Positions 1 to 64,000 of a stretch of 64,000 nt of DNA are shown piece by piece (the stretch's first letter is position 1; each line of letters starts with the position of its first letter). The notes below the pieces were generated by a model, which saw only the letters and a program-made list of their open reading frames with translations, had not been told where the DNA came from and did not search any database. The stretch covers positions 124,001 through 188,000 of the IMG/VR virus record IMGVR_UViG_3300042892_005961, one strand, 5' to 3'. The position numbers were made by a program, and so were the translations under genes. Origin of the DNA: a virus.

Positions 1-264
1 TTTAAATTGTATTCCGTTTTTAAATTTTGTTTTACTAATGACACTAATCGCCGCAATTGTTTTTCTTAATAATTCAAATTGTTCTCTGTCCAATGTTGCT
101 GTTCCATTTTTTTCATAGTTCTTCTGTGCAATCTCAGTCATATGTTTGTAAAACAATTCTTCATCTGAATTACTTAAAAAAAATTCTTTTGCTTCTAAAT
201 TGGTTTCAAAGTAATTTTTAACCGATTGAAGATATATTAAAACTTCAGGCGATAATTTATCCAT
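1..264 (-). CDS. Hypothetical protein, 3' end cut by window edge
   Basis: An open frame of 88 codons begins with ATG at 264 and runs off the left edge without a stop. The start overlaps the TAA of the upstream NusG-like gene as TAATG, so the two are probably translationally coupled. The visible part is charged and probably helical (MDKLSPEVLIYLQSV at the N-terminus) with no motif I recognise. Being tied to nusG suggests an early or regulatory transcription unit, but that is inference. The function is unknown. Confidence 0.7.
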   Translation of the reverse strand, partial: MDKLSPEVLIYLQSVKNYFETNLEAKEFFLSNSDEELFYKHMTEIAQKNYEKNGTATLDREQFELLRKTIAAISVISKTKFKNGIQFK

Positions 265-788
265 TAAGGTTTCTGTATTTGGTCCAAAGTTAACGAAACT
301 GCAGTATTTCTTCCAAATATTTTTATTTCTACGTCAACACGATCACCTTTTACTTCTTTAATAATACCACTAAATTCTTTGAATGGTCCTTCACATACTA
401 TAATAGATTCTCCTGTATCAAATTTTAATTTTTTACTTTCAATATGTTCTTCTAATGTATCATCTTTCAATATACGTCTAACGTCAGTATCTTTTAATAA
501 CATTGGCATCCTATCACCCATCATACCCATAATATTAGGTATTAAAGATATTACCTTCAAATCATCATTTTCTAATTGTTTAAGAGATTCAAAATAAAGA
601 TATCCACTATATAATACTTTTTCTCTAATAACTTTTTTATTTTTAACTACAACGAATTCTTTCTCAGTAGGACAAACAAATCTTACAATTTTATTTATTC
701 TACCTAAACCAATATCTTTATTGAATTGTTCAGTTAATGATCTTTCTTTACCGGGTAAAACTTTTACCACGTACCATGCTGTATTCAT
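264..788 (-). CDS. nusG: NusG-like transcription elongation/antitermination factor
   Basis: This 174-residue protein has the NusG layout. The N-terminal NGN domain opens with AWYVVKVLPGKERSLTEQF and includes a YSGYLYF segment like the NGN core. A C-terminal KOW domain lies around residues 125-150 (TGESIIVCEGPFKEFSGII). NusG family proteins bind RNA polymerase and change pausing and termination. A phage copy could favour phage transcripts or act as a specialised paralogue like RfaH or UpxY; which of these is not visible. The length matches bacterial NusG. Its stop overlaps the start of the next gene, and it lies 5 bp after the Dam-type methylase gene. Confidence 0.88.
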   Translation of the reverse strand: MNTAWYVVKVLPGKERSLTEQFNKDIGLGRINKIVRFVCPTEKEFVVVKNKKVIREKVLYSGYLYFESLKQLENDDLKVISLIPNIMGMMGDRMPMLLKDTDVRRILKDDTLEEHIESKKLKFDTGESIIVCEGPFKEFSGIIKEVKGDRVDVEIKIFGRNTAVSLTLDQIQKP

Positions 789-793
789 GTCCT

Positions 794-1807
794 TTATTTT
801 ATATCCTTTAATTTATTCTTTAGTTCCGTTTCTAATTTTTTTAATCTTTTTTCTTCTTCTTTTCTTTCTTTTTCTACTTGTCTTGCCTTTTTTAAAATAT
901 CTCTTATTTTTCTTTCTTCTATCAATCTGTGTTTTTTCTCTTCTTTACCTTCAACTTGTGGAGCCTTATAATTCATAATCAATAATTCCGTTCCTTCATT
1001 TTGTGTTCCGTCTTTCTTAGCTGCAGCCGCTTTCTTAAAATTCTCGGTTCTCCATTCAAATTGATCTTTTGGAAACCATTCAACTAATTGAGGGAAATTG
1101 TAATATGATAAACTAAATTTACCTTCAATACTTTTCATACACTCCGCTAATCTAATATGATCGTTAACATCAAAATCGTGATTAGAATAATAGTTCTCAG
1201 TTTTCCAATATGGTGGATCCATATAGAAATATGTTGTCGGTGAATCATATTGTTTTACAACATCACAAAAATCTTTGTTCTCAACAAAACTAATACGATC
1301 AATGTGTTCTCTATATTTTGGGTTCTTTAACTTATCCATAAAAATTAAAACCTTACAACGATAGGCACCTTTATAATCTGTATATGAAGATGTTTCAGGT
1401 TTTGACCCTGAGAATACTTGTGTCAACACATACACATACTTACAAGTTATTTCTAAACTATTCTCTTCTGTTATAACTAATTCAGGATTAAATACTTCTT
1501 TCTGATATTGATTAAACATTTGTTCATATTCAGGTGGTGTGTCTTCAACTCCAACCGTTTGACATGGGTACGTTGATAACGCCTGATGTAAAACATCATA
1601 TTGTTTAGTCCACTTCATTAAGTTCGCATTAAGACGATTAAAGTCATTATAAACGACCGTTTTTAGATTTGGGAACTTGGTCAAATCCATATTAAAAAAT
1701 ACCCAAAACATACCACTAAAACCTTCTACGTATGTTTCAATATCTGTGGGTATATGTGGAACAATCCATTTACCTATTCGTGCCTTTCCTCCAATGTAAC
1801 TAATCAT
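794..1807 (-). CDS. dam: DNA adenine methyltransferase, D12/Dam class
   Basis: This 337-residue protein starts with YIGGKARIGKWIVPHIP, the D12-class version of the AdoMet-binding motif normally written GGK. It carries the catalytic DPPY near residue 199 (FYMDPPYWKTENYY). These are the hallmarks of Dam-like N6-adenine methylases. The last ~60 residues are a charged, probably coiled-coil tail rich in Lys and Glu, which is not part of the usual Dam core. Phage Dam enzymes typically protect phage DNA from host restriction or mark it; the target sequence cannot be read from here. The gene is divergent from the small plus-strand unit at 1880. Confidence 0.88.
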   Translation of the reverse strand: MISYIGGKARIGKWIVPHIPTDIETYVEGFSGMFWVFFNMDLTKFPNLKTVVYNDFNRLNANLMKWTKQYDVLHQALSTYPCQTVGVEDTPPEYEQMFNQYQKEVFNPELVITEENSLEITCKYVYVLTQVFSGSKPETSSYTDYKGAYRCKVLIFMDKLKNPKYREHIDRISFVENKDFCDVVKQYDSPTTYFYMDPPYWKTENYYSNHDFDVNDHIRLAECMKSIEGKFSLSYYNFPQLVEWFPKDQFEWRTENFKKAAAAKKDGTQNEGTELLIMNYKAPQVEGKEEKKHRLIEERKIRDILKKARQVEKERKEEEKRLKKLETELKNKLKDIK

Positions 1808-1879
1808 TAATCATTTATTTATATCAAAAAATATAACCAAAATATTTGATAAAGAGAAATTTAAAGTATATATTTTATT
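1808..1879. promoter_or_regulatory. Divergent promoter region between dam and the plus-strand gene pair
   Basis: This 72-bp AT-rich gap separates two divergent starts, so it must serve transcription in both directions. On the minus strand TATAAATA (plus 1816-1823) ends 8 nt before the dam ATG and matches the T4 late-promoter consensus. On the plus strand there is AATATTTG followed by an A/T-rich stretch before the ATG at 1880. No experiment supports either element. Confidence 0.4.
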
Positions 1880-2020
1880 ATGGCTTGTAAAACATGTAAA
1901 GAAAAGGGTGATATCAAAGATGCTGGTAGTTTTGTACCTACAGGAGTTATCGTATTTGCGATAATTTGGACCTGTTTTGGTATCTATGGTGTTTATTCTT
2001 TAATTCATAAATTTCTATGA
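1880..2020 (+). CDS. 46-residue CxxC membrane microprotein
   Basis: The frame ATG 1880 to TGA 2020 encodes a 46-residue protein beginning MACKTCKEKGDIKDAG, with a CxxC pair near the N-terminus. A single hydrophobic segment of about 20 residues follows (VPTGVIVFAIIWTCFGIYGV), then a short basic tail. Its stop overlaps the next ATG as ATGA, a classic coupling arrangement, which supports it as a real gene. CxxC plus one transmembrane helix suggests a small metal- or redox-sensitive membrane protein. I do not recognise the family. Confidence 0.65.
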   Translation: MACKTCKEKGDIKDAGSFVPTGVIVFAIIWTCFGIYGVYSLIHKFL

Positions 2021-2655
2021 AAAAGGGAAAATATTTTATAGTTCTTTTTTGTAATAAAAAAAGAGTCAAAGTATTATACCGTTGTATGAAAAGAACCACC
2101 GTATATGAATATTGGAGGGAATTTAAAACACAGCGTGTACCTCCATTTCTAAAAGTACAGGGTAGTAAACGCAAACAGGAGTTAGTATATGAGATTGCTT
2201 TAATCTTCCCAAATAACCGTTGGGCAACTGCAACATACGTTAAAGATAGTTTGGGTAGGAATACAAAAGCTAAGATTGAAGACGATAAATTTCGTATCAA
2301 AGAAATCTTACCATATTGGCAAGAAGAGTTAATCTATGATCTTCAAACAAAGAAAAGAATCAGATATCATGAGATGGTGGATAAAATTCTACCGATAACT
2401 GAAATTACTCAAATATTCACTTTAAATAAAAATCTATTTGTTCAGATTGAGGATGACGTTAAAATGTATGGAAATAAAAACCTTAATGACTCTGACAGAT
2501 TATTTGAATTACTAAAACAGGATCTACTTAAAAAGAAAAAGACGAACTTTATGTTCGTCAAAGACATTACAACCTATCAAAGAAAACAATTATATAAATT
2601 GTTAGAGTCTAAAGGATTCAATAGACGTGAATTATTTAGACATTACTCATATTAA
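2017..2655 (+). CDS. Hypothetical protein, plus-strand
   Basis: This 212-residue, basic protein is coupled to the preceding microprotein by ATGA overlap. It is rich in Lys, Arg and Tyr, with a β-rich N-terminal half (KYFIVLFCNKKRVKVLYR) and a helical C-terminal half (TTYQRKQLYKLLESKGFNRRELFRHYSY). No catalytic motif is apparent. It is one of only two genes on this strand and converges with the minus-strand gene 2636-2869, sharing 20 bp at the 3' ends. The basic charge and separate transcription might fit a nucleic-acid-binding or host-takeover role, but nothing in the sequence proves this. Confidence 0.8.
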   Translation: MKKGKYFIVLFCNKKRVKVLYRCMKRTTVYEYWREFKTQRVPPFLKVQGSKRKQELVYEIALIFPNNRWATATYVKDSLGRNTKAKIEDDKFRIKEILPYWQEELIYDLQTKKRIRYHEMVDKILPITEITQIFTLNKNLFVQIEDDVKMYGNKNLNDSDRLFELLKQDLLKKKKTNFMFVKDITTYQRKQLYKLLESKGFNRRELFRHYSY

Positions 2656-2869
2656 AGATAATATCTACTTCACCTATACTAATTGTAAATGTTTCTTCTG
2701 GTTTTTCAATTCTTCTTCCGTATTTTTTTTGTATAACATTAAACGCAATTAAAAATTCTTCCTCTTTTAAGTTTAATACAATAGTTTTTGATTCCGTATT
2801 TGTGTTTAACTTTTCTAATAAGTCACTTATAATGGCCAATTGATTTAATAACTCACCTTTTTTTTCCAT
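2636..2869 (-). CDS. Hypothetical small protein
   Basis: This 77-residue acidic protein has an N-terminal helix (MEKKGELLNQLAIISDLLEKL) and a β-rich end (EETFTISIGEVDIIFNMSNV). The start overlaps the end of the preceding 65-residue gene by 17 bp. It converges with the plus-strand gene, overlapping by 20 bp. The compact α/β pattern looks like a true small phage protein, but I do not recognise the family. Confidence 0.7.
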   Translation of the reverse strand: MEKKGELLNQLAIISDLLEKLNTNTESKTIVLNLKEEEFLIAFNVIQKKYGRRIEKPEETFTISIGEVDIIFNMSNV

Positions 2870-3050
2870 AACCTAATATCTTTAATAATTTATCTATTAT
2901 AGATACTTTCTTTTTTGGTTTAAACAACTCTTCCTTATTAATTTTTTTTATTTCATCAATCATCCTCGTCTTCTGTATCTCCACTTCCTTCTGATCCTTC
3001 TTCATTTCCTTGTCCAACCAATTCAATCCCTGTTGTAATTTCTTGTCCAT
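2853..3050 (-). CDS. Small basic helical protein overlapping its neighbour
   Basis: This is a 65-residue, Lys-rich, probably all-helical protein ending LLKILGYGKKR. With the ATG at 3050 it overlaps the preceding gene (2956-3411) by 95 bp in another frame. An internal ATG at 2963 would cut the overlap to 8 bp and leave 36 residues. I keep the longer start because its upstream part (LNWLDKEMKKDQKEVEIQK) continues the same helical pattern. The opposite frame there is a low-complexity Gly/Glu/Asp tail. The start choice remains uncertain and the function is unknown. Confidence 0.55.
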   Translation of the reverse strand: MDKKLQQGLNWLDKEMKKDQKEVEIQKTRMIDEIKKINKEELFKPKKKVSIIDKLLKILGYGKKR

Positions 3051-3411
3051 AATTATCAGTTAGATTTATCTCTTTTAATTTATCTAAAGTTTCTGTTTTA
3101 AATAATTCTTGTAATTCTTTTACTTTTTGGTGGAATAACTTTTGTTTTTCTTCTTCCTCCTTATTATATCTAAATATTTCATCCGCACACGCAAATACAA
3201 CGTCGTAACCTTCTTGAGTTGCTTGTGAGATAAACGATACTAAATTAAATTTATCGTTTTTATCCTGCACTTTTAAAGTAACAGTTCTATATGGTTTTAC
3301 TATATCTTCATACTTCCAAGATAAAGGTACTTTAATGTCTAAACTAACATTATTTTGTATCTCTCTTAAAGAATGAAAATGTGGTCTTAATGATTTTATT
3401 TCTTCAAACAC
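2956..3411 (-). CDS. Hypothetical protein with acidic tail (GTG start)
   Basis: This 151-residue protein uses GTG at 3411, just after the stop of the upstream membrane gene. The body is mixed α/β (VTLKVQDKNDKFNLVSFISQ), followed by a long helix (KEEEEKQKLFHQKVKELQEL) and a flexible acidic end (EEGSEGSGDTEDEDD). The acidic end is encoded in the stretch that also carries the N-terminus of the next gene in another frame. No known domain is recognised. Confidence 0.7.
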   Translation of the reverse strand: MFEEIKSLRPHFHSLREIQNNVSLDIKVPLSWKYEDIVKPYRTVTLKVQDKNDKFNLVSFISQATQEGYDVVFACADEIFRYNKEEEEKQKLFHQKVKELQELFKTETLDKLKEINLTDNYGQEITTGIELVGQGNEEGSEGSGDTEDEDD

Positions 3412-3415
3412 GGTA

Positions 3416-3598
3416 TTAAGTTAAAATGTAGGTTATTATATATGAAGATGCAACTAATAGGACTATTTGTTCCACATTAGATAATTTCATCGGTTCAGGA
3501 TTTTCTTGAAATAATTTTACAATAAATTCAAGTAAAAATTTTGTAAGATATAATATACCTAATACAAAAAAGAAAAGTTTAATTTGTTGCATCATCAT
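3416..3598 (-). CDS. Small protein with two membrane segments
   Basis: This 60-residue protein has two hydrophobic stretches, at about residues 6-28 (IKLFFFVLGILYLTKFLLEF) and 44-59 (IVLLVASSYIITYI), linked by a short charged loop containing ENPEPMK. The start ATGATGATG overlaps the stop of the H1-like gene, so expression is probably coupled. Small two-helix phage membrane proteins include holins, but nothing here marks it as one. Confidence 0.65.
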   Translation of the reverse strand: MMMQQIKLFFFVLGILYLTKFLLEFIVKLFQENPEPMKLSNVEQIVLLVASSYIITYILT

Positions 3599-3770
3599 GT
3601 TGTTTCATTTCATCAAGGATCTCTTTTCTGTAGACTCCAATTAATTGTTTTATTTCTTGGGCGTATTTTCTTGCTCTAATAGAAGCACTTCTGTTACCCT
3701 TTCCATAAACCTTCTCCGTGTCAACTTTCATCTTCATGAAAAGTTCGTCAATTTTTTTTAAGGTTTCCAT
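3579..3770 (-). CDS. Histone-H1-like (Hc1-type) DNA-binding protein
   Basis: The 63-residue protein has the pattern of the short histone-H1-like proteins common in Bacteroidota: an N-terminal helix followed by a KVYGKGNRSASIRARKYAQ stretch and an IKQLIGVYRKEIL helix. This compares with the family's F/YGKxNxAAGTRxRKxMQxLKxLxQxIRxEV pattern as I remember it. Such proteins bind DNA without sequence specificity. In a phage it could compact DNA or alter host nucleoid structure. Assignment is from memory of the motif. It also supports a Bacteroidota host. Confidence 0.6.
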   Translation of the reverse strand: METLKKIDELFMKMKVDTEKVYGKGNRSASIRARKYAQEIKQLIGVYRKEILDEMKQHDDATN

Positions 3771-3809
3771 ATTTTATTACGATTTTAATATCAATATATG
3801 GAAAAAAAT

Positions 3810-4265
3810 TCACTTTTTCAAGTTTTGTTCTAACAATTTGTATAATTCCGTTAACATATCCAGTTCAGATCTGGTTTTTCGGTGAACAAAGTCAAAAAGT
3901 ACATAAAAATATTCTGGTATTCTTATTGTATTTTCTAAATTCTTAGGGTAATAATAAGCCTCTAAATAGAAATTCCACATATATTCATATGCGTTACCCC
4001 TTTCTTTAAAATAAATTTTTTCTTTACTAAAACTATCCACCGCTTTATCCCAACACCATGTAAAATGGTTCATTTGATCATCGGTTGTTTTAACCGCATC
4101 GGGACCTAAATAAGTTTCTTCAATTAAATTATATAGTGAAATGAGAAAATCATAGAAAAGTTCAGTCTTTTCTCTACTAATATTGTATGCTCTATACCAT
4201 ACATCAATTTGTTGTTTGTAATTTTCCGAGCCAATAAACTCTAAATAATTCTCTTTATTTTCCAT
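3810..4265 (-). CDS. Hypothetical protein rich in aromatic residues
   Basis: From the ATG at 4265 this encodes a 151-residue protein; an upstream TTG at 4283 is possible but less likely. It is acidic, helical and unusually rich in Tyr, Trp and Phe (AYEYMWNFYLEAYYYPKNL), with no signal peptide or membrane helix. I see no catalytic motif. It lies alone between short A/T-rich gaps, upstream of the H1-like gene. Confidence 0.7.
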   Translation of the reverse strand: MENKENYLEFIGSENYKQQIDVWYRAYNISREKTELFYDFLISLYNLIEETYLGPDAVKTTDDQMNHFTWCWDKAVDSFSKEKIYFKERGNAYEYMWNFYLEAYYYPKNLENTIRIPEYFYVLFDFVHRKTRSELDMLTELYKLLEQNLKK

Positions 4266-4315
4266 AACTTCATTATAATACAAATATAAAGATTAATGAA
4301 AAGATTTAAAAGGTA

Positions 4316-5647
4316 TTATTGAGTTTTTTCGTTGTATTTAAACATTTTCTTCATCTTCTCAACTTCTTCGTTGATTGATTTAGATTTAACCGGAACGGCT
4401 TGTTTGTTATATAACTCTCTATTGTCCTTATCCTTTTGTCTGTCTTTAACTTGTTTTTCAATTCCTTTCGCCGTTTCGGGTGTTGGAATTACATTGCCAT
4501 CTTTATCTTTAGGTTCTTCTCCAAGTTTAGCACCATTAGATGGTTTAACATTTGTCTTTTCTGTTGTCGGTGCATTACCAGTTGTTGAATGTCCTTCGAT
4601 TGATTTCTTTAATCTATCTTTAAATTGTTGAGATGGTTCAATATCATAATCTAAATTTTCTAATCCTGCAAAGTTTTTCTTAATTTCATCTTCTTGTTCC
4701 GGTGTGTTCTTTCTTGCAACTTTTTCACCTTTACCAATTGCCTTAGGAAATTCAGGATTATCGTTACCGTCAAACTTCATTGTTGCTGCGATTTTCTTTT
4801 CAACTGCGGCAATATTAGCCTTGTTTTCTTTACCACTTTCAGTGTGTGATTTTTTAGCGGCATCTAAACCAGGTATTGATTCACTAACCATTTTAGCGAT
4901 CATTTTAGTTAATTCAGTTTCAGTTAAACGTATTGTCTTCTTTTTTGATTCATACATACCTCCACCACACTCACACATTTCTTTACCACATTTTTCACAA
5001 CTTTTCTTTTCTTCACCCATTTCATCAGGTGTTTCTTCACTATTATCTACATAACTATGTTTTCTTCTTCGACCTCTTAACATTTCTTCAAAATCATCCC
5101 CACCTTCTTCCTCTTCTTCCATATAACCACCACCACATTCATCACATTCTTCTTCATTGGATGGATTTTTTATCTTTCCACTTCCACCACACTCTTCACA
5201 ACCGTTACCTTTACAAACTGGACACCAACGATCTTTTTCTTCTTTTACGTCATATTCCTTATCTCCAACTTTAAATTCTTTTTCACCTTTTAATTTAGCG
5301 GCAGCTAACGCACCACTAAATGCGTTTCCTTCCTCTGGTTGCATTTCTGTATTTTCCATATCGTTTGTTTCTTCTAATTGATCATTCATTTCATCTAATT
5401 TATCTAACATATCGTCGTGTGATTCATAAACACCTTTTTCGATAATAAGTTCTTTACCTGGATGCATTTCTTTAAATTTATCCATATCATTTTCAGCCTC
5501 TTCTTGACTACTATATGTACCTAAAGGAATACCTTCACATTTGATGTGGTATACTTCTTTATTACCTTCAGCTTCTTCCATTATAGTTTTTCTAACTTCG
5601 TCAGTAACTATACTTTCTATTAGTTGTTTGATTTCACTTACTTTCAT
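4316..5647 (-). CDS. Probable virion or assembly protein with zinc-ribbon-like Cys cluster
   Basis: This 443-residue, very acidic protein starts with a helical segment (MKVSEIKQLIESIVTDEV). Cys-rich knots resemble DnaJ-type zinc repeats: WCPVCKGNGCEECGGSGK near residues 142-159, then a CDECGGG and later a CEKCGKEMCECGGG motif. A second MKVSEIKQL-like segment (IRLTETELTKMIAKMVSES) occurs about half-way, so the N-terminal motif may be duplicated. The C-terminal part is charged and low in complexity. Proteins with this repeated N-terminal motif occur in large T4-like phages near structural genes as I recall, but the role here is not shown. Confidence 0.6.
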   Translation of the reverse strand: MKVSEIKQLIESIVTDEVRKTIMEEAEGNKEVYHIKCEGIPLGTYSSQEEAENDMDKFKEMHPGKELIIEKGVYESHDDMLDKLDEMNDQLEETNDMENTEMQPEEGNAFSGALAAAKLKGEKEFKVGDKEYDVKEEKDRWCPVCKGNGCEECGGSGKIKNPSNEEECDECGGGYMEEEEEGGDDFEEMLRGRRRKHSYVDNSEETPDEMGEEKKSCEKCGKEMCECGGGMYESKKKTIRLTETELTKMIAKMVSESIPGLDAAKKSHTESGKENKANIAAVEKKIAATMKFDGNDNPEFPKAIGKGEKVARKNTPEQEDEIKKNFAGLENLDYDIEPSQQFKDRLKKSIEGHSTTGNAPTTEKTNVKPSNGAKLGEEPKDKDGNVIPTPETAKGIEKQVKDRQKDKDNRELYNKQAVPVKSKSINEEVEKMKKMFKYNEKTQ

Positions 5648-5649
5648 AT

Positions 5650-6498
5650 CTATATAAATATATCTTTAATCTCATTTAATACGATATTTTCCACTTGTTT
5701 ACGTGGTAAACCGTATGTTTTTGAGATTTCGTTTATTATTTGTTGTATTTCTTTGTCTTCATTAACGTATTCAATTGCTCCTGTATTACCTTGATTACAA
5801 TATGGGAACTTCTTACATTTCTCTTTTACCTTAACAAAAACACTATCGGGTCCACCCCATTTAGGGAAATTCTTATCCTTAACCGCCCTACCTTTGTAGA
5901 TACTATTAGGTCCGTCAATCTTCAATGGGTCTTTACGACCACCAGAGGTTGATTTACCGAACGCAGGGACATCAAATGCACCTGAAGAACTTGAATCTGT
6001 TACTTCCCCTAATTCTTGTTCGTTTGGTTCAAAATTAGGTATTTTAGATATTTTTCTTTTAATCACATCTCCGTCTCCTCCAAACGCCGATCCTTCAAAA
6101 GAACCTGACGAATCTGCACCTGTTTCTTTAACCTCTTCCGCTTTCTTTTTTGTCATATCCACAACCCACAATTTGGGGTTGATACCTTTACCAATTAAAC
6201 CAGCAAGTCTTGTATTACCACCTAAAAGGTCATAATCGTTCTCACCAAATTTAACTACCATTGGTATTTCAACTTCACCCTCTTTAAAATGCTTTTCAAA
6301 TCTTTTTTTCTTTTCATCCTCAAGTGTATCATAATCTAAATCCACATTATTCAATACTTCTTTAATTGAATTAAAATTAGAAATTTCAAAATCTTTAGAT
6401 GCTTTCTCTAACCACTTGTCCTTACCCATCTTTTCAAATTCACGGTAACGAAGAGCCTCACTCCACTCATGTTCAAAGTTTGGTTTAGAATACTTCAT
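5650..6498 (-). CDS. ParB-like nuclease-fold protein
   Basis: This 282-residue protein has a ParB/sulfiredoxin-like core around residues 75-120. A strand with IPMVVKFGENDYDLL is followed by GGNTRLAGLIGKGI, which resembles the ParB signature of a Gly-x-x-R-turn and hydrophobic helix. Gly/Ser-rich linkers follow (SSGSFEGSAFGGDGD). A helical end (KTYGLPRKQVENIVLNEIKDIF) finishes the protein. ParB-fold proteins bind nucleotides and sometimes cut DNA; the phage role is unknown. The protein lies between two probable assembly genes, with a 1-bp overlap to the next gene. Confidence 0.6.
   Translation of the reverse strand: MKYSKPNFEHEWSEALRYREFEKMGKDKWLEKASKDFEISNFNSIKEVLNNVDLDYDTLEDEKKKRFEKHFKEGEVEIPMVVKFGENDYDLLGGNTRLAGLIGKGINPKLWVVDMTKKKAEEVKETGADSSGSFEGSAFGGDGDVIKRKISKIPNFEPNEQELGEVTDSSSSGAFDVPAFGKSTSGGRKDPLKIDGPNSIYKGRAVKDKNFPKWGGPDSVFVKVKEKCKKFPYCNQGNTGAIEYVNEDKEIQQIINEISKTYGLPRKQVENIVLNEIKDIFI
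5653..5660 (-). promoter_or_regulatory. TATTTATA element before 4316-5647 gene
   Basis: On the coding strand TATTTATA ends 5 nt before the ATG at 5647. The same octamer sits just upstream of at least eight other genes here, so it may be a phage promoter element. Confidence 0.35.
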
Positions 6499-6737
6499 TA
6501 TTTAACAGATTTTAAAGCAGTTTCCCAAAATGATTTTCTCTGCCATAGGGTCTTGAATAATTCAACTACTACTTTGGTTGATAAATCAATTATTTTATCG
6601 TCTATCTTTTTTGTTCCTAACTCGTCTTGGATCATCTTCACGACAATCTTATGGGCCTGTGTTGTGTCCATAAAAGATTTAATCTCTTTCTTTGTAATAT
6701 TCTCAATTTCTCTCTTGTCTTGATCTGTTAGTGCCAT
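6498..6737 (-). CDS. Hypothetical small helical protein
   Basis: The 79-residue protein is Lys-rich and probably all helical (DQDKREIENITKKEIKSFMD...). It shares one base with the following ParB-like gene and starts 3 bp after the stop of the gene at 6741, so all three are likely one transcript. Its size and place suggest an assembly cofactor, but there is no recognisable motif. Confidence 0.65.
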   Translation of the reverse strand: MALTDQDKREIENITKKEIKSFMDTTQAHKIVVKMIQDELGTKKIDDKIIDLSTKVVVELFKTLWQRKSFWETALKSVK

Positions 6738-6740
6738 TTA

Positions 6741-7265
6741 TTAGTTAGTTTTTCTCTCTTGTATTAATGGGTTCATTGCGGTTTCAAATGTTTCTTGAAA
6801 CTTAGCTAATTTTTCTAATTCATTTGCAACATCTTGTTCCAATTTTAACATGTCGGCATTGATATATGCTCCTGACTCTTTACCCGCAATAAAAACAAAA
6901 CTAATGTCTTGGTCTGTTAATGAACCATCCAATCTAACTTGATCGGGAGCAATTGTGATACCAGGAGTAAAGTCGGCAATTTGTGAAACTTGTTGTTTAA
7001 AATTATCGATTAACTGAGATATGGCTGTTTTTTCACTATCTTGTAATGTTAAATCTGCCTCATCTGAAGAATTCATTTTAATTTCAACATCATTTACTAC
7101 CATGACGTCATTCTTAAGATTTTCTTCGGATTTATCCACCTCAGGTGATTGGAATCCAACCGCCTCGTTTAATGTTCTATTTGATGCCTTTGATTCTGTT
7201 ATAGTCCTAATGGTCTTTAACATACCTTTCATTACATCGTAATCATTTTTAGTTTTCATTTGCAT
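6741..7265 (-). CDS. Hypothetical protein, possible virion-assembly factor
   Basis: From ATG 7265 the protein has 174 residues. A TTG start at 7283 would overlap the upstream gene more and is not preferred. It begins with a helix (MQMKTKNDYDVMKGMLKTIRTI), has a β-rich middle (APDQVRLDGSLTDQDISFVF) and ends in a long helix. The soluble, acidic character and location next to other assembly-like genes suggest a structural or chaperone role; this is inference only. Confidence 0.6.
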   Translation of the reverse strand: MQMKTKNDYDVMKGMLKTIRTITESKASNRTLNEAVGFQSPEVDKSEENLKNDVMVVNDVEIKMNSSDEADLTLQDSEKTAISQLIDNFKQQVSQIADFTPGITIAPDQVRLDGSLTDQDISFVFIAGKESGAYINADMLKLEQDVANELEKLAKFQETFETAMNPLIQERKTN

Positions 7266-7851
7266 TGTTAAAAAAAACCCCAAAGTTAAAGGAAGGGTTT
7301 ATATCTGTATAAATACTTGAAAAATTGGATTTACATACTATCCCTGTGAAATTTGAAGCATTTTCCAAGTATCCGTGGGATGGTACCACTTGTTTAGTTA
7401 TTTTATGTTTATCACACAACTCATTACAAAGTTCAGAAAGGGATTTTAATTGGGTTTCGGAGTATACGTCCCAAAAATAATAGTTCCTCCAATTACGGAT
7501 ATGTGGTTCACCTCTGTATGGGTCTCCAATCCAATTATAAAGGACACCAGTGATGGTATCTTTGTTCAACCATCCTAAGTTCTCGACGGCTATTTTGATC
7601 TGTTTTTTGTCTATCTGAGGGTCATTAAATGTATTGGAACTATGGTCGGTATCAAACAGTTGATAAACTACACCTAATTTAGATATAACATAATGAGGGA
7701 CATCTTTATATTTCCCATTTAGACGATATTTCATTTTACTTAAAAAATCATCTAATCTTCTTTGGGTGTCGTATAGGAATATTTGTGTCTTCTTAGACTT
7801 TCTACGAGTAATATTTAAATTATCTAAAATTTCTACGTCTTGAACTAACAT
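7249..7851 (-). CDS. N-acetylmuramoyl-L-alanine amidase-like protein, possibly degenerate
   Basis: The 200-residue protein follows the Amidase_2/T7-lysozyme plan. It has PHYVISKLGVVYQLF, compared with the family YHFVIxxDGTVxxG strand; a SETQLKSLSELCNELC helix near residue 130; and then SHG and VCKSNF, where the family has its second His and Cys zinc ligands. The first zinc-ligand strand, normally IVLH, here reads IFLYDTQ, so that His seems to be replaced. The protein may be an inactive or altered peptidoglycan-binding relative, or an endolysin with a shifted ligand. It lies among envelope and lysis-type genes. Confidence 0.55.
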   Translation of the reverse strand: MLVQDVEILDNLNITRRKSKKTQIFLYDTQRRLDDFLSKMKYRLNGKYKDVPHYVISKLGVVYQLFDTDHSSNTFNDPQIDKKQIKIAVENLGWLNKDTITGVLYNWIGDPYRGEPHIRNWRNYYFWDVYSETQLKSLSELCNELCDKHKITKQVVPSHGYLENASNFTGIVCKSNFSSIYTDINPSFNFGVFFNNANEN

Positions 7852-8083
7852 TTCTCGATATAACTTTTTCTCCTTGTGGTAGTGTGTTTATTTCTTCTTC
7901 GGACGTTGGTATGATTGTTTTATTATTTTCCAAATCATATATTACTTGATTTGGGTTGGTATCGTCAGATTCCCAATATAAAGTCTCCTCTTTAGAATCT
8001 ATTAATTCTAACGTTTGGATTTGCTCTTGGGGGAGTGTATTTTCTATTGTTAACGAAACCAAGTCCACCTTCAATTCCTCCAA
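7820..8083 (-). CDS. Hypothetical small acidic protein
   Basis: This 87-residue acidic protein has a short basic end (RNVSSRRRNF). The 3' end overlaps the amidase-like start by 32 bp, so it is probably translated from the same message. It has no signal peptide or membrane segment. Function unknown. Confidence 0.6.
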   Translation of the reverse strand: MEELKVDLVSLTIENTLPQEQIQTLELIDSKEETLYWESDDTNPNQVIYDLENNKTIIPTSEEEINTLPQGEKVISRNVSSRRRNFR

Positions 8084-8103
8084 TGTCGGAGTTAGGGACT
8101 CTT

Positions 8104-9252
8104 CTAATTTTTTTTTTCATCATCTTGTTCGGATGATGTGGTTTCTTTGTTTTCGTAATGTAATCCTTCGTTCCCGTTCTGACCTATAATATCCATTCGT
8201 TCATTGTCCTCATCTATTTTTAACTCCACGACTTCCTCAGGTGTTGCAAATGGTTCAGGAACAAAACCATCAAATTCTTGTTCAGGAACTTCTAAATCCT
8301 CTTGAACTAAAATCTCAAACTCAAGTATTTCATTATCTTGTAAAATATTCTCCGTTTCGGGTTCTATAGTGGAAAAATTTCTTTGAACTTCTTCTTCAGT
8401 GGGTTCTTCTTGTAAAATATTCTCAATTTCTTCTTCCGTAAAGAAAGGTTCTTCGTCTTCTAAACCATCCATTAATGTTTCATCCCAATCAGATACTTCA
8501 TCATCCAAATCTTCTTTAATCATTGGGTTATCAAATGGTTCATCATATAAACCCATCTCTTCGTCGTTCTTCATTATCTCTGCCAATAATTCTCCTCTTC
8601 TTTTATATTCTTCCTCCGCTTTTTTTAATTCTTCATTTGGTGGAGGTGGATTTAATAAAACCTCTTCCAATTTTTTTAAATCATCTTCACTTAAATTTAA
8701 TCTTACAGACTCATCAATAAAGTTTTTTAAATCTTCGGGATTAGATTCCGATTCTTTAATTGGTGGTGTTTCATTTTCTTTTAATCTATCTTCTTCCGTA
8801 AATTTAACTAACATATGAAGAAAGGATAATGAAATGATTGGTAACATACCTCCAGCAAAAAACGCTAAGAATCTTTTATTACCTACTAAGTCAGTTGAAT
8901 CTACTCCCATTAATTCTGTTAATGGTAACACTAAATCAACCCAATCCCTAAACGACTGTCCATTGATATCTATATATGTATACGCAAAAAATACATTACC
9001 TATAAACTGTATTAATGTTACAACGGCAAATGGGAAATAAACTTTCTTACCCATGTTCGCCGAAATGGCGGCTAATGCCGATAATGCTGCAATCTCAATT
9101 CCAATTGATAAATAAACGGCCCAACTTACTGGATTGGATATACCATACCATTTTGTTACGTGTGAAATAGAAACAATTGCAACAGTAATGATTGGAATCA
9201 AAAATGCCGCAATAATTAATGTTTTAAAATTTTGGTTTAACCAATGTTTCAT
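8104..9252 (-). CDS. Membrane protein with long acidic cytoplasmic tail
   Basis: The first ~170 residues hold about four membrane helices (LIIAAFLIPIITVAIVSI; SWAVYLSIGIEIAALSALAA; FPFAVVTLIQFIGNVFFAY; FFAGGMLPIISLSFLHMLV). The remaining ~210 residues are strongly acidic, rich in Glu/Asp and low in complexity. A long acidic tail on a membrane anchor suggests a scaffold that attracts positively charged partners. The Sec-independent topology and position beside a lipoprotein and a sigma factor give no clear role. The start overlaps the preceding stop by 4 bp. Confidence 0.65.
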   Translation of the reverse strand: MKHWLNQNFKTLIIAAFLIPIITVAIVSISHVTKWYGISNPVSWAVYLSIGIEIAALSALAAISANMGKKVYFPFAVVTLIQFIGNVFFAYTYIDINGQSFRDWVDLVLPLTELMGVDSTDLVGNKRFLAFFAGGMLPIISLSFLHMLVKFTEEDRLKENETPPIKESESNPEDLKNFIDESVRLNLSEDDLKKLEEVLLNPPPPNEELKKAEEEYKRRGELLAEIMKNDEEMGLYDEPFDNPMIKEDLDDEVSDWDETLMDGLEDEEPFFTEEEIENILQEEPTEEEVQRNFSTIEPETENILQDNEILEFEILVQEDLEVPEQEFDGFVPEPFATPEEVVELKIDEDNERMDIIGQNGNEGLHYENKETTSSEQDDEKKN

Positions 9253-9542
9253 TTAGATTCTTGTTCTTTTTTTAAGTTTTCTTTAACAATAAAATGTAGT
9301 TCCATTAACTGTGGCCCTCTATCTTTTTGTGTGATCCAATTATCATAAAAACCGTGAATTGCTATTTTTTCGTTTTTATGTGTTGTTTTAAGACTATCAA
9401 TCGTAGATACGTTTTGTTTTTGAATTTTTTCTAATTTAGTCACCCTACTTGAATTGCTACAAGACTTAAAAAAGAAGATGACTGTTAAAAAAATCAGTAC
9501 CTGTAATTTATATGTTTTTATTAATTCGATTAACTTTTTCAT
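9249..9542 (-). CDS. Probable lipoprotein, possible outer-membrane lysis partner
   Basis: This 97-residue protein has a short basic start, a hydrophobic stretch, then FFFKSC followed by Ser-Asn-Ser, resembling a lipobox with the Cys at about residue 28. The mature part is a charged helix. In phages with Gram-negative hosts such small lipoproteins can be the outer spanin, but no partner is proven. A lipoprotein with one hydrophobic signal fits the Bacteroidota envelope. Confidence 0.55.
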   Translation of the reverse strand: MKKLIELIKTYKLQVLIFLTVIFFFKSCSNSSRVTKLEKIQKQNVSTIDSLKTTHKNEKIAIHGFYDNWITQKDRGPQLMELHFIVKENLKKEQESK

Positions 9543-9554
9543 AATATTATATTT

Positions 9555-10364
9555 TTATAAATAGTTTAATAGACCAAAACTCTCGTTTCTAAGCTTTTTA
9601 ATGGCCTTATCACGTAATTGTCTGATACGTTCTTTTGTACAACCGTATTCCTCTCCCAAGTCCTCTAAGTTTGATTCAACACCTGTTAGACCATAATATC
9701 TCTCAATAATAACTCTTTCTCTTTCATCTAAGACACTTAACATTGCAGAAACTTTTTTCTTTATTTCTTCAGGTGAGTTCATGATAGCGTCAGGTCTTTC
9801 CGCTTCTTTGTTTGGAATAATATCTATTAGTTGGTCACCGTCCTCATTAATCTCTCTATATAGACCAACACAGTATGGTAGACCACTTGACACCGGTTCT
9901 TCACTATTATTAATAAAGAAATTATCTTCTTGACTTAATTCTTCTTTTTTAGATTTCTGTGACTCTTGAACTAAATTTGATGGAAGACGTATTGTTCTTG
10001 CGTTTTCATTTAATGATGCCATTATTGATTGTCTAACCCACCACACTGCATATGAAATAAATTTTAATCCACTTGTGGGATCAAATCTTTCCGCTGCCTT
10101 CATTAAACCAATATTACCTTCAGATATTATGTCCATAATATCCATCCCTTGATTTTGAAACATTTTCGCAACCGATATAACAAATCTTAAATTACCTACA
10201 ACCAATTCATCGTATAAAAATTTCTTTTCATGTTTAGTTATGGTCTTATCGTTAAGTCTTTCAAAAATCACCTCTTGTCTTTCGTGTGATATAACAGGTA
10301 TTCTACGAATGTCCTTTATATACTGTTGTATTTCCTCGGTGTTGTTTAAGATGGATTTTTTCAT
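9555..10364 (-). CDS. RpoD-like sigma-70 factor
   Basis: This 269-residue protein has sigma region 1.2/2 (RFVISVAKMFQNQG, MDIISEGNIGLMKAAERFD, KFISYAVWWVRQSIMASL). A short or divergent region 3 follows, then region 4 (DLGEEYGCTKERIRQLRDKAIKKL) with its helix-turn-helix. Region 2 is very like flavobacterial RpoD, including the YAVWWVRQSI stretch. It should direct RNA polymerase to phage promoters. The TATTTATA elements found upstream of many genes are candidates for its target. A phage-encoded primary-type sigma is unlike T4 gp55, which is much reduced. Confidence 0.88.
   Translation of the reverse strand: MKKSILNNTEEIQQYIKDIRRIPVISHERQEVIFERLNDKTITKHEKKFLYDELVVGNLRFVISVAKMFQNQGMDIMDIISEGNIGLMKAAERFDPTSGLKFISYAVWWVRQSIMASLNENARTIRLPSNLVQESQKSKKEELSQEDNFFINNSEEPVSSGLPYCVGLYREINEDGDQLIDIIPNKEAERPDAIMNSPEEIKKKVSAMLSVLDERERVIIERYYGLTGVESNLEDLGEEYGCTKERIRQLRDKAIKKLRNESFGLLNYL
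9556..9563 (-). promoter_or_regulatory. TATTTATA element before lipoprotein gene
   Basis: TATTTATA on the coding strand ends 13 nt before the ATG at 9542, within a very A/T-rich leader containing TATAATATT. The element overlaps the last codons of the sigma gene. Confidence 0.35.
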
Positions 10365-10409
10365 GTGGTTGGTGTTTAATTGTGTATATATAAAAATAAG
10401 TAAAAAATA

Positions 10410-10865
10410 TTACTTTTCAAAATTGTCTAAGAACTTTTTTTCCTCTTCAGTTAGACTTTCAATCCCATATAGGTCAATTTTATCTAATACGTCGTCTAAT
10501 TCTAATCTTTCTCGTTGTACCTCAGTATGTTTTTCGTATTCAACTTTAATCATTAATGGATCAGAAGTTGCTGGTTTAAAAATAAAATCATTAATTGTTT
10601 CGGGTAAAAATACACTAACTACAGAAGTTTTCTCAATTAAAAAATAAAATTTAACACTATCGTTTTTTGATAACAAATGTATTTCATCGGATAATACCCC
10701 GTGGTCTTCATTAGAATCAAACATAACAATTATGTTTTGGTTATTTTCAATAACATATCTAACAGTCCAAATAAATGGTGATTTTCCTAATATTTCTAAA
10801 CAAAAAAATTCTATATCTTGGTGGTCATCAAAAACACCATATATGAATAACAAATATGATCTCAT
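10410..10865 (-). CDS. Hypothetical protein
   Basis: The 151-residue protein has a β-rich N-terminal half (MRSYLLFIYGVFDDHQDIEFF; NNQNIIVMFDSNED), which suggests an α/β domain, and a helical end (LDKIDLYGIESLTEEEKKFLDNF). This end motif also closes some bacterial rhomboid-type membrane proteins as a cytoplasmic tail. No catalytic residues are recognised. It precedes the sigma gene by 45 bp. Confidence 0.65.
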   Translation of the reverse strand: MRSYLLFIYGVFDDHQDIEFFCLEILGKSPFIWTVRYVIENNQNIIVMFDSNEDHGVLSDEIHLLSKNDSVKFYFLIEKTSVVSVFLPETINDFIFKPATSDPLMIKVEYEKHTEVQRERLELDDVLDKIDLYGIESLTEEEKKFLDNFEK

Positions 10866-10871
10866 AGTAGT

Positions 10872-11519
10872 TTATTTCTTACGATTTACGTTCCAATAAA
10901 CACCCCCACCAATAAACGGCACTAAAGTTCCATTAGTACCATCAGGACCTATTCTATTAGATACTCCAATACCAATTTTGTATAGATGTTTTGCGTCTTT
11001 ATCTTTTATAATAAATCCAACACCTATAAGATTGATAACATTTGGTTTATCTAATTTGGCATCAATACCAATATAATAAAGATTCTTTCTCGCATCACCT
11101 AAGAACATCGTATCTCTAACTACTTTTTGTTTAATGTCACTTTTAAATGAACGACCCAATACTCTACCATTTGATATTGTATCAAATACAGTTACAGTTC
11201 CAACGTTGTTTGGTAATTTAAGAATATCTTTCTTAAACATTTTCATTCCGATTGAATTTAAAATAGAATTAGTGTCGATCGGGTTACTTACCGTAAAAGT
11301 ATCATGAACCGCATATGGAATTTGTACTTCCACCGGTACTTCTACCTCAACAGGAACTTCAATACCAACTGTATCATGAACGGGAACTTCATATCCCACC
11401 GTATCATGTATAGTAATCGTTCTATGTGGCATAATACCTTTTGGGTTCACGAATTCCACAATAGCCACACCAATCAATAATAAAATTATTATATTTCTAA
11501 TGTCTAAGATGTGTTTCAT
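10872..11519 (-). CDS. Membrane-anchored envelope protein with HDTVGxEVPV repeats
   Basis: This 215-residue protein has one N-terminal membrane helix (NIIILLLIGVAIVEFV). It is followed by repeated segments HDTVGYEVPV, HDTVGIEVPV and VEVPVEVQIPYAVHDTF at about residues 37-75, and a β-rich C-terminal region (YYIGIDAKLDKPNVINLIGVGF; GTLVPFIGGGVYWNV). The repeats probably form an extended stalk. It likely spans the periplasm from the inner membrane. It starts 2 bp from the stop of the following envelope gene, forming an operon with it. Confidence 0.6.
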   Translation of the reverse strand: MKHILDIRNIIILLLIGVAIVEFVNPKGIMPHRTITIHDTVGYEVPVHDTVGIEVPVEVEVPVEVQIPYAVHDTFTVSNPIDTNSILNSIGMKMFKKDILKLPNNVGTVTVFDTISNGRVLGRSFKSDIKQKVVRDTMFLGDARKNLYYIGIDAKLDKPNVINLIGVGFIIKDKDAKHLYKIGIGVSNRIGPDGTNGTLVPFIGGGVYWNVNRKK

Positions 11520-11521
11520 GT

Positions 11522-11947
11522 TTATTTAAGAAGATATAAAGATGTCATCATTATTCCAATAAAAGATCCGACCTTATAAAAAAACGTTTTAGTTCTTTGT
11601 CCTTTTAATTCTTTTAATAGACTTTCGGATTTTTGTCTTTCTAATCCAAATTGTTCATCTTTCATATTAATAATTAACCCTAAATTGGTTATTTTTTGAT
11701 CCTTCAAAGTGTCTTTTTCTTTAAAAAAATTAATTTGTTGATCTTTTAAACCAATAGTTTTATTTAATTCTACAATTTCTAATTTTGCTCCGTCATAACG
11801 AACTAAGTCTTGGAAAACTAATCTAGCAACTTTTGTTGATAGAGTAACTTTAGTGGTATCTAATACTATAACATTAGTTGTATCTGTTTGCGAATAACTG
11901 CTCAAGCTCAATATTACCAATAGTGGTAATAGAATTAACTTTTTCAT
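11522..11947 (-). CDS. Signal-peptide coiled-coil membrane protein
   Basis: This 141-residue protein begins with a Sec signal peptide (MKKLILLPLLVILSLSSYSQ), cleaved probably after SYS as is common in Bacteroidota. A long coiled coil follows (LNKTIGLKDQQINFFKEKD...) and it ends in a hydrophobic segment (FYKVGSFIGIMMTSLYLL). The topology resembles proteins that bridge the periplasm, such as spanins. Its start lies 74 bp inside the preceding gene. There is no lipobox Cys. Confidence 0.55.
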   Translation of the reverse strand: MKKLILLPLLVILSLSSYSQTDTTNVIVLDTTKVTLSTKVARLVFQDLVRYDGAKLEIVELNKTIGLKDQQINFFKEKDTLKDQKITNLGLIINMKDEQFGLERQKSESLLKELKGQRTKTFFYKVGSFIGIMMTSLYLLK

Positions 11948-12209
11948 CTGTGTTGTTTTTAATAATAGTTATGTTTTTTGTAACGTTGTTAATCTCTTTA
12001 TCTACACTAACAATGTGATTATCAACTTTTTCAATTTGATCGTCTATTTTATCGTTTGCAATGTAAACAGAATCAATATCCTTTTGTATGGACTCAATTT
12101 TAGAATTATACCCCGCAACATCAGTTTTTATACCTTGATTTTGAAATATGGTATAAGCAGCTAAACAAGCAATCAAAACTAATAGGATGTTTGTTTTATT
12201 AATCTTCAT
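11874..12209 (-). CDS. Inner-membrane coiled-coil protein, spanin-like
   Basis: The 111-residue protein has one membrane helix (ILLVLIACLAAYTIF) and a long coiled coil (KIDDQIEKVDNHIVSVDKEI). It overlaps the downstream gene (signal-peptide coiled coil) by 74 bp. An inner-membrane coiled coil overlapped by a second exported coiled coil is reminiscent of Rz/Rz1 spanins, but no sequence match is claimed. Confidence 0.55.
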   Translation of the reverse strand: MKINKTNILLVLIACLAAYTIFQNQGIKTDVAGYNSKIESIQKDIDSVYIANDKIDDQIEKVDNHIVSVDKEINNVTKNITIIKNNTDEKVNSITTIGNIELEQLFANRYN

Positions 12210-12223
12210 ATTATACGTTTTAT

Positions 12224-12231
12224 TATAAATA
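12224..12231 (-). promoter_or_regulatory. TATTTATA element before coiled-coil membrane gene
   Basis: TATTTATA on the coding strand ends 14 nt before the ATG at 12209 and lies just after the terminator-like hairpin of clpP. This is the place expected for a new transcription start. Confidence 0.4.
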
Positions 12232-12236
12232 TGAAG

Positions 12237-12258
12237 AAAGGGGGTTTTATCCCCCTTT
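12237..12258 (-). terminator. Hairpin terminator after clpP
   Basis: An 8-bp perfect stem AAAGGGGG/CCCCCTTT with a 6-nt loop lies 5 bp beyond the clpP stop. The downstream tract on the coding strand is T-rich but interrupted (TTTCTTC), so termination may be partial. Confidence 0.6.
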
Positions 12259-12262
12259 AACT

Positions 12263-12940
12263 TTATTTCTTCTTTTTACCCACGATTTCGTCGATGATAC
12301 CATAGGATAGTGCGTCTTCAGCATTTAACCACAAATCACGAGTCGCATCGTTTTTAACTTGTTCAGCTGGTTTTCCACAATACCCACCCAATAATTCAAA
12401 TAGGATATTATTAACTTTTCTCCACTCAACCATACTGATTTCAGCGTCTTGGATGTTTCCAACCGCTCCACCTGAAGATTGGTGTAACATTGTTTGGGAG
12501 AACCTCAACGAACCTCTTTTACCTTTGGTACCTGCACCTAATAGGACTGAACCCATTGAAGCTGCCATACCTGTATTGATGGTTCTAATGTCTGATTTGA
12601 TATAATCCATTACATCTACCATAGAAAGACCTGACTTAACTGATCCACCAGGACTGTCGATGTGCATTGTAATATCGTTACTGTCGATACTGTCTAAGAA
12701 CATTAACTGAGCCTGAACAATGGTGGACATATGATCGTCTACACCACCCGCAACCCAAATGATACGTTCCATCATCAAACGTGAGAACACGTCCATAACG
12801 GTCACATTTAAGCTTCGTTCCTCTAAGATGTAAGGAGTTAAACTGTTTTCTACTTTTTGATTGTAATAGTCCAATTTCAACGAACTAATACCCTTGTCTT
12901 TTGCATAAAGACCAAACTGTTGGTAATCTTTTGGTGTCAT
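12263..12940 (-). CDS. clpP: ClpP-family serine protease
   Basis: The 225-residue protein carries the ClpP triad: Ser128 in GMAASMGS, His153 in TMLHQSSGG, and Asp202 in TRDLWLNAEDA. The SPGGS oxyanion motif lies near residue 96. The usual N-terminal region is slightly extended and a single basic tail ends the protein. ClpP forms a ring peptidase that works with Clp ATPases. In phages ClpP-like proteins may process capsid proteins or redirect host proteolysis; here no ATPase partner or capsid gene is in the window. It is followed by a terminator. Confidence 0.88.
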   Translation of the reverse strand: MTPKDYQQFGLYAKDKGISSLKLDYYNQKVENSLTPYILEERSLNVTVMDVFSRLMMERIIWVAGGVDDHMSTIVQAQLMFLDSIDSNDITMHIDSPGGSVKSGLSMVDVMDYIKSDIRTINTGMAASMGSVLLGAGTKGKRGSLRFSQTMLHQSSGGAVGNIQDAEISMVEWRKVNNILFELLGGYCGKPAEQVKNDATRDLWLNAEDALSYGIIDEIVGKKKK

Positions 12941-12957
12941 AAATTTAGTTTATAGGA

Positions 12958-12965
12958 CAAATATA
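12958..12965 (-). promoter_or_regulatory. TAnnTTTG-type promoter element before clpP
   Basis: TATATTTG on the coding strand ends 17 nt before the clpP ATG and matches the Bacteroidota primary-sigma -7 element TAnnTTTG. I see no strong -33 TTG box, so this remains tentative. It suggests early transcription by host polymerase. Confidence 0.35.
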
Positions 12966-12981
12966 ATTAAGATATTCGAAA

Positions 12982-15318
12982 CTAAGAAATTTTTGTTGTA
13001 ATAAAATCCACAGACGAAACATTCTCCTCTTTTTTAATCATAATGATGTTATCCGACCAATTACGTATTAAAGAATTATGTGATATAACAAGTATATGGT
13101 CAAAATAATTTTTAATCTTTTTAAAGAACTCACCTACCATTTCAAGGTTCTCATCTGCAATCTTACCGAACACTTCGTCCATTACAACTATATTGGGCTT
13201 GGGTAAAGATGATATCTTAGTTAATACACTACGAAGTGCTAATGAGGATATGGTTCTTTCATAACCAGATCCCGCATTAAGAGGTTTAACAATTCGTGTC
13301 TCTGTATCTATCATAATAAATTCAACCTCGTTCTTATCGTTTATATTCATCTCTAAAATGAAATGACAACTATCCACCAACAAACGATATAATTCTTGAT
13401 TGATTAATGGAATCATATTTTTAAGAATAATTTTGGATATACCATTCTTACCATATACCGTTAAGTATATTTTAAACACGGCAGATAATTCTTCCTCAGC
13501 TGTAATCTTTTTAATTAATTCTTCATTAATACCAATCTTCTCATTCATGTTAGTAATGTTATTGGTATGTTTTTCTATATTCGTATTCGTTTGTCTAATG
13601 TCTCCGTTAGCGGTTTCTATTTTAGTTTTAAGTGCAATAACTTCAGCATCAATCTTTTGGTTCTCTTCAAGTTTCTTTTTATTACTTTCGTAATTGTCTA
13701 ATCTTTTTTGTTTACTATCAATTTCCAATTGTTTTTGTTCTACTTCTAATTCATATCTTTCTTTACGAAGTTTATTTCTTTCGTAATTTTCAAATTCAGT
13801 TTTTAATTTATCAAACCCTTCAGATTGTTCCTTTAATAAATCAAACTGTATTTGATTTAATTCCATTTCTTTAATGATGTCTTCAATTTCTTTTTTAATC
13901 TTTTCAATTTCATCCGTATGATCTACTTCATCTAACGCACGATTACAAGTAGGACAAACTGTTCCTTCTTCAAATTGTTTAATTAGTTTTTCTCTTTGGG
14001 TCTTTTCATGTTTGGATACAACATCAATTCCTTGTAGGTTTGCCATTTCACCTCTTAACTCTTTGTGTTGGTCTTCATCGTAGAATTGTGATGGTTCGAT
14101 TACATTAACTCCATTGGCGTTTGTTTGACTTACATTTTTTTGAGTTAATAAAAAAGTAACTTCTCTTTGTAATAAAACTGGATTGGTATTGATAAGTTCC
14201 TTATCTACGTCGTTGTTTCTTTTTAAAAATACTTCGTCTCTTTTCTTTTCTAACTTTGTTAATTCTTTTTCAAATTTACCTAACTCTTTTGTTAATTTAA
14301 CAATCTCACTTTCAGAGTTAGTTATACTTTCTTTGTATGTTTCATTATCGGATTCTAAACTAACTTTGTTATATGTGTTAGATACTAATTTCTTAGACCA
14401 ATCATTATACATCTCTTTAGCAATTTCTTCTTTTGCTTTAAGACTTTCTAATCCCATGAACTTTGTTAATATCTGTCCACGAGCTGTTGGTTTAGACTCA
14501 ATAAGTTCTTCTAAGTTATAACCAGTTGTTAATATAGTTGATAAGAAGTCTTCTTGTGTTCCAATTGCAGACGATATAAATGCTTCCGTCTCTCTTCTTT
14601 GTTCGCCGGATAAATTTACAATAGATCCGTCTTCAGCTTTCTTAAAAAATTCTAAGTCATTCTTAACCGTGTATTCACCTGACTTACTCATCTTACGAGA
14701 TGTCTTTCTCTCAATTACATAATCATCTCCATCAATTGTAATCTCACCACGAACACTCACATCATTCTTATCGGTAAATCTATTAAAGATTTCTCCGTTA
14801 GTTTTAGTTTTAGTTGTTGTGTTGAAGAATAGAAACATCAATAGATCTACAGATGATGTAGACTTACCACCGAAATTCTTTGGTGTGGATTCGATTACCG
14901 TAATACCGTCCAACCCAGTAAAATCAATAACGTTATTATCTCCGAATGATAGAAAATTAGAAAACTCCACTTTCCTAATATACCATTTATTATATCTAAC
15001 TTTGTTTTCATTTAATTTGTCTATTTGGGAATTTACTTTATTATCTAATCTTTCCATTAACTCCTCCTTAATGATTATTTCATTGTCGGAAAGAAAATCC
15101 TTCATCAATTTCTTTTGGTATTGATGATCTAAGATGTTATCAGATGCTTCTAAAGACTCTAAACGTGTTTGATTAACATTAGTTAAAGTCTTAGTAATTA
15201 CCTGAACGGTCTTCGCATTATACTTTTTCTCAAAATAAGATTTCACCCTTCTGATTTTCTCAGGAGTGAAATTCTCAGGTACATCTTCCCAAGTTACTTT
15301 TATAAAAGGATTACTCAT
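12982..15318 (-). CDS. 46: Gp46/SbcC/Rad50-like recombination nuclease ATPase
   Basis: This 778-residue SMC-type protein has its ATP-binding lobe near residues 111-160 (YIRKVEFSNFLSFG, then KNFGGKSTSS as Walker A). Two coiled-coil arms surround the zinc hook CPTC near residue 454. Walker B (IVVMDEVFGKI) is near residue 713. It pairs with the gp47-like nuclease. Two oddities are a ~110-residue N-terminal extension before the ATPase lobe, absent in usual gp46, and a Walker A loop reading PKNFGGKST rather than GxNGxGKST. Confidence 0.88.
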   Translation of the reverse strand: MSNPFIKVTWEDVPENFTPEKIRRVKSYFEKKYNAKTVQVITKTLTNVNQTRLESLEASDNILDHQYQKKLMKDFLSDNEIIIKEELMERLDNKVNSQIDKLNENKVRYNKWYIRKVEFSNFLSFGDNNVIDFTGLDGITVIESTPKNFGGKSTSSVDLLMFLFFNTTTKTKTNGEIFNRFTDKNDVSVRGEITIDGDDYVIERKTSRKMSKSGEYTVKNDLEFFKKAEDGSIVNLSGEQRRETEAFISSAIGTQEDFLSTILTTGYNLEELIESKPTARGQILTKFMGLESLKAKEEIAKEMYNDWSKKLVSNTYNKVSLESDNETYKESITNSESEIVKLTKELGKFEKELTKLEKKRDEVFLKRNNDVDKELINTNPVLLQREVTFLLTQKNVSQTNANGVNVIEPSQFYDEDQHKELRGEMANLQGIDVVSKHEKTQREKLIKQFEEGTVCPTCNRALDEVDHTDEIEKIKKEIEDIIKEMELNQIQFDLLKEQSEGFDKLKTEFENYERNKLRKERYELEVEQKQLEIDSKQKRLDNYESNKKKLEENQKIDAEVIALKTKIETANGDIRQTNTNIEKHTNNITNMNEKIGINEELIKKITAEEELSAVFKIYLTVYGKNGISKIILKNMIPLINQELYRLLVDSCHFILEMNINDKNEVEFIMIDTETRIVKPLNAGSGYERTISSLALRSVLTKISSLPKPNIVVMDEVFGKIADENLEMVGEFFKKIKNYFDHILVISHNSLIRNWSDNIIMIKKEENVSSVDFITTKIS

Positions 15319-16423
15319 TAGTTTTTATTTCATCAATGAAACCATTATTAATTAATACACCTTGTATTAAATCTGATCTTAAATTAAACGCTCCGTTTGT
15401 TGATTTAAAAGATACTTTAGACCAATCGGTATTAGTAAGTAAATTAAAAATATTTTCTTTATCTTTTAATATGACAATACCATATCCGGTTTTTTTAGGT
15501 AATGATAAAAAATTATCATGTATCCTCATATTATCCTGACCAAAACAAGTCAATGGAAGATATATGTCACATTTATCTAACATATTTTTATTTCTCGTCG
15601 TTGCAATCGTTCCTCCATTAGACAACGAATATAATTTTATATAATCATTACATGTTCTATTATCCTTTCCAATTTTAAAATTTTTAGACCATATTTGAAA
15701 TATGACATTAACCTTAACTTCTTTTCCATCAGGAAAATAAAAATGAGGATTAATGTTTGAACTGTATATTAAATTCAACCCTTCTACTCTTGATTTAGTC
15801 GATCCTTTACCGTCACTATCAAATAGTTGTGGCAATATAAAACCAACAAAATCTGCGTAGTTTGAATGATTTAAAAATCTTAAAGCCAAATTTGATCTTA
15901 AACCAAAAGGTGGATTACCTAAAACCAAATATTTCTTATCCGTATCGGGTGACCATTTCAAATAATCTTTAATAACAATATTTTCTAAATTACTTTCAAT
16001 GTCAATACCAATTCTTCTATCTTCAGGAAATAAATTATAAAAACTACCGTCCCCAACGGATGGTTCTACATATGTGTATTCTAATTCATCTACATCATGT
16101 TCTTTTAAAACCGTTTGGAAAAGATCAAAACATAATTTGGCAGTTTCTTTTGATGTAAAGAATTGATCTTTTTCTTTTGGAGTTAATGTTGATAGATCAA
16201 CAGGTATACCCAACATTTCCGATAAATCAAATTTATAATAATTGGGTACATTATCAAGATCAATCCATCTTTTTATTGTACCGTTATTAACATTGATATA
16301 TTTTGATATATGTTTTATACCCTCAATCCCTAAACTAATTTTTTCTTTTTTTGTTTGTTCTTTAGTAAAAGTAATGTTAGAGTATTTTTCAATACATTTA
16401 AATAAAATATCTAAATTATCCAT
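15311..16423 (-). CDS. N6-adenine DNA methyltransferase of a putative R-M pair
   Basis: The 370-residue protein has AdoMet motif I-like EPSVGDGSFYNLFP (about residue 124) and the amino-methylase motif IV NPPF (about residue 171, LVLGNPPFGLRSN). The first ~80 residues contain a likely helix-turn-helix (SKYINVNNGTIKRWIDL), which may bind DNA or control its own expression. It overlaps gp46 by 8 bp and the upstream putative endonuclease by 8 bp. Layout and motifs resemble a type II restriction-modification methylase; target sequence is unknown. Confidence 0.78.
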   Translation of the reverse strand: MDNLDILFKCIEKYSNITFTKEQTKKEKISLGIEGIKHISKYINVNNGTIKRWIDLDNVPNYYKFDLSEMLGIPVDLSTLTPKEKDQFFTSKETAKLCFDLFQTVLKEHDVDELEYTYVEPSVGDGSFYNLFPEDRRIGIDIESNLENIVIKDYLKWSPDTDKKYLVLGNPPFGLRSNLALRFLNHSNYADFVGFILPQLFDSDGKGSTKSRVEGLNLIYSSNINPHFYFPDGKEVKVNVIFQIWSKNFKIGKDNRTCNDYIKLYSLSNGGTIATTRNKNMLDKCDIYLPLTCFGQDNMRIHDNFLSLPKKTGYGIVILKDKENIFNLLTNTDWSKVSFKSTNGAFNLRSDLIQGVLINNGFIDEIKTNE

Positions 16424-17111
16424 TAATAATTAAATGTTTTTCTAAAAATCTTTTTATTTGTTCATCTGTAGAATTATATATTTCTATTGTGTTTCCAAAT
16501 CGAACTCCTTTATATAATGAACTAAGACTTAATGTTAATTTACCAACATCAGTTCTTTTTCTTATACATAATTTAACATTAAAAACTTCGTGTGTTTCAA
16601 TTGGATATAATTCTGAAGGATTAATAGATGTCATAAATATTTCATTTGGGGTGATAGACATTAATATATACTTATCACATACGTTTTCTTTAAACGTCTC
16701 ATATTGAAATGTATTATTGTTTGTTCCAACTGTTGCAGTTTTAATTTCAGTCCTAACCGTTGTATTAGATTGTAATGGGTATATTTTCATATCGTAAATA
16801 CCATCACCTTTATTTGTGTTTCTATCTCCATCGTATTCAACAGTAAACGTTTTGGGGTAATTTTTAACGATTGATTCAACCATTAATTCCCCTACTTTTC
16901 CTACTGCATCTGAATTACCTAAACTTTTTATTTTTTCGTTTTTAGACCCTACCCATTTATTGCTGGTTTTAATTTTTTCAATTGATTCTAATAAAACATT
17001 ACTACAACTATTATTTTTCGATGGTGTGTCTTGTTCAATTATTTTTATTTGTTTTTCAATTTTTTGATTGTAAATCATTATATCCTCATCAGTTATTGTA
17101 ATATTTGCCAT
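16416..17111 (-). CDS. Putative PD-(D/E)XK restriction endonuclease
   Basis: This 231-residue protein has a pattern fitting a PD-(D/E)XK core: GKVGELMVESIVKNY (Glu at about residue 77), GDGIYDMKI (Asp near 106), and RTEIKTATVG (ExK near 121-123). The N-terminal ~60 residues are a charged helix and the C-terminal half is β-rich. It overlaps the N6-adenine methylase by 8 bp, the standard arrangement of restriction-modification genes. The catalytic role is inferred from motif spacing and context, not from a family match. Confidence 0.6.
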   Translation of the reverse strand: MANITITDEDIMIYNQKIEKQIKIIEQDTPSKNNSCSNVLLESIEKIKTSNKWVGSKNEKIKSLGNSDAVGKVGELMVESIVKNYPKTFTVEYDGDRNTNKGDGIYDMKIYPLQSNTTVRTEIKTATVGTNNNTFQYETFKENVCDKYILMSITPNEIFMTSINPSELYPIETHEVFNVKLCIRKRTDVGKLTLSLSSLYKGVRFGNTIEIYNSTDEQIKRFLEKHLIING

Positions 17112-17118
17112 TTTATTT

Positions 17119-17433
17119 TTATTTTATTCTATTTTCTTCAAAAAACTCAATTATTGAATTTAGGCACCACACCGCTCCCGATGTAAAAACAGCATCAGCA
17201 AAAAGATTCCAAAATAAATTTGTTTGGAAATAGTGATTACATAAACCACCTAACGCAAGTGACATTACCCAACCTAAGTGAAAACCCAAACATAGGGGAC
17301 ATGTCATAAGTTTATAAAAGAAAGAAGATTTAGTTTTTACCCATTCTCTCAAGTCTTCAAAGATTGTCGACCAAGAAATTATACACATACATCCGTAAGC
17401 GGCAAGGACCCAAAATAACATTATCATAATCAT
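17119..17433 (-). CDS. DUF1360-like membrane protein with CPLCLGF motif
   Basis: This 104-residue protein has membrane segments at about residues 1-20, 48-68 and 75-93. Its signature CPLCLGFHLGW matches the DUF1360 CPxCLGFW pattern, with the two Cys in a loop entering a helix. Function of that family is unknown. Several ATG codons in the first five residues could be the start. It is 7 bp from the putative endonuclease. Confidence 0.65.
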   Translation of the reverse strand: MIMIMLFWVLAAYGCMCIISWSTIFEDLREWVKTKSSFFYKLMTCPLCLGFHLGWVMSLALGGLCNHYFQTNLFWNLFADAVFTSGAVWCLNSIIEFFEENRIK

Positions 17434-17458
17434 TAAATTTTTTATTATTATAAATTAA

Positions 17459-17494
17459 AATAACCCCCATATTAATTAAAATACAGGGGTTATT
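17459..17494 (-). terminator. Hairpin terminator after 17500-18051
   Basis: The inverted repeat AATAACCCC/GGGGTTATT (9 bp) with an A/T loop lies 6 bp beyond the stop at 17500 and is followed on the coding strand by a T-rich tract. It separates this gene from the DUF1360-like gene. Confidence 0.65.
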
Positions 17495-17499
17495 CTATA

Positions 17500-18051
17500 T
17501 TAAAAGTTTGTATCTAAAATGTACACACCATCAATTAGGTTGTACACTTCAACATCTTCTCTTTTAAATGATCTCCATTCTTCAGGTTCACCTGTGGTAA
17601 TCCATTTGGTTTGGAAATTTGCAACATGACATTTAGCGGGATTTGCAAATGTTTCAGGTCTAATTAAAATAACCTGAGAAAAATCCACATTAGTTCTAAT
17701 GTAAATATTTTTATCCCATCCTTGATTTTTTTCGGGATTCCAATATTTGGACTTCCTCCACCAAGGGATGTTTACGGTTTTAAAACCTAAACCGCTTTTG
17801 TTATTAAGACCCTTGTTTTCATCTGAGAAAAAATCACCAGTCCAATTTTTGGAATGTTCGATTTCTATTCCCCAAATAGGGTCTTCTTTGTACAATAAAT
17901 CAATACCGTACTTATTTGGATTTGCAATCATTTCAAGTTCTAATGTTTCCATTGAGAATTTAATTATTGCATTTCTTGATGAGGAATCATCGAAACCTCC
18001 CGTGTTGTAGACTCTTGGTCTACCTGTAGCCATTGTTGACATAAGATTCAT
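17500..18051 (-). CDS. Hypothetical protein, possible PD-(D/E)XK-like fold
   Basis: The 183-residue protein contains YGIDLLYKEDPIWGIEIEHSKNW (counted from about residue 47). Its spacing of Asp and Glu-x-Glu resembles the core of variant PD-(D/E)XK nucleases. The rest is rich in Trp, Asn and Lys (WWRKSKYWNPEKNQGW). I cannot match it to a known family, so nuclease function is only a possibility. It has its own terminator and is near the putative restriction-modification pair. Confidence 0.6.
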   Translation of the reverse strand: MNLMSTMATGRPRVYNTGGFDDSSSRNAIIKFSMETLELEMIANPNKYGIDLLYKEDPIWGIEIEHSKNWTGDFFSDENKGLNNKSGLGFKTVNIPWWRKSKYWNPEKNQGWDKNIYIRTNVDFSQVILIRPETFANPAKCHVANFQTKWITTGEPEEWRSFKREDVEVYNLIDGVYILDTNF

Positions 18052-18138
18052 TTTTTTATATCATTTATTTATCATTTCTGATTATAATAAAGTATAAATA
18101 AATTATCTCGTAAAAAAAAGTAAGTTGCCGGAAATGTT

Positions 18139-18672
18139 TTATTCATCATACAGTGATCCTAAGTCACTATTTTTAAGGTATCTACCTTTACCTAAACCAC
18201 TTAAAGATTTGGTTATTTTATCTAAATCAGATTTTAATTTTTCATTCTCCTTCATCAACTTTTCTATCTCTTCGTTGTTGGTTATCTCTTTAATAACTTC
18301 CACAATTTTTTCAACAGGAACCTCTTTAATGACTTCCTTTGTAACGGTCTTAGTCTTACCCTTCTTTTCAACTACAACCTCTTTAATGACCTCTATTGGT
18401 ACCTCTATTCTTACTTCCTTAATTACCTCTTTAATAACTTCAATAGGTACCTCTACAATTTTTTCAACTTCAACAATCACTTCCTTTATTACCTCTTTTG
18501 TGACTTCGACTATTTCTTTAGTTCTATTACCATTTGGTGTCTCACCATACTTTAACAAAGAAAACCCTCTATTGAAGGTTTCTTGTGCTAACTTATCTAC
18601 ATTATCTATTTTATTTAATTCACAATATTGAATAAACTCATTATCCAAGATTAACGTGCTCTTCGGTTTCAT
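18139..18672 (-). CDS. Coiled protein with KEVIKEVP repeats
   Basis: This 177-residue protein has a small α/β N-terminal domain (STLILDNEFIQYCELNKIDNVDKLAQETFNRGF shape). A long stretch of repeated Val-Lys-Glu units follows (PIEVIKEVIKEV, VTKEVIKEVPVEK; about residues 60-120), then a helical end. The repeats may form a rigid stalk. The 5' end overlaps gp47 by 32 bp. Similar Val/Lys/Glu repeats occur in phage proteins of unknown function. Confidence 0.65.
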   Translation of the reverse strand: MKPKSTLILDNEFIQYCELNKIDNVDKLAQETFNRGFSLLKYGETPNGNRTKEIVEVTKEVIKEVIVEVEKIVEVPIEVIKEVIKEVRIEVPIEVIKEVVVEKKGKTKTVTKEVIKEVPVEKIVEVIKEITNNEEIEKLMKENEKLKSDLDKITKSLSGLGKGRYLKNSDLGSLYDE

Positions 18673-19465
18673 TTTCTATGTCTTTGATATCGTTTATTCT
18701 AAAGTGTAGGAACGGTTGTGCATTTTCTAAATCGTGAAATTCATATTCATTAGATTCTACATCGTATACTCCATACCCATGATGTTTAACTGTCTCTCCA
18801 AAATTTTGTTGTATAAGACTACCAACCATTATTGCATGACCTCCATTTGGTAATGTGAACTGTTGTCTCTTGTGAATATCACCACATAACAATAAATCTA
18901 AATCAACAAAGTTTAATTGATCATACGCATCTTCAAACTCATAACCTAAGTCTGTCGATAACCCCATAATCGGTCCATGGAACAGTCCAACCGTTAATAA
19001 ACCTTCTTGTTTTGTAAATTCAGGTCTTACGTTGTGTTGATATAATGAATAAACAACCCATTGAACGCTACCATCGGTATCAACATAATCACCACTATCT
19101 TTTAGGTATGTGATGTGTTGATTGTCTAATAATTGAACGACTGGTGTTATACTATCCATACGTTGTGTATTATTCTCCAAGAAGTCGTGATTACCTGGTA
19201 TTATTACAACCTTACCAAAACGAGTTAACTCTTTTAAAAACCAACTCGTTAATAGTAATTGTTCATTTGAAATATTAATTTTTTGATGTGCGATATCACC
19301 CGCAACAACAATTCTAATTTCGTTATGTGATATATTTTCATCTGCCCATTCTAAAAATTTTACACTTAATTCATTTAATAATATTTCGAATTGTTCTCTA
19401 TACAAATCATGCATTTGAATTGTACGAATATGTAAATCAGCAATATGAATTATCTTTTTGACCAT
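18641..19465 (-). CDS. 47: Gp47/SbcD/Mre11-like nuclease
   Basis: The 274-residue protein has the calcineurin-like phosphoesterase motifs of Mre11: HIADLHIR (Asp10, His12), VAGDIAHQ (Asp57, His60), IPGNHDF (91-95), GLFHG, and CGDIHKRQ, which together bind the two metals. It forms the nuclease half of the gp46/gp47 complex that resects DNA ends for phage recombination. It is shorter than T4 gp47 (339), lacking part of the C-terminal region. Normally adjacent to gp46, here it is about 3.3 kb away. Confidence 0.9.
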   Translation of the reverse strand: MVKKIIHIADLHIRTIQMHDLYREQFEILLNELSVKFLEWADENISHNEIRIVVAGDIAHQKINISNEQLLLTSWFLKELTRFGKVVIIPGNHDFLENNTQRMDSITPVVQLLDNQHITYLKDSGDYVDTDGSVQWVVYSLYQHNVRPEFTKQEGLLTVGLFHGPIMGLSTDLGYEFEDAYDQLNFVDLDLLLCGDIHKRQQFTLPNGGHAIMVGSLIQQNFGETVKHHGYGVYDVESNEYEFHDLENAQPFLHFRINDIKDIENETEEHVNLG

Positions 19466-20319
19466 CTTGAAATATATTTTGATAAATCCATTTGTAGGAT
19501 TGCGTTGTTAATTTGATGTGGAACTTTATATTCAACAAATGTTGCGTCGTCTTTTAATAATACAACTACATTACCTAATAATTTAGTATCGTTATATTTT
19601 GTTCCTTCCAACATCTTACGCAACAATCGACCATATAATGGTAATTGTAAATAATAATGACCTAAAGCATTATCATGATAATTGTTAAATGGTGGATATA
19701 ATCTACCCGTGTAATGATGAACTTCAAAGTTCTTTGGTTGGTTTGTTTTCCAATCTGTAATAACAAATCCAAATCCATCCTTCTCTTTGTTTTGCATCAA
19801 CCATACTTTATCTGGTTGTCCTGTATATTGTTCTGTTGGGTCTCCTAATACGATTTCAGTATCTAACAACACGCCACCACGTTCTAACATTAAATCAAGA
19901 AATTGTTTTCCTGCAATAATCATGTTATCACTCTTACGTTGTTGTTCTTCATTAATTTCAAATATTGGTTGTCTAACTTCTTTGTAGTTATCGAAACGAC
20001 CAATTAATTCAGATTCTAATTCAAAGTGAACACGACTACCCATATTAGTTGATAGGTCACCGGCTTGTTTCCATTCGGCAAGTAATTGTGCTTGACCTTC
20101 AGGATCTCCTTTAGACATCTTAAGTGCCATACCATCAGCATCAAATGGTTTATGAAATTTCTTTACAATTTTTGATACTGATGGAAAGTTCTTTTTAATT
20201 TCACCATCAACATCTTTCATATAGTAGATATGTTCTTCTTCTATAAATGTTAATTCTAATTCTTGTCTTCTTTTTTCTAATAAGTCATTTATCTCTAATG
20301 AGATGTCTTTTAAATTCAT
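19450..20319 (-). CDS. RecB-like PD-(D/E)XK exonuclease
   Basis: This 289-residue protein shows the RecB/Cas4-type nuclease motifs: a His in MGSRVHFELE (near 95), an upstream DTEIVLG, GQPDKVW (Asp near 170), VITDWKTNQ (DxK near 190), and QLPLYGRLL (QxxxY near 225). Such nucleases process DNA ends. Together with gp46/gp47 and RuvC it belongs to the recombination block. It overlaps gp47 by 16 bp and is 1 bp from the primase stop. Confidence 0.82.
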   Translation of the reverse strand: MNLKDISLEINDLLEKRRQELELTFIEEEHIYYMKDVDGEIKKNFPSVSKIVKKFHKPFDADGMALKMSKGDPEGQAQLLAEWKQAGDLSTNMGSRVHFELESELIGRFDNYKEVRQPIFEINEEQQRKSDNMIIAGKQFLDLMLERGGVLLDTEIVLGDPTEQYTGQPDKVWLMQNKEKDGFGFVITDWKTNQPKNFEVHHYTGRLYPPFNNYHDNALGHYYLQLPLYGRLLRKMLEGTKYNDTKLLGNVVVLLKDDATFVEYKVPHQINNAILQMDLSKYISRWSKR

Positions 20320-20320
20320 T

Positions 20321-21262
20321 CTAATCTATTTGTTTCATTTTATATTCACTTAAGTTCCCTTGTAAATCGGCAATATCTTTATCCCCTTCTAATTTAATAC
20401 TCCACACTTTCCCCATTAGTTTTCCACAATTCAATCTATGGTATAATCTTTCTTGATCATTATACGCATCGGGATCTAGTACTATAACTATTTTTTTTGC
20501 ATTATTGTAGAGTTTCATAAATAAATGTTCACTAATAAACTTTCCTAACATTGGAATTGCATTAGGAATAAAAATACTATCGAAAGCACCTTCCACAATG
20601 TATATTGGTTCGTCCCAATTAATTAAATGTTCATTGAAAATAATTGTTTCCTTTTGTGCTTCAGGATTCATGTATTTTCTTTTTGTCTTCTGTAAATAAG
20701 AACGAGCAATAAAATAGTTTAATCTTTTATTTTCATCATAAGATGGAATGATAATCCTACTTTCATATGGGCCACTATAACAAAATCCAATATTGTATAT
20801 TTGCAACATCAAATCTGTTATGTGTCTATTCTTAATGTAGTTGTAAGCCTGCTTGTATTGTGGGGTCATCTTAAGTCCCATACTAGCATCTTTGAATGGA
20901 ACAAATTCTTTTGGTAATTTTACAGGTTTATATGTTCTTGCGGCAATTTCCTCATCATCTTCAGGTTTTAATAAAAGATATTTCTTTAATTGTTTTGGAT
21001 TACCAAACTTCTTAATTAACTTATAGATTGATCCGTGTGTACTATGTGTCTCAGCACATACCCAACATTTATAAACACCGTATTTGTAATTGATTTCAAG
21101 GTTTCCTTTACCGTCTCCTTTATCTAAACCTTTAATTTCGTGTGAACACACAGGGCAGTCAAAGGATACCTGATATCTATAATCATTATGATTCTTATAG
21201 TCACCAAATATATCTTCTAAAATATCAAATACGGCAGAATAGTCTACTTCTTGGGTGTTCAT
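20321..21262 (-). CDS. DnaG-type DNA primase
   Basis: From ATG 21262 the protein has 313 residues. It carries an N-terminal zinc-finger (CPVC ... CWVC, residues 36-70) and Toprim core (IYIVEGAFDSIF; IVIVLDPDAYN). A longer TTG start at 21334 would read through the RuvC terminator hairpin, giving an improbable hydrophobic leader, so I reject it. The enzyme makes RNA primers for the DnaB-type helicase. It is the functional counterpart of T4 gp61. Confidence 0.86.
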   Translation of the reverse strand: MNTQEVDYSAVFDILEDIFGDYKNHNDYRYQVSFDCPVCSHEIKGLDKGDGKGNLEINYKYGVYKCWVCAETHSTHGSIYKLIKKFGNPKQLKKYLLLKPEDDEEIAARTYKPVKLPKEFVPFKDASMGLKMTPQYKQAYNYIKNRHITDLMLQIYNIGFCYSGPYESRIIIPSYDENKRLNYFIARSYLQKTKRKYMNPEAQKETIIFNEHLINWDEPIYIVEGAFDSIFIPNAIPMLGKFISEHLFMKLYNNAKKIVIVLDPDAYNDQERLYHRLNCGKLMGKVWSIKLEGDKDIADLQGNLSEYKMKQID

Positions 21263-21299
21263 GATTATAATATAATAAAAAAGTATGATAAAAAAAAAT

Positions 21300-21325
21300 G
21301 GGAGCCGGACACCACGCCGACTCCC
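21300..21325 (-). terminator. Strong intrinsic terminator after ruvC-like gene
   Basis: On the coding strand GGGAGTCGG and CCGGCTCCC form a 9-bp GC-rich stem (one G-U pair possible) with an 8-nt loop, followed by eight T residues. It lies 89 bp beyond the RuvC-like stop and 38 bp before the primase ATG, and defines the primase start. Confidence 0.8.
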
Positions 21326-21414
21326 TCCAACCAAACTTGTATTTCTACAAGTCCCGTCCTAATATAAATATATCTTTTACAGCTCGTAAAGTAAAACTTT
21401 AGTTGCCGAATATT

Positions 21415-22023
21415 TTAAGATGTTTGTTTGTTCATGTTAACATAACCAATAACGCAACATGCAGCATCAGCCATGTCATAATTTTCTTTTTTAAGATTAC
21501 CCGTTTTACCGTATAACCAATTGATATCGGGACATACATTATTAACGTGTTCCCAAATAACGTGTTTCTTATCAATATCTCTTGGGTATCCACCAAATAA
21601 AACATTACGTCCTTTATCATTTGGACCAACCAAATCAGGGAATGCAAATTTTCTTGAGTTATACGTTGAAATGAATGTTGGTAATACTCCTAATACATCG
21701 TAACAGTTCTTAAGTATCAATGTGTTATAACGTAATAATGTTCCTATAGTATAAATGTTATTTGACTGCAACAATGGTTCTTCAATAATAACACGAAGAA
21801 TTCCCATGTCTTTATAACTTTCCAAATGTTTTTTAAATGCGTCGGCCTTTTTAATTAATTCCTCAATCTTATCTTCTGGTTGTGGTTTAATTTTTGGTGA
21901 AAAATGTGTTAGTTCTAATAATTTAGAACCCGTCATATCAAATAAAGCAAATCCGATCGTCTTTGTGGAAATATCAAGACCGAGAATCTTTGGTTTGTTT
22001 TTGAAATTAATATCTATACTCAT
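21415..22023 (-). CDS. RuvC-like Holliday junction resolvase
   Basis: This 202-residue protein has the RuvC/RNase H fold acidic motifs: ILGLDISTKTIGFAL (Asp17), VIIEEPL (Glu near 94), and YDMADAACCVIGY (Asp near 186-189). It should cut four-way junctions before packaging, as T4 gp49 does although gp49 is unrelated. It is followed by a strong terminator and preceded by a 39-bp gap to the tail gene at 22063. Confidence 0.82.
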   Translation of the reverse strand: MSIDINFKNKPKILGLDISTKTIGFALFDMTGSKLLELTHFSPKIKPQPEDKIEELIKKADAFKKHLESYKDMGILRVIIEEPLLQSNNIYTIGTLLRYNTLILKNCYDVLGVLPTFISTYNSRKFAFPDLVGPNDKGRNVLFGGYPRDIDKKHVIWEHVNNVCPDINWLYGKTGNLKKENYDMADAACCVIGYVNMNKQTS

Positions 22024-22062
22024 AGAGTAAAAATTAAATCAAAATAGTTGAATAGTAAAGTG

Positions 22063-24186
22063 TTAGAAGTCTAATTTTATTGCAAAAACCTGTGTTCCTG
22101 TTCTTTTAATTGGTGTAGATGTTTTAGCAATCACTAACGGTTCTTTTAATGAATCTAATAATGCGACTTCGGTAATATATTTATCGGTTGTAATTTCAGT
22201 TTGTGTTGTTCCCGTAAACCTTGTTGGGTTTTGTGATGTTAAGAATTGCGTAGATGGTAAGTTTATTAACATATTCATTTCTTCAATATCGGTTGCCCTA
22301 ACTAATCTAACACTACCAGGGAATGGTTGTTCGTCACCAAATTGTGGTTGTGTTGTTGATCCTGTTGTGTTCCACAAATAATCAGTTGTTACACCTGACA
22401 TATGGTCTTCTAAATCAAATGACGTTCCACCAGTGTAATCACTTTTTGTAATTGTAAACGTATAGTTAACCAAATTTATTGGGTCAATATATCCACTAGT
22501 ATATCCTGATATCTTTGATGTTATATCAATTTTTATCCATCCGTTTGGTGTTGGTGTTGTCCCTGTTTGTACTAATGCATAAAATTTGTCAGCAATAAAA
22601 CCATCTTTAATACCGCTTGGGGTAGTGTACATATTTGGAAATGCTCCTGTATTAAATTTAAATGTTAATTGTGAAGGGGTTCCGTTCCCTGTTATTTTAT
22701 TAAAATAATTGCATGGTAATGCATTTAATGTAGATCCACTAGTACTTGTATCTCCAAACATATATGTAAACCAAACAGTATCTCCTGTGGTTGGTAGTAA
22801 GGAATTAATCGCTGTTCCGTCACTTGGTACCGATCCCAATTTAGGTGACGGTAACGTATACCGTCTATTAGATCTATAATCTAACATTGCAACCAACTCT
22901 TGATCGTCGAATACAACTATTTTGTTATTAATAAAAACTTTACCTACTTTATTAGTTTGTTCATCTAACAAATATCTAAATTTTAATTCAAATCTAGAAC
23001 CTGTTGTTCCTGAAAATGGTTTAATGTAATAATCAACAGTATCCATTGTAAATTTTGCACCAAACGTATCGGTTGTATTTCTATGATAATGAATAAATGG
23101 GATATAAATTTCAAAATATTCTGTATCGCTAATTTCATCTCCGTCTTCATTTGTTACTATACTAATATCACAAGCATTTACACCCGATGGTGTACAATGA
23201 CTAATATAATCATCATATTTAAAAAATCTTTCAGGATCATTTGTAACATCTCCAAGTTCAGAATAATGTATAATTGCAATACACCTTTGTTCTGACGGTA
23301 AAACTTCAACTAATTCATCGAATGAATTTTTAAATGTAGTTCCTGTTATAGTTGTTCCTACAAAATTTGTAAATGTTTGTCCTGATTTTGTATATCCTAA
23401 TAATTGTTTTGTTGAAACATATTGATTACTATTATAACCACTTAAACTTTCATCTAAATCATTTGTTGGGTAATCTGCCCCGATTGGTTTGTCCGACCAT
23501 ACTGTATTTAATCTCCATGAATTAAGTTGTTGTGTATAATCAATTGGGTTAAATATGTCAGTTGTTGGTGATTCGTCGAAATATTCATTTAATACTACTT
23601 GTACATTACCTGTTAGTCCTGTTAAATTAGGGAGTTTACGATCTAGTGTTAATGTATTATCTGTTTTTGATACTACCTTATAGATCATACTATTTGTTTG
23701 TCCCGTAATTGTTGTACTTGAAAAACCATCTAAAACTACTGTTATAAAATCATTTGGTTTAAAATTCGTACCATCCACCACAACGAGACTTGTTGTTCCA
23801 CTTAGTTTACTATATGTTAATGGTTGTGGTGTTGTTTTTACTGTTGGTGCGGTTGAATACATAGATACAAATCCAGCACTACCCATTTCATTTCTTAAAG
23901 TTGTAGTTGAACTATTACTAATTGGTGTTCCGTATGTTGTTGAAGTTAAGACATCGCTACCTAAAGAATATGGATATTTTACCCCTGATTCGTTATCAAA
24001 TGGGGAAAATACTTTTTGTTGTCCTGTTGTTCCTGTTAAACCACTAAAAATTGTATTATAATCATATTCAGAATCTCCAATTTGAAAGAATTCAATATTG
24101 AAACTACCTTTGGCAATTGCCTTTCTACCCTCATTTGTTATTCGGGCTGTTAAATATTCTGCGTGATTACTGTTTAAAAAACTCAT
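22063..24186 (-). CDS. Tail or baseplate-associated structural protein
   Basis: The 707-residue protein begins SFLNSNHAEYLTARITNEGRK, similar to baseplate or fibre-attachment proteins of large myophages. The bulk is Thr/Gly-rich β structure with repeated TGTT strings. No signal peptide or membrane helix. It lies at the 3' end of the tail gene cluster, where tail-fibre and adhesin genes sit. Structural role is inferred from composition and neighbours. Confidence 0.6.
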   Translation of the reverse strand: MSFLNSNHAEYLTARITNEGRKAIAKGSFNIEFFQIGDSEYDYNTIFSGLTGTTGQQKVFSPFDNESGVKYPYSLGSDVLTSTTYGTPISNSSTTTLRNEMGSAGFVSMYSTAPTVKTTPQPLTYSKLSGTTSLVVVDGTNFKPNDFITVVLDGFSSTTITGQTNSMIYKVVSKTDNTLTLDRKLPNLTGLTGNVQVVLNEYFDESPTTDIFNPIDYTQQLNSWRLNTVWSDKPIGADYPTNDLDESLSGYNSNQYVSTKQLLGYTKSGQTFTNFVGTTITGTTFKNSFDELVEVLPSEQRCIAIIHYSELGDVTNDPERFFKYDDYISHCTPSGVNACDISIVTNEDGDEISDTEYFEIYIPFIHYHRNTTDTFGAKFTMDTVDYYIKPFSGTTGSRFELKFRYLLDEQTNKVGKVFINNKIVVFDDQELVAMLDYRSNRRYTLPSPKLGSVPSDGTAINSLLPTTGDTVWFTYMFGDTSTSGSTLNALPCNYFNKITGNGTPSQLTFKFNTGAFPNMYTTPSGIKDGFIADKFYALVQTGTTPTPNGWIKIDITSKISGYTSGYIDPINLVNYTFTITKSDYTGGTSFDLEDHMSGVTTDYLWNTTGSTTQPQFGDEQPFPGSVRLVRATDIEEMNMLINLPSTQFLTSQNPTRFTGTTQTEITTDKYITEVALLDSLKEPLVIAKTSTPIKRTGTQVFAIKLDF

Positions 24187-24190
24187 ATGT

Positions 24191-24198
24191 TATAAATA
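24191..24198 (-). promoter_or_regulatory. TATTTATA element before 22063-24186 gene
   Basis: TATTTATA on the coding strand ends 4 nt before the ATG at 24186, in a 25-bp intergenic gap. If it is a -10 element, the message would be almost leaderless. Confidence 0.4.
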
Positions 24199-24211
24199 TC
24201 TTTATTTTATT

Positions 24212-25522
24212 TTAATCACAAGGACAAGTTACGTTTGTAAATGATGAGAAGTATATTGCTGATGGATAGTTTGTTGCCATATAAGCACTATCTTTATTCG
24301 TGTCTATTCTTGAACAACATTCACTATTTATCGTCACAAAACTTAAATTACCCGCACTATAATCTACATAATATATTGCTGTTAAATCACATCTCTCATA
24401 CACATCATATGTTTGCGGTGTAGGAGTTGGTGGTAAAGGGGTTGAAGTTGGTGGTGCTCCTGAACAAGCTGTACAAGCTGTTTGTGCTGTTCCTGTTTGT
24501 GCCGAACCATCTCTCATAAATTCTCTTTCATCAGTACCATCAGAAACCCAAAATGTAGTGTTATTAGTCATATCACCATACACGCTACCATACATTGTGG
24601 AAGATAAACCTTTTACTTTTGTTAAATTACATAAAGACGTACCTACAACCGTAATATTAACATTACTATATTCACCACCAGTACATGCTGTTGGTCCGTT
24701 AACTAAACTAACATAACCACTAAACGTAGTTTCAAATGGAGTTGGTTGTGGTGTTGCAGTTGCCGGTAAAGGAGTTGGTGTTGTAGGACAACTACAAGGC
24801 GTTGATCCATAAGATATATCCGTAATACTTGCACCAACTGCGAATAATGAACCATTTTGAATACAATCATTTATTACTTGTGGTCCAATACCAAATGTTA
24901 AATCAATTGTCTCACCGCAACAATCAATATATCTAATATCACCTCCCGTATCAACCTCAAATTGTACAGATGTTACACAATTAGGTGTTGGGGTTGGGGT
25001 TACAGTTGCCGGTAATGGGGTTACAGTTGCCGGTAATGGTGTTACAGTTGCTGGTAATGGGGTTACTGTTGCCGGTAATGGGGTTACAGTTGCTGGTAAT
25101 GGGGTTACTGTTGGTGTATTTGTGGGAGTTGCCGTTGGTACAACTGTTGGTGTGGGAGTTGGTGTGGGAGTTGGTGTGGGAGTTGGTGTAGTCGGCATTC
25201 TTATAGTTAAATTATTATAATCAACACATTCCACACATATAACAGAGTCATCATCTTTTCCATTAAAATTTGATGGTATCACTCTAATTGTTTTTATTCC
25301 CTCGGGAACAACTACATATGTACCATTTAAACTTGATCTTGGAATATTGGAATATCCAACTAAAGGAAAATATTTTGACGAGTCAGATCCTGAAAGGGAT
25401 CCTGTACATAAGGATCCAGAATTGTTGGTACAATCCTCTAAACTTCCCGTACAGGCATACAAATCAACATTTAATATTGATACTCCTAAAGTAAATCCTG
25501 TTAATCGTATTGTATATGACAT
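24212..25522 (-). CDS. Thr-Pro-linked modular adhesin-like tail protein
   Basis: This 436-residue protein has an N-terminal β domain with several Cys, a TPTPTP linker (about residues 111-126), five or six copies of the 7-residue unit ATVTPLP, and two Cys-containing domains separated by further Pro/Thr linkers. One of those (TTFSGYVSLVNGP ... CTACSG, about residues 268-355) is also found in the 33676-35808 protein with nearly identical DNA. The module and linker design is typical of phage receptor-binding proteins with flexible stalks. No catalytic residues seen. Confidence 0.65.
   Translation of the reverse strand: MSYTIRLTGFTLGVSILNVDLYACTGSLEDCTNNSGSLCTGSLSGSDSSKYFPLVGYSNIPRSSLNGTYVVVPEGIKTIRVIPSNFNGKDDDSVICVECVDYNNLTIRMPTTPTPTPTPTPTPTPTVVPTATPTNTPTVTPLPATVTPLPATVTPLPATVTPLPATVTPLPATVTPTPTPNCVTSVQFEVDTGGDIRYIDCCGETIDLTFGIGPQVINDCIQNGSLFAVGASITDISYGSTPCSCPTTPTPLPATATPQPTPFETTFSGYVSLVNGPTACTGGEYSNVNITVVGTSLCNLTKVKGLSSTMYGSVYGDMTNNTTFWVSDGTDEREFMRDGSAQTGTAQTACTACSGAPPTSTPLPPTPTPQTYDVYERCDLTAIYYVDYSAGNLSFVTINSECCSRIDTNKDSAYMATNYPSAIYFSSFTNVTCPCD
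24486..24580 (-). repeat. 95-bp perfect repeat, copy 1
   Basis: These 95 bases are identical to 34034-34128. Both lie in the same domain of two different Thr-Pro-linked proteins, 9.5 kb apart. Identity at the DNA level, beyond the protein, points to recent duplication or gene conversion. Confidence 0.85.
25000..25110 (-). repeat. 21-bp tandem repeat in adhesin linker
   Basis: About five copies of a 21-bp unit (plus-strand GTTACAGTTGCCGGTAATGGG with small changes) encode ATVTPLP repeats. In-frame unit length allows gain or loss without disrupting the protein. Confidence 0.85.
25147..25190 (-). repeat. 12-bp tandem repeat (Thr-Pro linker)
   Basis: Tandem copies of GGTGTGGGAGTT (plus strand) encode the TPTPTPTP stretch of the same adhesin-like protein. 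Confidence 0.8.
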
Positions 25523-25527
25523 ATTTC

Positions 25528-25535
25528 TATAAATA
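25528..25535 (-). promoter_or_regulatory. TATTTATA element before 24212-25522 gene
   Basis: TATTTATA on the coding strand ends 5 nt before the ATG at 25522, directly downstream of the terminator at 25556-25583. Confidence 0.4.
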
Positions 25536-25555
25536 GTATTATATAGAATTTAAAC

Positions 25556-25583
25556 AAAAAACCCCTTAAAATAAAGGGGTTTT
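25556..25583 (-). terminator. Hairpin terminator after 25606-26172
   Basis: The inverted repeat AAAACCCC/GGGGTTTT with an A/T loop lies 23 bp beyond the stop at 25606 and ends in a T tract on the coding strand. The gene therefore seems to have its own transcript end. Confidence 0.7.
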
Positions 25584-25605
25584 AATATTGTTTTGTTTTT
25601 AAATT

Positions 25606-26172
25606 TTATGTTGAGCAAACATTAATGTCCGTTACAAATCCACTTGCTGAAATTTGTCCTGTATATGTTGCAAATCCACTGTCGGTTCTATAATAAGCGT
25701 GATATTCATCCTCTCCACCATAACCACTTGTTAAACCAGCATCAGTAAAGAATTGTTCTACATTGGCTGCATTATTTGTTGCGGCAAATACTTCAGTTAA
25801 GAGACTTTGAGGTTCTCCACCACCACCAGTAATAGCAGCACAAGCCTGTCCAATATTCGATTGTGTAACTGATGGTCCTAATTGATATGAATATGATGTT
25901 ACTACAGGTGTTGGACTCGGAGTAGGTGTTGGGGTTGCTGCTGCCGGTGTCGCCAGCCACGGGGTTGTAGTTGTACAAGTACCTGTACTTGCAATTGTTC
26001 CCCCTGTTATAGCATCATTAATACCGGTAATTGTATGACCTGCTGTTAATTGGGCTTTTGTAATACCAGAGGCTAATTCTGATACAACGTTAGCATTTGT
26101 TGTTCCTGAAATATTAAACGGACCCGCTGCAGTTCCTGAGGATTCCGATTTTAATGTAAATGTTACTGTCAT
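25606..26172 (-). CDS. Small tail protein with C-terminal module shared with the 1683-residue protein
   Basis: The 188-residue protein has an N-terminal Thr/Ser-rich β domain, a PTPTPSPTP linker and a C-terminal ~95-residue module (SYSYQLGPSVTQSN ... [11 protein letters not shown] ... DEYHAYY ... VCST). The same module ends the upstream 26215-31266 protein ([13 protein letters not shown] ... [11 protein letters not shown] ... ENEYHSF). Two adjacent genes with the same tip suggest copies of one receptor-binding or folding module. A terminator follows. Confidence 0.65.
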   Translation of the reverse strand: MTVTFTLKSESSGTAAGPFNISGTTNANVVSELASGITKAQLTAGHTITGINDAITGGTIASTGTCTTTTPWLATPAAATPTPTPSPTPVVTSYSYQLGPSVTQSNIGQACAAITGGGGEPQSLLTEVFAATNNAANVEQFFTDAGLTSGYGGEDEYHAYYRTDSGFATYTGQISASGFVTDINVCST

Positions 26173-26188
26173 ATTATTTGTTTCTTTT

Positions 26189-26196
26189 TATAAATA
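26189..26196 (-). promoter_or_regulatory. TATTTATA element before 25606-26172 gene
   Basis: TATTTATA on the coding strand ends 16 nt before the ATG at 26172, in a 42-bp A/T-rich gap. Confidence 0.4.
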
Positions 26197-26214
26197 TCTG
26201 TTTATTTTGTTTTA

Positions 26215-29200
26215 TTAAGGTTGTTCAGCACAAACACTTTTGTCCGATACCTGACCAGTATATGAAATTCTTCCTGAATATGGTGATCCTCCACTATTTA
26301 AAGCGAATGAGTGATATTCATTTTCACCGGTATATACGTTTACTAAATTAGGATCTGTAAAGAATTGTTCTACATTAAATGGTTGATCTGCCGCCGCATA
26401 TGCTAGAATATAGAAATCCTGACCGTAATTTTGACAAGCCAAACTCGATGATGTATAAGATGGTCCTAATTGATAAGCATACGATGTTGCAGGTACAGGT
26501 GTGTCTGTAGGTACCGGTGTTGCCGTTGGTGGGAATGGTGTTGGTGTTGGTGATTCTGTTGGTACGTTTGTTGGTACTGCTGTTGGTACGTTTGTTGGTA
26601 CTGCTGTTGGTATTGCTGTTGGTACGTTTGTTGGTACGTTTGTTGGTACGTTTGTTGGTACGTTAGTTGGTACTGCTGTTGGTACGTTAGTTGGTACTGG
26701 TGTTGGTGTTGGTCCACAATATGTACAATCACTTGATATGTTACAAGTATTACCACATTCAACATCAGTTAATAAACCTGAATTAATAATTGGAGCTGTT
26801 CCACCTTGTAGACAATGCTGTCTACTTGTACCAGGTAATAAATTAATTGATTGTTCAGTTCCATTACAATTTGTTATTGTATAGTTTCCTGTTGTTCCAC
26901 CTTCATTATAAATTGTCCAACATATACAAGGTAATGGTGTCGAAGTTGGTATTGCTGTTGGTACGTTTGTAGGTACTGCTGTTGGTACGTTTGTTGGTAC
27001 TGCTGTTGGTATTGCTGTTGGTACGTTTGTTGGTACGTTTGTTGGTACGTTAGTTGGTATGTTAGTTGGTATGTTAGTTGGTATATTGGTTGGTTCTGGT
27101 GTATTAGTTGGGACCGCCGTTGGTACGTTAGTTGGTATGTTGGTTGGTATGTTGGTTGGTATATTGGTTGGTACTGCTGTCGGTACTGCTGTTGGTACGT
27201 TAGTTGGTAATGGTGTTGGTGTGCTGTAGATAACATCAACATCAACATTAAAGTTACAATCTGGCGTTGGAGTTGGAGTTGGTGTTGTAGTGTTAGTAGG
27301 TGTTGGGGTTGGTGTATTTGTCGCTGGTAATGGCGTAGGAGTTGGTGTATTTGTTGCGGATTCCGGTAATGGTGTTGGAGTATTTGTATTTGTTGGTGTA
27401 GGAGTTGGTGTACTATAGATAACATCAACATCAACATTAAAGTTACAATCTGGTGTTGGAGTTGCGGTATTTGTTGGTGTTGGAGTTGGGGTATTTGTTG
27501 GTGTTGGAGTTGGGGTATTAGTTGCTAATTCTGGTGTATTTGTATTTGTTGGTGTTGGGGTTGGTGTTGGTGTACCATATATAATGTCCACATTTATTTC
27601 AAAATCACAATTTGGTGTAGAAGTTGGTGTACTAGTTGGTGTTGGAGTATTTGTATTTGTTGGTGTAGGAGTTGGTGTACTATATACAACTAAAACATCA
27701 ACATTAAAGTTACAATCTGGTGTTGGTGTAGGTGTTGCAGTGTTAGTAGGTGTTGGAGTTGGGGTACTATAAAATATTTCTACGTCAACAGCAAACTCAC
27801 AATTTGGTGTGGCTGTTGGGGTTGGTGTTGGGGTTGGTGTACTAGTAACAACTAAAACATCAACTAAGAAATTACAATTTGGTGTAGGTGATGGAGTAGG
27901 TGTTGGTGTACTAGTAACAACTAAAACATCAACATTAAAATTACAATCTGGTGTTGGGGTTGGTGTTGGGGTTGGTGTACTAGTAACAACTAAAACATCA
28001 ACATTAAAATTACAATCTGGTGTTGGGGTTGGTGTTGGTGTATTTGTTGCAGGTGATGCCGTTACTGTTGGTGTTGGGGTGGAAGGTAATGGTGTTGCAG
28101 TTGCTGGTAATGGTGTAGCTGTTGGTGTGGCTGTTGGTGTTGGTGTGTTTGTTGGAGTTGGTGTTGGTCCTGGCTCATATATCGCTAATCCTCCACTAAA
28201 TCTACAATCTTTCACATCATTTTGACCAATTGATACATATCCATAATCTAAATAATTATTTACTGTACAATCATTTGGACCGTATTTGTAAGATGTGAAT
28301 TTAATTTTTTCACGTCCTTCATTATCTATGAAAAATTCATATGATATTATTTTTTGTTTTGTTGTTCCTGTAATCGATGAATTACCAATTTCGGTTCCGT
28401 ATTGTGTGTTTTTACCTTCTCCATCTATAGTTGATCCAGAATAGGTGTTAATATATGTAATTGTATTTTGTATCGCCCTTTTCCACAGTATTTTTAATTG
28501 TTGGTCTATTTCACTATAAACCGAAAGGTTATTAGTTGTACCTCCACTATATAATTTAACACTAATACCATTAGTTGTAACGGTATTATCGTTATTAAAT
28601 GTTAATGTTGTTCCAGTTAATGAAGTTGCTCCACTGATTAAAACATATGTACATCCTGTAACATTTGTTGTTGTGTTTAATGCAGAAGCATTTTCAGGGT
28701 CAGTCATACCTGAATAAACTATACCGTCAATTTCAAATATTGGATAAAGTTTAACATAACCATCGTGTTTTGTTTCCCCATCTTCATCAATTTCAATAGA
28801 AAAACCAAGATCATCGTCAGCCTGTTGTATTAAATAATCAAAATAACTTGTAAATCCTGTTGGTATTTCTAAATCAAAATTAATGTGGTCTTCCGTTTCT
28901 GTAGGTTGACATCCATATCTATATTGATATTTTGATCTACCAAAAATATTATTTGAAATTAAATTACCTCCCGTCCATAAAGTTGTTGCAGGAATAATTT
29001 GATCGATAACACTTGTCCAATAAGGACTCATTTTTTCAATAAACAAATTAATGTCAGGAAATGTGTATGCTTTGTTAGGTGAAAAATCTCTAGTAATATA
29101 ATCTTGATAGATGTCCTCTAATGTAATATAATTCTTCTTATATTTTATTAAATTAGAATTTTTAATTTGTTGATGTATCATTAAATCGACATACTCAGCG

Positions 29201-31266
29201 AATGTTACTCCTGTTTGTGGTGTTAAACTATTTGTACCGAATGTTGTACCTGTTGGACCAAAGTCTCTAGATTTACGATATATGTCATAATCAACCGCTT
29301 GTGCTGATGATAAATAAACTTCAATATTTTTTCTATTTAATAATAAACCAGAATTATCATTAAGATTTTCTGTTTGATTATTATCAATAATATTTTTTAA
29401 TTTATATCCTGAGTCTAATCCTGGCAATTTTCTATAAACGTCAAAATAATCTTCACCATAGGTATATGCACTATTTTTAGTAACAATATTTTTAGTTCTT
29501 CCTGTTACCGTTGAATTATCGATATCAATCACTAATGGTGATTTATGATCTGTAGTATTATCATACCAACCAGATCCTTTTTGGAAAAAATATTCTGTTG
29601 ATCCCGTAATTCCTTTAGGTAATAACGTATCTCCATTAACGGGATAATTTTCAGAATTAAATGTTGTTGTACCTGTAGTTATACCAGTATAATATCTATA
29701 TGGAAGATATGTTACACCATTAATAGTTCCACCTGTTGGTAAGAATATTCCTGTTTTGTAAGTTTTAGTTCCCGATATAACATCATAAATGTCACCTTTT
29801 AAATCAAATGATTTAGGTAAAGATATTACCTTGTAAACATATTGATTAATTTTAATCATTGGTTCAGGAGCACCTAAAAATCTTAAAAAAAATTCTAAAG
29901 ATTGTCTTGTACCTTTTGATTTATAAATGTAAGCCAAGTTAACTAACAACCTTCGATAAAATTCATATTCGGCGTCTATTAAAGACGTTCCCGATACTAA
30001 TCCAGAATATTGTTGTGATGTCTTAGTGTATAATAATTCATCTAAACCTTTCTCATCAATTAAGTTAATTGTATCTAACCCTAAAGTATTTGCCAAGTTT
30101 TTTAACAATACATCGGGTACGTTATTAATACCGTCATAACTTACATTTCTCATGTAAGCAATATTATCAATATATTTTTTTACACTATCAAAACTTTGTC
30201 CATATAATTGAAATAATGATTCGGCCTTTTTATCGGGACTATCAAATTCAAACAATTGAGGTGATGTTAAAAACCTAACAAATAAGTTAGACTTATAATC
30301 ATCAATTTCATCTGCTATATTACTTAAATTTGTTAAATAACTATCATATTCTAAACCTGTAATTTTAATGTTCCAATCTTCCTTATCGGATAACGGCCAA
30401 CTATAATTTACTGAAATTAATTCGGTTTTTGTTTCGTCAAAACTATCTCTTGGTACCTTAAAACTTGAAGTATATTTTGGAAAAGTGTCTCTGTTTAATA
30501 AACTTTCCTCTAAATCATCTAAACCTTTAAAGAACTCTTCAACAACACCATCATTTGGTTTAATTAATATATTTTCAGAAAACCCCGTTAAGTTATCAAA
30601 TGGTTTACCACTTACCTTTAATGAAATTATATTATCACTATTAGGTTCAATATATGAAATTACATCATATGTTTTTCCACTTATTGAAATTAAATAGTTT
30701 TTAAAAGAAGTATAAAAATCTCTGTTTTTATTAATTGAAGGTAATATGGTATTACTTTTCGGTGTAACCATAACAATCGAAAATGGATTGTATAGTTTAC
30801 TGTACTCAACTTTAAATTGAGTGGTGTTACTTATATTATCATATGTAATATTATTAGCGGTAAAATTCGTTACTTTAATTAAACTATTAGAATCAATTAA
30901 AATAGCCGCAGGAAAATTATTAATTATATTAGTTGTCGCAACACCTAGTCTACTTTTTAATGATCCAAATAAAGATTTAGCAGCATCATTTTTAGAACCT
31001 TTAAATTTTATTTCTTTATTTTTACTTGTAGTACCACTCGTAGTTGTACTTGAAGTTTGTCCTTTTAAATCATCTAATGTTAAAAAATTAGAAAACGGAT
31101 TTGTTTTAAAATTCTTTGTATCTCTTTGTATTACCTCACTATCTAACGCAAAGTTCGTATTAGTCAATTGACCGGTACCCGTGGTAATTTGATTACCGAC
31201 TAGATTGTCACTGAATGTATCGGCACCACTCGCAGCTTGACTTGGAATTTTACGTAATTTTGCCAT
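26215..31266 (-). CDS. Giant baseplate/tail-fibre-like protein with Thr-Pro repeat stalk
   Basis: This 1683-residue protein has an N-terminal region with a P2 gpI/tail-protein-I-like segment at about residues 260-475 ([43 protein letters not shown]), which would attach it to the baseplate. A β-rich middle follows. From about residue 1030 it has Thr-Pro linkers with eight copies of a short strand unit ([12 protein letters not shown] or near), then two arrays of VPTN/VPTA repeats separated by a small Cys-rich domain. The C-terminal module is shared with the next gene. The design fits a baseplate-fixed, length-variable receptor-binding stalk. Confidence 0.7.
26540..26710 (-). repeat. 12-bp tandem repeat array 1 (VPTN/VPTA)
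   Basis: Repeated 12-bp units such as GTTGGTACGTTT and GTTGGTACTGCT (plus strand) encode alternating NVPT and AVPT blocks in the C-terminal stalk of the 1683-residue protein. Confidence 0.85.
26945..27215 (-). repeat. 12-bp tandem repeat array 2 ([12 protein letters not shown])
   Basis: A second array of related 12-bp units (GTTGGTACGTTT, GTTGGTATGTTA, GTTGGTACTGCT on the plus strand) encodes VPT and IPT blocks. The two arrays flank a Cys-rich domain. Confidence 0.85.
27220..28170 (-). repeat. Compound repeat: Thr-Pro linkers with eight DCNFNVDV units
   Basis: Low-complexity Thr-Pro coding DNA is interrupted by eight copies of a ~36-bp unit (plus-strand ACATCAACATTAAAGTTACA type, starting near 27231, 27417, 27571, 27680, 27771, 27842, 27911 and 27982). 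Each unit encodes a [14 protein letters not shown] strand. Copies at the 3' end (27911 and 27982) are almost identical, the others more diverged. Confidence 0.85.
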
Positions 31267-32177
31267 TAGATATTAGTGATTGTATCAAAGTTTAAATTTT
31301 CATCAATATCATTACGGTTTTCTCTAACCTCATATAGAGTTTCGTTAAAGTTGTCTTTAATTTCAAATAAGTTATATTGTTTATAGATGTTATTATCTTT
31401 ATCGTAAATTGTGTAAATACCTGGAGTAACCGCCTTAGTTTGATTACCGTAAAGAGCATTTGCAAGTGTTGACGCATCATGTTCAACCATATCAATTTCG
31501 ATAGTTGTTGGGTTCATATATGTATTTGATAAAATAACCATTTGACCTGGACTACCAATAAATGGAACGGTATTTGGTTTGTTTGACGGTGCAGACGATG
31601 GTGTAATTGTTAAAAACATAAAGTTTGTTGCACCTTCACTATATTGATATCTTACTGACTTTTGTGTTGAACTATTTAGATTCGCCGTAACAGGAGTACA
31701 ATAAAAAGAAGACGTAACAATTTTATAGAAATTTGGTGTTTTTTGTTTGTTATTAGAATTTATATATTCAATCCTATAACCAACTAAACCTTGTGGTGTA
31801 AATTTATTTCTATCTTCAGACTTAACATTTGATAAATCCAAGATTAGTCCTCTTACTGATGGTAATGATGCTAAAACACCACAATCCATAATTGTTGTTC
31901 TAATTTGTTTTGGTCTGATATGAAGTGTGTATATTCCTAAATCAGGAAAATCTGTTGCATTTAATTTAAGATTATATAAACCTCCTAAGATTTCCACACC
32001 ACTTTCTCCACCGGTATTTCCATTATGTAAAATAGGTGTTAATACCTGATTTGGGGTTAATTTCTTTAATACTGTTGGAGTTGTTGAGATCCGATTGGGT
32101 GCATAATGATAAAGTATTTCTACATCATCGGGTGATACATCCGCCGGTCTAACTATTCCATATGATCCTACTGCCAT
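31266..32177 (-). CDS. Baseplate/tail structural protein
   Basis: The 303-residue protein begins [21 protein letters not shown] and is β-rich without signal or membrane segments. It shares a base with the giant fibre-like gene. Its position between that gene and the other tail proteins and the regular β pattern ([21 protein letters not shown]) suggest a baseplate or fibre-connector role. I do not recognise a named family. Confidence 0.6.
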
Positions 32178-32187
32178 ATTCTTTTAT

Positions 32188-32195
32188 TATAAATA
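32188..32195 (-). promoter_or_regulatory. TATTTATA element before 31266-32177 gene
   Basis: TATTTATA on the coding strand ends 10 nt before the ATG at 32177, in a 24-bp gap. Confidence 0.4.
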
Positions 32196-32201
32196 TAAAT
32201 C

Positions 32202-33674
32202 TTATTGTTTTTTAACTTTAAAAAATCCATTTCCATAAACATCTAACTCACTCATGTTGTCAATTTCACCCAATCTTAGATTAACCTCCATGACACCTTG
32301 ACGTCCTCTTTCCACAAAAATGTCAGAATATACTGTTGGGTCATCGATAAAACCTAAGAAATGTTCGTTTCTTGTTAACATATGATTTATAACATACTCG
32401 GTAGCAAATTCTGTTGTATTACCACTTGTTGTTAAATATGGTACAGTATTTATTGTGTTTCCCGATATTTCATATGTATAACCACTAGTTGGTCCAAACC
32501 TATAATTTGGAACACTTCCCGTTATTTGTGTAAATCCATCTTCTCTATCCATATAATATAAATCATCTACCGTATATCCTGTATACTTTGTTCCATCAGA
32601 TAATGATCCTGAATCAACACCATAAGGTGTGGTTTCACCATATCTCTTAAATTCACCAATTCTGCTTTGACCTATTGCCATAAATTTAAATGTCTTTGTG
32701 GGTGTTGCAGTATATCCTGTGTTAGAATATTCATAATCATTTAAATAATTTAAAGATCCTGTTATTTGTGTATATGGTATTGTAAACCCGCTAAATGTCC
32801 CTAATACATTAACATTATCAGTAATAGAACCTGTATTAAAAATGGTTATGTTTTTAGTTATTTTTTGATTTGACCATGGAGAGTTTAAAAAAATTGATAT
32901 ATCAAAACTACTTATATTTGATCCCGAATATGTTTCTTTATATGAACCTGTATATGACGATGTATATGGTGTATAATTAAATGACGCGGTTGGAAAATTT
33001 GAATATAAAACTCCTCCATTTGAATCTAATGAACCTGTAATTGATAGTGATCCTGTTATATTTTGTTTAACTCCCCAATCTATTGTAAAATCTTGATCAA
33101 CAATTTTTCTTAATTTATCAGGATTTACAGTACTATAAATCGTAACATGTGATCCTGATATTCTATATGTAAAATTAACTAATTGTTCTACTTGTTCCAT
33201 ATTTCCATCGAATGAAACCATAACACCCATTTCATCCACATCCGATTCTAAATAAATTGGTATCTCATATTCATAACCCGTAAATCCCGTGTATAAATTC
33301 CAATTATCTCCATCCCATTTATAATATTTCCCCTTTGTATTGTTAATTGCAACTTGTTCAACCTCTTTCCAATATACACTACCAGATGGTATGTTATTTA
33401 AATTACTACCTGTTAATGATTGATACGTTTTACCACTATAAAATAAAACAACGCTTCCTGTGTATGTAATATCAGGATACCATTTTATGTCACGTACCAA
33501 ATGTAAACTACCTGTCTCATTTGAAGACGGTACCATACCATCTATTGGGACTGACGCACTATACCAAGATTTCCAATCGTTTATTTCTGTATCAAACCAA
33601 AAAGTACCAGTTTCTGAATGTAAATTAACATCAGGTATCTGTCTTTTTAATATTGTATATTCGTTTTTTTTCAT
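32202..33674 (-). CDS. Tail structural protein with CBM5/12-like motif
   Basis: This 490-residue protein is β-rich. A segment at about residues 67-110 (YTGSVVLFYSGKTYQSL ... NNIPSGSVYWKEV) has the W/Y-x-G-x-V-x-Y-x-G-x-x-Y pattern of carbohydrate-binding modules of the CBM5/12 type. It may contact cell-surface sugars. Several Thr/Ser/Gly-rich strands follow (GSLSITGSLDSNGG). It lies 2 bp before the 33676-35808 gene start, and both probably act in the same tail substructure. Confidence 0.6.
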   Translation of the reverse strand: MKKNEYTILKRQIPDVNLHSETGTFWFDTEINDWKSWYSASVPIDGMVPSSNETGSLHLVRDIKWYPDITYTGSVVLFYSGKTYQSLTGSNLNNIPSGSVYWKEVEQVAINNTKGKYYKWDGDNWNLYTGFTGYEYEIPIYLESDVDEMGVMVSFDGNMEQVEQLVNFTYRISGSHVTIYSTVNPDKLRKIVDQDFTIDWGVKQNITGSLSITGSLDSNGGVLYSNFPTASFNYTPYTSSYTGSYKETYSGSNISSFDISIFLNSPWSNQKITKNITIFNTGSITDNVNVLGTFSGFTIPYTQITGSLNYLNDYEYSNTGYTATPTKTFKFMAIGQSRIGEFKRYGETTPYGVDSGSLSDGTKYTGYTVDDLYYMDREDGFTQITGSVPNYRFGPTSGYTYEISGNTINTVPYLTTSGNTTEFATEYVINHMLTRNEHFLGFIDDPTVYSDIFVERGRQGVMEVNLRLGEIDNMSELDVYGNGFFKVKKQ

Positions 33675-33675
33675 T

Positions 33676-35808
33676 TTAGCACTGTTCTGATGATAATCCT
33701 GTTATTTGTCCTGTACTATTATTAATATCCCACGTTTCTCCATTAATTTGAACATATTCGTATCCTATCAAAGCATTAGGGAATGTATCAACATATACAA
33801 AGCATCCTGTTGTAAAATCAAATGGTCCACAATCAGAATAGAATGTTCTATTATTTGATGCGTCATTACAAACTCCACTAAATGTATTTCCTCTACCACA
33901 ACCTGTATATGTTGTTAAAGGTATTGTAGTTGCTGTTGGAGTAGGCGTTGGTGTTGAACCGCCAGGAGTTGCTGTTGGCGTTGCGGTTGGAGTTGCAGTT
34001 GGCACACCTGAACAAGAGGTACATGCTGTTTGAGCTGTTCCTGTTTGTGCCGAACCATCTCTCATAAATTCTCTTTCATCAGTACCATCAGAAACCCAAA
34101 ATGTAGTGTTATTAGTCATATCACCATATACGTTACCATATATTGAAGAAGATAAACCTAATACTTTAGTTAGGTTACATAATGAAGTACCTTGAACTGT
34201 AACAGTCACCGCCTCATATTCACCACCACTACAAGCTGATGGACCATTAACTAAACTCACATAACCACTAAATGTAGTTTGGAATGGTGTTGGAGTTGGT
34301 GGTAAAGGAGTTGGTGTTGCAGTTGGTGGTAAAGGAGTTGGTGTCGCCGTTGGTGGTAAAGGAGTTGATGTTGGTGTTGGTGTTGCGGTTGATGGAAGAC
34401 ATGACGTTTCACCATAAAACACAGATGAAATTGACGCGATTACTCCTGATAATGAATTATTTTGAATACAATCATTAATTACTTGTGGTCCAATACCAAA
34501 TGTCTCCGTAACTTCACTACCCTCACAATTAAAATATCTAACAGTTCCACCAAAATCAACTTCAAAACTTACTGACGTTACACAAGGACTTTCTGTAGGT
34601 GTTGGGGTTATTGTAGGAATTACCGTAGCCACTGGTGTAGGTGTTGAAGTTGGGAAAGGTGTTGACGTTGGTCTAGGTGTCGCCGTAACTCCACCAATAG
34701 GTGTCGGAGTTGGGGTTGATACCGGTAATAATACTCCTCCTCCTTTTTCGTAGAATGTTATACTATCAGTCGTTGTATAACCTGTACCTATTCTATCTAA
34801 TTTTGTTGTCCCCGTATATCTATATATTTGATATGTTCTTTCATAGTGATCAAAATCAATTTGATAATACATATCTTTTTCTTCCGTTATATTATAACTT
34901 GTTGTTTGACCTGAATTTATAAAATCTAATATCTCACCTCTATCCGCATTGAAAAATTTTGCTGTCATGAAAAACGTATTCATTCCGTGATAAAATGGTG
35001 ATTTATTATCATTTGGGTTTTTTATAATTTCATATGTTAAATTTGGATATTGAAATGTTTGTCCCGTCCAACCAATTAATGTGGTACCTGTAGTACCTGT
35101 AGTTATTGGTATGTTTACTTGTGTTATATCGTTATTTTCATTTGTAAATAAAATAGTTTGTTCCGTTGTTGCGGTAAAACTATACATATCTAATGTTGTA
35201 GTTCCACTTAAATTAGTATCTGTTAAAACACTCTCATTATCAAACCAAAACAAATACATATTTTCTTTGTTTCGATAATTTGAACCTGTAAAAACAGGTA
35301 CAAATATATTATACCCATAGTTACTACCTGTATGAAAATATTTTTCACCTAAGGGTAATGCTAAATTTTTAGAATTTATTAATCTTCTATTTTGTCTTGT
35401 CGGTGGCTCACATGTTAAAACATAATTTGTTATACTACCGGGTGTTTTATAAAACTCTAATCTAAAGAAACTTTCAGTTGATTGTTTTGTCATCAATTGA
35501 TTTTCTTGTGTTGATATACCAACAGGATTATAATCTAAAACATAATTTGGTGTGTCTCCACTTGTTGCAAAATAAAATTGAAACCATATGTCAGTTTGTG
35601 TAAAATTAGGTGGGTAAGTGTTTCCCGTTACAATATATGGTTTATGAATGTATCTAACTGTTTCATAATTTTTAGATGGATTAATAATATCTTTTAAAAC
35701 TTCATCTTCAAAATCGGCAAGATTATCCTGCCAACCCAAATCGGTTCTAAAACTTTGTTCACTATTAACTACAATATTTAAATTGTTACTATTTTTTAAA
35801 ATTTCCAT
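33676..35808 (-). CDS. Thr-Pro-linked baseplate/adhesin protein
   Basis: The 710-residue protein has an N-terminal ~360-residue β-rich region (EILKNSNNLNIVVNSEQSF...), then Thr-Pro linkers joining Cys-containing modules. Two of these modules (SVSFEVDFGGTVRYFNC ... and TTFSGYVSLVNGPSAC ...) match, in the same order, the 24212-25522 protein. A final Cys-rich domain (TGCGRGNTFSGVC...) follows. The N-terminal part would be the attachment and the modules the exposed tip. Confidence 0.65.
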   Translation of the reverse strand: MEILKNSNNLNIVVNSEQSFRTDLGWQDNLADFEDEVLKDIINPSKNYETVRYIHKPYIVTGNTYPPNFTQTDIWFQFYFATSGDTPNYVLDYNPVGISTQENQLMTKQSTESFFRLEFYKTPGSITNYVLTCEPPTRQNRRLINSKNLALPLGEKYFHTGSNYGYNIFVPVFTGSNYRNKENMYLFWFDNESVLTDTNLSGTTTLDMYSFTATTEQTILFTNENNDITQVNIPITTGTTGTTLIGWTGQTFQYPNLTYEIIKNPNDNKSPFYHGMNTFFMTAKFFNADRGEILDFINSGQTTSYNITEEKDMYYQIDFDHYERTYQIYRYTGTTKLDRIGTGYTTTDSITFYEKGGGVLLPVSTPTPTPIGGVTATPRPTSTPFPTSTPTPVATVIPTITPTPTESPCVTSVSFEVDFGGTVRYFNCEGSEVTETFGIGPQVINDCIQNNSLSGVIASISSVFYGETSCLPSTATPTPTSTPLPPTATPTPLPPTATPTPLPPTPTPFQTTFSGYVSLVNGPSACSGGEYEAVTVTVQGTSLCNLTKVLGLSSSIYGNVYGDMTNNTTFWVSDGTDEREFMRDGSAQTGTAQTACTSCSGVPTATPTATPTATPGGSTPTPTPTATTIPLTTYTGCGRGNTFSGVCNDASNNRTFYSDCGPFDFTTGCFVYVDTFPNALIGYEYVQINGETWDINNSTGQITGLSSEQC
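34034..34128 (-). repeat. 95-bp perfect repeat, copy 2
   Basis: Identical to 24486-24580. It encodes part of the shared adhesin module in a different gene. Confidence 0.85.
34285..34375 (-). repeat. 27-bp tandem repeat (TPTPLPPTA)
   Basis: Three copies of a 27-bp unit (plus strand GTTGGTGGTAAAGGAGTTGG core) encode TPTPLPPTA linker repeats between two adhesin modules. Confidence 0.8.
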
Positions 35809-37976
35809 TAACAGTTAGTTTTATTTTTATAATTATTAAATCCACCAAATAGATCATTTTTATTTTTATATGATTTTTCATTTCTTAAATAAAAATTAAT
35901 ATCATTTACAACATAGTGTGTATTATTCATATATGGAAATCTTGTTCCATTACCATCTTGATCCACAAATCCATGATCATATAAATCTCTCCATTTCCAT
36001 AATTTATCATCATTATCGTAAATTGCATTTTCGGGTAAATTGATTAAATCGTTTGTTTTTGAACTTTCGATATATGGAGATAGTTCTCTTAATTTAACTC
36101 TGTAGTGTGGTTGGTAATAATACCCGACTGTATTTGATGGTGTTGCTCCTTGATAAAAACTATCTTGATCTTGTGAGTGATAAAATAATCTATTACTTCC
36201 ACCTACTGTTGTTCCAGAAAAAATTGTTTTGTGTGAAAATTTATGAAACGCCTCACTAATAATTCTTTCTTTTAATTCTTTTCTATTGTATTCAACGAAG
36301 GCACCTGTAAGACCTGTGGTTCCTACCGGTATAGTTGTTCCGCCAGTAAATGTTACACCCGTATAATTGTAGGTACTACCTAATATTGTATTTGTTTTAC
36401 CACTGAACGTTTGTGTTAATCCTGTCATTACCTTTTCAACCGATGTTGTTCCACTAAATTGATTATCCAACCAATTATCATGAAAATTAAATTTAAATCC
36501 TACTTTTGGTGGGTAATCAAATAATCCGTTACCGTTTTTAAAAATTATACTTACATAAACTTCTGTTGGTGTGTAACCCAAATTATTGGTTATTCCGGTT
36601 AATGAGAATGTTTCTTTAAAATCAAATAATACAGATTCTTGTCGATTTCTTTCTACTAATATATCATTTTCTTGTAATGGATTTTCGAATAATATTTTTC
36701 TTTCGTCTTCAAAAATTGATGATTCAAAACCAACTTTATCCATAATATATTGTTGATCTCCTGTTAATGTTTTATGTTTATGAACATAATATTGTGACGT
36801 TGTTCCTGAAATATTTTTAATATCTAAACATCTTTTACCTAACACAACTGAGCTTAATATTGTTCCCGACGAAAATTCATTTTTTAATATGTTGATTACA
36901 TAATTTTCTGAATTATAAGTTTGATTACCAACACTATCGATATAGTAAATTCTATATTTTTCGGTGTCGGAAGTAATTGGTATTGTATAATATTGTCTAT
37001 TAGATGTTTGTTGCCAGAAACTTGTTGATCCCGTAATCGGTGGTATATTATTTAAATTAGAATTTACTAAAGATTTATAAGTTGCTCCCGAATAAAAAAC
37101 TAAATTATTAACATCATAAGTTTCAGTTGAATTCCAATTAGTAACTAATTTCCAATTTGTATTTCCTGTTAGTGGTGGTATGTTATTTACATTACTATTT
37201 ATTTTTGATGTATATATTTTATCAGAATAATGTATAATATTATCTTTACTATAGGTAACTCCTGAAACCCAATTATGAGAAGTATATGTACCTCCCGATA
37301 GAATAATATATTCCCCTTGTGATATTCCGTGTTCAACTGGTGATGTTAATATATAATAATTTGGATCTGTTGTACTGTCTACTCTAAATGGTATTCCGTT
37401 ACCAGCAACAAAGTTAAAATTAGTTTCATCTGATAAAGTATAGTTCATAGTGAATCCACTATCTTGTCCGTTCACATAACTTAAATATAAATTCCAATTT
37501 TTATAAGGAGCGTCGATTGATGTTGTGATGGTATGACCGGTGTATCTTCCAAATGGTGTTCCGTCAAATAAATCAATTTTTGGTATTACATTTGTTGTTC
37601 CTAATGTAGATCCATATGAAGGGGTTGTCCTTTCTCGTAAAACATCATTTCTTAAAAATGCAAATTCATTATATGGTACAAATCCTAAATCATTTCCCGT
37701 TCCGTCACCACATAAATAAAGGTTTCTTAATAGTGGAATATAATCAGTAAAACCATTATACATGTTTCTAAAAACCATTTTTAATTTACCATATATTTTA
37801 TAATTAAAACTTTGGTTTCTTTCATCATCAAATAATTCGGTTAGATTTAACATTATATTTCTATCACCTTCTCTCATCAATGTCTCATCATTATCTAATT
37901 TAACATTAAGATTAAGATCCTGTTCATCTGCCTTAAAATATCTTTTACTCGGTAATAAAATTTGTTTCTTTTTCAT
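35808..37976 (-). CDS. Baseplate structural protein with two CBM5/12-like repeats
   Basis: The 722-residue protein begins with a charged strand-rich N-terminus (KKKQILLPSKRYFKADEQDL). At about residues 235-330 it carries two tandem motifs, HNWVSGVTYSKDNIIHYSD ... NNIPPLTGNTNW and NWNSTETYDVNNLVFYSG ... NNIPPITGSTSFW, which look like chitin/cellulose-binding CBM5/12 folds. The 32202-33674 protein has one copy. Place among wedge genes suggests a baseplate outer component. Confidence 0.6.
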   Translation of the reverse strand: MKKKQILLPSKRYFKADEQDLNLNVKLDNDETLMREGDRNIMLNLTELFDDERNQSFNYKIYGKLKMVFRNMYNGFTDYIPLLRNLYLCGDGTGNDLGFVPYNEFAFLRNDVLRERTTPSYGSTLGTTNVIPKIDLFDGTPFGRYTGHTITTSIDAPYKNWNLYLSYVNGQDSGFTMNYTLSDETNFNFVAGNGIPFRVDSTTDPNYYILTSPVEHGISQGEYIILSGGTYTSHNWVSGVTYSKDNIIHYSDKIYTSKINSNVNNIPPLTGNTNWKLVTNWNSTETYDVNNLVFYSGATYKSLVNSNLNNIPPITGSTSFWQQTSNRQYYTIPITSDTEKYRIYYIDSVGNQTYNSENYVINILKNEFSSGTILSSVVLGKRCLDIKNISGTTSQYYVHKHKTLTGDQQYIMDKVGFESSIFEDERKILFENPLQENDILVERNRQESVLFDFKETFSLTGITNNLGYTPTEVYVSIIFKNGNGLFDYPPKVGFKFNFHDNWLDNQFSGTTSVEKVMTGLTQTFSGKTNTILGSTYNYTGVTFTGGTTIPVGTTGLTGAFVEYNRKELKERIISEAFHKFSHKTIFSGTTVGGSNRLFYHSQDQDSFYQGATPSNTVGYYYQPHYRVKLRELSPYIESSKTNDLINLPENAIYDNDDKLWKWRDLYDHGFVDQDGNGTRFPYMNNTHYVVNDINFYLRNEKSYKNKNDLFGGFNNYKNKTNC

Positions 37977-37989
37977 TTTTTAGTTTTTA

Positions 37990-40900
37990 TTAAGGAACTT
38001 GGTTTTCACATTCAAGTAAATTAAATGCCCCTTTAGGACCAAATAAATCTACAAACTTATCCATTCCCGTTTTACCCGCCATTAGTCCAAAATAAAAATG
38101 AAATGGTGTCGAAAGGATTTGTCTATTTCCACTGTAATAATCAATTGTTGGTCTTATGATATAATCAATTGAACTACTCCAAAATTGTGAGTGCCAACCA
38201 TTTGTTATTGTAATACCTTGGTATGTTGAGTTACCCGATACTGGACCAACTCTTGTATATAATGTTCCTCCTGTTGGTGCCTTAGTATATTGTCCCGACC
38301 CACCAGATAATAATTGATTTGTAAATCCTGTTACGTGTAAATAAGTAAAACCAGGATATTCTAAACCATAGTCCTCACTACTATCAAAAGGATTTTCATC
38401 AAGATCAACAATATCAAAATCAATTTGATCTGTACCATCTCCATTTATTGTTAAACCACTAAAAGTATAAGTCATTGGTAATAACAAATATTTGTCTGAC
38501 GAATCATTTGGTGCTCCATTAATATTATAAGCATATGTCATTCCTTGTAAAGGTTGTAATTCAACGGAACCATAATCCCAAGATTGACTATCTTTATATT
38601 CATTATATGGGCCAAATCCTTCACCTCCCTTATCCCACAAATAAAACGGTACTTTTTGTGAAGATCCATAAGTATCAGAATCCCAACCCAATCTTCCTGG
38701 TTCATTTAAACACGCTCTAATTCTTTCACCATCTTCTTTTAGATCGAAAGTAACCGGTAATGGTCCATATTGAGAGTTTACGGTTTTAAAAACTTCAGGA
38801 TAAATCTCAGGATCTAACTTATTGAATTGATATGCAAGATATTTTGAATTTTCTAAATCAAATCCTTCTATACCGGCTTCATTATTAATAGATAATAATT
38901 GTAGAATATCTCCATCTAAAATTTGTCTTAGACCTATTTTATTTTGAAATCCTTTGTTGGTAAAAAACATATCTAAATTTCCGAGAGCTCCTCCGACATC
39001 CATTCTATAATTAATTGCTAATCCAAGTAAATCTCCAATGTCTTGATATGAGGTAGGTCCAATACTTCTTGATACAGAACAATTTGGATCTAATCTTTTA
39101 TCAATACATATTTCTTTAATAAATTCATCTCTTGGTCCTAAATCTACAAATGTCGTAGGGTGATTTAATTCATTAGGTATAAAATTACCATTTTTAAATT
39201 TAGCTGACCTATAATAAAATTTATTAATTCCGTTACCTACGAATCTTACCAATGTCCTACAATATCTTATTAATTTTTCATTATTACTACTTATAGCTCT
39301 AGTAACTCCTTTAGCTTTAAATTGTAAAAAATATAGTGATCCAGATAACCAATTATCAATAAAACCATAATTAACGACACCACCACAAAACATTTTACCC
39401 ACTCGTTTTCTTCTATAGTATTCTCTCAATATACCTGTTAATCTTGCTGGAGTTTGAGTACCTGGAACAATATAAAAAACTCCGTTTGCGAATTCACTTC
39501 TTGCACTTGGGGTTGCGTATCCTCCATTATAATTATAACTTTCACAAGCAAAATCTTGAACACCTGTTACGAATGGATTACCTGAATTATATGGATAATA
39601 TGATTCTGGCACATTTATTGCTCCCCCATAAATTGCGGTGGAGATTAATATATTACCTGCACTTAATTCTGTTTTTAATTGTGCATTAGTTTGAACATAT
39701 TTTCTTCCTATATTTTCTGGTAAAAGTGTAGCATTATAACCGCAACCTTTAAATTCACTCGTATTACTAGTATTCGTAACAAAATACCCTGTCACCAAAT
39801 TATCATCATATAATGTATCATAATAACCACAACTACTATTTCCACTATAAGATATGCCAGAACCATTTCCACCTCCAATAGTGGAACTTTCATCTGAACA
39901 TTCGACGCATTCAGGATAATTAATTAAACTTAATTTTGTTTGATTATTAATAACAAATTCTGTAAGTCTTGATCTTAGAGGTCTATTCCTTTTTGCCGCA
40001 ACAGAAATTAACGCTTCGACTATAAATCCTAAAATAAAAACTGTAAAATTTAAAAATTGTAATGTTAAAAATTTAATAACAAAATCCAATACTAATAAAA
40101 AATCGGCAATTAATAATGGAAATGTATAATTCTTTATACCAAAATTTGATGGTGGTGTTAGTTTATCTCCACAATCTTCTTCTTCACTTGGAATTGTGTC
40201 ATTTATATTAGCGAAACCGACTTGTCCAATTAAATTTGTGCCGTTATATCTCTGTTGAAATGACGATACTGTATAGACTTTATTATATGTAAATCTATAA
40301 AAATAATCTTGTGGATAATACTCACCTCCATCATTATTTAAAATTAATGGTAAAGCCTCAGATGGATAATCACTTAGACTTGTTGAAAACGCATATGATT
40401 TATCATTTGGAACATCATAAGAAAATCCACCTAACGTTTCGGTTAATTGATACTCTCTTATGTTTGGTAACAAATAATCAGCATTAAATCTAACTCTCGT
40501 TAAATCATTATCATTCATGTTAATTCTAAATCTATAACATCCTGATGTTGGAATACCTCTATTAATATCATTAGTTATTTCATTCTCACCAAATTCATTT
40601 GTAATTACATAATCCATGTTCATAACAACCGGTAATACAAATCCACCGTCATCGGGTATATCCTCATTTATATTAACAACTTCTAAACGTGGGTAATTGT
40701 TATCATCTTTTTGAGGTGTGAATCTAATAGCTTCAATCTTACCTGACTTAGCAACTAAATCACATTTTCTTCCCATTTTTCTTCTTGGGGTACAAGCTTT
40801 ATTAATTGCATTTTTACTACTGTCAGTAAAAATACCACCAATTACATATGCTTTAGGTTGAATATTAACTCCGTTTTCTGTTAAGTCAAAATCTGTTCTT

Positions 40901-41607
40901 GTAATACCAATCTCACATAAAGATTCATTTCCCCAAAAAGGATAAACTTGGATGATTTTATTTATACTAACAATTTGTGGTAAAGAGTCTAAATCTTCAG
41001 ATTCTTTAAATGAGAATTTGTTTTTAAATCCATCGACATTTATTCCTTGTCTAATAAAATCATACGGTCTTAAAGAGAAACAACCGACATCAGATAAGTC
41101 AGCATCCATATGTATTGTTTGTGCACCAATAGGTACACCCCAAATCATAAAATCACCCGCACTATTTGTTTTAACTGTGTATTTGTAATATTTCTCATAT
41201 ACCTCTAAAACTTCTTCTCTCTCTAAAATATTAGTTTGATCGGGAAACGTCCCCGTTTTTGCATGTCCACTATGTTGTTGTCTTGATGGTAATAAGTTAT
41301 AACGATAATTATTTTCGTCTCTGTCAGTAACTTCCTTATATGGGTAAAGAGTAGAAATTACAGGATCCTCTTCATCTTCTATTGTTAATGGTACAAATAT
41401 TGATACTCTTACATTACCGAGTCCAAAACCATTGTTTGCAGTAACTCTACCACAGACAACTCCGTAATCAGAGCACATCGAAGTGTAAATCTCTTTTTGA
41501 CTAAATTTTAAAGATAAAATCTCTAAAACGTCAAAATCTTGTTTTAACTCAACTGTGATTTTTTGGTCAACCCCAATATTGGTTGAAATTCTATGCTTTT
41601 GTATCAT
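37990..41607 (-). CDS. Large baseplate protein (gp7-like position)
   Basis: This 1205-residue protein starts MIQKHRISTNIGVDQKITV. Near residue 50 it has GVVCGRVTANNGFGLGNVRV, a carboxypeptidase-regulatory or CNA-B-like β-sandwich, followed by further β and Cys-containing regions (CSDESSTIGGGNGSG). A single hydrophobic stretch (FPLLIADFLLVLDFVIKFLTL) occurs near residue 505, unusual for a virion protein. Its size and place just after the gp6-like gene recall T4 gp7, but I have no sequence support for that identity. Confidence 0.6.
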   Translation of the reverse strand: MIQKHRISTNIGVDQKITVELKQDFDVLEILSLKFSQKEIYTSMCSDYGVVCGRVTANNGFGLGNVRVSIFVPLTIEDEEDPVISTLYPYKEVTDRDENNYRYNLLPSRQQHSGHAKTGTFPDQTNILEREEVLEVYEKYYKYTVKTNSAGDFMIWGVPIGAQTIHMDADLSDVGCFSLRPYDFIRQGINVDGFKNKFSFKESEDLDSLPQIVSINKIIQVYPFWGNESLCEIGITRTDFDLTENGVNIQPKAYVIGGIFTDSSKNAINKACTPRRKMGRKCDLVAKSGKIEAIRFTPQKDDNNYPRLEVVNINEDIPDDGGFVLPVVMNMDYVITNEFGENEITNDINRGIPTSGCYRFRINMNDNDLTRVRFNADYLLPNIREYQLTETLGGFSYDVPNDKSYAFSTSLSDYPSEALPLILNNDGGEYYPQDYFYRFTYNKVYTVSSFQQRYNGTNLIGQVGFANINDTIPSEEEDCGDKLTPPSNFGIKNYTFPLLIADFLLVLDFVIKFLTLQFLNFTVFILGFIVEALISVAAKRNRPLRSRLTEFVINNQTKLSLINYPECVECSDESSTIGGGNGSGISYSGNSSCGYYDTLYDDNLVTGYFVTNTSNTSEFKGCGYNATLLPENIGRKYVQTNAQLKTELSAGNILISTAIYGGAINVPESYYPYNSGNPFVTGVQDFACESYNYNGGYATPSARSEFANGVFYIVPGTQTPARLTGILREYYRRKRVGKMFCGGVVNYGFIDNWLSGSLYFLQFKAKGVTRAISSNNEKLIRYCRTLVRFVGNGINKFYYRSAKFKNGNFIPNELNHPTTFVDLGPRDEFIKEICIDKRLDPNCSVSRSIGPTSYQDIGDLLGLAINYRMDVGGALGNLDMFFTNKGFQNKIGLRQILDGDILQLLSINNEAGIEGFDLENSKYLAYQFNKLDPEIYPEVFKTVNSQYGPLPVTFDLKEDGERIRACLNEPGRLGWDSDTYGSSQKVPFYLWDKGGEGFGPYNEYKDSQSWDYGSVELQPLQGMTYAYNINGAPNDSSDKYLLLPMTYTFSGLTINGDGTDQIDFDIVDLDENPFDSSEDYGLEYPGFTYLHVTGFTNQLLSGGSGQYTKAPTGGTLYTRVGPVSGNSTYQGITITNGWHSQFWSSSIDYIIRPTIDYYSGNRQILSTPFHFYFGLMAGKTGMDKFVDLFGPKGAFNLLECENQVP

Positions 41608-41662
41608 TCTTATAATAAATAGAAACTATGTGATTTTCTATATATTATAACGAAAAAACATT

Positions 41663-43492
41663 TTAAAATGTAGCCGTTCCTAATGTTTTAACCCTAACTT
41701 TAATATCTTTATTTGGGAATCTAATTTGGAAGATTTGATTTGACTTCATAAAGATCATATTATCGGATTGATTTATCAATCTAGTGTTTTGATCTGTTGT
41801 TTGTGATGGCTCCGCAGATGAATACTCACCTCCTATTTTACTGTAAACTCTTGTCTCAATTACATTTATCACACCTGATACGCTACCTACGATTTTGTTT
41901 AAAGCACCGATAAACAAAGGATCACCCATTTTACGTTTTTCTATTGCAAAATGTTCAATTGTATCCTGAATTACCGTTTGTATGATATCCGTCTGATTTG
42001 CGTTTTTATCTATGTTTAAATCAATTTCTAACCCCATATCGATGACTTCACCACTTACAATATCCAAATAGTCATTAATCATTTTATATTCCGTAAGATA
42101 GGTTAAAATGTTCGATTTTAGTGTATAAGAAACAGTATCAGTTAAATTACCTTGGTCGTCATATGATAATAATTTAATTCTAATCTTATTATCTTCCTCC
42201 ATAACATTAACCTTAGCTGGTGCTCCGTATGTTGATGGCATCGTTTCAATTAATGATTTATAATCATTTAATGTAACCGCCCTATTTTGTGCTGCAAAGT
42301 TATATGAAACCATATTACGAATTTCTTCGATTGTTGGTTGGTCCGCACCACCTACTGCAGGTGTTATGTTATTAACTCTAAGTGATTGTACCACACCAGT
42401 ATTCTTTGCTGGCACAGGTCCTGAAACTATAAATTCAACATCATCTACGTTTGTAATTACATTCACCCCTAAGTTACTATCTTTACCACCACCCACACGA
42501 TATTGTACAAATAATGTTGTATTAATTTTTGGTGTAGTTCCTAATGATAGATTATTTAAATAACTCGCCAAATTAACTTTCAATTGTCCTGTCATATAGT
42601 TGTCCAAATTGTCTAATGGATTAACTGTACCCGAACCAAATGTTAATGAAAAATAACCTTCAGGTGTATATTCTGTTATGAATTTATTATTAACAGGTAA
42701 AAACGTTCCTGCGGTAAAATTATTTGTATCCGATACAGACGTTGGGTCTGGCACAAATACTTTATCTTGAATTAATGATTTAACCTCATACCATTTGTTT
42801 GAGGTATTAGAAAATTCATTTGATGTTGGATTACTTGTAAAAGTTGTACCGTCCTTATGAATAACAGATGTTACTCCTAATACGTTTTGTTCGGGTAAGT
42901 ATAATTTTAAGAAAGGTTTTTGATCCGCTTGGTTTATAACTCTTCTATAAATTTTTGTTATACCATTTACAACAGGTTCTCTTTTTGTAATTGTATAAGA
43001 TATTAATCTATTATTTACATCAAAATTTGGTATCTTTAATCTATTAGGTTCTCCTTTTTTATTAAATGGAACAGAAAAATCAATATCATCAATTGTTTCA
43101 AAAACTTGACCTCCTCCTGAAACTTGAGCACCACTCTTTAATATACCCAAATATCTAACATCTTCTTTATCTCCTCTAACATCCACAGTAATTGAAAAAT
43201 CACATAATGCAACTGATGGTCTAACTCCTGGTAATCTAATACCATATGTTTTTGCAATATGATATAATGATTGTCTTTGTTGTGCAAAATCCAACATAGT
43301 TTCCTGCCAAACTCTATCAATGTGAAAGTGTAAGTTATCCGCAACCGCGGCATTAATATCTAATAACACCGAATAAATCGATGCGTCGTTAAAATTTTTA
43401 ACTAAATCAGGATAGTAATTTTTAGTTAATGTTACTAATTCATTTCTTAATCCCTGAAAATCTCTTGTTGCGTATGATATCTGTTTACTCAT
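41663..43492 (-). CDS. 6: Gp6-like baseplate wedge protein (baseplate J family)
   Basis: The 609-residue protein has the N-terminal block of gp6/gpJ proteins (ISYATRDFQGLRNELVTLTKNYYPDLVKNFNDAS..), with helices that form wedge contacts, and the later GGADQPTIEEIRNMVSYNF plus RAVTLNDYKSLIETMP motif typical of baseplate J. It starts 1 bp after gp25, as in many myophages. It is a core element of the inner baseplate ring. Confidence 0.85.
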   Translation of the reverse strand: MSKQISYATRDFQGLRNELVTLTKNYYPDLVKNFNDASIYSVLLDINAAVADNLHFHIDRVWQETMLDFAQQRQSLYHIAKTYGIRLPGVRPSVALCDFSITVDVRGDKEDVRYLGILKSGAQVSGGGQVFETIDDIDFSVPFNKKGEPNRLKIPNFDVNNRLISYTITKREPVVNGITKIYRRVINQADQKPFLKLYLPEQNVLGVTSVIHKDGTTFTSNPTSNEFSNTSNKWYEVKSLIQDKVFVPDPTSVSDTNNFTAGTFLPVNNKFITEYTPEGYFSLTFGSGTVNPLDNLDNYMTGQLKVNLASYLNNLSLGTTPKINTTLFVQYRVGGGKDSNLGVNVITNVDDVEFIVSGPVPAKNTGVVQSLRVNNITPAVGGADQPTIEEIRNMVSYNFAAQNRAVTLNDYKSLIETMPSTYGAPAKVNVMEEDNKIRIKLLSYDDQGNLTDTVSYTLKSNILTYLTEYKMINDYLDIVSGEVIDMGLEIDLNIDKNANQTDIIQTVIQDTIEHFAIEKRKMGDPLFIGALNKIVGSVSGVINVIETRVYSKIGGEYSSAEPSQTTDQNTRLINQSDNMIFMKSNQIFQIRFPNKDIKVRVKTLGTATF

Positions 43493-43493
43493 C

Positions 43494-43946
43494 TTATATG
43501 TTTAAAATTATAAAGTCGGAAGTTGAAAATGACCCGTTATTAACTGTATATTCTATTTTAACTACCGCCGTATATGGTTTTGTCGATTCATCAGAAACCC
43601 TAAATAATCTTTCATCTTCATCTTGTGCAATACTTCTTTGTCGATTTGGATCATCTTCGGCGGATGTTATAGATATATTTGTAATATCTAAGTTTGGTAT
43701 GAATTTTTTAACTCCTTCTCTGATTTCTTCTTCAATTAAATTATATGTAATTGCGTCATTTTGATCAAAAATATATTGATATATTCTTGTTCCAAAATCA
43801 GGTAAGTAATATCTACTACCTTTTCTTGTTAAAATAAGGTGTATAAGATTGGCTCTAATCTCCTTTTCAGGGATTTCAGTCATATTAAGATAATCTCCTT
43901 TAGGACTATCTCTAAATGGATAATCAATACCGTACGTTACTGCCAT
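43494..43946 (-). CDS. 25: Gp25-like baseplate wedge protein
   Basis: From ATG 43946 this encodes 150 residues. A TTG start two codons upstream is possible but not needed. It has the gp25/GPW pattern: DYPFRDSPKGDYLNM; IRANLIHLILTRKGSRYYLPDFGTRI; then IEEEIREGVKKFIPNL. The LTRKGSR-xx-xPDFG motif is characteristic of this family. It forms the sheath-initiator part of the baseplate wedge next to gp6. Confidence 0.88.
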   Translation of the reverse strand: MAVTYGIDYPFRDSPKGDYLNMTEIPEKEIRANLIHLILTRKGSRYYLPDFGTRIYQYIFDQNDAITYNLIEEEIREGVKKFIPNLDITNISITSAEDDPNRQRSIAQDEDERLFRVSDESTKPYTAVVKIEYTVNNGSFSTSDFIILNI

Positions 43947-43976
43947 ATTCAATAAATATAGATAAACCTAAAATGG

Positions 43977-44150
43977 TTATGTATCCTCTTTTATTTTTGA
44001 GTTCCCTTTTATAATATGTGGGGGGTCATAAGGACAATTTGCGCATCCATTGGAACAACAATGTCCTCTCTTCTGTAAAAAAAGAGAAGTCAGAACCATA
44101 AGCCCCGACTTCTCATCTATGTAATAATCTACTCCTTCCTCTAATTTCAT
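43977..44150 (-). CDS. DUF5522-like 57-residue Cys-rich protein
   Basis: A frame from ATG 44150 (overlapping the NrdJ stop as TAATG) to TAA 43977 encodes 57 residues. It contains GVDYYIDEKSGLMVLTSLFL and then KRGHCCSNGCANCPYDPP. The CCxxGCxxCPY block (Cys31, 32, 36, 39) is the signature I know for DUF5522, a family of small bacterial proteins of unknown function. The Cys residues probably bind a metal or iron-sulfur cluster. Coupling to a class II ribonucleotide reductase could point to a redox or metal role. The gene also contains a terminator-like hairpin. Confidence 0.75.
   Translation of the reverse strand: MKLEEGVDYYIDEKSGLMVLTSLFLQKRGHCCSNGCANCPYDPPHIIKGNSKIKEDT
44084..44114 (-). promoter_or_regulatory. 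Terminator-like hairpin inside the DUF5522 gene
   Basis: On the coding strand GAGAAGTC, a 15-nt loop and GACTTCTC form an 8-bp perfect stem followed by TTTTTTT. This is a textbook intrinsic terminator but lies within codons of the 57-residue gene. It may attenuate transcription past nrdJ, depending on ribosome movement. Confidence 0.5.
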
Positions 44151-46411
44151 TAGATACTTGTCACATCACATTGTGCTCCACTACAAGATTGTGCCGCATA
44201 ATCGGAAATACTCTTGTATTGTGGTTTATCTAAAATTTCACCGAAGTTTACTTCTTTGAATTGACGAGTAATAGTCTCCCACTTATAGAATAAATGAACG
44301 TCTTTTAAACAATAAACCATCTTCTTCAAATCACCTTTAAAGTAATTCTTCGCAAATTTCTTCGCTCTTGAGATCCAATATTTCTTTAATAAGACTTGTT
44401 CTCTTGTTCCTGTAATTTGTATTGAATCGTCTAATAAAGTATCTGTTGCTAACCATAAGTTTTGATTAAAATAATGTAAACCATCAATAATCAAACCAGA
44501 TGCTAATACCGAACCTTTACCATATACCTCAACTAATTCGTCAAGATTTAATACTGACGTAAATGGCGCTTGATTGAAATCTTTATCTCCGTAGTCTGAC
44601 ATGAAACTAACCGCAGTAAATAAATCTCTTTGTTCCCAAATATAATCAACAATTGCATCTTTATCGTCAATAATAACTGTACAAGATGTATTATGATTTA
44701 CCGGCATATAAGCACATAACTCAGGATTAGTTCCAGCATTTACCCAATGTTGTTGAACCAACTTAATTAACTCAAGGTGTTTAATACCTTTCATATCTTT
44801 TTTGAATAAACCAACTTTTGGATTTTCAACAGGAACGAATACAACATAATCTGATTTAGTTGAAGACCATACACTTTCTTCTAATAAGAAAGCCATATTT
44901 TCTTCTAACCATTTTGCAGTGTTACTTTCTTTATTTAACTGCATGATACGGAAATACTTTTCAGAGTGTTCAGGGTGAATACCTGATGCAGTTCCTAATA
45001 CAACTGACGCATTACCTGAAGGTTTTACACAAGTAGTTCTTGCCGCTTGGTTAATTCCAATTACCGCTGCCAATTCTTTATTAGCATCTTTTACGGCTTG
45101 TGCTCCTTCTTCTAATAATTCAGCATTAAATAATTTAGGATTATTCATCCAACCTGTAATACTAACACCTAACAAAGCTTCTCTTTCAAAGATTGCTTTA
45201 CTTGTTTCACCTAAATAAGGAAAATTAGTATAACCCGCTTGTAATGTTCCTAAGAAAGAAGCATCTTTACATGCCTTTAAAAACTTTTCTTTTGTTGTTG
45301 CCTTCTCAGCATTGATCTCGGTTAAATTACAACCTTGAATACCGAACTTAGATTTGTTGTCTTTAACATATTGTTCAACTTCATCATATTTGATTTTACC
45401 AAAATCAATTGTATCTAATACAGGGATTTTCATAATCTCAAAACATGGATTAAACATATCAAACCAACTGTTCGCAAAAACAAAACCAATATCATTTGCT
45501 CCGTCATTTAATTGTACCAAGTAATTGAATTGTTCTTTAACAACTTCACTTCTCAATAAAATAACTGAGTTATTACTACGACCTCTTTGTGGGTTTTCTA
45601 TTCTCCAATTACCTGTCTTAGCGTGGATCATCTCATCATCATTAGGATCAACGATCATATTCAACGCTGAACGTCTAACACCACCCGACAATACTGCATC
45701 CGCTGAGTGACAAATAATATCAAACGCTAAGATAGGACGAATTTTTTCTCCTTCATTAGTTAACCACTTTTCAATTAACGATTCTATTTTTTCTAAAGAT
45801 TGTTTTAAACCATCAGGACCAGGTGCTTTAAAACCACCGCTGATGAATGAACCTTTCTCACGAATTAAAGAATAATCTAATTTAACTTCATAACCTGCAT
45901 ATTCAGGGAATGGTTGTTCGTCAACAAAGTAAGATGATAACAATACACCCAATGCGTTTGCCCAACCTTCAATTGAATCTTCAATATAAAAAGTTTTAGT
46001 CCCTAAAGTTCTTTTTTGAATTCTACTTAAATTATTTACAAAAGGAGTTAATAATCCTCCACCGAATCCACAACCAGATAATGCCAAGTAAAAAATCTCT
46101 TGGAATACTCTATTACGTGCAATGTGTCCTGATGTACAGTTAAACATTCTCGTGTTATGTTTCATAATTTGTTCGTGTCTGTATTGTAAGTTTCTTTGTG
46201 AAGCTAATACAGCTTGATCTTTCATACTCTCAACGGCAGATTGTAAATATGGTTCAATTGCCTCAGCATAATCCACATATTTTTTTCTGTGTCCGTCAAT
46301 TATGTTCTCACACGCGTCTTCCCACGTTTCATATCTTTTTTCATCTTCCTTCCATTTGAAATAGTCTGAGTGTAACTTTAAGTCACTCAGAAATTTTTTA
46401 CCTTTCTGCAT
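44150..46411 (-). CDS. nrdJ: Class II (adenosylcobalamin-dependent) ribonucleotide reductase
   Basis: The 753-residue protein resembles the monomeric NrdJ/RTPR family. It has the radical-site triad NPCFEI (near 323), a redox Cys in FNCTSGHI (about 90), SGGVRRSA, and C-terminal redox Cys pair SCSGAQCD. The ~750-residue length fits the monomeric Lactobacillus type. It reduces ribonucleotides to deoxyribonucleotides using cobalamin, independent of oxygen. In T4, class I enzymes serve this role; the choice here suggests a host with available cobalamin or low oxygen. It is coupled to the DUF5522-like gene. Confidence 0.9.
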   Translation of the reverse strand: MQKGKKFLSDLKLHSDYFKWKEDEKRYETWEDACENIIDGHRKKYVDYAEAIEPYLQSAVESMKDQAVLASQRNLQYRHEQIMKHNTRMFNCTSGHIARNRVFQEIFYLALSGCGFGGGLLTPFVNNLSRIQKRTLGTKTFYIEDSIEGWANALGVLLSSYFVDEQPFPEYAGYEVKLDYSLIREKGSFISGGFKAPGPDGLKQSLEKIESLIEKWLTNEGEKIRPILAFDIICHSADAVLSGGVRRSALNMIVDPNDDEMIHAKTGNWRIENPQRGRSNNSVILLRSEVVKEQFNYLVQLNDGANDIGFVFANSWFDMFNPCFEIMKIPVLDTIDFGKIKYDEVEQYVKDNKSKFGIQGCNLTEINAEKATTKEKFLKACKDASFLGTLQAGYTNFPYLGETSKAIFEREALLGVSITGWMNNPKLFNAELLEEGAQAVKDANKELAAVIGINQAARTTCVKPSGNASVVLGTASGIHPEHSEKYFRIMQLNKESNTAKWLEENMAFLLEESVWSSTKSDYVVFVPVENPKVGLFKKDMKGIKHLELIKLVQQHWVNAGTNPELCAYMPVNHNTSCTVIIDDKDAIVDYIWEQRDLFTAVSFMSDYGDKDFNQAPFTSVLNLDELVEVYGKGSVLASGLIIDGLHYFNQNLWLATDTLLDDSIQITGTREQVLLKKYWISRAKKFAKNYFKGDLKKMVYCLKDVHLFYKWETITRQFKEVNFGEILDKPQYKSISDYAAQSCSGAQCDVTSI

Positions 46412-46444
46412 TTGTTCTTTTTTCTTTTATGTTTGTTTTATTAA

Positions 46445-47821
46445 TTACTTTCCAGCCACTTGTTGTCTCCTTTTAAATGCTTCCGCCGCTCTATTAGCAT
46501 TTATCTGAACTTTTTGTTCTTCGTGTCCCAATAATGTATTTTGAGACTCTGTATCAATAAGAAGAAACTCGTTATTGAATTTACAGTTTTGGAATACAAC
46601 ACCATCTCGACCAATACGAGATTTTAATAATGTAAGAGTTGCTAAGTTATGATCTTTTTGTTCTAATGTTTTACCAATAGATAATATAACGTGTGCAATT
46701 TGTGCTTTCTTAATTGACCCACCCATTTGATCTCCAGTTACTACTTCACTTGAAATTGATTCACGGTTACCTTGTGTTGCCGTCCATATTGCCATTTCAA
46801 ATTCTCCTGTCATTGATTCTAAACTTCTCATAATAGAACCTTCACCTTTCCATTCTTCACCATTAGCTGATTTATCAGTTGAAATACAATCTACATAATC
46901 TATTACTAATAAATCAACTTTTTTAGTTCCATCAGAATTCATCTTTCTGATTTTATTTTTAATCTCAGAAACTGTAACATTATCACTTGCTAATTTTAAT
47001 AATTTTAAACTACCTTTAGATTTAGCTTGAGCTTCCTCTACTTTAGCTTTAACTTCTTCTTTAAATTCAGGTTGACTATCAGGTGCAATCTCAGTCCAAA
47101 TCGTATAGTGTTTTCTTTTAATATTACCCGGATTATCTTCAAAGAAAATCTGAACGACATTATAACCTAAGTTATATGCGGTGTTAGCGAACTTAGTAAG
47201 TAAGGTAGTTTTACCAGTACCTGTGGGAGCTAATACAACCCCCAATTCTCCGATCCCTAACCCACCTTTAAGTAAGTTGTCAATTCCCACAATACCTGTC
47301 GGTAATGGGTGTCTAAAGTCCTTTTCTAACGCTCCATCAATATCATGGAATACATCCGTCGCTTCATCATTTGAAATACCAACTTGTAATGCCTTTTGGA
47401 TAATTTCCTCAATCTTATTGTAAGCCTCGAACTCACCACTTTCAATAATACTCTGTACACTTTTTAACTCTCTTTTCAAGTTTTGTTGTTTACAAAAATT
47501 AAGTGCGGTATCTTTAACATACTCAATTTGAGAATCATTATTTTTAATTGCTTCTAATGTATCTACGTGAATTTTAGAGGAATCTTTGTTACCACCTTCA
47601 GCCATGATTTTCTGTGCCAATGTATTGTAATCAGGAATTTTATTGTAATTCTTATACAACTCCTTTGTATTTTCCATAATAAATCTAAATGAGTTATTAT
47701 CAAAAAATTTACTATCTAATACATCAATAATTGTTTCTCCATACTTCTTATCTTCAATGATCGCTTTAATAAGGGATTGTTGAAACGAAAACCCCAAATA
47801 CCCAAAATTCCTTTCTTCCAT
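46445..47821 (-). CDS. 41: DnaB/gp41-like replicative helicase
   Basis: The 458-residue protein has Walker A in VVLAPTGTGKTTLL (near residue 205), a DnaB-type LLVIDYVDCIS (Walker B) and a late QNRESIS/GDQMGGSIKKAQ segment characteristic of hexameric RecA-like helicases. The N-terminal ~130 residues are the helical domain. It unwinds the lagging-strand template at the fork with the primase (20321-21262). Confidence 0.88.
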   Translation of the reverse strand: MEERNFGYLGFSFQQSLIKAIIEDKKYGETIIDVLDSKFFDNNSFRFIMENTKELYKNYNKIPDYNTLAQKIMAEGGNKDSSKIHVDTLEAIKNNDSQIEYVKDTALNFCKQQNLKRELKSVQSIIESGEFEAYNKIEEIIQKALQVGISNDEATDVFHDIDGALEKDFRHPLPTGIVGIDNLLKGGLGIGELGVVLAPTGTGKTTLLTKFANTAYNLGYNVVQIFFEDNPGNIKRKHYTIWTEIAPDSQPEFKEEVKAKVEEAQAKSKGSLKLLKLASDNVTVSEIKNKIRKMNSDGTKKVDLLVIDYVDCISTDKSANGEEWKGEGSIMRSLESMTGEFEMAIWTATQGNRESISSEVVTGDQMGGSIKKAQIAHVILSIGKTLEQKDHNLATLTLLKSRIGRDGVVFQNCKFNNEFLLIDTESQNTLLGHEEQKVQINANRAAEAFKRRQQVAGK

Positions 47822-47846
47822 AGTGTTTATTATATATTGTTTTTTC

Positions 47847-48305
47847 TTATAATTCGTATCCTAAATAACTTGTCTCCAATTCTTCTGAAGACAAAATGTC
47901 TGTCAAATCTGACAAAATTCTCTTCAATCTTGGACGAATGTCCACCGTGTATCTTGCCTTTGGATGATAAAGATATGCGGGGAATAGTCTTTGAATAAAT
48001 ACATCCTCGCCCAACTTAATTTCCATTAAAAAATGTTCTTTTTCTGGAATTGCCGACTCATCCACAACCTCCGAATGAAGGATATAGTTTTGATTCTCAC
48101 ATAGATAGTTAGAACTTTTTATTTTCAAATCTTCCATAAAATCCTCACAAATATTTTTTATATAATAGTGAAGATCCATTGAACGTCTAGCCTGATCAAC
48201 ATGATCTCTAACGTTAAAAAATCTTTGACATACGATATGTCCTTCTAATGACAACAAGAACTCAAATTTGGTTATGTTGTCTTGGTTTTGGTAATCTCTA
48301 CTCAT
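47847..48305 (-). CDS. Hypothetical protein in the replication block
   Basis: This 152-residue protein lies between the helicase and the 5' nuclease genes, overlapping the latter by 8 bp. It is α/β (FEFLLSLEGHIVCQRFFNV; LMEIKLGEDVFIQRLFPAYLYH), with a helical end. The helicase loader (gp59) and other small replisome proteins are expected in this neighbourhood, but no gp59 motif is visible. Its function is unknown, with replication linked by context only. Confidence 0.7.
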   Translation of the reverse strand: MSRDYQNQDNITKFEFLLSLEGHIVCQRFFNVRDHVDQARRSMDLHYYIKNICEDFMEDLKIKSSNYLCENQNYILHSEVVDESAIPEKEHFLMEIKLGEDVFIQRLFPAYLYHPKARYTVDIRPRLKRILSDLTDILSSEELETSYLGYEL

Positions 48306-49332
48306 AGGGTCTTACTTTAATTGTTTTTGTTTTATTATTATTTATGTTTTTTTCTTTTCTTGTTAATCTAAGAAAAGGGTTTATAAAATTTATCCAAGCG
48401 TCTTCCGCTTTTGGTAAGATGTTGAAGATTCCGTCTTCTTGCATCATCTTCATTGCATTTTTATATGATCTACCTTCTTGGTCTAACGGTTCATTTATTA
48501 ATAGATCTATGGTTTCTTTTGCGTCGTCCGTTAAAAACGGTTCATCCAAACTTACTATCCTATTGTTTACGTCGAAGAATTCCTCACCGAGTACACCGTG
48601 TTTTGTAACACCTGTCAATAAATTAGCAATTAACTTATTATGTTTGTCTTGTTCAAATAATTGGTTACATCTATCTCTAACCTGATCAACTGTAATTGGT
48701 TGATTTCTTAGTTCAGGAACCAAAGACAATAATCTTTTGAGTCCCATTCCTCTTATTCCTGCAATGTTGTCTGATGAGTCTCCACAAATCATTTTAACTA
48801 AACGAACATTTTCGATGAGAATTTCTTCGTGTTCGTAAACGATTATATCATTAGGTGAATATAATTTCCTATGTGATGGATTGTAAACTTGTGTGTTTTG
48901 TGAAACGAGTTGAGTTAAGTCCCCGTCTGATGAATAAATAATTTTCCTTTCGTTGGGTGAATTTTGAGTATAGTAAGCGATGTTGTCATCAGTCTCACAA
49001 TACTCAAATTCCCCTTGTCTTACATAAACCTCTTCAAGATATTGTTTGATTCTATCTCTCTGATATAAGTAAGATTGTAAATCTTCTTCTGTTCTAACTC
49101 TTTGTCTTCTGTTTTCCTTGTAATGAGAATATATTTTTCTTCTACATTGAGATCCTTCTAATCCGTCCCAAAAGACAACAATCTTATCTAATTGGTATTG
49201 TTCAAAAGATCTTCTTAAAGTGTTTAGAAAGTGGTAGATACCACCGATGTGCGTTCCTTTATAAAACACGTTCTTTGCACCGTAATAACCAATAGTTAAT
49301 AGATTGTCTCCATCAACAAGTAAAACCGACAT
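48298..49332 (-). CDS. FEN/RNase H-like 5'-3' exonuclease
   Basis: The 344-residue protein starts VLLVDGDNLLTIGY, contains FWDGLEGSQCRRKIY, then a TDDNIAYY acid cluster, IIYSSDGDLTQLV and ICGDSSDNIAGIRGMGLKRL. These are the metal-binding Asp residues and helix-hairpin-helix of flap nucleases. It removes RNA primers and flaps as T4 RNase H does. It sits next to UvsX, at a 9-bp gap. Confidence 0.87.
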   Translation of the reverse strand: MSVLLVDGDNLLTIGYYGAKNVFYKGTHIGGIYHFLNTLRRSFEQYQLDKIVVFWDGLEGSQCRRKIYSHYKENRRQRVRTEEDLQSYLYQRDRIKQYLEEVYVRQGEFEYCETDDNIAYYTQNSPNERKIIYSSDGDLTQLVSQNTQVYNPSHRKLYSPNDIIVYEHEEILIENVRLVKMICGDSSDNIAGIRGMGLKRLLSLVPELRNQPITVDQVRDRCNQLFEQDKHNKLIANLLTGVTKHGVLGEEFFDVNNRIVSLDEPFLTDDAKETIDLLINEPLDQEGRSYKNAMKMMQEDGIFNILPKAEDAWINFINPFLRLTRKEKNINNNKTKTIKVRPYE

Positions 49333-49341
49333 TTGTTAAAT

Positions 49342-50322
49342 TTAAAGATCACTTTCTTCTGTTACAACTTCTACGTCTGCGATGTCTGTAACATTAACAC
49401 CTAACATCTTACTGATGTAATCACCACTTTCTTTTTTATACTCCTCGATAGATTTCTTCTCTTCAGTGTCTTCTCTACCTGGCATAAATCCGTGTGATGT
49501 AACCAAGATACGTCCATCCTCATATCCTAAACCATTGATGTGGTTTTTCATAATTGAGATTTTCGTTCTTGTTGCAATTTTTACTTTTCTCTTATCTTTT
49601 GTGATTGAGATTTTTGTTGTTCCCGCTCCTTTTTGATTACCAAATAAGAATACGATACTTGAGTTTAACCAAATTGCTTCTCCACCTTTTGCTTTAATCT
49701 TTGGTTGTCCGAAAGGATTATCAGGTAATTCTACCCAAGGTTGGTTAACAATGATTAATGTGTTTGTATAAGGTTTATCTGTTCTTCTTGACCCTGAAAT
49801 ACGTTGGTTGATACCCATTCCAATTTTATCGGCTAATACCGATGCGTTGTGTTGTTTACCACCTTTACCATCGTAAGTCATCTTACATGGAACCGAACCT
49901 ACCGAATCCCATAAGATTAATAAATCGTGAGGTAAATCTCCTTTCTCTTGTGCGTCTAATAGTTCGTTGATATATTCTGTAATTTGTTCGATATATTCAA
50001 AATCACTATTGAAAAGATAGTCTCCATCTTTATTAAACCCCATTAACTCCGCATGATCCCAACTCCATTTTTGTTCGGTAATAACAAACACAGGAACGAC
50101 TCCTTTCTTTTGTGCATCAACCGCAGCTTTTACAAGTGCTGTTGTTTTACCCGTATCACTATGTCCTAACAACATATTGATGTGTCCCATTGCAGGACCT
50201 GGAATACCACAAGCGTCTAAGAAAGCATCTCCCAAATCAAAGAAACGATCTGGTTTATATTCTGCCTCTTTCGAGAACTTCTTTTTAATTGCTGAAAAAT
50301 CAGTCTTTTTTATACCTGCCAT
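49342..50322 (-). CDS. uvsX: UvsX/RecA-like recombinase
   Basis: This 326-residue protein has Walker A in LLGHSDTGKTTALV (near 52), a Walker B-like LLILWDSVGSV (near 130), and a RecA-like core with KAKGGEAIWLNSSIV. It pairs homologous DNA during recombination-dependent replication, with the gp46/gp47 resection complex and the ssDNA-binding protein. It is shorter than T4 UvsX (391), lacking part of the C-terminal region. Confidence 0.88.
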   Translation of the reverse strand: MAGIKKTDFSAIKKKFSKEAEYKPDRFFDLGDAFLDACGIPGPAMGHINMLLGHSDTGKTTALVKAAVDAQKKGVVPVFVITEQKWSWDHAELMGFNKDGDYLFNSDFEYIEQITEYINELLDAQEKGDLPHDLLILWDSVGSVPCKMTYDGKGGKQHNASVLADKIGMGINQRISGSRRTDKPYTNTLIIVNQPWVELPDNPFGQPKIKAKGGEAIWLNSSIVFLFGNQKGAGTTKISITKDKRKVKIATRTKISIMKNHINGLGYEDGRILVTSHGFMPGREDTEEKKSIEEYKKESGDYISKMLGVNVTDIADVEVVTEESDL

Positions 50323-50339
50323 AATATTGTTTTAAAAAT

Positions 50340-50365
50340 GGGGTTTCTGACGTTATCTCCACCCC
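50340..50365 (-). terminator. Weak hairpin between ssDNA-binding protein and uvsX
   Basis: GGGGT and ACCCC form a 5-bp stem with a 16-nt loop in the 54-bp gap between the two genes, followed by ATTTTTAAAA on the coding strand. It may give partial termination, leaving more ssDNA-binding protein than recombinase. Confidence 0.3.
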
Positions 50366-50376
50366 TCCGTTAATAA

Positions 50377-51219
50377 TTAGAACGGTAAGTCACCGTCTAC
50401 TTCTGCGTCATCTTGTGGATCAACAACAGGAGTTGAAGACTTCGGTGCTCCGATAGTTTCTTCTGTTGTTAAATTAGAAACCCATTTGCTACTTGCGGTA
50501 TCCCAACGTGGAACTTCACCTCTCGCAACCATTTCCAAATAATCTTCACCTTTTTTAGAGTAAACATCTGACCAAGTTAACTCATCATCTAACCACGTTT
50601 TTGCAACGTCTGCGTCAGTATGTAATGGACTTGGATCGTCGTTTAATACTGAATTGATAACTGTGTATTCTTTACCTGTTCCCGCTTTTGTTAAAGCCAA
50701 AGACAAGATCAAATCACGACCATTTTCAGGATTGGTAACATCTCCTTTATTACGGAAGATTGGGAAGATTTTGTCAATAACACCATCACCTTTGTGATTA
50801 TGTTTAAATCTCCAAAATTTAACTCCATCAGCTTCATGATCACGATCGATCACTTTAACGATATAAAACTTACGAGAACGGTAGTTACGTGCTAATTCTT
50901 TGTCAGAATCTACACCACTCATCATCAATCCTTCGTAAACCTCATTTAATGGAGAACGTTTTCCTTCTTGTGCTGGGTCATATAATTTAACCCATTTTCC
51001 GTCCACTTGAACTTCGTGGAACTTTACCTCTACGAATGGTGAAGAACCATCTTTTGTAGGTAAAATACGGATACGTCTTTCTTCACCTTTAGAACCTTTT
51101 TGTAATACGGTTGTGAAATAACGTTTTAATCTATCCTCTGAGGATATCTTGTTGTTGTTGCCACCTGTGGCGTTTTTGTTTTTCTCGTACTGTGCAAGTA
51201 CTGCATCAAATGTACTCAT
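50377..51219 (-). CDS. 32: Gp32-like single-stranded DNA-binding protein with SSB-type tail
   Basis: The 280-residue protein has a gp32-type core (YFTTVLQKGSKGEERRIRILPTKDGSSPFVEVKFHEV; NYRSRKFYIVKVIDRDH; LILSLALTKAGTG). An acidic C-terminus ends DGDLPF. The tip resembles the DDDIPF tail of bacterial SSB, which recruits partners, more than the T4 gp32 end. It coats ssDNA for replication and UvsX loading. The gene has an 80-bp leader with a terminator-like hairpin of the preceding gene inside it. Confidence 0.82.
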   Translation of the reverse strand: MSTFDAVLAQYEKNKNATGGNNNKISSEDRLKRYFTTVLQKGSKGEERRIRILPTKDGSSPFVEVKFHEVQVDGKWVKLYDPAQEGKRSPLNEVYEGLMMSGVDSDKELARNYRSRKFYIVKVIDRDHEADGVKFWRFKHNHKGDGVIDKIFPIFRNKGDVTNPENGRDLILSLALTKAGTGKEYTVINSVLNDDPSPLHTDADVAKTWLDDELTWSDVYSKKGEDYLEMVARGEVPRWDTASSKWVSNLTTEETIGAPKSSTPVVDPQDDAEVDGDLPF

Positions 51220-51270
51220 AGAATTAAAATTTAAATTATAAAATCATTTATGTTATAATATACATAAAAA

Positions 51271-51294
51271 AACCCAGACTATAAAATCTGGGTT
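51271..51294 (-). terminator. Hairpin terminator after 51320-51547
   Basis: AACCCAGA and TCTGGGTT form an 8-bp stem with an 8-nt loop, followed by TTTTTTAT on the coding strand. It lies 25 bp beyond the stop at 51320 and upstream of the ssDNA-binding protein gene, so that gene likely has its own promoter. Confidence 0.75.
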
Positions 51295-51319
51295 GAATTA
51301 TTTTTAAAGTATTTTTTTG

Positions 51320-51547
51320 TTACCAACTAATCACATAATCGTTATTGGTACCCATGAAATTGTTCTTAGTCTGAATTTTATAACCATAATTTCTTAATGT
51401 GGTTACTATTGCGTCATTCACGTATCTTGGGTCTAAAGTAATTTGATATTGTCCTTGAGCTGTTGCTCCTGATATTAAACCATCGATATATGTTAATGAA
51501 CCTGTTGCTGTATTTGAAGCTGTTCTTGCTGCTGATCCTGATTGCAT
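51320..51547 (-). CDS. Hypothetical small protein, probably virion-associated
   Basis: The 75-residue protein is rich in Thr, Ser and Ala (SAARTASNTATGSLTYIDG) and β-like at the C-terminal half (YGYKIQTKNNFMGTNNDYVISW). No motif is known to me. It has its own terminator. Composition resembles small phage structural proteins. Confidence 0.65.
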   Translation of the reverse strand: MQSGSAARTASNTATGSLTYIDGLISGATAQGQYQITLDPRYVNDAIVTTLRNYGYKIQTKNNFMGTNNDYVISW

Positions 51548-51568
51548 CTTAAATATTTTTTTTTATTT

Positions 51569-51940
51569 TTATTCTAATGTTAATAGATATGTTATTTTAT
51601 TTAATAGTCCTAAAATCTCATCACGGATATTCAATAAATCCGTATCTGTTGAATCAAACTCACTACTCCATTGGATTAACGCCTCTTTAGATGTTTGTAA
51701 CATGTTCTTTAAATCCAATTCAGATAAATTTACAACGTTTAATGTTTTATCTTCATTTTCTAATTTAAATCTACCGTACTTACCCATCGCGGCCTCAGCA
51801 AACGTGTCTGTCAAATCAACTAATCCTTCATATAACTTGTCAAAGGCTTTATGTCTTGCGTAACCTTTGGTTTGCCAATGGTTAATCTTAACTTGAGCCT
51901 GAAGTTCCATTAAGAACTTTATTTTAGAAGCTATATTCAT
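51569..51940 (-). CDS. Dps/ferritin-like phage protein (DUF5856-like)
   Basis: This 123-residue helical protein begins SKIKFLMELQAQVKINHWQTKGYARHKAFDKLYEG, containing HWQTKxYARHxAxxKLYE, the pattern I know from Dps-like/DUF5856 proteins of large phages. The His and Glu positions resemble ferritin-type metal ligands. The function is unproven. It overlaps the next upstream gene (51924) by 17 bp. Confidence 0.65.
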   Translation of the reverse strand: MNIASKIKFLMELQAQVKINHWQTKGYARHKAFDKLYEGLVDLTDTFAEAAMGKYGRFKLENEDKTLNVVNLSELDLKNMLQTSKEALIQWSSEFDSTDTDLLNIRDEILGLLNKITYLLTLE

Positions 51941-52601
51941 CTTTTTGTTCTTCGTTTGGGTTAAATGATGATCTTAATGCGTCAGGAGCGTAGTTTTCAA
52001 CATCATCCTTAGTTAATACATATTCGTTTTTACCACTAGCTCTCATTTCACCTTGTTTGTGTGCGAAGAACTCTTGTGGTTTTTCATTGAATGGGTATGA
52101 ATCTAAAGATCTCATTTCCAATTTTTCAATTTCAGTTTTAGGTTTGTTAGCCTCAACTGTTGCTCCTAATTGGTCAATCTTAGCCATAACTTGATCCATT
52201 TGAGCCAATTTACTTTCTAAGTCATTCAATTTGGTGAATACGTCGTCCATTTTATTTATAACCGCAGAATTGTCTTGTTTATTATTTTCAAGGTCGTTTT
52301 TGATATTCTTAGTCATATTAACTAAATCTGTAATATCCATTTCTTCAGTATCACCACCCATACCTGCTTCATCCATTGGAGGGGTTCCCATATCATCTGC
52401 TGGTGGAGGTGGTACATCACCACCCATGTCACCTGCTGGAGGTGGAGGAGGTACATCACCTGCTGGTGGAGGTGGTACATCACCTAATGGATCTTCTGCT
52501 GGTGCTGGTGGTGGAGCGTCTTGCTCCATGATCATTTTCTTACTATACTTGTTGATAGCATTAAAACGTTTTACTTCTTCTAATAATTTTTTCTCTAACA
52601 T
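51924..52601 (-). CDS. Hypothetical protein with poly-Pro/Gly/Asp repeats
   Basis: The 225-residue protein starts with a helix (LLEEVKRFNAINKYSKKMIM), then repeats of PPPPAGD/PPPPADD type at about residues 28-75, then a coiled coil (INKMDDVFTKLNDLESKLAQM) and an acidic end. It looks like an assembly or virion scaffold protein of large myophages. No enzymatic motif is visible. The repeat region is encoded by GGTGGAGGTGG-like DNA that could slip. Confidence 0.6.
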   Translation of the reverse strand: MLEKKLLEEVKRFNAINKYSKKMIMEQDAPPPAPAEDPLGDVPPPPAGDVPPPPPAGDMGGDVPPPPADDMGTPPMDEAGMGGDTEEMDITDLVNMTKNIKNDLENNKQDNSAVINKMDDVFTKLNDLESKLAQMDQVMAKIDQLGATVEANKPKTEIEKLEMRSLDSYPFNEKPQEFFAHKQGEMRASGKNEYVLTKDDVENYAPDALRSSFNPNEEQKDEYSF

Positions 52602-52604
52602 GGC

Positions 52605-52808
52605 TTAATCTTGTAATAATTGTCTACCGTCATTGGTAATATATCTTTTATTTATTCTTTCAACGATACCGTCTTTTTCTCTGATTGTATAACATTCTCC
52701 TGTTACTAAATCACATTCTTCTCTTTCCATACCATCATTAGATACGTTTTTAACCTTTTTAGGGTTTAAAAACTGATCCATGGTATTATTTAATCTATTA
52801 TTTTCCAT
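52605..52808 (-). CDS. Hypothetical small protein
   Basis: From ATG 52808 this is a 67-residue, charged protein (ENNRLNNTMDQFLNPKKVKNV; ERINKRYITNDGRQLLQD) with the short Cys motif ECDLVTGECY. A longer upstream reading starting near 52889 would overlap the 1936-residue gene and is unlikely. Function unknown. It has the TATTTATA element upstream. Confidence 0.6.
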   Translation of the reverse strand: MENNRLNNTMDQFLNPKKVKNVSNDGMEREECDLVTGECYTIREKDGIVERINKRYITNDGRQLLQD

Positions 52809-52825
52809 AATATTTGTTTTATTAC

Positions 52826-52833
52826 TATAAATA
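52826..52833 (-). promoter_or_regulatory. TATTTATA element before 52605-52808 gene
   Basis: TATTTATA on the coding strand ends 17 nt before the ATG at 52808, in the gap after the 1936-residue gene. Confidence 0.4.
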
Positions 52834-52851
52834 TCCCAAGTTTTATTAATA

Positions 52852-55800
52852 TTACACTTTCTCCAATTTAAAATAAACAATATCACCATCTTGTAAATCT
52901 AAATCTTTCATCAATTTAGGTGATAGAGCAATTCCATATTCTTTTTCATCCCTAATATTGTCAATTGGACCTCTAGCTATTGGTTTAGTTTTATCTGAAC
53001 TATCTTGATGATTTACTGTTATATTTTTATTTTTATTTGGATTTAGGAAAAGTGTTTTATAATCTGTTAATGTTTCATTAACATCCATTTTATCTAAAAT
53101 AAATCTGGTTGAATAGAAATAATTTTTATCACTAAATTGTCTAATATTACCCCAAGTAAACGCTGGATCTTGTTTAAAATTAGATTTAGTTATTAAAGAC
53201 ATACTATCTGTATCGTTCATTGAATAATTTGATTCTCCCATTCTAACCACCTGTGCTCTTAACCATTTATCTCCTTTATATTCAACTTGAACAATATATC
53301 TAAATTCATTAAATCCATTATATGGTATTCCATTTACGGTTACTCCCACATCGTCTAAAGTAACCTTTTCTCCCGGTACTTTCTTTTTATCAGGACCCAT
53401 ATCATATGTGTATTGACTACCATCGGCAGTGACAATAGATGCACTTGTTTCCGTAACTTTATCTGAACCATTAACCCTATTGATTGCCTTTTGTTGTAGT
53501 TTATCAAATAATGTTCTATAACTTGACATAAATGAATCTGTCAAATCTGGTAATGCCGTGTATGGCATTCTTGATCCTTTAAATTTGGTTACAATATTAT
53601 TATTTCTAATTTCATGACCAACTTCAGTTATCCAATATGTTCCTTTAAACATAGGGATATTTTTTAAATAGAAAAACATCGTAGGTTGTATCATAACATT
53701 ACCCATACAAGTTATTTCACATGTGTATGCCGCTTGTCTATAATACTCATATAAACCAATATCAACATTATGTGATGATGAACCTGATTCACTTCTAGCT
53801 AAGTTTTCTAATACATAAAATGACTCTGTAGTATTTTTAATTGATGCCTGATCTAAACTAATACCTTTAAAAATACTTTGATTTTGATCTCCAAAACTTA
53901 CTTCAAATGCAACTACTTTATTTGTTTTAGATAAATCTCCTGTTTGAAATACTTTAGGTAAAGTAATCATAACTGGATTGTTATTGGTATTACCAATATT
54001 AAAACTATCGTCAGTAAATCTATATTTTTTATTATCTGACATATCAGGTCTTGTCGAATTTTTACCTACATATTGTACAATAATTTTAGGTGATGATTCT
54101 TGATAATCAACTTCTAAGAATGTTCCAAATATATTTTGTGCTATTTTTTTGGATGGTGTTAATTTAGGTGTGTTTGAAAAATTTGTTCCATAGAAATTAA
54201 TATAAGCTGGTAATGCCCTTAAATCAAAACCCGTATCTTGTAATAATATTGATATTGAACTGAATAAATTTTGTTTAATGTTTTCGGGTTCTCCTAAATT
54301 AAGTAATCGTGCTATGTCTATATAATATTCATTACCTATGTCTTTATTGGCCTTATCTAAAAATAAAAACTCTTCTAAAAGTGACCTTTGACCTATAGAA
54401 TTTCCTGCAATCCATTTATCGTTCATAGATTTAAAGAAATTATATAACTCAACCTTTAATGGTTTATTATTATAACCATCAAAAAAATCTATTTTACTTT
54501 TAGATTCTTCAATATTAAAAGATGAAAATTGAGGTATCAAAGTACTAAAGAATAATGACATTCTATTATTTAGACCTGTATTATTTTCACTATTAAAAAT
54601 AATATTTTTATATAGATATTGTTGGAATGTATATTTGTCTCGTGTTCCTCCATTTTTTATATATCCCGCATAAATGTATATTAACGATCTAAACATCAAC
54701 ACATTTGATTCACTTAGTTTAATATTATTATCATCGAAGAAATCTAAATATTCATTATTATTACCAGTATCCGTTAGATTTAAATATGGTCCAACATATA
54801 ATTGAATATATTTTGTATCTCCCGATTGTGCGGTCAAATCGTAAGTATCGTATTTAAATTTATCTGTTTTATTAATATCAATAAAACCATTAATTACATG
54901 TGGGTCTAACTCTTTTGGGTTTCCGATTGTTATGTTTATTAAATCATTATTTGATAATAATGAAGTTGTAATTGTTTTTAATTTTTCAGACTGTTTAATT
55001 TTTAAATTCTGAATTTGGGTATCGATATTATCAGAATCACCATTTTTATCATATGAAAGGTTTACAATGTCTCTTAATACTTCTTGGAACTTACCGTATT
55101 TTGTTAAACTAAATGATTTATCGGAATAATTTAAATTAACTTTTTCAGACGCAAAGTTTAAAAAGTGAGTTTCAAAATCTTCTAACATTTGTGGATTAAA
55201 CGTTGCAATTAAATCAAATACCTTTTTGTTGTTACTACTTAAATTATAAAAATTACCTATTGTTCTATTATACTCTTCTGGTGAAAAAAATGTCTCATTA
55301 CTATATTTGTTATTAATATACTCATCTTCCCAAATAATTCTAAAATTATTTTGTTCTTCTAACGCAAAAGAATTATCACTAAATGGTGTGTCATTATTTA
55401 CTAATGATTGTTTTTTACCGTGATGTAAGTTACCACCTGTGGACGGTAATAAAGTATACCCATTATTTCCATTATTAACATATTGTGTCCAATAATTAAT
55501 TTTGTTGGTTCCTCTACTATCGTATTTTTTTAATTTTAATTTTCCATTTGTAATTGCGGTTGTATAATTTTCAGTGGCACCACTTAGATATATGAAGAAA
55601 CTATCGTTGTTTACTACATTATAAAAAACATTATCATAATAAGGATGTATACCTACATCAGTATAACCACTAGTGTCACCAGTATATTTAACAGATTGAG
55701 TTTCCCCTGAATTAGTAAAAAATGTTAAGTTATTTTGATTATCAAAAAATTGTCTTCCGTTTATATTTGTTGTGGTTCCACCTGATAAAAATCCTTCTTT

Positions 55801-58662
55801 TAGAACAACATTTGAACTGTTTTTTTGAACGTCTAATATATCTTTACCTTCTAATATATATTTTTTGTATCTGTGATAAATTGATCCCCATTTCAACATT
55901 AAAAAATAAGGAACATATTGTGACGTGCTAATTTCTCTAAATAATGATGAAACCATTATAATTGATCCTTCATAATTTACATTATCATCTAAATCAACAA
56001 AAGGTAATGAATTTAAAAATAAATAAGCTGAAGCGGTATATCTACCGTTTGGTCCGTTGACATCTGTATCCATAAAATCCGCAAACAATTGTTTATGGAA
56101 ATATGGGGTGTTTAATATGTTAGTTTTATTATTATCAACATTAATTGGCATTGAAAATAAATTACTTGTATAACCCGATTTTACCCAAAATTTAGAGTCT
56201 TTTTTACCTGATATTAATCCTTGTGTTGTATCGATTTCTAAAAACCCTTGATATGTAAAATTATCTACTCCAAATTTATCAACAGAGGTCCCATTAAGAT
56301 TTAAATAACTTAAATATTTCGTTGAACTGAATGGATATATGTTTGTCCTATAATCATCAACTCTATAATTTAATAAATTATTTTTTAATTTTGGGTATAC
56401 TTCAACGTCATTAAATGTACGGATCGGAAAATATTGTTTAATGGAATATGATTGTGAATAAAATGATTTTAAATAATCTGTTGTTGGTAAACTATCTAAA
56501 TAATAATTATAACTCTCAAATGGTGCAATTTTCTGTAATTGTAATAAAAGATCAGTTTGACTTTTGATACTATCTTTTAATAATTTTCTTAGATTATTAT
56601 CTCCTTTTACCGATTCTAATATATTTTGAAATTCAATATTCGCCAATTCTTTAATTGTATCTTTATTAAATGTATCGACTAAATTATATGTTAATGCCCT
56701 TTCATAAATTTCATATACAAATGATGATGGTGTTTTATTTACATAAGGTAATATATTAGTAACTGAATTAGCCGTATTGATTTTCTTTATTTTATTAACA
56801 TCAGTATCAGTTTCAAATTGTGTTTTATTTTTATCAACTCCACTCTCTTTATTTGTTAATGAATCCACTTTATTTGTTGATATTCCAATATATGTTTCAA
56901 TAAACTCAACTTCAGGCCATCTAACCGGATTATCCGAACCTAATCTAACATGAAAATCGGGGTCTCCAGGATAAATAATTGTATTTTCTTTACCTAAAAT
57001 AGTTGATTTTAATTCCGGCCACGGATATATCGACTCTCCTTTTGATTCTTTAGAAAATTCACCTACTACTTTTTTTCTTGTGTCCGCCTGATCAATTGCT
57101 CTTCTGTGTACGTCTTTCATTAAACGTATTAGAACTTCAGCATTGGCCAATATAACTGCAAAAATATTTCTAATTGTGGGTTCAAATCCAAAACCGTTCT
57201 TTTTATTACGAACAATTTCGTTCATTTTTTTCTCCACATCATTTTCCAATCTATTTCTTTGTTGTTCAAAACTTCTTCTAACGTCTCGAATATCATCGAC
57301 TAATTTCTCAATTGCAACCGCAACAAATTTTTGGTCATCGGTTGTGGTATAACCACTTATTCCCTCTATTTTGTTAATACCTAAACTATTTTTTGAAAAA
57401 ACAGAAGTTGTATTATTAATTAAAGATGGTTGTTGTGGTTTACTTGATAAAAAATTAGTAAACATTTGATTTTCATTTATTTTTTTATCATATAATTTTA
57501 ATAAATTTTCTAATGTTCCATTACCATCACCTATTACTTGTGTTGTTTTCTTTTTGTCCTCGTTATTAACATAAAAATATTGAACTATTGTACCGTTCGG
57601 TTGCTTGGAGTTTAATGAATTTACAGGAGTGTTAATTAAATTACTTGATGCCCACGATCTAACTGACTTTTCATATTCATCTATAGTTTCACCAAATTCT
57701 TTTGTGGCAGCAAATAATCTCATGTCAACCACTTGATCAAATATTTGTTTTTCCAATAAAGAATCTAAATTAGATGCAATAGTTAAAATTTCTCTAACTG
57801 TTTTTACTGGAAAATCTTTTGGTATAAGTCCTTTTAATTTATATTCATTATAAACTGTCTTTAATATTTCGTACCCTCTTGAAGATTTTTTTAATTCTTC
57901 TTTTTCTAATCCTAAAGTTTCATTAAAACGAGTTGTTCGTGTTGACTCATTAGGAAAAAGATATGGGGCATTTAATATTCCTTGTAATGGAATATCGGAC
58001 AACCACGCATATGTTGATCCAACGAATGTTGTACTAACTTCAAAATTACCACTAGATTCATTAAATTTACTTGTAAACTTAACTAAATGAAGTCTATATT
58101 TGATCGCTTTACCATAATAACCTTTTACCGTTAAATAAAATATTGGCCAAGGTATATGAAAGAATGCTTTATATGGTGAATTTTCAGGTGATTCAAATAA
58201 TGTTTTACCTCTTACATCAATAAAATTTATTCGAACTTGTGGTATCGCATTAAATCCTTTAATTTCTATTGAAATACTATCGATACCAAAGGACTGTCCA
58301 GTTTTATCTGATTGAAAAAATTCACCTGTTGGATTACCTTTATTATCTTTTTTTTCTTCTGTATTTAAAAATGAGTCAGTCCATGTTGTATCATAGTCTT
58401 GTCCGTCTCCATTTTTTAGAAAATTAAGGGTTCCACTTGCAATACTTGTTAATGTGTTAGTTTCATTATCTGATACTAAAATAGATCTTGGAACGATGTC
58501 CGCCTCTAAATTAACATACATGATTAACTTTTCCGCTTGTATGTTTCTTGGGTTTACATTTCCATCCGCGTCAACAGTTGAGTTTGGGTCAATATAAATT
58601 AAATTATTTTGATCAACTTTTACTTGTATATCTTCAGTATTTGTTACGTTATTTTTCACCAT
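52852..58662 (-). CDS. Giant baseplate hub-like protein
   Basis: This 1936-residue protein is β-rich with repeated Asn/Asp/Tyr strands. Near residues 1640-1705 the stretch EYYRQAAYTCEITCMGNVMIQPTMFFYLK ... GTYWITEVGHEI resembles the late-control D/hub fold (gp27/gpD-like), with a β-barrel that binds the tail-tube end. The C-terminus (ALSPKLMKDLDLQDGDIVYFKLE) looks like a small β-barrel. The N-terminal region (INFIDVRGKTLFESPENSPYKAFFHIPWPIFYL) is shared by analogous large-phage proteins as I recall. It is probably the central hub or a peripheral ring. Confidence 0.6.
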   Translation of the reverse strand: MVKNNVTNTEDIQVKVDQNNLIYIDPNSTVDADGNVNPRNIQAEKLIMYVNLEADIVPRSILVSDNETNTLTSIASGTLNFLKNGDGQDYDTTWTDSFLNTEEKKDNKGNPTGEFFQSDKTGQSFGIDSISIEIKGFNAIPQVRINFIDVRGKTLFESPENSPYKAFFHIPWPIFYLTVKGYYGKAIKYRLHLVKFTSKFNESSGNFEVSTTFVGSTYAWLSDIPLQGILNAPYLFPNESTRTTRFNETLGLEKEELKKSSRGYEILKTVYNEYKLKGLIPKDFPVKTVREILTIASNLDSLLEKQIFDQVVDMRLFAATKEFGETIDEYEKSVRSWASSNLINTPVNSLNSKQPNGTIVQYFYVNNEDKKKTTQVIGDGNGTLENLLKLYDKKINENQMFTNFLSSKPQQPSLINNTTSVFSKNSLGINKIEGISGYTTTDDQKFVAVAIEKLVDDIRDVRRSFEQQRNRLENDVEKKMNEIVRNKKNGFGFEPTIRNIFAVILANAEVLIRLMKDVHRRAIDQADTRKKVVGEFSKESKGESIYPWPELKSTILGKENTIIYPGDPDFHVRLGSDNPVRWPEVEFIETYIGISTNKVDSLTNKESGVDKNKTQFETDTDVNKIKKINTANSVTNILPYVNKTPSSFVYEIYERALTYNLVDTFNKDTIKELANIEFQNILESVKGDNNLRKLLKDSIKSQTDLLLQLQKIAPFESYNYYLDSLPTTDYLKSFYSQSYSIKQYFPIRTFNDVEVYPKLKNNLLNYRVDDYRTNIYPFSSTKYLSYLNLNGTSVDKFGVDNFTYQGFLEIDTTQGLISGKKDSKFWVKSGYTSNLFSMPINVDNNKTNILNTPYFHKQLFADFMDTDVNGPNGRYTASAYLFLNSLPFVDLDDNVNYEGSIIMVSSLFREISTSQYVPYFLMLKWGSIYHRYKKYILEGKDILDVQKNSSNVVLKEGFLSGGTTTNINGRQFFDNQNNLTFFTNSGETQSVKYTGDTSGYTDVGIHPYYDNVFYNVVNNDSFFIYLSGATENYTTAITNGKLKLKKYDSRGTNKINYWTQYVNNGNNGYTLLPSTGGNLHHGKKQSLVNNDTPFSDNSFALEEQNNFRIIWEDEYINNKYSNETFFSPEEYNRTIGNFYNLSSNNKKVFDLIATFNPQMLEDFETHFLNFASEKVNLNYSDKSFSLTKYGKFQEVLRDIVNLSYDKNGDSDNIDTQIQNLKIKQSEKLKTITTSLLSNNDLINITIGNPKELDPHVINGFIDINKTDKFKYDTYDLTAQSGDTKYIQLYVGPYLNLTDTGNNNEYLDFFDDNNIKLSESNVLMFRSLIYIYAGYIKNGGTRDKYTFQQYLYKNIIFNSENNTGLNNRMSLFFSTLIPQFSSFNIEESKSKIDFFDGYNNKPLKVELYNFFKSMNDKWIAGNSIGQRSLLEEFLFLDKANKDIGNEYYIDIARLLNLGEPENIKQNLFSSISILLQDTGFDLRALPAYINFYGTNFSNTPKLTPSKKIAQNIFGTFLEVDYQESSPKIIVQYVGKNSTRPDMSDNKKYRFTDDSFNIGNTNNNPVMITLPKVFQTGDLSKTNKVVAFEVSFGDQNQSIFKGISLDQASIKNTTESFYVLENLARSESGSSSHNVDIGLYEYYRQAAYTCEITCMGNVMIQPTMFFYLKNIPMFKGTYWITEVGHEIRNNNIVTKFKGSRMPYTALPDLTDSFMSSYRTLFDKLQQKAINRVNGSDKVTETSASIVTADGSQYTYDMGPDKKKVPGEKVTLDDVGVTVNGIPYNGFNEFRYIVQVEYKGDKWLRAQVVRMGESNYSMNDTDSMSLITKSNFKQDPAFTWGNIRQFSDKNYFYSTRFILDKMDVNETLTDYKTLFLNPNKNKNITVNHQDSSDKTKPIARGPIDNIRDEKEYGIALSPKLMKDLDLQDGDIVYFKLEKV

Positions 58663-58975
58663 AATATAGATTATACAATTCTACACCTCTTTTATAATCT
58701 TGTAAAGAGCTAATTAATGGGTACGGTATTCTTATGAAGAAATTATCTGGTATATCAAATTCTAAACTTCCCGCCTGTGGATTTGCTAACATAATTAACC
58801 ATCCAAAAGTGGGTCCACCATAATATTCTTGTGACATTTTATCTAATCTGTCTTTACCTTTCTTAAATAAAATATATTTATCCGTTCCTTTAATTGGGAT
58901 TTCAATTCCCGGTACAATTCTAAATGTACCATCATCTATAAAAAACTGATACCTATCAAAATAATCCCTACTCAT
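58649..58975 (-). CDS. 53: Gp53/LysM-like baseplate wedge protein
   Basis: The 108-residue protein reads YILFKKGKDRLDKMSQEYYGGPTFGWLIMLANP ... DIPDNFFIRIPYPL, a LysM/tail-protein-X-like fold as in gp53. It overlaps the flanking genes by 14 and 4 bp. Such proteins clip wedges of the baseplate together. The family match rests on the RLDKMSQEYYGxPxxGWLI motif. Confidence 0.65.
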   Translation of the reverse strand: MSRDYFDRYQFFIDDGTFRIVPGIEIPIKGTDKYILFKKGKDRLDKMSQEYYGGPTFGWLIMLANPQAGSLEFDIPDNFFIRIPYPLISSLQDYKRGVELYNLYYGEK

Positions 58976-61900
58976 TTTCTATAATAGTTTAATTTATCTG
59001 TCACATTATTTGATGATCCGAATAACTTTTTAACTTCATCTATAATAGTTATTACAGTTTCTTCTGATTCTCCCATTGGTTCCAAATCAATCTTAATTTG
59101 TTTATCATTTTTACGAACAGGATCTTTACTAAATTTAATATTAATTTCCGATGGTTGGTATAGTGATTGATTTAATTTTTTAGTTATTCTGTCCAAAAGA
59201 TCATTATCCGTTGTAGATAAAGTAGTTCCTATTTTACTAACTATAGATGATTTATCATCGTAAAATAATACTCTTATAATGTCTTCAGCAATTTCAAATG
59301 TATATTGTATATTTAAAAAGTTAATTGAAGTATCTAATTTAGAATACATCTTTTCGGTATTCTTTTTTATATGTTCAATACAATCACTATAATTTGAATA
59401 GAAGCTTACTTTTCTTTGTTCGTCTGTTGTTCCGTCTAATTTATATATATTCTTTGTTACTTTTTCTTTTTCAATTTTAACATCTCTAGCGTATTTTGTA
59501 ATAAAATTAACATTATCAATAGATTTAATTAATTCATTTCTATTATTTTCAAAATCTGTAATATTTTTAAATGTTGATAAATCAATCATTTTTGATGGTA
59601 TTTGTTCTATCACATACGAGTGTAGAACATTAGCAACATCATCTTTTATATTTAATGGAATGGTGTCCTCAAGTTTCAATATCTTTAAAATATAATACTT
59701 ATCTGATAAGAAGTTAAGGTCATTTAAATAAGTTTTTAACGAATCGGCGGTGTGATTACATAGTGAAGGTAAACTAGAATTGTTAGGATATAATCCAAAT
59801 AAATTTAAAGTTGTTGCCGCTCCACCGGTTTCCACATCATAAACATTTATTTTACGATAATCTTTATTAAAAACTAAATTTGTTAAATGTTTACCATATT
59901 TTGTTAGAGTACTATTATAAAAACTTTCATATGAGACAAAATATTGACTTGTATTTTTATAAAGATTATCAATAACGGTCGTATAATCTAATGCCGATCC
60001 ATCTATCAAAGCACCAATATATTGTCCTTCAGATACGTTATTTTTACTAGGACTATCTTTTAGTAATGTTGGTGGAAATAATTTATCGTTTAAACCTTGT
60101 ATGAATTCTTTTGTAAATTCATTTGCATCCATACCTCCTATTTTTGTATTAGTAGATTCAGATCTTTCGTCGTACATTTCAGTATTTGCGTAGAAATTTG
60201 ACGATAACGCATTTTGTAATCTTTCAATAGGTCTTTCTAAACCTTGTCCACCTAAGAAATTCAATTGTATTGTTACAGTTGCAATCATAGGTTGTATTCC
60301 AATACCTTCAGAATTCAAATCCCATACGTTTTCTTCAAATTGAATATTAAGATCTCTAATAACAACTTTTGAATTATAGAAATCACCAACTCTTAACACA
60401 CAAACAGGTGGGGGTCCAAATGTTGTATTTCTCGCATTTATATCGGAATCATCAGATGATCCTTTTATTGGTATTGTGTTGCCTGGTCTTAAACATTGTT
60501 GTAAAAACGTCAATCGTGAGTTCAAACCTTCAGGAGTCATTGAGTGAAATCCAGGATGAAAATATCTTAATTTTTCTTTTAATGAACTATAAATCATTGG
60601 AGACGTTTCTTCTAATTTCTTAAAATAAAACTCTTCAGATAATGTTTTCATTATGATTCTTTTCATCAAATCAATAGGTGGTTTAGTTTTGTTAGTACTA
60701 ACATTACCCGTAGGTGACATTCTTATACTAGACACGTTTGAAGGTCCATCTACATTCGTTTTAGTATCGTAATCGATTGATACTGTAGATTGTCTACATC
60801 CATATGATAATGGTGAAAATCGGTTTAAATTTGGAGTTTCATACGTTACTCTACCACAGTCAACATTATCTACGTTTTTTTTCTTTCCGTAATTAATTGT
60901 TCTAAAAATTATAGACTTATCTAAACCATCAAAACCTAAATCTAAGTTTAAGGTATAATTAACTTCAATTGGAAACACTTCGAATCCTGGTGAAAACTCT
61001 TTCGATGTTACGTTTTTAAACTCCCACTTATCTTTTATAAATGGGTTTAATGTTTCTATAACATATTTAACAATAGAATGTGATCTCCTCATAGATAAGT
61101 TATAATCACTAACATCATCTCCTGTAGCTGAAGTTGTAGATCCAATTAAAACAACAATGTCACTATTTATATTTTTATTTTCTATATTTGTTTTTAATTT
61201 TTTAATTGCCGCTTTAAAACTATCAAAGTTTGTTTGTTGATTTTCAAAAACTTTTAATAAATCATCTTTAACATTTTGAATTGATTGTGTCGATTCTGGT
61301 CCGCTTATATTATCTTTTCCAAATACATTAACTAAATCTGTTTTTTTATTTTGACTAATAATAGTGATTAATGCGGTCTCTAATCGAGCCAATGCAGTTT
61401 GTTGATTTGTTGTTCCACTTAAACTTTGGGCAATATCATTATAATTCTGAATTGATTTAAAACTTGTTCCACTATCACTATCTGGATCTGAATTAGGGAA
61501 TATTAATTTTACCTTTAATGATTCATTTTTCTTATTAGCATCGTTTGTTGAACTTCCTTCAGGATTATTCCCCACTATAGTCGGAACAGCATCTTTTAAT
61601 CGATTAATGTCATTTGGATTTTTATTGGTGTTTAAATAATTCTGTATTGCAGTAATATCATCTTCATTTAAATTTGCGTATGTTCTTATTAAACTATAAA
61701 AATCAATATCTTTTGCTCCCGCAAAAAATGAATTAATATAATCATCCGCCTGTTCATCGTTTAAATTTTTAAAATGTTCTCTAACAAGTAAATTCATAAT
61801 ACTTGGGTGATCCACAACAATTTTAAAATTTAATGTTCCACTTCTTTCAGTATTTTGATATGTATAAATTGGTTCGGGTCTACCTAAAAACGTATTAGAT

Positions 61901-63738
61901 TCCCATTTAGCACTATTTTGTTCAGATACTTTTAAATCATATGGTGGAAACCACATTACTCTACCTCCGTTAGGTCCTCTTTCTGAGAAAGGTAAATCAT
62001 TTACTGTATAACCTGGTAATGTTGATGAACCCCATGCTAAATTTTCAATTGACAACATATACTTTTTAGCATAAAAATTTTTCTCTCCTCTAACAATATT
62101 TGTTGAACCTGGAAATTCAGGGTTAGTCGTTCCGTCCGACATAGGAGCCATATTCAAATTCCATGTATCTGACATAACACTTCCATCAAAACGTCTTATA
62201 CCTTTTCTTCTAAATGGTGTTTCTTTTCCCTTATAATATGGTTTATCTTCCGTTTCCTTATAAAATGGCATTGTATTACCATAATTAAAATATGGTCTAT
62301 CTTTAGTCCATACTCTTGCATATTCAACACCTATATCTCTACCTGAATTATCTATATATTTTACACCTGAACCTCTTGATATTAATGTGTCTCCATCTTT
62401 AAAATATCTACTTGTTTGATCAATAACGTGACCGATATGTGCTAAAGAATCTCCACCATTTTGTGGTTTTGAATCTAATATTTGTTGAGTAACTTCTAAA
62501 ATTGAATCTGGTCTAAATTTATATCTTGTAGATAAATCTTCATTAATATTTTGTAAATTTACACCTTTGGTTGTTCCATTTTTACTAGCCCATGTTAATT
62601 TACCACCTATTTTACCTCCCTGTGTAATATTTTTATTACTATGAAAAAGTTCAGCAGCAATTGTATCAAACATTAATGAAAGATAATAACTACTTCTTAT
62701 TGGTCTACCACTAAATAAATCGGTAGTGGCGTTTTTAACATTATTTGCTCTATCATCTCCAATATATGCAGCTCCGGCTGGTGCCTCAACACCTAATATA
62801 CTTTTAACACCTTGAGCAACCATACTCGGTATTCTACCTAATCCGGTTGACATTTGAGATCTTGCACCTGTTGTATAGTTAGGAGCATAAGCGTTGAAAC
62901 TTAATAAATCAAATAATCTATACTTTGTGGCATCTCCCATATTTTCAATTAATATGTCGGACGGTTTTCTTGTTGGTAAAGGTCTTCTTTGAATACCTAC
63001 AATTGAACCTAATACCCCCGTTAAATCTTGCCATACTTTAGTCCCCGTAGAAACGTCTGTAGGTCTTACATTAATGGGTGCTCTTGGGTTTGTTAAGTAA
63101 TCTCCAGGTATTGTACTAAACGGTAATTGTGTTCCCGCCACGGTACCTAAAAAATCAATTCCTTTACCTAATATACTTCTAGATGCGGTAATTTTTTCAT
63201 TACCCTCAATTAAAGGTTGTTTACCTCTAATAATGTTTATTAGTGTGTTAGTATTACCTAATAATGCTTCTCCTATTTTATTTTTAGCAACCGTTGCGGT
63301 ATATAAATTTTGATTAATTCTTGCTAAAACAGGACCATTACTATTGGTTCTAATATTATGTGCTGCAAACTTAAATAATTCGGATTCTGTATCATAACTT
63401 CTAGTGGCCATAATACTAATCAAATTTTCGTCCGTCTTTACAAAATATGGATATAAATTTAAATTTGCTCTTCTTGGTAAATCTGCTATTGTTTCTTTAA
63501 TGAAATATTCCGTTGGTTTAAAAATATTAGATTTTTGAGGAACCAAAAGATCATTCTTTCTATTGTCGTCGACTTGAGGAAGTAATAGATTTGGACTGTC
63601 TCCTAATGTTTGAATACTATAATCATCACTTTTAAAGGTTTTAGGAGACGGACTTCTTCCGTAAACAGGATCTAAGGTCCTATTTAACATTCTATCTCTA
63701 ATGTCCTTAGTAGCGTCAAAACTTAAGTATTTTGGCAT
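58972..63738 (-). CDS. Giant baseplate/tail protein with OmpA-like domain
   Basis: This 1588-residue protein is mostly β-rich (YMLSIENLAWGSSTLPGYTV; WFPPYDLKVSEQN). Near residues 740-930 it contains an OmpA-like pattern: a strand LKVKLIFPNSDPDSDSG, an insertion, then SDIVVLIGSTTSATGDD and YNLSMRRSHSIVKYVIETL. These match the NxxLSxxRAxxVxxYL helix of OmpA peptidoglycan-binding domains. A helical C-terminal third follows. The domain could anchor the tail to cell-wall peptidoglycan on infection. Confidence 0.62.
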   Translation of the reverse strand: MPKYLSFDATKDIRDRMLNRTLDPVYGRSPSPKTFKSDDYSIQTLGDSPNLLLPQVDDNRKNDLLVPQKSNIFKPTEYFIKETIADLPRRANLNLYPYFVKTDENLISIMATRSYDTESELFKFAAHNIRTNSNGPVLARINQNLYTATVAKNKIGEALLGNTNTLINIIRGKQPLIEGNEKITASRSILGKGIDFLGTVAGTQLPFSTIPGDYLTNPRAPINVRPTDVSTGTKVWQDLTGVLGSIVGIQRRPLPTRKPSDILIENMGDATKYRLFDLLSFNAYAPNYTTGARSQMSTGLGRIPSMVAQGVKSILGVEAPAGAAYIGDDRANNVKNATTDLFSGRPIRSSYYLSLMFDTIAAELFHSNKNITQGGKIGGKLTWASKNGTTKGVNLQNINEDLSTRYKFRPDSILEVTQQILDSKPQNGGDSLAHIGHVIDQTSRYFKDGDTLISRGSGVKYIDNSGRDIGVEYARVWTKDRPYFNYGNTMPFYKETEDKPYYKGKETPFRRKGIRRFDGSVMSDTWNLNMAPMSDGTTNPEFPGSTNIVRGEKNFYAKKYMLSIENLAWGSSTLPGYTVNDLPFSERGPNGGRVMWFPPYDLKVSEQNSAKWESNTFLGRPEPIYTYQNTERSGTLNFKIVVDHPSIMNLLVREHFKNLNDEQADDYINSFFAGAKDIDFYSLIRTYANLNEDDITAIQNYLNTNKNPNDINRLKDAVPTIVGNNPEGSSTNDANKKNESLKVKLIFPNSDPDSDSGTSFKSIQNYNDIAQSLSGTTNQQTALARLETALITIISQNKKTDLVNVFGKDNISGPESTQSIQNVKDDLLKVFENQQTNFDSFKAAIKKLKTNIENKNINSDIVVLIGSTTSATGDDVSDYNLSMRRSHSIVKYVIETLNPFIKDKWEFKNVTSKEFSPGFEVFPIEVNYTLNLDLGFDGLDKSIIFRTINYGKKKNVDNVDCGRVTYETPNLNRFSPLSYGCRQSTVSIDYDTKTNVDGPSNVSSIRMSPTGNVSTNKTKPPIDLMKRIIMKTLSEEFYFKKLEETSPMIYSSLKEKLRYFHPGFHSMTPEGLNSRLTFLQQCLRPGNTIPIKGSSDDSDINARNTTFGPPPVCVLRVGDFYNSKVVIRDLNIQFEENVWDLNSEGIGIQPMIATVTIQLNFLGGQGLERPIERLQNALSSNFYANTEMYDERSESTNTKIGGMDANEFTKEFIQGLNDKLFPPTLLKDSPSKNNVSEGQYIGALIDGSALDYTTVIDNLYKNTSQYFVSYESFYNSTLTKYGKHLTNLVFNKDYRKINVYDVETGGAATTLNLFGLYPNNSSLPSLCNHTADSLKTYLNDLNFLSDKYYILKILKLEDTIPLNIKDDVANVLHSYVIEQIPSKMIDLSTFKNITDFENNRNELIKSIDNVNFITKYARDVKIEKEKVTKNIYKLDGTTDEQRKVSFYSNYSDCIEHIKKNTEKMYSKLDTSINFLNIQYTFEIAEDIIRVLFYDDKSSIVSKIGTTLSTTDNDLLDRITKKLNQSLYQPSEINIKFSKDPVRKNDKQIKIDLEPMGESEETVITIIDEVKKLFGSSNNVTDKLNYYRK

Positions 63739-63752
63739 TATCTTCTTTTATC

Positions 63753-63760
63753 TATAAATA
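63753..63760 (-). promoter_or_regulatory. TATTTATA element before 58972-63738 gene
   Basis: TATTTATA on the coding strand ends 14 nt before the ATG at 63738 in the 40-bp gap to the upstream gene. It is flanked by a short palindrome (TTATCTATTTATAGATAA). Confidence 0.4.
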
Positions 63761-63778
63761 GATAATATATGATTTTAA

Positions 63779-64000
63779 TTATTTTTTATTGTGTAACATA
63801 ATATAAGGAGTTCCTTTAACATTAACCGCTGGTTCCATGTTAAATCCTTTATTTGTAACTTCTATTTGTGATTTTATAACAAATTCATTTGTTCTAGGAT
63901 TTGATCTTTCGTAATAATCTTTTTTCTCTTTATCATAAGCCTCAAGACGATTTCTTCCAGTTTCATCTCCTGTGAGATATTTTCTTAAATTCTCTGCTTG
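63779..64000 (-). CDS. Partial protein, 5' end beyond the window
   Basis: An open frame from the right edge to TAA at 63779 encodes 73 residues: a charged helix (LRKYLTGDETGRNRLEAYDKE), then a β-rich end (FVIKSQIEVTNKGFNMEP ... YIMLHNKK). Only the C-terminus is visible. Its place beside the giant baseplate gene suggests a structural role, with low certainty. Confidence 0.6.
   Translation of the reverse strand, partial: QAENLRKYLTGDETGRNRLEAYDKEKKDYYERSNPRTNEFVIKSQIEVTNKGFNMEPAVNVKGTPYIMLHNKK

Follow-up and report, generated by a model that had tools for sequence, protein, structure and literature searches.

The window, by which we mean the whole 64,000-nt stretch of DNA analysed and in which all coordinates are given, carries an adenine methylase gene and a second, overlapping gene between the genes for gp46 and gp47. 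The question raised by this locus is whether the two genes form a restriction-modification (RM) pair, as a sequence-only reading had proposed, and what such a pair would do there. The gene positions given in that reading proved correct, including the 8-bp overlap between the two genes (370 and 231 amino acids, both on the minus strand) and the flanking of the pair by gp46 and gp47. The features discussed below are as follows.

794 to 1807: D12/Dam-type methylase, separate from the pair (PF02086, E=6.1e-21)
12982 to 15318, minus strand: gp46/SbcC/Rad50-like subunit (phrog_77, 9.5e-50)
15311 to 16423, minus strand: adenine DNA methyltransferase, gamma-type (NPPF), 370 aa, with a candidate N-terminal helix-turn-helix
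15312 to 17113: exchanged segment, occupied by an unrelated pair in the related locus L083, where the collinear DNA on either side is ~96.5-97% identical
16416 to 17111, minus strand: 231-aa putative type II restriction endonuclease with the PD-(D/E)XK-like motif D103-G-I-Y-D107 / E122-I-K124
17119 to 17433, minus strand: small membrane-like protein, 104 aa, conserved, lying between two cargo positions
17500 to 18051, minus strand: x183 protein, encoded by an accessory gene that recurs in the interval and probably PD-(D/E)XK-like in fold
18139 to 18672, minus strand: 177-aa coiled-coil-like protein with KEVIKEV repeats, also conserved next to gp47 in related phages
18641 to 19465, minus strand: gp47/SbcD/Mre11-like nuclease subunit that bounds the interval upstream (Metallophos, 8.9e-10; phrog_100, 3.9e-22)

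The first of the two genes is a methylase, as had been read from its NPPF motif. The protein has motif I (EPSVGDGSF) as well as NPPF, so that both SAM-binding and catalytic motifs of a type II methyltransferase are in place, and it matches the PADLOC model MTase_II (E=4.6e-50) and the phage DNA methyltransferase family phrog_799 (E=8.9e-8). The further Dam-type methylase noted elsewhere in the phage is present at 794 to 1807.

The 231-aa partner is harder to classify. It contains the motifs GE(75), DGIYD(103-107) and EIK(122-124), and comparison with two homologues that are 31-33% identical to it (BLASTP) showed G74, E75, D103, G104, I105, Y106, R120, E122, K124, T125 and A126 to be invariant. 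Residues 67-153 weakly match PADLOC REase_II (E=0.0012). No usable match was obtained in Pfam, NCBIfam or PDB sequences, and no close relative was found in phages, plasmids or 84,980 bacterial and archaeal genomes. AlphaFold, given three sequences as input, returned a poor model (pLDDT 52.8), and a Foldseek search with it listed the SPARDA nuclease, MepB and, lower down, R.SwaI and HincII, none of them significant. The predicted order of elements (helix 67-83, then strands 89-93, 106-112 with D107, 119-126 with E122 and K124, 145-154 and 157-163) fits the alpha-beta-beta-beta-alpha-beta core of PD-(D/E)XK enzymes, but the second helix is unmodelled and pLDDT in this region is 45-62. The case for an RM pair is carried more by the surroundings of the pair than by the fold of this protein.

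To describe these surroundings we compared 80 related phage loci, all from metagenome assemblies, which gave 64 intervals with both flanks and 37 architectures. The stretch between gp47 and gp46 proved to be a hypervariable slot, with lengths from 830 to 4750 bp, and the gp47 to gp46 spacing lies within 20 bp of the median in only one of 37 architectures, whereas adjacent gene spacings are nearly constant (within 20 bp of the median in 51/53, 49/53 and 23/29 cases for neighbouring gene pairs). The downstream edge of the slot is the 5’ end of gp46, 8 bp of which are shared with the end of the methylase gene. A methyltransferase is present in 18 of the 37 architectures, in 20 modules altogether, and the partners in these modules fall into 14 families without detectable similarity to one another, always in the order partner then methylase and directly adjacent. 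The relatives hold at least 13 other pairs in the interval that are unrelated to that of the window. One of the findings that the sequence-only reading had set against its own proposal was conservation of the layout with unrelated functions. Here the flanks are conserved but the cargo varies, with about half of the architectures RM-like and the remainder holding x183-type nuclease-like genes, other genes or nothing (L061 and L079).

Several of the alternative partners are recognizable restriction enzymes. The partner in the module shared by L048, L049 and L053 belongs to the EcoRI family (PF02963, 27.8 bits against a cut-off of 22), another to the ICEA family (IceA/NlaIII-type; PF05315, 93.6 bits against a cut-off of 24), and two more match PADLOC REase_II (4.5e-9 and 7.5e-11). 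A search of the collected phage records matched neither the EcoRI-like nor the IceA-like proteins. For 9 of the 14 partner families, which lack a convincing nuclease match, the endonuclease label comes mainly from position. Of ten other slot methylases tested, nine fit models for type II or related methyltransferases. Because the slot in relatives holds 14 such modules, EcoRI, ICEA and REase_II matches among them, a type II RM system is the best-supported identity, and we consider it very probable that the window’s two genes are one; the earlier proposal of an RM pair is supported to that extent. Readings as an orphan methylase, a fused type IIG enzyme or a core replication function rank lower. 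The two proteins are separate and short, and the interval contains no helicase or specificity gene, unlike type IIG, type I and type III systems.

Chance does not account for the pairing, since all 20 methyltransferase modules at this site have an intact partner gene directly upstream, with junctions that overlap by at most 62 bp or are separated by at most 6 bp. L063 and L081 have the pair of the window too, although their nuclease has diverged, so that the genes are co-inherited as well as adjacent. This bears on the alternative that the methylase alone matters, hiding phage DNA from host restriction enzymes in the manner of an orphan anti-restriction methylase while the partner hitch-hikes or is unrelated. 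Solitary methylases are the usual RM gene of phages, at 143 against 12 solitary REases (PMC4176335), and the diversity of methylases would also suit protection against diverse host systems. However, a putative nuclease accompanies every methylase here, several partners are recognizable restriction enzymes, the window-type partner keeps its ExK residues at 31-33% identity, and in three other modules purifying selection acts on the partner gene (omega 0.12-0.19, equal to or slightly above that of their own methylases). For the window-type partner, omega is high at about 0.45-0.54, an estimate near saturation; within this module the partner has changed far more than the methylase (33% and 77% identity), and near-identical window-type loci have zero nuclease differences, so that the selection test is uninformative there. 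We regard the methylase-alone explanation as unlikely.

Less likely again is that the partner acts in recombination or replication as a nuclease of PD-(D/E)XK fold, for example a resolvase-like one, which the methylase regulates or for which it marks phage DNA. The location in a recombination operon would suit such a role, as would a weak match to RmuC (E=0.0015). That match is below the cut-off and leaves the ExK residues outside it, so that an RmuC identity was rejected, and 14 unrelated partner types together with empty sites are unlike a core replication gene; we give this explanation very little credence.

Other genes of the interval were also characterized. The x183 protein has I50-D51, E63-x-E65 and K100 among the residues invariant across 15 homologues, and its predicted structure (pLDDT 87.9) found mostly restriction and resolvase folds as best Foldseek matches, none with E<0.001. 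The 104-aa gene described earlier as DUF1360-like is present in the interval; Pfam did not bear out that label, and library matches were weak only. A promoter scan gave no more matches than shuffled sequence.

Comparison of close relatives shows modules being exchanged. L083 and the window are collinear and about 96-97% identical on both sides of a different pair, with the replacement almost exactly at gene boundaries, and L049 and L054 likewise have different modules between flanks that are 99.1 and 94.4% identical. The many unrelated pairs in the interval suggest that the slot is a swappable weapon site in a large, apparently virulent phage. Taken as a whole, an interchangeable type II RM module in a gp47-gp46 cassette slot of large tailed phages is the likely reading of the locus.

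Selfish cargo might also produce exchange that is so exact at the gene boundaries and turnover that is so frequent, with RM cassettes kept by post-segregational killing or spreading in a homing-like way by cutting between co-infecting phages, where an enzyme sparing its own allele could drive its own transfer. Against this, loss of the cassette is tolerated, as the two empty architectures indicate, and type II enzymes have many cut sites whereas homing enzymes do not. Addiction, which the sequence-only reading had offered as one reason for keeping the locus, becomes less likely because the 211-kb record, which may be incomplete, yielded no integrase. Selfish cargo seems to us improbable, slightly more so than a methylase acting alone.

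What we infer for the type II pair is restriction activity, a shared specificity, its targets and a selective reason for keeping it. The methylase would mark the phage’s own DNA at one sequence, and virion DNA would therefore arrive protected, while the endonuclease would cut DNA unmarked at that sequence. Lying in the gp47-gp46 gene run, the pair probably attacks unmodified host DNA and co-infecting rivals during infection, and the cut ends would then be degraded by the gp46/47 exonuclease; in T4, once endonucleases have cut the host DNA, the gene 46/47 exonuclease finishes its degradation (PMC6071114). We lean towards this role in cutting host or rival DNA. Cassettes would be exchanged by recombination in the conserved flanks, at the 3’ end of the gene for the small membrane protein and the 5’ end of gp46. 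The probable reason is that a widespread specificity is worth less when hosts or rivals already have its methylation. The full proposal, a dedicated, fast-exchanging RM slot in the gp46/gp47 operon of large, apparently virulent phages whose rare specificities serve as a weapon against the unmodified DNA of hosts and rival phages, with negative frequency-dependent selection favouring new specificities, is tentative.

The pair might instead only exclude competing phages, as a superinfection or co-infection weapon with no share in host DNA breakdown. The Marseillevirus RM system spares host DNA and has co-infecting viruses as its proposed target (PMC7253447), and fast turnover of specificity suits conflict among related phages. 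A site inside gp47-gp46, however, points to host DNA too, and the restriction enzymes of chloroviruses, to which early breakdown of host DNA is attributed, were found not to cause viral exclusion (PMC7019647). Exclusion of rivals alone is a real possibility, though we place it behind cutting of host or rival DNA.

The slot resembles known type II systems (EcoRI, NlaIII/IceA and others) in its adjacent nuclease and methyltransferase genes, and some modules belong to the EcoRI and ICEA Pfam families; it differs in its place among the replication/recombination genes of a large phage in which no integrase was found, in the alternation of many unrelated systems at a single fixed position, and, in the window, in a nuclease without a close known relative. 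Temperate phages and their satellites have defence-gene hotspots with fixed flanks and interchangeable anti-phage cargo, whereas the cargo here is mainly nuclease and methylase pairs between gp46 and gp47, with no integrase detected. Chlorovirus systems such as CviJI and CviAII are likewise virus-encoded adjacent pairs, but in viruses of eukaryotic algae, and the available part of that account describes no single slot in a host-DNA-degradation operon (PMC7019647). The Marseillevirus GATC pair shields its own DNA while that of a co-infecting relative stays susceptible; it has a single specificity, leaves host DNA unaffected and belongs to a giant virus of amoebae (PMC7253447). Phage orphan methyltransferases and Mom-REase fusions also modify phage DNA, and the jumbo-phage Mom-nuclease fusions are predicted to attack host or superinfecting DNA (PMC4176335, PMC7824862), whereas the replaceable cassettes of the slot hold type II-style pairs of separate genes. 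Complete RM systems are reported to be nearly absent from phages, with 9 in 831 genomes (PMC4176335), and we found no report of a dedicated RM slot.

RM systems are regarded as bacterial immunity, and if the slot pairs are active, a defence system becomes a phage weapon. In one phage lineage at least 14 unrelated RM-like pairs alternate at one site, between the counterparts of the T4 genes for host DNA degradation. It has been asked why RM genes turn over so fast and yet are rare on known mobile elements (PMC4176335); the slot would be a source of new restriction specificities and a phage reservoir that could help explain this fast turnover.

From gp47, an SbcD/Mre11-like nuclease subunit, through gp46, an SbcC/Rad50-like subunit, both identities being confirmed by PHROGs and Pfam, the window carries a same-strand gene run that ends in ClpP. 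The two open reading frames read from the sequence alone as a restriction-modification (R-M) pair were recovered where they had been placed, with their 8 bp overlap, as was a separate D12/Dam-type methylase in the phage.

18641-19465, minus, gp47 (PHROGs and Pfam)
18139-18672, minus, KEVIKEV-repeat protein
17500-18051, minus, x183, a 183-aa protein
17119-17433, minus, 104-aa membrane-like protein
16416-17111, minus, 231-aa protein
15311-16423, minus, methylase, 370 aa
12982-15318, minus, gp46 (PHROGs and Pfam)
12263-12940, minus, ClpP

The ClpP-family protease lies directly after gp46 and has Clp protease as its best Pfam match and head maturation protease in PHROGs. Between the x183 and 104-aa genes, at 17456-17497, a hairpin with an 18-bp stem precedes an A/T-rich tail and may divide the run as a terminator or processing site. 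No integrase was found in the 211,168-bp virus record holding the window, which may be incomplete.

The 370-aa methylase hits the type II methyltransferases of PADLOC at 4.6e-50, matches a family of phage DNA methyltransferases as well, and contains the reported NPPF together with motif I; its relatives in phage records are distant only (28-36% identity over at most 72% of length). The 231-aa protein matches type II REases no more than weakly (E=0.0012), in a stretch, residues 67-153, that covers its putative catalytic core. We compared it with two homologues from related viral loci (L handles), L063 (33% identical) and L081 (31%), each beside a relative of the same methylase (77% and 74%, respectively). 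All three proteins share E75, D103-G-I-Y, R120, E122 and K124-T-A, putatively the layout expected of a PD-(D/E)XK site. On the earlier PD-(D/E)XK-like claim, structure prediction gave a poor AlphaFold model (pLDDT 52.8) whose secondary-structure elements run in an order that this fold would allow; a Foldseek search with it gave no significant match. The putative nuclease assignment therefore draws on the conserved motif, the position and the context rather than on the fold.

Related loci, all metagenomic assemblies, were fetched with gp47 (best 80 of 117 relatives). The 64 intervals among them with both gp47 and gp46, window included, give 37 architectures when grouped by ORF content; these counts describe ORF-level architectures and not independent exchange events. 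The gp47-gp46 distance varies over 830-4750 bp, and just one of the 37 architectures comes within 20 bp of the median; neighbouring spacings are constant (exo-gp47 in 51/53 groups, primase-exo in 49/53, gp46-ClpP in 23/29). The slot is marked by the conserved repeat and 104-aa proteins, with cargo between their two genes or, more often, in the stretch from the 104-aa gene to gp46; the slots of L061 and L079/L080 are empty. In L090/L091 (11380-11955) an intein-looking sequence splits gp46 after the Walker A region.

A methyltransferase is present in 18 architectures (best 80 of 117 relatives), and L053 and L063 hold two modules each, so 20 modules were compared. In 20/20 the partner gene lies ahead of the methylase gene on the same strand, with an overlap of at most 62 bp or a gap of no more than 6 bp. 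The methylases are of D12 (DPPY), beta (DPPY/SPPY) and gamma (NPPF/NPPY) type, and the partners form 14 families mutually without detectable similarity by BLASTP. Partners above Pfam cut-offs are EcoRI family in L048 (PADLOC 1e-5) and ICEA in L082; those of L026 (4.5e-9) and L039 (7.5e-11) match PADLOC REase_II, and that of L059 has a sub-threshold BsuBI/PstI match. For the remaining partners, family searches gave no convincing match, and their names reflect position only. PADLOC returned nothing at 1e-10 for the L083 methylase, which contains NPPY and resembles the L084 methylase (27.6%).

The slot protein at L019:10713-11312 looks EcoRI-like by eye (ESKRQ...GNAHER) and has no adjacent methylase. 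The HNH (IceA-like) protein at L082:10494-11447 is accompanied by a methylase, but the similar-looking one at L088:11841-12800 is not; the L088 interval also holds a UDP-glucose-dehydrogenase-like gene. Outside the window, G000:C1:38591-39088 (L095) gives a second N6/N4 methylase-like match (PF01555, 32 bits) in a frame interrupted by one TAG.

L083 is gaplessly collinear with the window upstream (96.5% over 4888 bp) and downstream (97.0% over 4312 bp), but from window position 17113 to 15312 a different pair, nuclease-like gene and methylase, takes over, with junctions only a few bases away from the start and stop codons. Identity already drops over the final ~60 bp of the 104-aa gene, which makes this a likely recombination point. 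L049 and L054, each in three contigs, have flanks 99.1% and 94.4% identical and different modules. In the distant relative L093 (12835-14283), a methylase of beta type with 76% identity to the L063 one follows gp46 and has another partner upstream; a module can therefore apparently move and change partner. The methylases of L039 and L063 are 55% identical and their partners lack similarity. Together these sequence comparisons indicate that whole modules and module halves undergo exchange.

The partners could be passengers that hitch-hike with the methylases. Within the modules L063/L070, L048/L049/L053 and L039/L062, partner dN/dS is 0.12-0.19, near the gp47 value of 0.12 (methylases of these modules, 0.06-0.18), which indicates that these partners are maintained as proteins and argues against hitch-hiking. 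For window-type partners the values of 0.45-0.54 are near saturation, divergence being too high for a sound estimate.

x183 may be a further nuclease. Its 15 compared homologues sit at one cargo position or the other, whether an R-M pair is present or not, and D51, E63, E65 and K100 are nearly or fully invariant. The x183 model is good (pLDDT 87.9), and its best Foldseek matches, none significant, are mostly restriction/resolvase folds (NhoI, DpnI, RecU, D212). That NhoI and DpnI cleave methylated DNA is no more than a hint at x183 function. The family (17500-18051; L020, L050, L076 and others) shows the motif I-D ... E-x-E ... K, and many relatives lacking a methylase have an x183-type protein in either cargo position.

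R-M systems are regarded as close to absent from phages, with 9 in 831 phage genomes (PMC4176335). In open-licence papers we came across no description of an R-M slot lying between gp46 and gp47; the pair itself adds a member to a known kind, and the slot with its alternating modules is a variant not described there. In T4, the gene 46/47 exonuclease completes host DNA degradation begun by endonucleases (PMC6071114). Encoded in the gp46/47 gene run, a restriction enzyme would provide breaks at specific sequences, from which the methylase would protect phage DNA, much as has been proposed for chloroviruses (PMC7019647). Marseillevirus R-M, unlike a host-cutting system, spares the host and leaves the DNA of co-infecting relatives susceptible (PMC7253447). 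We favour host DNA and co-infecting relatives' DNA together as targets, the two being inseparable by sequence alone. The advantage would be lost once hosts or rivals carry the same methylation, which would explain the turnover of modules.
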